In this document: positions 1 to 20,205 of the stretch, one piece after another
How the letters are laid out: each line of letters begins with the position of its first letter
How positions within the stretch are numbered: the first letter of the stretch is position 1
DNA from: a virus
Virus record (IMG/VR): IMGVR_UViG_3300044630_000542
Coordinates: 1-20,205 of that record
Reading direction: 5' to 3' (one strand)
DNA length: 20,205 nt
Translations under genes and position numbers: made by a program
Notes under the pieces: model-generated
Seen by the model: the letters and a program-made list of their open reading frames with translations, nothing else
What the model was told of the DNA's origin: nothing
The model's database searches: none

Positions 1-1
1 C

Positions 2-94
2 TACGGGAAACACTCTTATAAAGATATAGAATCTAACAAGGAAATGCAATTAGTAATAAATTTTTTGTTAGATTTTAATAAGACTCTTATTTAG
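2..94 (+). CDS. 3' end of an upstream gene, product unknown (partial)
   Basis: Frame 2 is open from the window edge to a TAG at 92-94, giving about 30 residues ending in NFLLDFNKTLI. The start lies outside the window. The stop sits just before the promoter-like motif at 96-105, as expected for the end of the preceding transcription unit. The tail is too short for a family assignment. It could be a chance open frame, but its position and lysine/asparagine-rich composition match the neighbouring genes. Confidence 0.45.
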   Translation, partial: YGKHSYKDIESNKEMQLVINFLLDFNKTLI

Positions 95-95
95 T

Positions 96-105
96 TATAT
101 TTATA
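96..105 (+). promoter_or_regulatory. Putative phage late promoter, exact TATATTTATA copy
   Basis: This is one of six exact copies of TATATTTATA found in intergenic gaps on the + strand. It lies only 3 bases before the ATG of the 1742-aa gene, while other copies sit 19-36 bases ahead of their start codons. Either the transcript is leaderless or nearly so, or the real start differs from the one chosen. The promoter role is inferred from recurrence and position. Confidence 0.55.
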
Positions 106-108
106 TGT

Positions 109-3100
109 ATGAATTTGAACGAAAAAGATAAACCAGTAGTAAAAAGAACCGTAGTAGTATACTCCGGTCGTTTCCAACCATTCCATAAGGGGCATTATGT
201 TTCTTATTTAAAACTTGCTCAAAAATTTGGAAAATCAAATGTATATATTGGAACCTCCAATGATACATCGGGTCCTAAATCTCCTTTTAATTTTAATGAG
301 AAGGTAAAAATAATTACTACAATGTTTGGAGTACCATCAGATAAGATAGTTCAAGTTCGTAATCCGTATGCTCCAAAAGAAATATTATCTCAATTTGATG
401 GTAAAACTACTGCGTATGTTGCAGCAGTTGGAGAAAAGGATGCAGATAGATTAGCAGGTAAATATTTTAAACCATATAAAGAAAAAGCTGGATACGGATA
501 CGATGAAATTGGATATGTATATGCCGTACCTGCCGAACCAAATCCAATTAGTGGAACAGATGTTCGTAATTGGTTGGGTAAAGGGAGTGATGATGAAAAG
601 AAAAAGGGATTTTTAAAAGCATATCCAAAATTTGACAAAGAGGTATTCGGTATGATAACAGGTAAATTAAATGAAAATGGTTTTCCAGGTGGTATAGGAA
701 CTGGATTAAATCTTCCAGGAGGATACATTAATGGAGCACCAACGGGTTCAACGGATGAGAGCAATAATACAAAGCCATCGTATGAAATGAGACCCGAACC
801 ACATCCTACACGGCATGAAACCGAACATCCAACGAATGAGTTATATAACCCAATTGCAGAAATACTTGGTAGAGTTGCAATGGAAGAAATGTTCGAAGAA
901 TTTACCAGAACATATTTTAACGAAGAAAGTGAAGCCGAAAAAATGGGATTAAAACATTTGGGTGGTGGATACTATGGTAAAGATGCTAAAGGACCTGCGA
1001 GTCACAAATCTGACGATGGTAAAATTAGAACCCTAACTCCTGCCGAAGCTGATGCAGTTAAGAAAAAACAAAGTGGTGGAATACCAAAACCACCTCCACC
1101 TCCACCACCTCCACCGCCACAACCAGGGCAACCTGTAAATAAGGGGGCAACTGCACAAGGTAAGGTGGATGCAACGAAACCAAAACAAGGTGTACCAAAA
1201 CCACCACCGCCACCACCACCGCCACCACCATCTCAAAAATTAAGTGGAGGTGAGTTAAAATCGTCTGCCGAAAAATCTGATAAAGAAAAGAAAGACGCGA
1301 AAACAACAGAAAATTTAAATAATGCTAGAAAAGGATTATCAAAAGAAGATAACGAATCAATTGATAAAGTAAATAGCCCACAATCGGAAGAAAGAAAAGG
1401 GGCTATGAGTGTACTAAAAAAAGCAGCATCAAAGATTGGGCATGGCATTATGCATACATATCAGCATAACAAAGAAATGCTGGTGGGAACAGGTAGTGCT
1501 ATAAAATCATTGGCAACCACTGGACGATGGGGAGGTGTTAAGGATTCAGAGGGTAAAACTAAACATTGGGATGATTTTACAGAACCTGATTCAACTACAA
1601 GTAAGTTAAATGCTTTTGGAAATCGCAAACCTAAAATGAAAGAAGTTCCTGTTTATAAAAAAGATAAACATGGTCATGATGTAGTGGATGCGGATGGAAA
1701 TAAGGTACAAGAAAAAAATTGGTTAGGAAAGCCAAAAACAACAAAAGAACCCGTATTTAGAGAAGATTTAACACCGGAACAAAGAGAATTAGCGGAAAAG
1801 TCTTGGAAAGAAAGTAAAAGACAAAAAAAGGCCGTTGGAGGTTTAGTAAAAACTACCGCAATAATTATGGGTTCAATCGCAGTTACCGGAGGATTGATAG
1901 GAGGTATTGCGGCCGCATCTAAAGGAGCGGGTATTAGTGGTGTTATACAAGGAGCTGGTGCAGGAATAGCAACCAAATTTGGAGGAGGGAATTTGGGGGC
2001 GTATATAGTTAAAGATATAATAAAACACTCTGCGTTTGAATCATTGGGAGCTAATCAAGCACAAGCTTCATTAGGAGGTATTGCATTAGGGGTAGCTAAA
2101 ATATTTGAAAATAAAGAGGGTGAAGAAGAATTTGATACGAAAAAGTTTGTGCCAAAGTTTATAGAAAAAACATTAGAAATAATGCAAAACTATAAACTAT
2201 CCGATGAACAATTGATACAAACGATTGCTCGATATAAAAAAGAAGGAACTAAAAATCAATCGATGGCTAACGCTAGAGATTTGATGAAAGAGGATTTATC
2301 CGAATCAAAACATCAATCTATTCAGAACTTTGTAGAGTTTGCAACTAAAAGATTGAAGTTAAAAGAATCTCCAAATGTAACATTAGTTGGTGGTAGAGAA
2401 TTTGCCGAAGTAAAAACATCATTGGGTGGATATAACCCGGATGATAAATCAATATATGTAGCAACCGAAGGTAGATTAACTGCTGATATTTTAAGAACAC
2501 TTGCACATGAAATGGTTCATAGAAAGCAAGATGAGTTGGGATTAGTTAGAAATGCAGAAAAAGATGGGGCAGATGGTTCTCCAATAGAAAACCAAGCACA
2601 TGCCGTAGCTGGAATTCTGATGAGAGAGTATGGAAGAATAAATAAACAAATATATAACGAAGTTAGTAATGTTCAAATTGCAAACACTGCAGATGTTCCC
2701 GATGGTTCTTTCATAAAAAAAGGAAAAAAGAGAACATTAGATAAAGAAAAAGGTGAAGCATGGTATAAAAACGGTGGATACACTCAAACTGATTTTCCAA
2801 AAGCAGATGCTATATTTGGTGATGATGATGCGGAAGAAAGAACTGTAAAATATACAATAAAGAATTTACCAAGTGTAGAATATGTAGAAACTGATTTTGT
2901 TAAAGAAGACATTAATTTAGATGTTGATAAAGGTGATGAAGTTTTAATGGGTAAGTTTAAAAATAAAAAAGTTACCGTTAAAGATATTGGAACTGATGAC
3001 CACGGGATGCCGACAATTAATGGTAAAAAAGCGGCAACATTTAGAATACCAAGAGGAGAATCTATAGGTGCAGCAACTCATTCAAAACACGCAAAAAGTG

Positions 3101-5337
3101 GTGCTCAAAAAGATTTTCTACATCACCATAAAACTAGTAATTACACTCCTGATTTGGGATATCCTGCAGAATTGGATACAGTTGATTTTGATGATACTAC
3201 AAAGCAGGTAGGACATCAAATAGATAAAAAAGATACTGAAGATAGAGGATATGAACCTGCAAAATCTTTAAAAGAAGTTGGTCCAAATGATTGGCACTTC
3301 AAAGCAATTATGCAAATATGGGATAACGCAGGTTCATTTGTTAGAAAAAAGATTGGAGCAATTGTTTGTAATGACCCTAAAGCAGATAGAAACGATGTAG
3401 TTAAACAATTACAAAACTATGGATATAAAGAAGTAACGTATGTTACTGATAAGTTGGGTTTAGCTGAAAAAACGAATCTACAAGAAGTACAGGCAGTTAG
3501 TGGTGGTAAAGTTCATAAGTTTATTACTGGTAAGAATTTAGGATTTAAGGGTAAAAAGTATTCCGAAATTGAATTTGAAACTTTAGGTGTAGATAATAAA
3601 AACGGAACTATTAGATTGAAAATACTTGCACCTACAGAAATTTTTGGAAACGAAATGAGTTTAGACTTTAGAAGTGTAAGAAGAGGTCCGTTTTTCAAAA
3701 CCGATACTGGTAAATTAAACGAACTCAAATTAAAAGATTTGGTGGGTAATCAGTACAAATATGTAATTGGCAGTGGTGAAGAAAAATATCTCGGTAACAA
3801 CGATAAAAAATATGTTTTGGAGATGATTGCAAAATCATTAGAAAACGAATTGTATGATTCCGATTTCGCTCTTAATTATTTAGATGGTTCACAACGAAAA
3901 GAATACTATTCATTTTTTAAAAATGAAATTTTGAAACCGATGTTGACCAAGATAGATTTTACTTTGAATACTTTTTTTACATTAGATAAAGATAAAGTAA
4001 AGTGGAAATTATCATCAAACGATACTCGTAAAATGGTAGATGAAATATTCAGAAAGAATTCAAAAGTTCCTTCTGATATTAAAAAAGAATACTATGAGTA
4101 TAGATTAGAATATGCAGGAGTTAAGTTAAACGAATCTCTTTTAACTGAAGGTGGTGCATACGGGCACATGTCTCACCCATTTGATGATATGGATTTAACT
4201 TTTGGTGATTTAAAAAACATAATAACTGGTGCATTAACTGGTGAATTGGAATTGACAAGAGAAAAAACCGATGGACAGGCATTGGCAATCAGTTGGAAAA
4301 ATGGTAGATTAATTGCAGCAAGAAACAAAGGACATTTGGCAAATGCAGGAGCAAACGCAATGGGAATTGAAGATGTTGCATCTAAATTTGGTGGCAGAGG
4401 TGGATTAACCGATGCTTATAACTTTGCAATGAAAGATTTATCAGCAGCAGTTCAATCTCTTTCAGAACCACAACGAAAGAAAATATTTAACGAAGGTCAG
4501 TGTTTTATGAATTTGGAAGTAATTTGGCCAACCTCGGTTAATGTTATTCCCTACGGACAGGCTCTATTAGTATTCCATAATACAACTTGCTACGATGAAA
4601 AAGGAAGTGCAGTTTCTGCTGACCAATCTGCTGCAGGTAAATTGGCAGGAATGATTAAGCAGGTGAATGCGGATGTTCAATCAAAATATACAATTCAAGG
4701 ACCTCCTGTCACACAACTTCCTAAAAATGAAGATTTGAGTGCAAAACAAAATAAATATTTAAGTAAATTACAAAAATTACAATCTGAATTTGGGTTATCC
4801 AATAATGATGGTGTTTCCGAATATCACCAAGCATGGTGGGAAAATTTTGTAAATAAATCAAAAGTTAAATTACAAAAATTAGAAAAAGAAGCATTGGTAA
4901 GAAGATGGGCATTTGGTGATAAATCATTCCGTTTAAATACTATTGCTGATAAAGAAGCTCAAGAATGGGCAATTGAAAATGATAAAGTAAACGTAGCAAA
5001 GCAACAAAAAGAAAATGTTAGACAATTTGAAGAAATATTTTTGGGAGTAGGTGCTGATGTTCTTTCATTTATGAGTTCAGTACTAACCGCAAATCCAAAT
5101 TCAGCAATTGCCGATATGAAAAGCAGATTAGAATCTACTGCAGAAAAAGTAAGAGGTAGTGGTGATGTATCTAAAATAGCTAAATTAAAAATGGAATTAA
5201 GTAGATTAGCATCTATAGGTGGTAAAGATAAAATAGTTCCAAACGAAGGTATTGTATTCGTTTATAAAGGTAACACTTATAAATTAACAGGTACATTTGC
5301 ACCACTAAATCAAATTTTAGGTATATTTTACGAATAA
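109..5337 (+). CDS. Giant multi-domain protein: NMNAT-like + metallopeptidase-like + ligase-fold nucleotidyltransferase, probable head-packaged polyprotein
   Basis: Domains in order. Residues 1-190 are an NMNAT/cytidylyltransferase-like fold with GRFQPFHKGH at 20-29 and SGTDVR at 148-153. Residues 245-322 include a GGGYYG motif. Runs of ten prolines lie at 328-337 and 365-374. A glycine-rich hydrophobic stretch spans about 575-670. A metallopeptidase-like domain at about 735-850 has HEMVH at 800-804 and a possible third ligand in ENQAH (827-831). A small beta-type module lies at about 937-983. From about 1348 to the end is a covalent nucleotidyltransferase (ligase) fold with KTDG (K1386 as candidate nucleotidylated lysine), a motif III-like stretch near E1470, EGIV at 1713-1716 and K1725. 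Prohead-protease-like sites occur at LNE189, LNE1342 and LTE1347, the last two directly before the ligase domain. Catalytic activity, substrates and packaging are inferred. The ATG at 109 is the only plausible ATG before the first domain. Confidence 0.85.
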   Translation: MNLNEKDKPVVKRTVVVYSGRFQPFHKGHYVSYLKLAQKFGKSNVYIGTSNDTSGPKSPFNFNEKVKIITTMFGVPSDKIVQVRNPYAPKEILSQFDGKTTAYVAAVGEKDADRLAGKYFKPYKEKAGYGYDEIGYVYAVPAEPNPISGTDVRNWLGKGSDDEKKKGFLKAYPKFDKEVFGMITGKLNENGFPGGIGTGLNLPGGYINGAPTGSTDESNNTKPSYEMRPEPHPTRHETEHPTNELYNPIAEILGRVAMEEMFEEFTRTYFNEESEAEKMGLKHLGGGYYGKDAKGPASHKSDDGKIRTLTPAEADAVKKKQSGGIPKPPPPPPPPPPQPGQPVNKGATAQGKVDATKPKQGVPKPPPPPPPPPPSQKLSGGELKSSAEKSDKEKKDAKTTENLNNARKGLSKEDNESIDKVNSPQSEERKGAMSVLKKAASKIGHGIMHTYQHNKEMLVGTGSAIKSLATTGRWGGVKDSEGKTKHWDDFTEPDSTTSKLNAFGNRKPKMKEVPVYKKDKHGHDVVDADGNKVQEKNWLGKPKTTKEPVFREDLTPEQRELAEKSWKESKRQKKAVGGLVKTTAIIMGSIAVTGGLIGGIAAASKGAGISGVIQGAGAGIATKFGGGNLGAYIVKDIIKHSAFESLGANQAQASLGGIALGVAKIFENKEGEEEFDTKKFVPKFIEKTLEIMQNYKLSDEQLIQTIARYKKEGTKNQSMANARDLMKEDLSESKHQSIQNFVEFATKRLKLKESPNVTLVGGREFAEVKTSLGGYNPDDKSIYVATEGRLTADILRTLAHEMVHRKQDELGLVRNAEKDGADGSPIENQAHAVAGILMREYGRINKQIYNEVSNVQIANTADVPDGSFIKKGKKRTLDKEKGEAWYKNGGYTQTDFPKADAIFGDDDAEERTVKYTIKNLPSVEYVETDFVKEDINLDVDKGDEVLMGKFKNKKVTVKDIGTDDHGMPTINGKKAATFRIPRGESIGAATHSKHAKSGAQKDFLHHHKTSNYTPDLGYPAELDTVDFDDTTKQVGHQIDKKDTEDRGYEPAKSLKEVGPNDWHFKAIMQIWDNAGSFVRKKIGAIVCNDPKADRNDVVKQLQNYGYKEVTYVTDKLGLAEKTNLQEVQAVSGGKVHKFITGKNLGFKGKKYSEIEFETLGVDNKNGTIRLKILAPTEIFGNEMSLDFRSVRRGPFFKTDTGKLNELKLKDLVGNQYKYVIGSGEEKYLGNNDKKYVLEMIAKSLENELYDSDFALNYLDGSQRKEYYSFFKNEILKPMLTKIDFTLNTFFTLDKDKVKWKLSSNDTRKMVDEIFRKNSKVPSDIKKEYYEYRLEYAGVKLNESLLTEGGAYGHMSHPFDDMDLTFGDLKNIITGALTGELELTREKTDGQALAISWKNGRLIAARNKGHLANAGANAMGIEDVASKFGGRGGLTDAYNFAMKDLSAAVQSLSEPQRKKIFNEGQCFMNLEVIWPTSVNVIPYGQALLVFHNTTCYDEKGSAVSADQSAAGKLAGMIKQVNADVQSKYTIQGPPVTQLPKNEDLSAKQNKYLSKLQKLQSEFGLSNNDGVSEYHQAWWENFVNKSKVKLQKLEKEALVRRWAFGDKSFRLNTIADKEAQEWAIENDKVNVAKQQKENVRQFEEIFLGVGADVLSFMSSVLTANPNSAIADMKSRLESTAEKVRGSGDVSKIAKLKMELSRLASIGGKDKIVPNEGIVFVYKGNTYKLTGTFAPLNQILGIFYE

Positions 5338-5345
5338 ATTTAATA

Positions 5346-5355
5346 TATATTATTA
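5346..5355 (+). promoter_or_regulatory. Weak match to the late-promoter-like motif
   Basis: TATATTATTA matches 8 of 10 positions of TATATTTATA and lies 27 bases before the ATG at 5383, in the gap after the giant gene. In such AT-rich DNA this could be chance, and the gene may simply be read through from upstream. Confidence 0.2.
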
Positions 5356-5382
5356 ATAAATAGGTTATAACAATATAGAAAA

Positions 5383-6051
5383 ATGACAAAAAGAAAAAGT
5401 TTTGACGAAAAAAATAAACACATACACAAATCTCGTAAACTAATTATAGATACGGTATTTGGTAGAACCGATGATAATCAAAATGTGTTTGGGTATGAAA
5501 AGGCAGATGAAACAAAAAAAGAAGTTGGAGAAATTTGGGTAGATGAAGCTGGTAATGAATGGGAACAAAAAGAAGGTTTCAAAATTAATACCACCAAATT
5601 AGATGATGCCAGAGAGTATTTAAAAAAATTAACAACTTGTTCTTCTGAAAATTGTGGAACAATACAATATAGTAATGCAGATAAAAAATTAATTGTTAGA
5701 ACTGGGTATTGTGTAACGTGCATGAGAAAAATAGAACAATCACTACGAGACGATGGTAGTTGGGCGTTTTATGAAGATTATAGAATAACATTAAATAAAT
5801 TAGATTTTGTTAGAGATACTAAATCACAATTAGAAGAAGCATTTAATAGTGTAACTCAACAAATTGAAATGCTTAACGAAGATGGTTCATTTAGTAAATG
5901 GCAATGGGATATTGATATTGAAAAAGTAAAAGTTGATTTAAAAACTGATATTGATGGAGCATACGATGCAATAGAAGCATTATTAGAAAGAAAATTAGCA
6001 TTGGAAGATAAGTTACGAGAATTAAATCATTCAGAGCTTATAAAAAATTAA
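5383..6051 (+). CDS. Unknown protein with a Cys4 putative zinc site and helical C-terminus
   Basis: This 222-aa protein has no family I can name. The N-terminus is basic (MTKRKSFDEKNKHIHKSRK). Four cysteines at 86, 91, 110 and 113 form a Cx4C-x18-CxxC arrangement that could bind zinc. From about residue 145 onward the sequence is charged and helix-rich with coiled-coil character. It lies between the giant gene and a membrane-anchored protein, directly upstream of the terminase, with no promoter between it and the terminase, so it is probably co-transcribed with packaging genes. A nucleic-acid or protein-interaction role is possible but unproven. Confidence 0.75.
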   Translation: MTKRKSFDEKNKHIHKSRKLIIDTVFGRTDDNQNVFGYEKADETKKEVGEIWVDEAGNEWEQKEGFKINTTKLDDAREYLKKLTTCSSENCGTIQYSNADKKLIVRTGYCVTCMRKIEQSLRDDGSWAFYEDYRITLNKLDFVRDTKSQLEEAFNSVTQQIEMLNEDGSFSKWQWDIDIEKVKVDLKTDIDGAYDAIEALLERKLALEDKLRELNHSELIKN

Positions 6052-6056
6052 AAATT

Positions 6057-6707
6057 ATGAAAAAATTATTGAATTTTAAGAACATTGCTATAGCAGCATT
6101 GATTATTTATGTTTTATTACAGTGGTTTAATCCAGGTGGAGTTATGCCAGGTGGTAGAACTATTACAATAGATGGTAAAAAATATGAAGTTATTAAACAT
6201 ACAATTGATACCGTTGATGTAATCAAAACTAAAGTTGTAACTAAAAGAGGAGAAGATATTTATCACGAAACAATTGTAGAAAAAGAAGTTTTTATTCCTG
6301 CTAATATAGATACTGCGGCATTATTAAAAGATTTTTATTCAAAAGTATTATACAAAGATGTATTGGTATTACCTGATTCATTGGGAACGGTATCTGTAAC
6401 TGATACTATATCTCAAAACAGAATTTTAGGTAGAACATTTGATGCTAAAGTTAGAGAAAGAATCATCAAAGAAGAATTAATCGTTAAAGAACCTGCAAAA
6501 AATCAGGTGTATTTTGGTTTGAATGGGGGATTCAACAAAGAAGATTATGTATCTGCAGTAGGAGCTGGTCTAATTCTTAAAACAAAAAAAGATAAAATAT
6601 ACAACTTAAATATTGGTGTTAATAATAGAACTACTGATGGAACCAATGGTACATTCTCCCCTTATGTTGGATTTGGAACATATTGGAAGATTAAATTAAA
6701 AAAATAA
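6057..6707 (+). CDS. Unknown membrane-anchored protein with beta-rich C-terminus
   Basis: The 216-aa product starts with a short basic stretch and one hydrophobic segment (about residues 9-23, IAIAALIIYVLLQWF), consistent with an N-terminal inner-membrane anchor or uncleaved signal. There is no lipobox cysteine. The middle is charged with many valine/isoleucine alternations. The last 65 residues alternate polar and hydrophobic residues with glycines (VYFGLNGGF, YVGFGTYWKI), like strands of an outer-membrane or beta-sandwich protein. It starts 5 bases after the upstream stop and ends one base before the terminase ATG, so translation is likely coupled. A lysis or envelope role is conceivable, but nothing here shows it. 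Confidence 0.75.
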   Translation: MKKLLNFKNIAIAALIIYVLLQWFNPGGVMPGGRTITIDGKKYEVIKHTIDTVDVIKTKVVTKRGEDIYHETIVEKEVFIPANIDTAALLKDFYSKVLYKDVLVLPDSLGTVSVTDTISQNRILGRTFDAKVRERIIKEELIVKEPAKNQVYFGLNGGFNKEDYVSAVGAGLILKTKKDKIYNLNIGVNNRTTDGTNGTFSPYVGFGTYWKIKLKK

Positions 6708-6708
6708 T

Positions 6709-8316
6709 ATGGGAGTTCAAGGACAACCAAAAAAAACTTTAAAAGAAATAATTTCTGAAGAATATCGTAAATGCGCGGGAGACCCCATTTACTTTATGAA
6801 GAAATATTGTGTTATTCAACATCCGGTGAGAGGGAAAATACCCTTTCACCTTTATTCTTTTCAAGAGGATTGCTTAACTGATTTTAAAGACCATCGTTTT
6901 AATATCATTCTAAAATCTCGTCAGTTAGGCTTGTCAACCCTTTCTGCGGGATTTATTCTTTGGAAAATGATATTCAATCAGGATTTCAATGCGTTGGTTA
7001 TTGCAACTAAAGTAACGGTAGCCAAAAACCTTGTAGAAAAGGTAAGAGTCATGCACGATTTACTTCCAGTTTGGTTAAGAGACGGAGGAACCGCAGCAGC
7101 TGAAGATAACAAACTATCACTTAAATTAAAGAACGGTTCACAGGTCAAAGCAATCGCATCCTCACCTGATGCAGGACGTTCGGAAGCTCTATCCCTATTG
7201 GTAGTGGATGAGGCAGCATTCATTAGAGATATTGACGAAATTTGGTTATCAGCACAATCAACTCTATCAACTGGTGGTAACGCAATTGTATTATCTACTC
7301 CTAATGGTGTGGGTAACTGGTTTCACAAAATGTGGGTAGAAGGTGAGAGTGGAGCAAACGGGTTCAATTGTATCAATCTACATTGGACAGTTCACCCTGA
7401 AAGAAATCAGGCGTGGAGAGATGAACAAACCCGTATTTTGGGAGTTAAAGGAGCGGCACAGGAATGTGATTGTGACTTTATTGGTTCCGGTGATACCGTA
7501 ATTGACCCTGCATTATTGACTTGGTATAAAGATACCTATGTAATGGACCCGATTGAAAAAAGAGGGTTTGATAATAATTTATGGATTTGGGAATATCCAA
7601 ATTACAATAAACAATATATGGTTGTAGCTGACGTTGCAAGGGGAGATGGGGCCGATTATTCTACTGCACAAATAATTGATATTGAAGATTGTACGCAAGT
7701 AGCCGAATACAGAGGTAAAATTGAAACAAAACATTTTGGTAATTTTTTAACTTCGTTGGCAACTGAATATAATAACGCCCTATTAGTTGTAGAAAACTCA
7801 AACGTAGGTTGGGCATGTATTCAACAAATAATTGATAGACAGTATGGTAATTTATTCTATATGAGTAATGACCTAAAATATATTGATGTTGAAAAACAAA
7901 TGAGTAATAAGTTTTATAGAGATGAAAAACAAATGGTTGCTGGATTCTCTACAACATCCAAAACCCGTCCTCTTATCATATCAGCATTGGATACATACAT
8001 GAGTGATAAGGATATCCTCATTCGTAGTGGTAGATTGATAGATGAAATGTTTACATTTATTTGGCATGGTGGTAGAGCAGAAGCAATGAAGGGATACAAT
8101 GATGACTTGGTAATGGCATTAGCAATCGGACTTTGGGTTCGTAACACCGCACTTCGTTTGAGACAAGAAGGTATTGATTTGACAAAAAGTATGTTAAACT
8201 CAACTCAAATAAATCAGTTTGATGGAGTATATTCCACAGGCTGGTCTGGTAAGAATCCGTATGAAATGGAAGTGGGTAGAGGTGAGGTAGAAAACTTAAC
8301 TTGGTTACTTCGTTAA
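6709..8316 (+). CDS. 17: Terminase large subunit (T4 gp17-like packaging ATPase/nuclease)
   Basis: This is the motor that drives genome packaging into the prohead through the portal and cuts the concatemer. The ATPase half has a Walker A-type SRQLGLST at residues 70-77 (T4 gp17-type SRQLGKTT with altered end) and Walker B LLVVDEAA with D167 and E168. The C-terminal RNase H-fold nuclease half shows D308 in VADVARGDGADYS, E362 in VVENSN and D465/D466 in GYNDDLVMAL, matching the three acidic positions of T4 gp17. The 535-aa length is somewhat shorter than T4 gp17 (610), mainly at the N-terminus. The gene lies next to the portal gene cluster. Neither a small terminase subunit nor tail tube/sheath genes are visible between it and the portal, unlike T4. 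Confidence 0.97.
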   Translation: MGVQGQPKKTLKEIISEEYRKCAGDPIYFMKKYCVIQHPVRGKIPFHLYSFQEDCLTDFKDHRFNIILKSRQLGLSTLSAGFILWKMIFNQDFNALVIATKVTVAKNLVEKVRVMHDLLPVWLRDGGTAAAEDNKLSLKLKNGSQVKAIASSPDAGRSEALSLLVVDEAAFIRDIDEIWLSAQSTLSTGGNAIVLSTPNGVGNWFHKMWVEGESGANGFNCINLHWTVHPERNQAWRDEQTRILGVKGAAQECDCDFIGSGDTVIDPALLTWYKDTYVMDPIEKRGFDNNLWIWEYPNYNKQYMVVADVARGDGADYSTAQIIDIEDCTQVAEYRGKIETKHFGNFLTSLATEYNNALLVVENSNVGWACIQQIIDRQYGNLFYMSNDLKYIDVEKQMSNKFYRDEKQMVAGFSTTSKTRPLIISALDTYMSDKDILIRSGRLIDEMFTFIWHGGRAEAMKGYNDDLVMALAIGLWVRNTALRLRQEGIDLTKSMLNSTQINQFDGVYSTGWSGKNPYEMEVGRGEVENLTWLLR

Positions 8317-8322
8317 TTTTTT

Positions 8323-8332
8323 TATATTTATA
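8323..8332 (+). promoter_or_regulatory. Putative phage late promoter, exact TATATTTATA copy
   Basis: This exact copy follows the terminase stop by 6 bases and ends 19 bases before the ATG at 8352. It supports 8352, not the in-frame ATG at 8301 inside the terminase gene, as the start of the next gene. Confidence 0.65.
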
Positions 8333-8351
8333 TGTTGAAACTACTATTATT

Positions 8352-8855
8352 ATGAAACTAATAAACTTAATACCATTAAAAGAAGCAGATGGTCCTTGTT
8401 GGAAAGGATATGAGCAAATAGGAATGAAAACCAAAAATGGAAAAGAAGTTCCTAATTGCGTTCCAATGAAAGAAGATATTGATTCGGATGATGATGTAAA
8501 CTATGGATACGTTGAACCAGAAGAATATGATGTTGAAGATGAGGATATGGAAGACTTCATTGCTTTTATGCGAGGATATGATAAAAACTTAAACGAAGGT
8601 TGTCAATGTTTAAGAGAAGCTGAATATCAAGGTAGAGAAGTGAAATTGGGTAAACCAATGGCAGGCGATGTTAAGAAATTTAAAGTATATGTAAGAAACC
8701 CAGCTGGCAATGTTGTTAAAGTAAACTTTGGTCAAAAAGGAGTTAAAATTAAAAAGAACAATCCTGAAAGAAGAAAATCTTTTAGAGCAAGACACAATTG
8801 TGAATCCCCAGGCCCAAGACACAAAGCAAGATATTGGTCCTGTAGAAAATGGTAA
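8352..8855 (+). CDS. Small head-region protein with capsid-targeting-like leader and conserved Cys/Arg-rich C-terminal domain
   Basis: The 167-aa product begins MKLINLIPLKEAD, a leader like those of several neighbours, with a prohead-protease-like site LKE11 before A12. A following motif, GPCWKGYEQIGMK, resembles a short module I recall from other phage proteins. The middle is very acidic (about residues 39-75). Two further candidate sites, LNE82 before G and LRE89 before A, precede a basic C-terminal domain (from about 91) with FRARHNC and ARYWSCRKW ends (C150, C164), also a recurrent phage domain of unknown role. If cut, this basic domain would be released inside the head and could bind DNA. 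The ATG at 8352 is preferred because it follows the promoter-like motif and gives the leader. Confidence 0.8.
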   Translation: MKLINLIPLKEADGPCWKGYEQIGMKTKNGKEVPNCVPMKEDIDSDDDVNYGYVEPEEYDVEDEDMEDFIAFMRGYDKNLNEGCQCLREAEYQGREVKLGKPMAGDVKKFKVYVRNPAGNVVKVNFGQKGVKIKKNNPERRKSFRARHNCESPGPRHKARYWSCRKW

Positions 8856-8880
8856 ATTTGGAAAATTGAAAAAATTTACT

Positions 8881-8890
8881 TATCTTTATT
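8881..8890 (+). promoter_or_regulatory. Variant late-promoter-like motif before the portal gene
   Basis: TATCTTTATT matches the TATATTTATA consensus at 8 of 10 positions. Its spacing to the portal ATG (21 bases) equals that of the exact copy at 10671. It lies in the 56-base gap between the two genes. Confidence 0.4.
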
Positions 8891-8911
8891 AATTAGATAT
8901 AAAATATTAAA

Positions 8912-10654
8912 ATGGCAGATAAAACATTATTCGGTAGGTTACAAAAATTATTTTCAACTAATACCATAGTTAGAAAAACGGAAAAGGGAGTTAAAATAGT
9001 TGATACGGATGAGTATCAGAATATGACAACTAACCTTGTAGACCGTTATATGAAGCTCAAAGTGAGTAACTACGGTGTAGGTGGGGTAGAATCTGCAATG
9101 GCATATCAACAAGTTCGTATTGACCTTTTTAGAGATTACGATTCAATGGATATGGACCCGATTTTATCATCCGCATTAGATGTATATGCAGATGAATGTA
9201 CTGCTAAAAATGAGCAAGGTAATATTTTAAAAATTCATCACGATGATGATAATGTTAAACAAATATTAGAAAATCTTTTTTATGATATTCTTAATGTAGA
9301 ATTTAACCTTTGGCCTTGGACACGAAACTTGGTAAAATACGGTGATTTCTTTTTAGAATTAGAAATTGCGGATGAATTGGGAATTATAAACGTAATGCCA
9401 TTATCATCATACGAAATGAGTAGAGTAGAAGGATTTGACCCTGAAAACCCACAAAGAGTTAAATTCGTATATGCTCCATATCAAAATCCATATATGGCGG
9501 TAGGTCAGACCACTAAAAAAGAATTTGAAAATTATGAAATTGCTCACTTCCGTTTAAACGGTGATTCAAATTTCTTACCTTATGGAAAGTCTATGGTTGA
9601 AGGAGCTAGAAGAGTGTGGAAACAATTGATGTTGATGGAAGATGCAATGTTAATTCACAGAGTGATGAGAGCTCCTGAAAAGAGAATTTTTAAAGTGGAT
9701 GTTGGTAATATCCCACCAAACGAAGTGGATAACTACATGCAGAAAATTATCAATGCATCTAAAAAAGTTCCATTCGTTGATGAAAAAACAGGTGAGTACA
9801 ACTTAAAGTACAATATGATGAATCTTATTGAAGATTATTATATGCCAGTTCGAGGTAGTGATAATGGAACTTCAATTGATACGTTAAAAGGTTTAGAATA
9901 CAATATGATTGATGATATCAACTACTTAAAAGGTAAGTTGATGGCTGCACTTAAAATTCCAAAAGCCTATTTGGGGTATGAAGAAGATACTAATGGTAAA
10001 GCAACATTAGCATCAATGGATATTCGTTTTGCCAAAACAATTGAAAGAGTTCAAAGAGTATTGATTTCCGAATTAACTAAAATTGCAATTGTTCACTTAT
10101 ACTCACAGGGTATTAACGATGACCGTTTAACGGATTTTACATTAGAGTTAACCGTTCCATCTAGAATTTATGAGCAGGAGCAAGTTGAATTGTACAATTC
10201 TAAAGTACAATTAATTCAGCAAATGCAACAAACAAAAATGTTCTCTAAAGAATGGATGTATGAATCTGTTATGAAGATGGCAAAAGATGAGCAGGATGAA
10301 ATGACGTTGCAGGTATTAGAAGATACTAAACAAACATTCCGTTTAACTTCAATTGAAACACAAGGAACAGACCCTGCAAAAGAAACAGGAGTAGAAGGTG
10401 GTCCAACTAATGTTGAAGAAGAATTAAATAAATTGAAACTTGAATTAGATGGGCAGGTTGGTAGACCAAAAGACCCTGTTAGATATGGACATGATGACCA
10501 TCCCGAAGGTAGAGACCCGTTGGGAATAAAAACTCTTAAAGCAAAAGAAGGTTCGGTTGCGTATAAACCAAGAAAGAGTTCATATTTTGAAGTTTTTAAA
10601 GATATGGATGGTAATAAAAAAACTATTTTGACAGAAGATTTAACCAAACGGTAA
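8912..10654 (+). CDS. 20: Portal protein (T4 gp20-like)
   Basis: The portal forms the dodecameric ring at the unique head vertex. It initiates prohead assembly, serves as the DNA channel and docks the terminase. The 580-aa length is close to T4 gp20 (524). Recognisable stretches are the DYDSMDMDPILSSALDVYAD region near residues 75-95, the WPWTRNLVKYGDFFLELEI core near 131-150, and the long helical C-terminal half with KAYLGYEEDTNGKATLAS near 350-367. No signal peptide or membrane segment is present, as expected. The last 110 residues are polar and variable (TGVEGGPTNVEEE). The position between terminase and protease supports the call. Confidence 0.95.
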   Translation: MADKTLFGRLQKLFSTNTIVRKTEKGVKIVDTDEYQNMTTNLVDRYMKLKVSNYGVGGVESAMAYQQVRIDLFRDYDSMDMDPILSSALDVYADECTAKNEQGNILKIHHDDDNVKQILENLFYDILNVEFNLWPWTRNLVKYGDFFLELEIADELGIINVMPLSSYEMSRVEGFDPENPQRVKFVYAPYQNPYMAVGQTTKKEFENYEIAHFRLNGDSNFLPYGKSMVEGARRVWKQLMLMEDAMLIHRVMRAPEKRIFKVDVGNIPPNEVDNYMQKIINASKKVPFVDEKTGEYNLKYNMMNLIEDYYMPVRGSDNGTSIDTLKGLEYNMIDDINYLKGKLMAALKIPKAYLGYEEDTNGKATLASMDIRFAKTIERVQRVLISELTKIAIVHLYSQGINDDRLTDFTLELTVPSRIYEQEQVELYNSKVQLIQQMQQTKMFSKEWMYESVMKMAKDEQDEMTLQVLEDTKQTFRLTSIETQGTDPAKETGVEGGPTNVEEELNKLKLELDGQVGRPKDPVRYGHDDHPEGRDPLGIKTLKAKEGSVAYKPRKSSYFEVFKDMDGNKKTILTEDLTKR

Positions 10655-10670
10655 TAAAGAAATATAAAAA

Positions 10671-10680
10671 TATATTTATA
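10671..10680 (+). promoter_or_regulatory. Putative phage late promoter, exact TATATTTATA copy
   Basis: This exact copy starts 16 bases after the portal stop codon and ends 21 bases before the ATG at 10702. It probably drives the run of genes 10702-13550, which has no further exact copy until 13557. Confidence 0.65.
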
Positions 10681-10701
10681 TCTGATAAATTATAAAAATT
10701 G

Positions 10702-11574
10702 ATGAAAAAAATTAAACATTCTAAATTTAAGAATACTGGATTTATATTTGAATTATTAGTAAGACAAATTACATCAGAAATAATGTCTTCTAGTAAATCA
10801 GTAGCGGAAACTATATTGAAAGAACATTTTAATGCTAAAAAAGAACTATCCAAAGAATTAAAATTATATCAATTTTTAATAAATGAAAAATATAATTCAG
10901 AAGTTAAAGCTGAAAAATTTATAGATACGATTTTAGATGCACGCAAACAATTAGATGAAAAGAAGCTTATAAAAGAAAAGTATAATTTAATTAAACAAAT
11001 TAAAGAAACTTATGGTTTAGATGAGTTTATCAAATCTCCAATTTCTAATTACAAAACATTAGCATCTATTTATAAAATATTTGAAGTAGTATCAACTAAT
11101 GAACAATTTGACCCAACTGACATTGTAAGTTCTAGATTTACTATTGCTGAAAATATTATAAATTCATCTATTCAAAATAAAGAAGCTAGAATCAAAGATG
11201 CAGTTTTAGAAGAATATAAAAAACAGGATGAAGATTTGAGAGCAATATCTTATAAGATGCTAGTAGAATCATTTAATAACAAATATAAAAATCTTACAGA
11301 AGAACAAAAACTTTTATTAAGAGAATACATAAATAATATTAATAACACTGGTAAATTGAATGAATATATTTCAACCGAAATTATTAAATTAATCAACGGG
11401 TTAAAAGAAGTTGGTTCTAAAATACCAGATAAAGTAACAAAAATCAAATTAGCGGAAACCATATCTAATATTAGAAAAATTAAATCGGTTAAAAAAATTA
11501 AGGAACAACATCTATCCGCAATGATGATGAGTTATGAATTATTAAAAGAATTAAAAACTAGTTTAAATAAATAA
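10702..11574 (+). CDS. Conserved-looking helical protein following the portal, function unknown
   Basis: The ATG at 10702 gives 290 aa beginning MKKIKHSKFKNTGFIFELLV; a TTG three bases earlier is less likely. The protein is lysine/glutamate-rich and almost wholly helical by composition, without membrane segments or enzyme motifs. The N-terminal KNTGFIFELLVRQIT segment resembles unnamed proteins found beside portal genes in T4-like phages of marine and freshwater bacteria (from memory). An assembly-chaperone or inner-core role would fit the position but is inference. The next gene starts 3 bases after this stop, indicating an operon. Confidence 0.8.
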   Translation: MKKIKHSKFKNTGFIFELLVRQITSEIMSSSKSVAETILKEHFNAKKELSKELKLYQFLINEKYNSEVKAEKFIDTILDARKQLDEKKLIKEKYNLIKQIKETYGLDEFIKSPISNYKTLASIYKIFEVVSTNEQFDPTDIVSSRFTIAENIINSSIQNKEARIKDAVLEEYKKQDEDLRAISYKMLVESFNNKYKNLTEEQKLLLREYINNINNTGKLNEYISTEIIKLINGLKEVGSKIPDKVTKIKLAETISNIRKIKSVKKIKEQHLSAMMMSYELLKELKTSLNK

Positions 11575-11577
11575 AAA

Positions 11578-11802
11578 ATGTCAAATTATAGAACATATAA
11601 CGCAAAATTAGTAACATCTGGTTCTGCTACATTAATAGATAGAGTTTGGGGTGTATTACCTGTAAGTGGTGTGACTGGAACGATTACGTTAGAAGGTGGT
11701 GCAACTATTTCATTATCACATTTGACAGCAGGAGAAGCATTTCCTTGCTATCTGCGTAGTGTAACAGTAACAAATGGGGGTTCAGTTTATGTATTAGCTT
11801 AA
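11578..11802 (+). CDS. Small beta-rich protein, possible virion component
   Basis: This 74-aa protein is rich in Gly, Ser, Thr and Val with alternating strand-like patterns (VTGTITLEGGATISLSHL, VTVTNGGSVYVLA) and almost no charge in its C-terminal half. It has no signal sequence. Its composition is unlike its lysine-rich neighbours and recalls small decoration or spike-type structural proteins, but no family is recognised. It sits in an operon with 3- and 11-base gaps on either side and an A-rich start context. Confidence 0.7.
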   Translation: MSNYRTYNAKLVTSGSATLIDRVWGVLPVSGVTGTITLEGGATISLSHLTAGEAFPCYLRSVTVTNGGSVYVLA

Positions 11803-11813
11803 ACTAATTTAAA

Positions 11814-13550
11814 ATGTCAATTACAAATAATACTATAGTATCTAATAAAATCAAAGAAATGGTGTTGGCTGAATTACGTTCAGTTAAAGCTATTCAAACT
11901 GATTATGCAAAAGTAATTGATGCTATGGAAACACATTTGGAAGCATATAAAAAATCCAAAGGTACTCCCGCTGAAAAAGAACATATACAAAAATTAAAAA
12001 CACTAACTGCTCAAAAGAAAAAATTAGCAGATGAATTAAATGCTAAAGTTAGTGATATGTATAAAGATGCCGAATTAAAAGTAGATGAAATGAATACTAC
12101 TGGCAATGTAGGTGGATATGGTACTCCATTTGCATTTAGCGGTAAAGATAGTGAAGAAAAGAAGGGAAAGAGACAAGCCGATTTGACTGGATATAGTGTA
12201 GTAAACGAAGAAACTCCATCGGAAATCATAAAAGATTTAGATAAAGTAAAAAATGATTTAATTAAAAAGGTAGATGTTCTAATTGCAAAAAAGAAAAAAC
12301 TTTATTCTAATATTGATATAGAATCACCAATGAGTGCAGATGAGAAGCAATTGGATAAAGATATACAATCTATATTTTCACAAATTCAACAAATAATTCT
12401 TAAAAAAAGAACCTTAAAAGAATCTATAAACGAAGGTAAATACTATGTAAGCTACAACAGAGGTAGAGGACAGGGTAAAGATTTGGAAAAAGAATTTGAC
12501 CCAAAAACCTTTAAAACAACTGGTAAGCCAAAAGTATTTAATTCATATAGTGATGCCAAAAAATACGCTGAAAAAATGGAAAAGATGTTCCGTAATTCAA
12601 TCGGTGGTTCAACGGCATATTGGGTATCGGATGAGAAAATGAATAGAGTAGAAGAATCAGTAAACGAATCTGATTTGAAAGGATACCTCGTTGCAGATGT
12701 AGTAGATGATATTATTAAATCAATAGGTTCAAAATTTGTAAGTGGGCAAATTAAAGATGGTGGTAATAAGAATAAAGTTTATCTTAAACTAACAGATAAA
12801 AAATTTGGTAGTGGGGTAGTTAAAATCCTAAAATCAAGATTTGGCATTGATTCTAAATATGATACAACATTCGGAAACATGCCATCAGTATCGTTTTGGG
12901 GCGATAAGGTAGTTAGTGAATCAGTAAACGAAGAAAAAGTTTATATTGATTTTTTAAATAAGAAAAAAGGATTCAAACAGGATAGGATTAAATTTAATTC
13001 TTATGAAGATGCCGTAAAATGGGCAAAAAAGAATTTTGAAAAGTTTAATCCAGATATGATTAAATACGAATCGGTAAACGAAGCAACAAAAGTTCATTTT
13101 AAAAAAGAACTTAAAAATGGTAATATCTTCCAAGTAGTTGATAGAGATACTACTGGTATGAGAGGAACGCAAGATAAGTTCAAGATGCAAATTGTTGATA
13201 AGAGAGGTAAAGTTGTTAAGGATTTGGGTTCACACCCATCAGTAAACGGTGCTGAAAAATTTGGAAATAAATTTGAATATATGAACGAAGCAATTCAAAA
13301 CGCACCCGCAAAAAATGGAAAAGAATTAGCAGATTTCATATTAAGACATTATGATTTTTATACCGATTATATTGATGATGGTGGACAGAGACGAAGAGCA
13401 ATAAAAAGTAATGAAGGTACTATTGAATGGTTCGATTCACATCCTATTGATTTGAAAAAGGAAGCACTTAAAATATTACAATCAAAGGTAGGTTCTTCTG
13501 GTAAATCACAAATACAAAGAGTTTTCGGTAAATCTACAATGGATAAATAA
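11814..13550 (+). CDS. Modular head-region polyprotein with repeated xNE cleavage-like sites
   Basis: The 578-aa product has a charged coiled-coil-like N-terminal part (1-200) followed by a string of small alpha/beta modules. The modules are divided by near-identical linkers: LKE203-SINE207 before G, SVNE285 before S, SVNE373 before E, SVNE423 before A and MNE492 before A; VNE132 lies in the N-terminal part. These fit the prohead-protease rule of T4 gp21, except that the P1' Glu sites are weaker. Modules 208-285 and 374-423 share FNSY-x-DA-x-K (242-245 and 394-397), so they look like duplicated domains. The 424-492 module has a similar end (SVNGAEKFGNKF). The gene lies about 1.1 kb upstream of the protease. 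I infer a polyprotein trimmed in the prohead to separate internal proteins; the function of the modules is unknown. Confidence 0.85.
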   Translation: MSITNNTIVSNKIKEMVLAELRSVKAIQTDYAKVIDAMETHLEAYKKSKGTPAEKEHIQKLKTLTAQKKKLADELNAKVSDMYKDAELKVDEMNTTGNVGGYGTPFAFSGKDSEEKKGKRQADLTGYSVVNEETPSEIIKDLDKVKNDLIKKVDVLIAKKKKLYSNIDIESPMSADEKQLDKDIQSIFSQIQQIILKKRTLKESINEGKYYVSYNRGRGQGKDLEKEFDPKTFKTTGKPKVFNSYSDAKKYAEKMEKMFRNSIGGSTAYWVSDEKMNRVEESVNESDLKGYLVADVVDDIIKSIGSKFVSGQIKDGGNKNKVYLKLTDKKFGSGVVKILKSRFGIDSKYDTTFGNMPSVSFWGDKVVSESVNEEKVYIDFLNKKKGFKQDRIKFNSYEDAVKWAKKNFEKFNPDMIKYESVNEATKVHFKKELKNGNIFQVVDRDTTGMRGTQDKFKMQIVDKRGKVVKDLGSHPSVNGAEKFGNKFEYMNEAIQNAPAKNGKELADFILRHYDFYTDYIDDGGQRRRAIKSNEGTIEWFDSHPIDLKKEALKILQSKVGSSGKSQIQRVFGKSTMDK

Positions 13551-13556
13551 AATATA

Positions 13557-13566
13557 TATATTTATA
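13557..13566 (+). promoter_or_regulatory. Putative phage late promoter, exact TATATTTATA copy
   Basis: This exact copy follows the 578-aa gene by 6 bases and lies 32 bases before the ATG at 13599. It probably heads the protease operon (13599 to 16373), in which genes overlap or are separated by a few to about 42 bases. Confidence 0.6.
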
Positions 13567-13598
13567 CAGTAAAGAAGGCGTAATACAAAATAAAAGTA

Positions 13599-14201
13599 AT
13601 GAAACTACATCAACTAAAAGAGTTTGTTAAGCAAACAATTAGAGAGGAGCAAGATTATCAACAATTGTTTAAGCACATGTTAGATAAAACTGGTAAATCA
13701 ATTGCAGATATGTCTGACGATGATAAGAAAAAATTCTTCAATGCGGTAGATACTGCTTATAAAGCAAAATCAGAAGGTAGATTAAGAGGATATAATGAAG
13801 CAGAACTAACCGCAGGACAAAAGAAAATTGATGTAGATAAGGATGGCGAAATTGAAGGTTCAGATTTAGCAGCATTAAGAGCTGGTAAAACAAACGAAGC
13901 GGGAGATGAAAGATTTGACTGGCCACCAGTTCTTGATAAATTCAAAGGAAAAGAAATAGACAAGTTGGAAGCCGATTATAAAGCATCACTTGCTAAAAGT
14001 AGTGCAATATTGGATAAACAACGCCAATTGATAAGAACTACACTTGGTAATAAATTTGAATTTCCGTGGGAAAATTATGATAAATGGCCAGCCAAACTTA
14101 AAGCAGAAGTAGAAAGATTAACTCAAGAATTAGAAAAGAGCCGTGCGAAACAACCTGAAATGTTTAAAAAACTTATGCAGGCAAGAGGTACTTGGAGATG
14201 A
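13599..14201 (+). CDS. Small head-region protein with leader peptide and EF-hand-type calcium loop
   Basis: The 200-aa product starts MKLHQLKEFVKQTIREEQ, a leader similar to those of nearby small proteins. Residues 78-89 (DVDKDGEIEGSD) match a canonical EF-hand loop with Asp at positions 1, 3, 5 and 12, Gly at 6 and Ile at 8. The last position is Asp rather than the more common Glu. Candidate prohead-protease sites are YNE67 before A and TNE100 before A, so the loop would sit on a fragment of about 33 residues if both are used. The C-terminal half is helical and charged. Its position between portal and protease corresponds to that of the T4 core proteins gp67/gp68, without visible similarity. 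Calcium binding is inferred from the loop alone. Confidence 0.8.
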   Translation: MKLHQLKEFVKQTIREEQDYQQLFKHMLDKTGKSIADMSDDDKKKFFNAVDTAYKAKSEGRLRGYNEAELTAGQKKIDVDKDGEIEGSDLAALRAGKTNEAGDERFDWPPVLDKFKGKEIDKLEADYKASLAKSSAILDKQRQLIRTTLGNKFEFPWENYDKWPAKLKAEVERLTQELEKSRAKQPEMFKKLMQARGTWR

Positions 14202-14647
14202 TAAAGTTAAAATCCATATTAATTGAAGTAATGAAAAAAAAAAGTGTAAATGAAAATTTAGCTTTAGGAATACTTGCAACATTAAGTGGTATCCTTATTG
14301 GTAAAATTGCACTTTATTACATAGGACAATTAGTAGAAAAAGGAATTAAATACTTTAATGGTTCTAAAGAAACTGAAAAAGAAATATCAGGAATATTAGA
14401 TAAATTAGAATCAAACAAAAAATTTATAAGTGATGTTACTGAATATATTGAAAAGAATAACGGAGTAAATGATGCAGCTGCAGATAAAATGGTTAAATCT
14501 AGTTATGTTCAATCTCTTATTAAAAAAGTGGATAACGATAATGTTGATAAAGCAGATTTAGAAAGTGGTTTAAAAAATATATTTTTGAAAGCCTGGTCTA
14601 ACGATAAAGACACGGCAATTGAAAAAGTTAAAAAAGATATAAAATAA
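14198..14647 (+). CDS. Small membrane-segment protein of the head operon, function unknown
   Basis: The ATG at 14198 overlaps the preceding TGA (ATGA), a typical coupling signal; a TTG at 14192 in the same frame is less likely. The 149-aa product begins MIKLKSILIEVMKKKSVNEN, a leader like those of its neighbours with a possible site at VNE19. A hydrophobic segment spans about residues 22-43 (ALGILATLSGILIGKIALYY), long enough for one transmembrane helix. The rest is charged and helical. A protein carrying both a head-type leader and a membrane helix could be an ejected membrane-active protein or an assembly anchor; this is inference. Confidence 0.75.
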   Translation: MIKLKSILIEVMKKKSVNENLALGILATLSGILIGKIALYYIGQLVEKGIKYFNGSKETEKEISGILDKLESNKKFISDVTEYIEKNNGVNDAAADKMVKSSYVQSLIKKVDNDNVDKADLESGLKNIFLKAWSNDKDTAIEKVKKDIK

Positions 14648-14648
14648 G

Positions 14649-15239
14649 ATGAATAAAGGATTATTAATAGAAACCCATTTATTTGAAGCAAAACTTCAAC
14701 AAGAAGAAAATGGAACCTATTTGGTAAAGGGTATTCTGCAAAGAGCAGGTGCTGCTAACCAAAATGGCAGAAGATATCCTAAAGAAATATTAGAAAGAGA
14801 ATGTCAAAAATACAAACAACTTATCAAAGAACGCAGAGCGTTGGGTGAGTTGGACCATCCTGATTCTCCTGTTATCAACTTAAAAAATGTATCACATAAC
14901 ATTAGAGAAATTTATTGGGAAGGTGATGATGTATACGGTGTAGTAGAAATACTTTCAACCCCATCGGGAAACATTTTAAGAGAATTACTAAAGAACAATA
15001 TCCGTTTAGGTATCTCATCCAGAGGATTGGGTTCAGTAAAAGAGTTAAGAGATGGTACTGTAATGGTTCAGGAAGACTTTGAATTAGTTGGGTGGGATTT
15101 TGTATCAAATCCATCTACACATGGAGCATTTATGGCACCAATTAATGAATCAAAGCAATGGGCTAAAGTTGCAGAAGAATGTGGTAAGTGGTGCAAACCA
15201 CAAGATTTGATGAGAGAAATTATAATAGAATTAAACTAA
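14649..15239 (+). CDS. 21: Prohead maturation protease (T4 gp21-like)
   Basis: This serine protease acts inside the prohead, cutting scaffold, capsid and internal proteins after (hydrophobic)-x-Glu. The 196-aa protein shows the features of the Caudovirales prohead protease (T4 gp21/S80-like): a candidate catalytic His70 in GELDHPDS, a candidate nucleophile S123 or S124 in LGISSRGLGS, and a downstream VGWDFVSNPS motif. An N-terminal LFE13 before A and a C-terminal INE167 before S look like self-processing sites, as T4 gp21 also removes parts of itself. It starts one base after the upstream stop. Many nearby proteins carry matching sites, which defines its probable substrate set. Residue assignments come from motif reading only. 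Confidence 0.93.
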   Translation: MNKGLLIETHLFEAKLQQEENGTYLVKGILQRAGAANQNGRRYPKEILERECQKYKQLIKERRALGELDHPDSPVINLKNVSHNIREIYWEGDDVYGVVEILSTPSGNILRELLKNNIRLGISSRGLGSVKELRDGTVMVQEDFELVGWDFVSNPSTHGAFMAPINESKQWAKVAEECGKWCKPQDLMREIIIELN

Positions 15240-15244
15240 CAAAT

Positions 15245-15505
15245 ATGAAACTAGTAAATTTAGTACCTGGAAAAGCAATTAACGATAAAGTAGTTAAAGA
15301 AGCATTGGATGATTTAGATACCAATTTACCAGTATCTATAGAAAGATATTTGGATAAAATGGTAGCTCAAATTAAAGGAATGAGCCTTTCTCGTAAAAAA
15401 GAAATTCTTGTATTAGCAAAGGTAATCGATGCCATGGGTATTGACAAGCAAGAAATGATGAGATACGTTTCAAAAATTAAGAAAAACGATATATTAAAAA
15501 AATAA
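15245..15505 (+). CDS. Small head-region protein with capsid-targeting-like leader
   Basis: Starting at the ATG at 15245 the product is 86 aa, beginning MKLVNLVPGKAINDK. This closely parallels the MKLINLIPLKEAD leader of the gene at 8352. An ATG at 15188 in the same frame lies inside the protease gene and would add 19 residues and hide the leader, so it is rejected. VKE19 before A is a good prohead-protease site; cleavage would leave a 67-residue helical, charged protein. It starts 5 bases after the protease stop. An internal head protein is the simplest reading; no enzymatic motif is present. Confidence 0.75.
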   Translation: MKLVNLVPGKAINDKVVKEALDDLDTNLPVSIERYLDKMVAQIKGMSLSRKKEILVLAKVIDAMGIDKQEMMRYVSKIKKNDILKK

Positions 15506-15506
15506 T

Positions 15507-16142
15507 ATGATACGTTTAAAAAACTTACTCAAAGAATCGGAAGAGTTACAACAACTCCCAACCGAAATGAAAAAACATTTTTTGGAAATCATTTCTACCT
15601 ATGGACAACATAGAGAAGCAATGAGTAGAAAATCCGATATTAGACAAGTTGCCGAAACATTGGGAGCTATAGCAGATGCTGCCCAAGAATATACATTAAG
15701 AGAGGGTGGTGATTGGTTTGATAGAGTTACTATTAAAAGAAATATGGGTGAGTTAAAAAAATTACAATCCTCATTCGAAAAAGAATCATTAGAAGCAAAG
15801 GCACAGGAACAACGATTGGAATCTCTATATGAAGATATGGGACATGTGTTGGGTAGATATTTTGAAATAGCTAATGTTTCAGAAAAAGTTATGAAAGAAA
15901 GATTGGGTAGAACTTCTATTCAAGAATCTAAAAAATACGATATTGGTTCCGGGTGGATGGGAAACGGTTTAACTATTTGGAATAGAGCCGAAGAACAATA
16001 TGGTGATTATAAAATAATTGCTCATATTAGTAAGGATGGTACATTAAGTATAAGAGATAAAAAATTACCAAACGATATCAAGCAAATGTTTCAAATGTGG
16101 GCAGATACTATGAAAAAAGGTGATAGACCTGGAACATATTAA
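15507..16142 (+). CDS. Head-region protein with leader and cleavage-like sites, function unknown
   Basis: The 211-aa product begins MIRLKNLLKESEELQQL, again the short leader with a prohead-protease-like site (LKE10 before S). A second site, LRE66 before G, follows. Residues 75-130 are helical and coiled-coil-like, while the final 60 residues (GSGWMGNGLTIWN onward) look like a small alpha/beta domain of about the size of the modules in the 578-aa protein. It starts one base after the upstream stop, within the protease operon. No family is recognised; a packaged internal protein is inferred from leader, sites and context. Confidence 0.75.
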   Translation: MIRLKNLLKESEELQQLPTEMKKHFLEIISTYGQHREAMSRKSDIRQVAETLGAIADAAQEYTLREGGDWFDRVTIKRNMGELKKLQSSFEKESLEAKAQEQRLESLYEDMGHVLGRYFEIANVSEKVMKERLGRTSIQESKKYDIGSGWMGNGLTIWNRAEEQYGDYKIIAHISKDGTLSIRDKKLPNDIKQMFQMWADTMKKGDRPGTY

Positions 16143-16184
16143 TTAAAATACAAAATACAAATTAATAAATCATCAATAATAAGT

Positions 16185-16373
16185 ATGATTATAGTTGATA
16201 TTAAAAACGGTAATATAGAATCTGCTCTGAAACAATACAAGAAAAAAATTCAAAATATTAAACAAACGGAAGAGTTAAGAGAAAGACAAACATTTGTTAA
16301 GCCATCCGTTAAAAATCGGTTACAAAAAGAAAAATCCATAAGAAAAAATCAAAAAGATTTGGGGTTTCTTTAG
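16185..16373 (+). CDS. rpsU: Phage-encoded homologue of ribosomal protein bS21
   Basis: The 62-aa product reads MIIVDIKNGNIESALKQYKK at its start and continues with LRERQTFVKPS near 31-41, which matches the bS21 pattern: short beta start, 'ALK-x-[FY]K-x-K', then R-x-R-x-x-[FY]-x-KPS, then a basic tail. The MII-x-IK-x-G start is the style seen in Bacteroidetes bS21. Length fits the family (about 55-70 aa). bS21 binds the 30S platform near the 16S 3' end and affects initiation. The upstream sequence is AT-rich and shows no Shine-Dalgarno. The gene lies between the protease and the scaffold, so it would be expressed late with head genes. bS21 genes are known in other phages; a role in redirecting translation is inferred. 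Confidence 0.85.
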   Translation: MIIVDIKNGNIESALKQYKKKIQNIKQTEELRERQTFVKPSVKNRLQKEKSIRKNQKDLGFL

Positions 16374-16390
16374 TTTTCTAAAAAATTTAT

Positions 16391-16400
16391 ATATTTATCC
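16391..16400 (+). promoter_or_regulatory. Late-promoter-like motif (9 of 10 positions)
   Basis: TATATTTATC differs from the six exact copies only at the last base. It is 145 bases from the scaffold ATG, far more than the other copies, so use of this site would produce a long leader RNA. Confidence 0.4.
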
Positions 16401-16412
16401 TCGAATATCCTA

Positions 16413-16431
16413 TCCTATATAGGATTTTTTA
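16413..16431 (+). terminator. Short palindrome with T tract, possible terminator or leader hairpin
   Basis: ATCCTATATAGGAT (16413-16426) is a perfect 14-base palindrome, i.e. a 5-bp stem with an ATAT loop, followed by a run of six Ts. It could end the protease/bS21 transcript. The stem is short and AT-rich, and it lies downstream of a promoter-like motif, so attenuation of the next transcript is an alternative. Confidence 0.35.
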
Positions 16432-16509
16432 ATTCAAATGTAGTTGATTAATGAATACCCTTCTCTATAAGGTGTGACCGAACAATCAACATAATTCTAT
16501 TGGAGTTTT

Positions 16510-16517
16510 TATAAATA
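16510..16517 (+). promoter_or_regulatory. T4-type late promoter sequence TATAAATA before the scaffold gene
   Basis: TATAAATA is identical to the T4 late promoter -10 element and lies 28 bases before the scaffold ATG, within the spacing seen for the other motif. It was not noticed upstream of other genes in this window. It may be a second promoter class or a chance match in AT-rich DNA. Confidence 0.45.
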
Positions 16518-16545
16518 ACTTCACAATCAACACACAACAAAAAAA

Positions 16546-17904
16546 ATGGCAAATTCAAAATTATTGAAAGAAGCAATCGCTGATGCCAAAGCCGTTAAAG
16601 AAACCGCTTTAGCAAATGCAAAGTTGGCTCTTGAGGAAGCATTTACTCCAAGACTTCAATCTATCTTATCTCAAAAAATGAGAGCAGAAGCTGAAGAAAT
16701 GGGTGATGAAGAACAAGAAGCTACAAACGAAGAATTGAGTTCAGATGGTATCGGGTCTAAATCAGACGCTGGATATCCTCAAACTCCTGGTGCAAACCCA
16801 TCTTATGATGCAACCACTGATTTATCGGTAGGTGTAAAGAAAGATAGTGGTAAGCCAGAAGCAGCTGGTACTGACTACAAAAAAGTAGCAGACATCAACG
16901 AAGAAGATGATTATGACTTCGGTGGTGAAGAAGAAGAAGACCCTAACGCAGCAGAAATCGCAGAATTAAAAGCGAGATTAGCAGAATTAGAAGGTGAAGA
17001 AGAAGAAGCCCCAATGGAAGCTGAATACGGTATGGATTCAGAAGAAGACCCAATGGAAGGTGAGTATGGTATGGATTCAGAAGAAGACCCAATGGAAGGT
17101 GAGTATGGTATGGATTCAGAAGAAGATGCAGAAGATAAAATGGATTTAGAATCAATCATCAGAGAGTTGGAAGCACAATTAGGTGACGAAGAAGGTTCAG
17201 AAGAAGAAATGCCGGCCGAAGAAGACCCTAACGCAGCACAAATTGCAGAATTAAGAAGACAATTAGCTGAATTAGAAGGTAGCGAAGAAGAAGAAGAACC
17301 AAAAATGGAATCCAAAAGATTAAGAGAATCTCGTAGAAGATTGAAAGAAAATTTAGCCGATGGTTCTGAAGCAGGTACTGACAAAGGAGAAACTCCTAAA
17401 GTTGTTGTAACAAACGAAGCTGAAGAAGAAGAGACACTAGATTTGGATGAAATTCTTCGTGAAATGGAAGCGGACATGGCAGGTGACAAAGAGAAAGTTG
17501 ATGAAGAAGAAGATAAAGAAGAATTGAAAGCAGACTTAAACGAAGCTTACAAGACTATCAAATCTCTTCAAAGAACTATTAACGAAGTTAACCTTTTAAA
17601 TGCAAAGCTTTTATTTGCAAACAAATTATTCAGAGCACACAACATGACTAACGAACAAAAAGTGAAAGTGATTGAAACTTTGGATAGAACAAAATCAGTT
17701 AGAGAGGTTAAATTGGTGTTCTCTACATTAGCAGAGAATTTCAAATATACAACATCTTCTAACAAATTAACTAAAAGAGCCATTTCAGAAGGTATCGCTA
17801 GTAAAGCAGTTAAATCTACAAAACCTGCACAAGCTAAAGCGGTAATTAATGAATCGGTTAATTTTGCTAACAGATTTAAGAAATTAGCAGGTATTATTAA
17901 ATAA
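16546..17904 (+). CDS. 22: Prohead core scaffolding protein (T4 gp22-like)
   Basis: This 452-aa acidic, low-complexity, coiled-coil protein should form the core around which the capsid assembles before being degraded by the prohead protease. The C-terminal block with NLLNAKLLFANKLFRAHNM (near 348-368) and REVKLVFSTLAENF is typical of T4-like scaffolds. Candidate cleavage sites are numerous: LKE9, LEE31, TNE62, INE119, TNE291, LNE333, INE347 and INE436. The middle contains three tandem 13-residue acidic repeats and a duplicated PNAA-x-IAEL coiled-coil segment. The length exceeds T4 gp22 (269 aa), mostly because of this acidic insertion. It is followed directly by the capsid gene, as in T4. Confidence 0.93.
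   Translation: MANSKLLKEAIADAKAVKETALANAKLALEEAFTPRLQSILSQKMRAEAEEMGDEEQEATNEELSSDGIGSKSDAGYPQTPGANPSYDATTDLSVGVKKDSGKPEAAGTDYKKVADINEEDDYDFGGEEEEDPNAAEIAELKARLAELEGEEEEAPMEAEYGMDSEEDPMEGEYGMDSEEDPMEGEYGMDSEEDAEDKMDLESIIRELEAQLGDEEGSEEEMPAEEDPNAAQIAELRRQLAELEGSEEEEEPKMESKRLRESRRRLKENLADGSEAGTDKGETPKVVVTNEAEEEETLDLDEILREMEADMAGDKEKVDEEEDKEELKADLNEAYKTIKSLQRTINEVNLLNAKLLFANKLFRAHNMTNEQKVKVIETLDRTKSVREVKLVFSTLAENFKYTTSSNKLTKRAISEGIASKAVKSTKPAQAKAVINESVNFANRFKKLAGIIK
16933..16995 (+). repeat. Coiled-coil segment duplication, copy 1
   Basis: This 63-base segment encodes EEDPNAAEIAEL-x-x-x-LAELEG inside the scaffold gene. It recurs in frame at 17218-17280 with about ten base changes, so it appears to be an internal duplication of one heptad-rich unit. 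Confidence 0.75.
17011..17127 (+). repeat. Three tandem 39-bp repeats in the scaffold gene
   Basis: Units start at 17011, 17050 and 17089 and each encode PME-[AG]-EYGMDSEED. Units 2 and 3 are identical, and unit 1 differs at a few bases, which points to recent expansion. The repeats add negative charge to the scaffold's middle without disturbing the frame. Confidence 0.9.
17218..17280 (+). repeat. Coiled-coil segment duplication, copy 2
   Basis: This is the second copy of the scaffold segment at 16933-16995, encoding EEDPNAAQIAEL-x-x-x-LAELEG. The two copies flank the acidic tandem repeats. Confidence 0.75.
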
Positions 17905-17932
17905 TTAAATAACACAAACAAATTCATTCAAA

Positions 17933-19546
17933 ATGAACATTAAAAAATTAATGAGCGGCGCGAACCCACAGAGCGTGATGCTTGAGCAAACCAGAGGTTT
18001 GAAAGGCAAATGGGAAAGAACAGGACTACTTGAAGGAGTAGGTTCTGAAACTACAAAGCATGGTATGGCAGTAATGTTAGAAAACCAAGCAAAGCAATTA
18101 TTGGATGAGGCAACTCGTACTGGTACTTCTTCAGGTTCTGAAGAGTGGGCTGGTGTTGCTCTACCTTTGGTAAGAAGAATCTTCGGTTCTATTGCAGCGA
18201 AAGAATTCGTTTCAGTTCAACCAATGAACTTACCTTCAGGTCTTATCTTCTACATGGATTTCAAATATGGTACTAACCCAGCAGGTAATCCAAACTTTAC
18301 AGGTTCTTCATTATTTGGTAATGGTGGTACTTTTGGTAAAGATTCATTATCTCCAGCTGGTAACAAATTAGGTTCAACTCAAGTAGCTGAAGGTGGTTTG
18401 TATGGTGCAGGACGTTTTGGATACACAATCAACAATGCTACTTCTGCATCTCAAGTAATTTCAGTTGCTTCTGCATCTTTAGCAGATATCGATTATGATT
18501 TAACTTCAGGTTCAGTTTCTGCATCTTATGCAGCTAACACTTTGAAGAAAGTTGTAGTAGCATTACCAGGTGATGCTGATTTCAATGGTATTAGAGCTTT
18601 TGAATTATCATTATTGACTGGTTCTATCGGTGGATATTTCCCTCAATACACTACTAAAAATGGTAACAATGTTGAGTTCGTAGTATCAGCAACAGGTTTA
18701 GGTACTGGTAACACAGGTGCTTCTTTAGCATACCACGTTCAACCTACTGATATCTCTCGTGGCGATTTCGAAGATAGAGGTAATGACTTGGCTATTCCAG
18801 AAATTGAATTGGAATTGAAATCAGAGCCTATCGTTGCTAAAACACGTAAGTTGAAAGCAATTTGGACTCCTGAATTGGCACAAGATTTGAACGCATATCA
18901 CTCTGTAGATGCAGAAGCTGAATTAACTCAAATGTTATCTGAATATATCTCTTTGGAGATTGATTTGGAAATCCTTGAGATGTTGCAGCAGAACGCATTC
19001 ACAACTGAATATTGGTCAGCAAAAGTTGGATATGAGTGGAATGGTGCAGGATTCTCTATTGATGCTGCCAATGCATCTGCTTTCGCATACCAGAAGAACA
19101 CTTGGTTCCAAACTTTGGGTATCAAATTACAAAAAGTATCTAACAAGATTCACCAATTGACTATGAGAGGTGGGGCAAACTTCATTGTTGTTTCTCCAAA
19201 CGTAGCTACAATTTTGGAATCTATGAACGGATTCTCTGCTAACCCAGGTAAAGATGCGTTAACTTTCGCAGCAGGTGTAACTAACATCGGACAAATCTCT
19301 AACAGATACGATGTTTACAAAAACCCTTACATGACTGAAAACGTAATCTTGTTAGGTTTCAAAGGTTCTAACTTCTTCGAGACTGGAGCAGTTTACGCAC
19401 CGTATGTACCATTGATTATGACTCCTTTAGTGTACGACCCAACCAACTTTACTCCACGTAGAGGTGTTATGACTCGTTACGCTAAAAAGATTGTAAGACC
19501 AGAATTCTATGGTAAAGTTTTAGTTGACGGTTTGGATACTCTTTAA
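17933..19546 (+). CDS. 23: Major capsid protein precursor (T4 gp23-like)
   Basis: This is the shell-forming protein of the head. The 537-aa length is close to T4 gp23 (521). The N-terminal propeptide parallels that of gp23: KWERTGLLEG (26-35) corresponds to T4 KWKPLLEG, MLENQ (48-52) to IFENQ, and LLDE59 before A60 aligns with the T4 FLTE-A maturation site. The mature protein would therefore start at A60. The rest shows the gp23-like ALPLVRRIFGS and C-terminal FTPRRGVMTRYAKKIVRPEFYG regions. The codon use contains more C-ending codons than the neighbours, consistent with high expression. It starts 28 bases after the scaffold stop, with no promoter between, and is followed by a strong terminator. 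Confidence 0.97.
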   Translation: MNIKKLMSGANPQSVMLEQTRGLKGKWERTGLLEGVGSETTKHGMAVMLENQAKQLLDEATRTGTSSGSEEWAGVALPLVRRIFGSIAAKEFVSVQPMNLPSGLIFYMDFKYGTNPAGNPNFTGSSLFGNGGTFGKDSLSPAGNKLGSTQVAEGGLYGAGRFGYTINNATSASQVISVASASLADIDYDLTSGSVSASYAANTLKKVVVALPGDADFNGIRAFELSLLTGSIGGYFPQYTTKNGNNVEFVVSATGLGTGNTGASLAYHVQPTDISRGDFEDRGNDLAIPEIELELKSEPIVAKTRKLKAIWTPELAQDLNAYHSVDAEAELTQMLSEYISLEIDLEILEMLQQNAFTTEYWSAKVGYEWNGAGFSIDAANASAFAYQKNTWFQTLGIKLQKVSNKIHQLTMRGGANFIVVSPNVATILESMNGFSANPGKDALTFAAGVTNIGQISNRYDVYKNPYMTENVILLGFKGSNFFETGAVYAPYVPLIMTPLVYDPTNFTPRRGVMTRYAKKIVRPEFYGKVLVDGLDTL

Positions 19547-19571
19547 TATTTAGAGTTTTTAAATAAAAATT

Positions 19572-19600
19572 GAGGGAATATTATTGTTCCCTCTTTTTTT
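19572..19600 (+). terminator. Rho-independent terminator after the capsid gene
   Basis: GAGGGAA (19572-19578) pairs perfectly with TTCCCTC (19587-19593) across an 8-base loop and is followed by seven Ts. It lies 26 bases after the capsid stop codon and right before the next promoter-like motif. Confidence 0.9.
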
Positions 19601-19601
19601 C

Positions 19602-19611
19602 TATATTTATA
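19602..19611 (+). promoter_or_regulatory. Putative phage late promoter, exact TATATTTATA copy
   Basis: This exact copy begins one base after the T tract of the capsid terminator and ends 36 bases before the ATG at 19648. The terminator would insulate this unit from capsid transcription. Confidence 0.65.
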
Positions 19612-19647
19612 TGAGTAATCATTTAATAATCAAAAAACATAAAACAA

Positions 19648-19983
19648 ATGGCATACCCAGAAGAACGATATTCAATATCACAAACCGCAACTGATTTACC
19701 AACATATACTGCGGAAAGTACAGACAAAATTTTAGCTAGACAAGCAGATGGTAAATTAGGATATATATTAGTATCCGATTTACAAGTAACATTGGATGGT
19801 GATGGACTGGCAACCGATGCCTCTGTTACCTCATTGAGTGGTAGTATTGCAACTAAAATGGCAAATACTTCATTTGGATATGTTACTGGTAGTTTTGCAA
19901 ATGATGGTGCTGCAGCATCGGCTGGCGTTCCAGTTGGTGGATTGTATCACACTTCAGGCACGGTTAAAGTTAGATTAACATAG
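19648..19983 (+). CDS. Small virion-type protein, function unknown
   Basis: The 111-aa product is rich in Ala, Gly, Ser and Thr. It starts MAYPEERYSISQTATDLPTY and ends with SAGVPVGGLYHTSGTVKVRL. The end pattern (GVPVGGLYH...VRL) recurs in many phage structural and fibre-like proteins as I recall them, but no function is fixed. No signal peptide or membrane segment is seen. It is a single-gene unit with its own promoter-like motif and terminator, directly after the capsid gene, so a decoration, head-fibre or neck component is possible. Confidence 0.75.
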   Translation: MAYPEERYSISQTATDLPTYTAESTDKILARQADGKLGYILVSDLQVTLDGDGLATDASVTSLSGSIATKMANTSFGYVTGSFANDGAAASAGVPVGGLYHTSGTVKVRLT

Positions 19984-20003
19984 TTTTAATTTTATTAAAA
20001 ATG

Positions 20004-20037
20004 AAAAAGAGATGATAGAAATGTTATCTCTTTTTTT
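20004..20037 (+). terminator. Rho-independent terminator after the 111-aa gene
   Basis: AAAAAGAGAT (20004-20013) pairs with ATCTCTTTTT (20026-20035), with possible extra G-U and A-U pairs inside, and Ts continue to 20037. The A tract on the 5' side means it could also act for transcripts on the other strand. It sits 20 bases after the stop codon. Confidence 0.8.
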
Positions 20038-20042
20038 ATTCT

Positions 20043-20052
20043 TATATTTATA
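20043..20052 (+). promoter_or_regulatory. Putative phage late promoter, exact TATATTTATA copy
   Basis: This exact copy is 5 bases after the preceding T tract and 25 bases before the ATG at 20078. It repeats the terminator-then-promoter arrangement seen at 19572-19611. Confidence 0.65.
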
Positions 20053-20077
20053 GTAGTAAACCTATAAATTTTAAGAA

Positions 20078-20205
20078 ATGTCTATAAACACATATTGGTC
20101 TGGCTCAACGGCATCCGCATTTTTATCGGCATCTGCATCTGCGGAAGCAACTCCGTTTGGATTATATGATTCAGATGCAGAATTTAGAACCGATGCACCA
20201 AAAAC
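20078..20205 (+). CDS. 5' end of a Ser/Ala-rich virion-type protein (partial)
   Basis: The frame is open from the ATG at 20078 to the window edge (42 codons). It begins MSINTYWSGSTASAFLSASA and continues with EATPFGLYDSDAEF. The start context (ttaagaa before ATG) is A-rich without a Shine-Dalgarno. Its Ser/Ala/Thr-rich composition resembles the preceding 111-aa protein, so a structural protein is likely, but the 3' part is missing. Confidence 0.6.
   Translation, partial: MSINTYWSGSTASAFLSASASAEATPFGLYDSDAEFRTDAPK

What the first reader, a model, noticed from the sequence alone, without database searches (positions are those of the whole stretch)
11814..13550. A 578-aa polyprotein of small modules divided by near-identical SVNE linkers
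Five module boundaries carry almost the same linker: ESINE-G, ESVNE-S, ESVNE-E, ESVNE-A and MNE-A (after residues 207, 285, 373, 423 and 492). Each fits or nearly fits the gp21 rule of hydrophobic-x-Glu before a small residue. At least two modules are related (FNSY-x-DA-x-K at 242 and 394). T4 gp21 is known to cut single internal proteins; a beads-on-a-string substrate giving six separate head proteins from one gene would be a different arrangement. I infer that the modules are cargo released in the head.
Basis: partly seen in the sequence, partly recalled or inferred. Interest (0 to 1): 0.78.

Follow-up and report, generated by a model that had tools for sequence, protein, structure and literature searches.

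The report
Phage head polyprotein of swappable cassettes
An aquatic T4-like phage strings small protein cassettes on one gene, joined by short linkers that look like cut sites of its own head-maturing protease; related phages swap, drop and reorder these cassettes at the linkers, which suggests a plug-in string of cargo packed into the virus head.

Summary
In detail: the 578-aa ORF has INE/VNE/MNE linkers at the five stated residues, plus VVNE at 132 and probably VDE at 92. Relatives in IMG/VR show that they are true module boundaries: a sister phage lacks exactly module 424-492, others lack 133-207 or 133-285, and in one group two modules stand in reverse order. Module 374-423 has 24 distinct flank pairs and is a stand-alone gene elsewhere. 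Mosaic breakpoints are enriched for [VILMF]-x-Glu, also after masking, though masking itself adds a little. The motif also sits in the capsid protein, scaffold and protease tail of these phages and ends a MIKLxxLLxE| leader on 17 protein clusters. The commonest linker is nearly fixed in DNA (GAATC[A/G]GTAAACGAA), so it is probably a recombination seam too. A homologue of a cassette fused to this gene in relatives (DUF3008) is annotated as a virion protein in cyanophage S-SCSM1, whose virions were analysed by mass spectrometry. Best reading: a prohead-core gene turned into a cassette array, cut by the gp21-type protease into small, mostly basic head proteins. Cutting and delivery are inferred, not shown.

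The parts
11814..13550 (+). the 578-aa cassette polyprotein (P0001)
   Evidence: 76 related loci in IMG/VR; dN below dS in each module of L001, L007 and L010 that could be compared and held substitutions
11814..12089 (+). module A1, residues 1-92, helical in a low-confidence model; in relatives L007, L010, L013, L014, L016, L021 preceded by a DUF3008 module
12090..12209 (+). module A2, residues 93-132, TGNVxGYxTPxAF; ends at linker SVVNE
   Evidence: by reading also in cultured phage Mel-JY01
12210..12434 (+). module B, residues 133-207; 56 distinct flank pairs in the pool, the window's included (40 printed); linker ESINE
12435..12668 (+). module C, residues 208-285; linker ESVNE
12669..12932 (+). 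module D, residues 286-373; linker ESVNE
12933..13082 (+). module E, residues 374-423; 24 distinct flank pairs, the window's included; solo gene in L245 and L247; predicted beta-beta-alpha-beta; linker ESVNE
13083..13289 (+). module F, residues 424-492; exactly absent in sister phage L001; also absent in L010; linker EYMNE
13290..13547 (+). module G, residues 493-578, C-terminal, all-helical in a low-confidence model
14649..15239 (+). prohead protease, Peptidase_S77 (gp21 type), the proposed cutter; its own tail has PINE|S
16546..17904 (+). gp22-like scaffold by position and acidity (no family hit), with several hydrophobic-x-Glu sites kept in relatives
17933..19546 (+). major capsid protein; LLDE|A near the N-terminus, LL[DS]E in 8 of 8 rows, LISE in Mel-JY01
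109..5337 (+). second cassette array, 1742 aa: cytidylyltransferase/NMNAT-like head, modules, ligase-like (KxDG, by reading) tail
13599..14201 (+). ORF with start MKLHQLKEF; its homologue in sister G001 matches the stricter leader pattern
14198..14647 (+). ORF with leader MIKLKSILIE then SVNE|N, capsid-targeting-like
   Evidence: same ORF in sister G001
15507..16142 (+). ORF with leader MIRLKNLLKE|S, capsid-targeting-like
8352..8855 (+). ORF starting MKLINLIPLKE|A (similar by reading) with cassettes CWKGYEQ and AEYQG that recur in other proteins

Best explanation
The gene is a prohead-core gene (it sits between portal and protease, where T4, by recall, has genes 67/68) that has become a cassette array. 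It is made as one chain, enters the prohead with the core, and the phage's own gp21-type protease cuts after the Glu of each hydrophobic-x-Glu linker. This frees seven or eight small proteins (6-10 kDa for modules B to G), most of them basic, which stay with the DNA and at least in part enter the cell with it. Because each cassette carries a linker that is both a cut site and a nearly fixed 15-bp DNA seam, cassettes can be gained, lost and reordered by recombination and still be released. Shown: modularity, swapping at the linkers, motif identity with the canonical substrates' sites, a virion annotation for a homologue of one module fused to this gene in relatives. Inferred: cutting, retention in the head, injection, and what the modules do.
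For: Exact module differences at linkers between relatives, among them a sister phage 94.6-97.5% identical in DNA over its four long aligned pieces. Of 167 distinct flanks of modules A2-G (A2 N-side and G C-side left out), 154 have [VILMFYA]xE within 12 residues against a random rate of 26%. Breakpoints enriched for hxE: z=12 unmasked, z=16 masked; masked controls hxK z=1.2, hxD z=2.7. P2 other than Asn is enriched as strongly ([VILMF][KTSDAQ]E 136 against 58.9), whereas [AGSTP]xE is not (116 against 115.2), which fits a protease rule with free P2. Same motif in capsid protein (8 of 8 rows), protease tail (16 of 16 rows) and scaffold (9 rows). Leader MIKLxxLLxE at the N-terminus of 86 of 1326 pooled plus-strand ORFs against 4 of 6521 interior Met, on 17 clusters of proteins; array modules occur directly behind such leaders (L070, L175, L033, L025 if it starts at its inner Met, and 4 printed solo YHKSY proteins). 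In the record of S-SCSM1 the DUF3008 homologue is annotated as virion protein beside a virion NMNAT with start MKSFLQFLKE|A.
Against: No cutting has been seen. P3 Val/Met differs from the printed T4 L/I-X-E. This ORF itself has no MIKL-type leader. P1' is Glu at two linkers here. Masking adds to z: with hxK or hxD masked instead, hxE just outside the alignment ends gives z 4.6-4.7 only, and [KRDEQN]xE also rises (z=3.3 and 4.5). Part of the signal could reflect shared linker DNA rather than protease selection. Whole-genome counts of hNE-rich proteins are only partly specific: 4 of 8 flagged ORFs lie in the head cluster of sister G001, and 2 of 5 flagged ORFs of G003 (protease and a module C protein) fit. 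In G003 as a whole the leader is no commoner than at interior Met by the stricter pattern (2 of 200 against 2 of 734). The whole-protein model is poor.
Confidence: 0.7

Rival explanations
1. The chain is cut, but its pieces are core/scaffold material that is cleared from the head, as with T4 gp22 and gp67, not delivered cargo.
For: The gene lies between portal and protease; Mel-JY01 has there a 178-aa protein with, by reading, an A2-like part and a helical tail; T4 core proteins are cut into fragments that mostly leave the head (PMC9026906, passages).
Against: The pieces are conserved, separately mobile domains; C to G are basic (pI 9.2-9.7) unlike the scaffold (4.4); module E also lives as a solo gene and in a protein with an ART-PolyVal match just under its cut-off; a homologue of one fused module is annotated as virion protein.
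Confidence: 0.2
2. An uncut polyvalent protein: the modules work as one injected multidomain chain, and the linkers are flexible seams for recombination only.
For: ESVNE is nearly fixed in DNA (GAATC[A/G]GTAAACGAA in 72 of 91 contexts; Asn AAC 87% against 31% background), as expected of a recombination seam; polyvalent proteins are a known injected class (PMC5512222, passages).
Against: The rule kept across junctions is hydrophobic-x-Glu with varied P2, the same as in the leaders and in the capsid protein, which a seam alone does not predict.
Confidence: 0.15
3. The linkers mark tail, baseplate or other structural repeats unrelated to head maturation.
For: Some hNE-rich proteins lie outside the head cluster in sister G001, for example at 123242-126367.
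Against: Gene position, the syntenic small gene of Mel-JY01, and the virion annotation of the DUF3008 homologue beside an NMNAT.
Confidence: 0.04

Closest known systems
T4 internal proteins (IPI-III, Alt) with capsid targeting sequence, cut by gp21
   Same: short N-terminal leader ending in hydrophobic-x-Glu on many genes of these phages; gp21-type S77 protease in the same cluster; small, mostly basic predicted products
   Different: T4 makes one cargo protein per gene; here many cassettes are strung in one chain and the linker is V/I/M-N-E; this ORF itself lacks the leader
T4 prohead core proteins gp22, gp67, gp68
   Same: gene place between portal and protease (T4 order recalled); T4 core proteins are cut into several pieces (PMC9026906, passages)
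   Different: here the pieces are conserved, mobile domains; no PHROG or Pfam match to such a family was found
Polyvalent proteins (Iyer et al. 2017, PMC5512222, passages)
   Same: many domains in one injected chain, extensive mosaicism; analogy to polyproteins drawn by its authors; module E occurs in one protein with an ART-PolyVal match
   Different: those authors propose embedded peptidases; here the proposed cutter is the separate prohead protease, and uniform linkers are the seams
phiKZ/SPN3US head proteins cut by gp21-like prohead proteases (PMC10052503, PMC5694885, passages)
   Same: Glu-specific prohead protease, many substrates, several sites per protein
   Different: there the extra sites lie in propeptides that are removed; no cassette swapping at the sites is described in the passages seen

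Membership tests
gp21-type prohead protease substrates | cut site L/I-X-E | tested here: inconclusive
   ESINE at 207 meets the strict T4 rule; VVNE, the three ESVNE, EYMNE and VDE meet only a broadened hydrophobic-x-E rule
gp21-type prohead protease substrates | S77 protease in the same head cluster | tested here: met
   PF03420 2.7e-31 at 14649-15239
gp21-type prohead protease substrates | processed protein found in proheads or virions | not testable with these tools
   no proteome of this phage is at hand; only a virion annotation for homologues of a fused module (DUF3008) and for an NMNAT in S-SCSM1
T4-like CTS internal proteins | N-terminal capsid targeting leader removed after hydrophobic-x-Glu | tested here: not met
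   this ORF starts MSITNNTIVSNKIKE without the MIKL leader; homologues of three other window ORFs match the leader patterns in sister G001
T4 gp67/gp68 core proteins | sequence homology | tested here: not met
   no PHROG or Pfam match above chance; only the gene place agrees
Polyvalent proteins | two or more domains of disparate activity in one chain | tested here: inconclusive
   many modules, but no known enzymatic domain recognised in this ORF; the 1742-aa sister array has a cytidylyltransferase-like head and, by reading, a ligase-like tail
Polyvalent proteins | domains of the published set (ART, ParB, MPTase, LPD ...) | tested here: not met
   none among the Pfam hits of this ORF at E<=1; ART-PolyVal only in L113, which also holds module E, 28.4 bits against the 31.2 cut-off

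The most novel reading that the evidence does not exclude
A protein-level cassette system: one 15-bp seam (GAATC[A/G]GTAAACGAA, read as ESVNE) is at once the recombination joint and the prohead-protease site, so any cassette that lands in frame in one of two array genes is packed into the head, released and delivered without a promoter, start codon or targeting leader of its own, much as integrons do for genes.
Probability: 0.4. Interest if true: 0.87.

Novelty: new variant of a known kind. Interest (0 to 1): 0.76.

Why it matters
If cut as predicted, phages have a modular way to load several small proteins into the head from one gene, with parts traded among phages at a fixed joint. That could explain fast turnover of internal head proteins, give a rule for reading long 'hypothetical' ORFs of aquatic T4-like phages (cut at hydrophobic-x-Glu seams and treat each piece as a unit), and offer a natural design for multi-cargo delivery by phage heads.

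Tried and rejected
Whole-protein structure: MAFFT misplaced the short module fragments, so a 4-row alignment was used and the model was poor. Fold searches with the module E model gave no match at E<=0.001 in PDB or BFVD. A link of modules C and E by FNSYxDAxK: only 13 residues align. ESVNE DNA pattern as a genome-wide marker: 0-5 hits per record in 11 records, and in G002 and G009 the reversed control pattern is as frequent, so genome counts were dropped as evidence. Cultured phages: the whole protein finds 2 of 50,697 records, both partial (residues 84-142, E 4e-4; residues 75-114, E 0.3). Bacterial origin of the modules: two scans of genome contigs, with the whole protein and with module B, found no relative. 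Pfam/PHROG naming of this ORF: best hits E 0.0048 (below the curated cut-off) and 0.093, rejected. The bias that shared linkers draw alignment ends was tested by masking and by control masks: masking a motif raises its own z (hxD -2.7 and -0.4, to 2.7; hxK to 1.2), so a few z units of the 16 are bias. The 79 architectures among 197 proteins rest on 21 hand-picked modules and include proteins cut at contig ends, so the number is rough. In one search module G is printed as absent in L007; this is only because that contig ends inside it.

Literature: eight searches (PMC open-licence papers only) listed nothing that, by titles, abstracts' beginnings and the passages I looked up, describes swappable modules joined by hydrophobic-x-Glu linkers in head proteins. 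Papers were seen as passages only, none in full.

Full report
WHAT IS THERE. The window is one virus record of 20205 bases holding a T4-like head cluster in order: large terminase, portal, a 290-aa and a 74-aa ORF, the 578-aa ORF of the finding, small ORFs, prohead protease of family S77, small ORFs with a bS21-like protein, a gp22-like acidic scaffold (by position and acidity only) and the major capsid protein. A 1742-aa ORF stands upstream of the terminase. The 578-aa ORF is as described; the linkers stand at 207, 285, 373, 423 and 492, and further ones at 132 (SVVNE|E) and probably 92 (LKVDE|M).

THE LINKERS ARE MODULE BOUNDARIES. 76 loci of IMG/VR encode relatives. Their ORFs differ from this one by whole modules. 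L001-L006 and L008 carry a version of 511 codons stop to stop; read in full, L001 lacks exactly residues 424-492, with hybrid linker YESMNE, although the L006 contig is 94.6-97.5% identical in DNA to the window over its four long aligned pieces. L007 lacks 133-207. L010 lacks 133-285 and 424-492 and has a new module before 374. In L058-L061 module 374-423 stands before module 133-207. Module B (133-207) sits inside 1000-2000-aa ORFs of other phages (L018, L019, L022, L047). Module E (374-423) has 24 distinct flank pairs, at 64-98% identity outside the window, and is a solo gene of 56 and 110 aa in L245 and L247. 14 proteins in 9 architectures have A2 towards the front and an NRWL module at the end, with nothing or a varying array between; this ORF itself ends in module G instead. 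The cultured Microcystis phage Mel-JY01 has a similar gene order and at this place a 178-aa protein with, by reading, an A2-like part and a helical tail. Its cytidylyltransferase-like protein is 639 aa, while the window's is 1742 aa with modules between the two conserved ends. This suggests two array genes that grew between fixed ends; the direction is inferred.

STATISTICS. 1654 unique ORFs of 187 sources (186 loci and the window) were compared all against all. At 653 non-redundant breakpoints [VILMF]xE lies within 8 residues in 322, against 189.5 +- 11.1 in 200 random placements; for the other 19 residues in place of Glu z is at most 2.4. To remove the pull of shared linkers, every [VILMF]xE with two residues before it was masked and the comparison repeated: 282 of 636 against 128.4 +- 9.6 (z=16); for the 7 other residues tested z is below 0; [VILMF][KTSDAQ]E 136 against 58.9; [AGSTP]xE 116 against 115.2; [KRDEQN]xE 199 against 153.6, z=4.5, a lesser rise that I cannot explain. 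Control masks show a small bias of the method: masked hxK z=1.2, masked hxD z=2.7; in those two runs unmasked hxE just outside the ends gives z=4.6 and 4.7. By module, 154 of 167 distinct flanks hold [VILMFYA]xE within 12 residues (left out: A2 N-side, 5 of 6 but with Ala at P3 only, and G C-side, none), random rate 26.4%; 4 of the 13 misses are sites that straddle my module border (IKE|A twice, IKE|S, VSE|K, read). Relatedness of the phages limits all these numbers.

THE MOTIF IS ALSO IN THE PHAGES' OWN PROTEASE SUBSTRATES. In one search, 8 of 8 capsid proteins have LL[DS]E near the N-terminus (6 followed by Ala, 2 by Thr), at what I take by recall to be the T4 propeptide place; 16 of 16 proteases have a hydrophobic-[NQ]-Glu-Ser behind the conserved domain (mostly MNES); the 9 scaffold rows keep several such sites. 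Rows include near relatives. The T4 rule in print is L/I-X-E (PMC9026906, passages); phiKZ has S/A-X-E (same passages) and SPN3US A-X-E (PMC5694885, passages). A relaxed P3 (V, I, L, M) is thus an assumption, backed by the phages' own MNES tails. In sister genome G001 the flagged hydrophobic-N-Glu-rich ORFs include the 1835-aa array (9 against 1.96), this gene's homologue (5 against 0.72), the scaffold (4 against 0.80) and a 312-aa ORF between terminase and portal (3 against 0.44), but also four ORFs elsewhere; in G003 2 of 5 flagged ORFs fit (protease; a module C protein).

LEADERS. A leader pattern (MIKLxxLLxE and variants) starts 86 of 1326 plus-strand ORFs of the pool; interior Met gives 4 of 6521; the parts behind it form 17 single-linkage clusters, among them an HAD-phosphatase-like sequence (motif recalled) and solo copies of an array module. 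The pool was chosen for having array modules; in whole genomes the stricter pattern gives 3 of 138 N-termini against 0 of 613 interior Met in G001, but 2 of 200 against 2 of 734 in G003. It resembles the T4 capsid targeting sequence, a propeptide of some 10-20 residues cut off by gp21 (PMC7411985, passages). P0001 itself lacks it; entry with the core through A1/A2 is inferred from its gene place.

DNA SEAM. ESVNE is written GAATC[A/G]GTAAACGAA in 72 of 91 distinct contexts; Asn is AAC in 87% against 31% in the same set of ORFs, Val GTA 97% against 48%. Conservation falls off at the linker's edges apart from a G (72%) and a weaker C (51%) at the next two bases (57 contexts with unique flanks). 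So the linker seems copied as DNA, which suits recombination at the seam; linkers with other P2 residues show that the protein rule is kept as well.

VIRION EVIDENCE FROM OUTSIDE. The module fused to the front of this gene in L007, L010 and others is DUF3008 (above the Pfam cut-off in L007 and L010). It finds 111 phage records, mostly cyanophages; the best, 78% identical, is the 69-aa ORF93 of Synechococcus phage S-SCSM1, annotated as virion protein next to a virion NMNAT (ORF91) and virion protein ORF92. The paper reports 45 proteins found by mass spectrometry and names ORF91 (PMC9602691, passages); ORF93 rests on the record's annotation. ORF91 begins MKSFLQFLKE|A. The window's own cytidylyltransferase-like domain did not match ORF91 directly; ORF91 and the S-SRM01 enzyme (which also has such a start) match L107 and L108, and the S-SRM01 enzyme matches the heads of the array proteins of L167, L159 and L162 at E 7e-6 to 5e-5, so that link is indirect. 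In Methylophilales phage Melnitz-3 the YHKSY module is, by reading, also flanked by hydrophobic-x-Glu sites.

MODULE NATURE. C to G are 6-10 kDa with pI 9.2-9.7, A2 is acidic (5.0), the scaffold 4.4. Module E is predicted as beta-beta-alpha-beta, pLDDT 76.6, ends less certain; no clear structural relative. A 1079-aa protein with module E in L113, there without hxE flanks, also matches ART-PolyVal just under its cut-off, a tie to polyvalent proteins (PMC5512222, passages).

VERDICT. A modular head polyprotein cut by the prohead protease is the best reading (0.7). What the modules do is open; I think counter-defence or host-takeover cargo more likely than discarded core material, from mobility, charge and kinship, by inference.

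Noticed in passing
window 109-5337: A second, longer cassette array: cytidylyltransferase-like head, two poly-proline runs, a zincin-like HExxH module, NDWHF module and a ligase-like KTDG tail; in Mel-JY01 the two ends lie in one protein of 639 aa.
   Followed up: partly
L132:2-2041 and L132:2824 onward: An intein-like insertion (starts CIAGDT, ends HN) splits the ligase-like module at its K|TDG motif (seen in the printout).
   Followed up: no
window 16185-16373: Phage-encoded ribosomal protein bS21 (phrog_21469) in the head cluster; Mel-JY01 has one between protease and capsid gene too.
   Followed up: no
G003 (record behind L025) 125951-130465, in locus L202: Neighbouring genes, several with an MIxLxxILxE-type start, far from that phage's protease at 18.6-19.2 kb: a possible island of packaged cargo genes.
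   Followed up: partly
L245:3992-4159, L247:3998-4327: Module E as a very small stand-alone gene without linkers in other phages.
   Followed up: partly
L183:7895, L186:10106 (leader cluster of 5 ORFs): Leader MIKLKDLLVE followed by a DxDxT phosphatase-like sequence (LRVLDFDDTLVKT), a candidate packaged enzyme.
   Followed up: no
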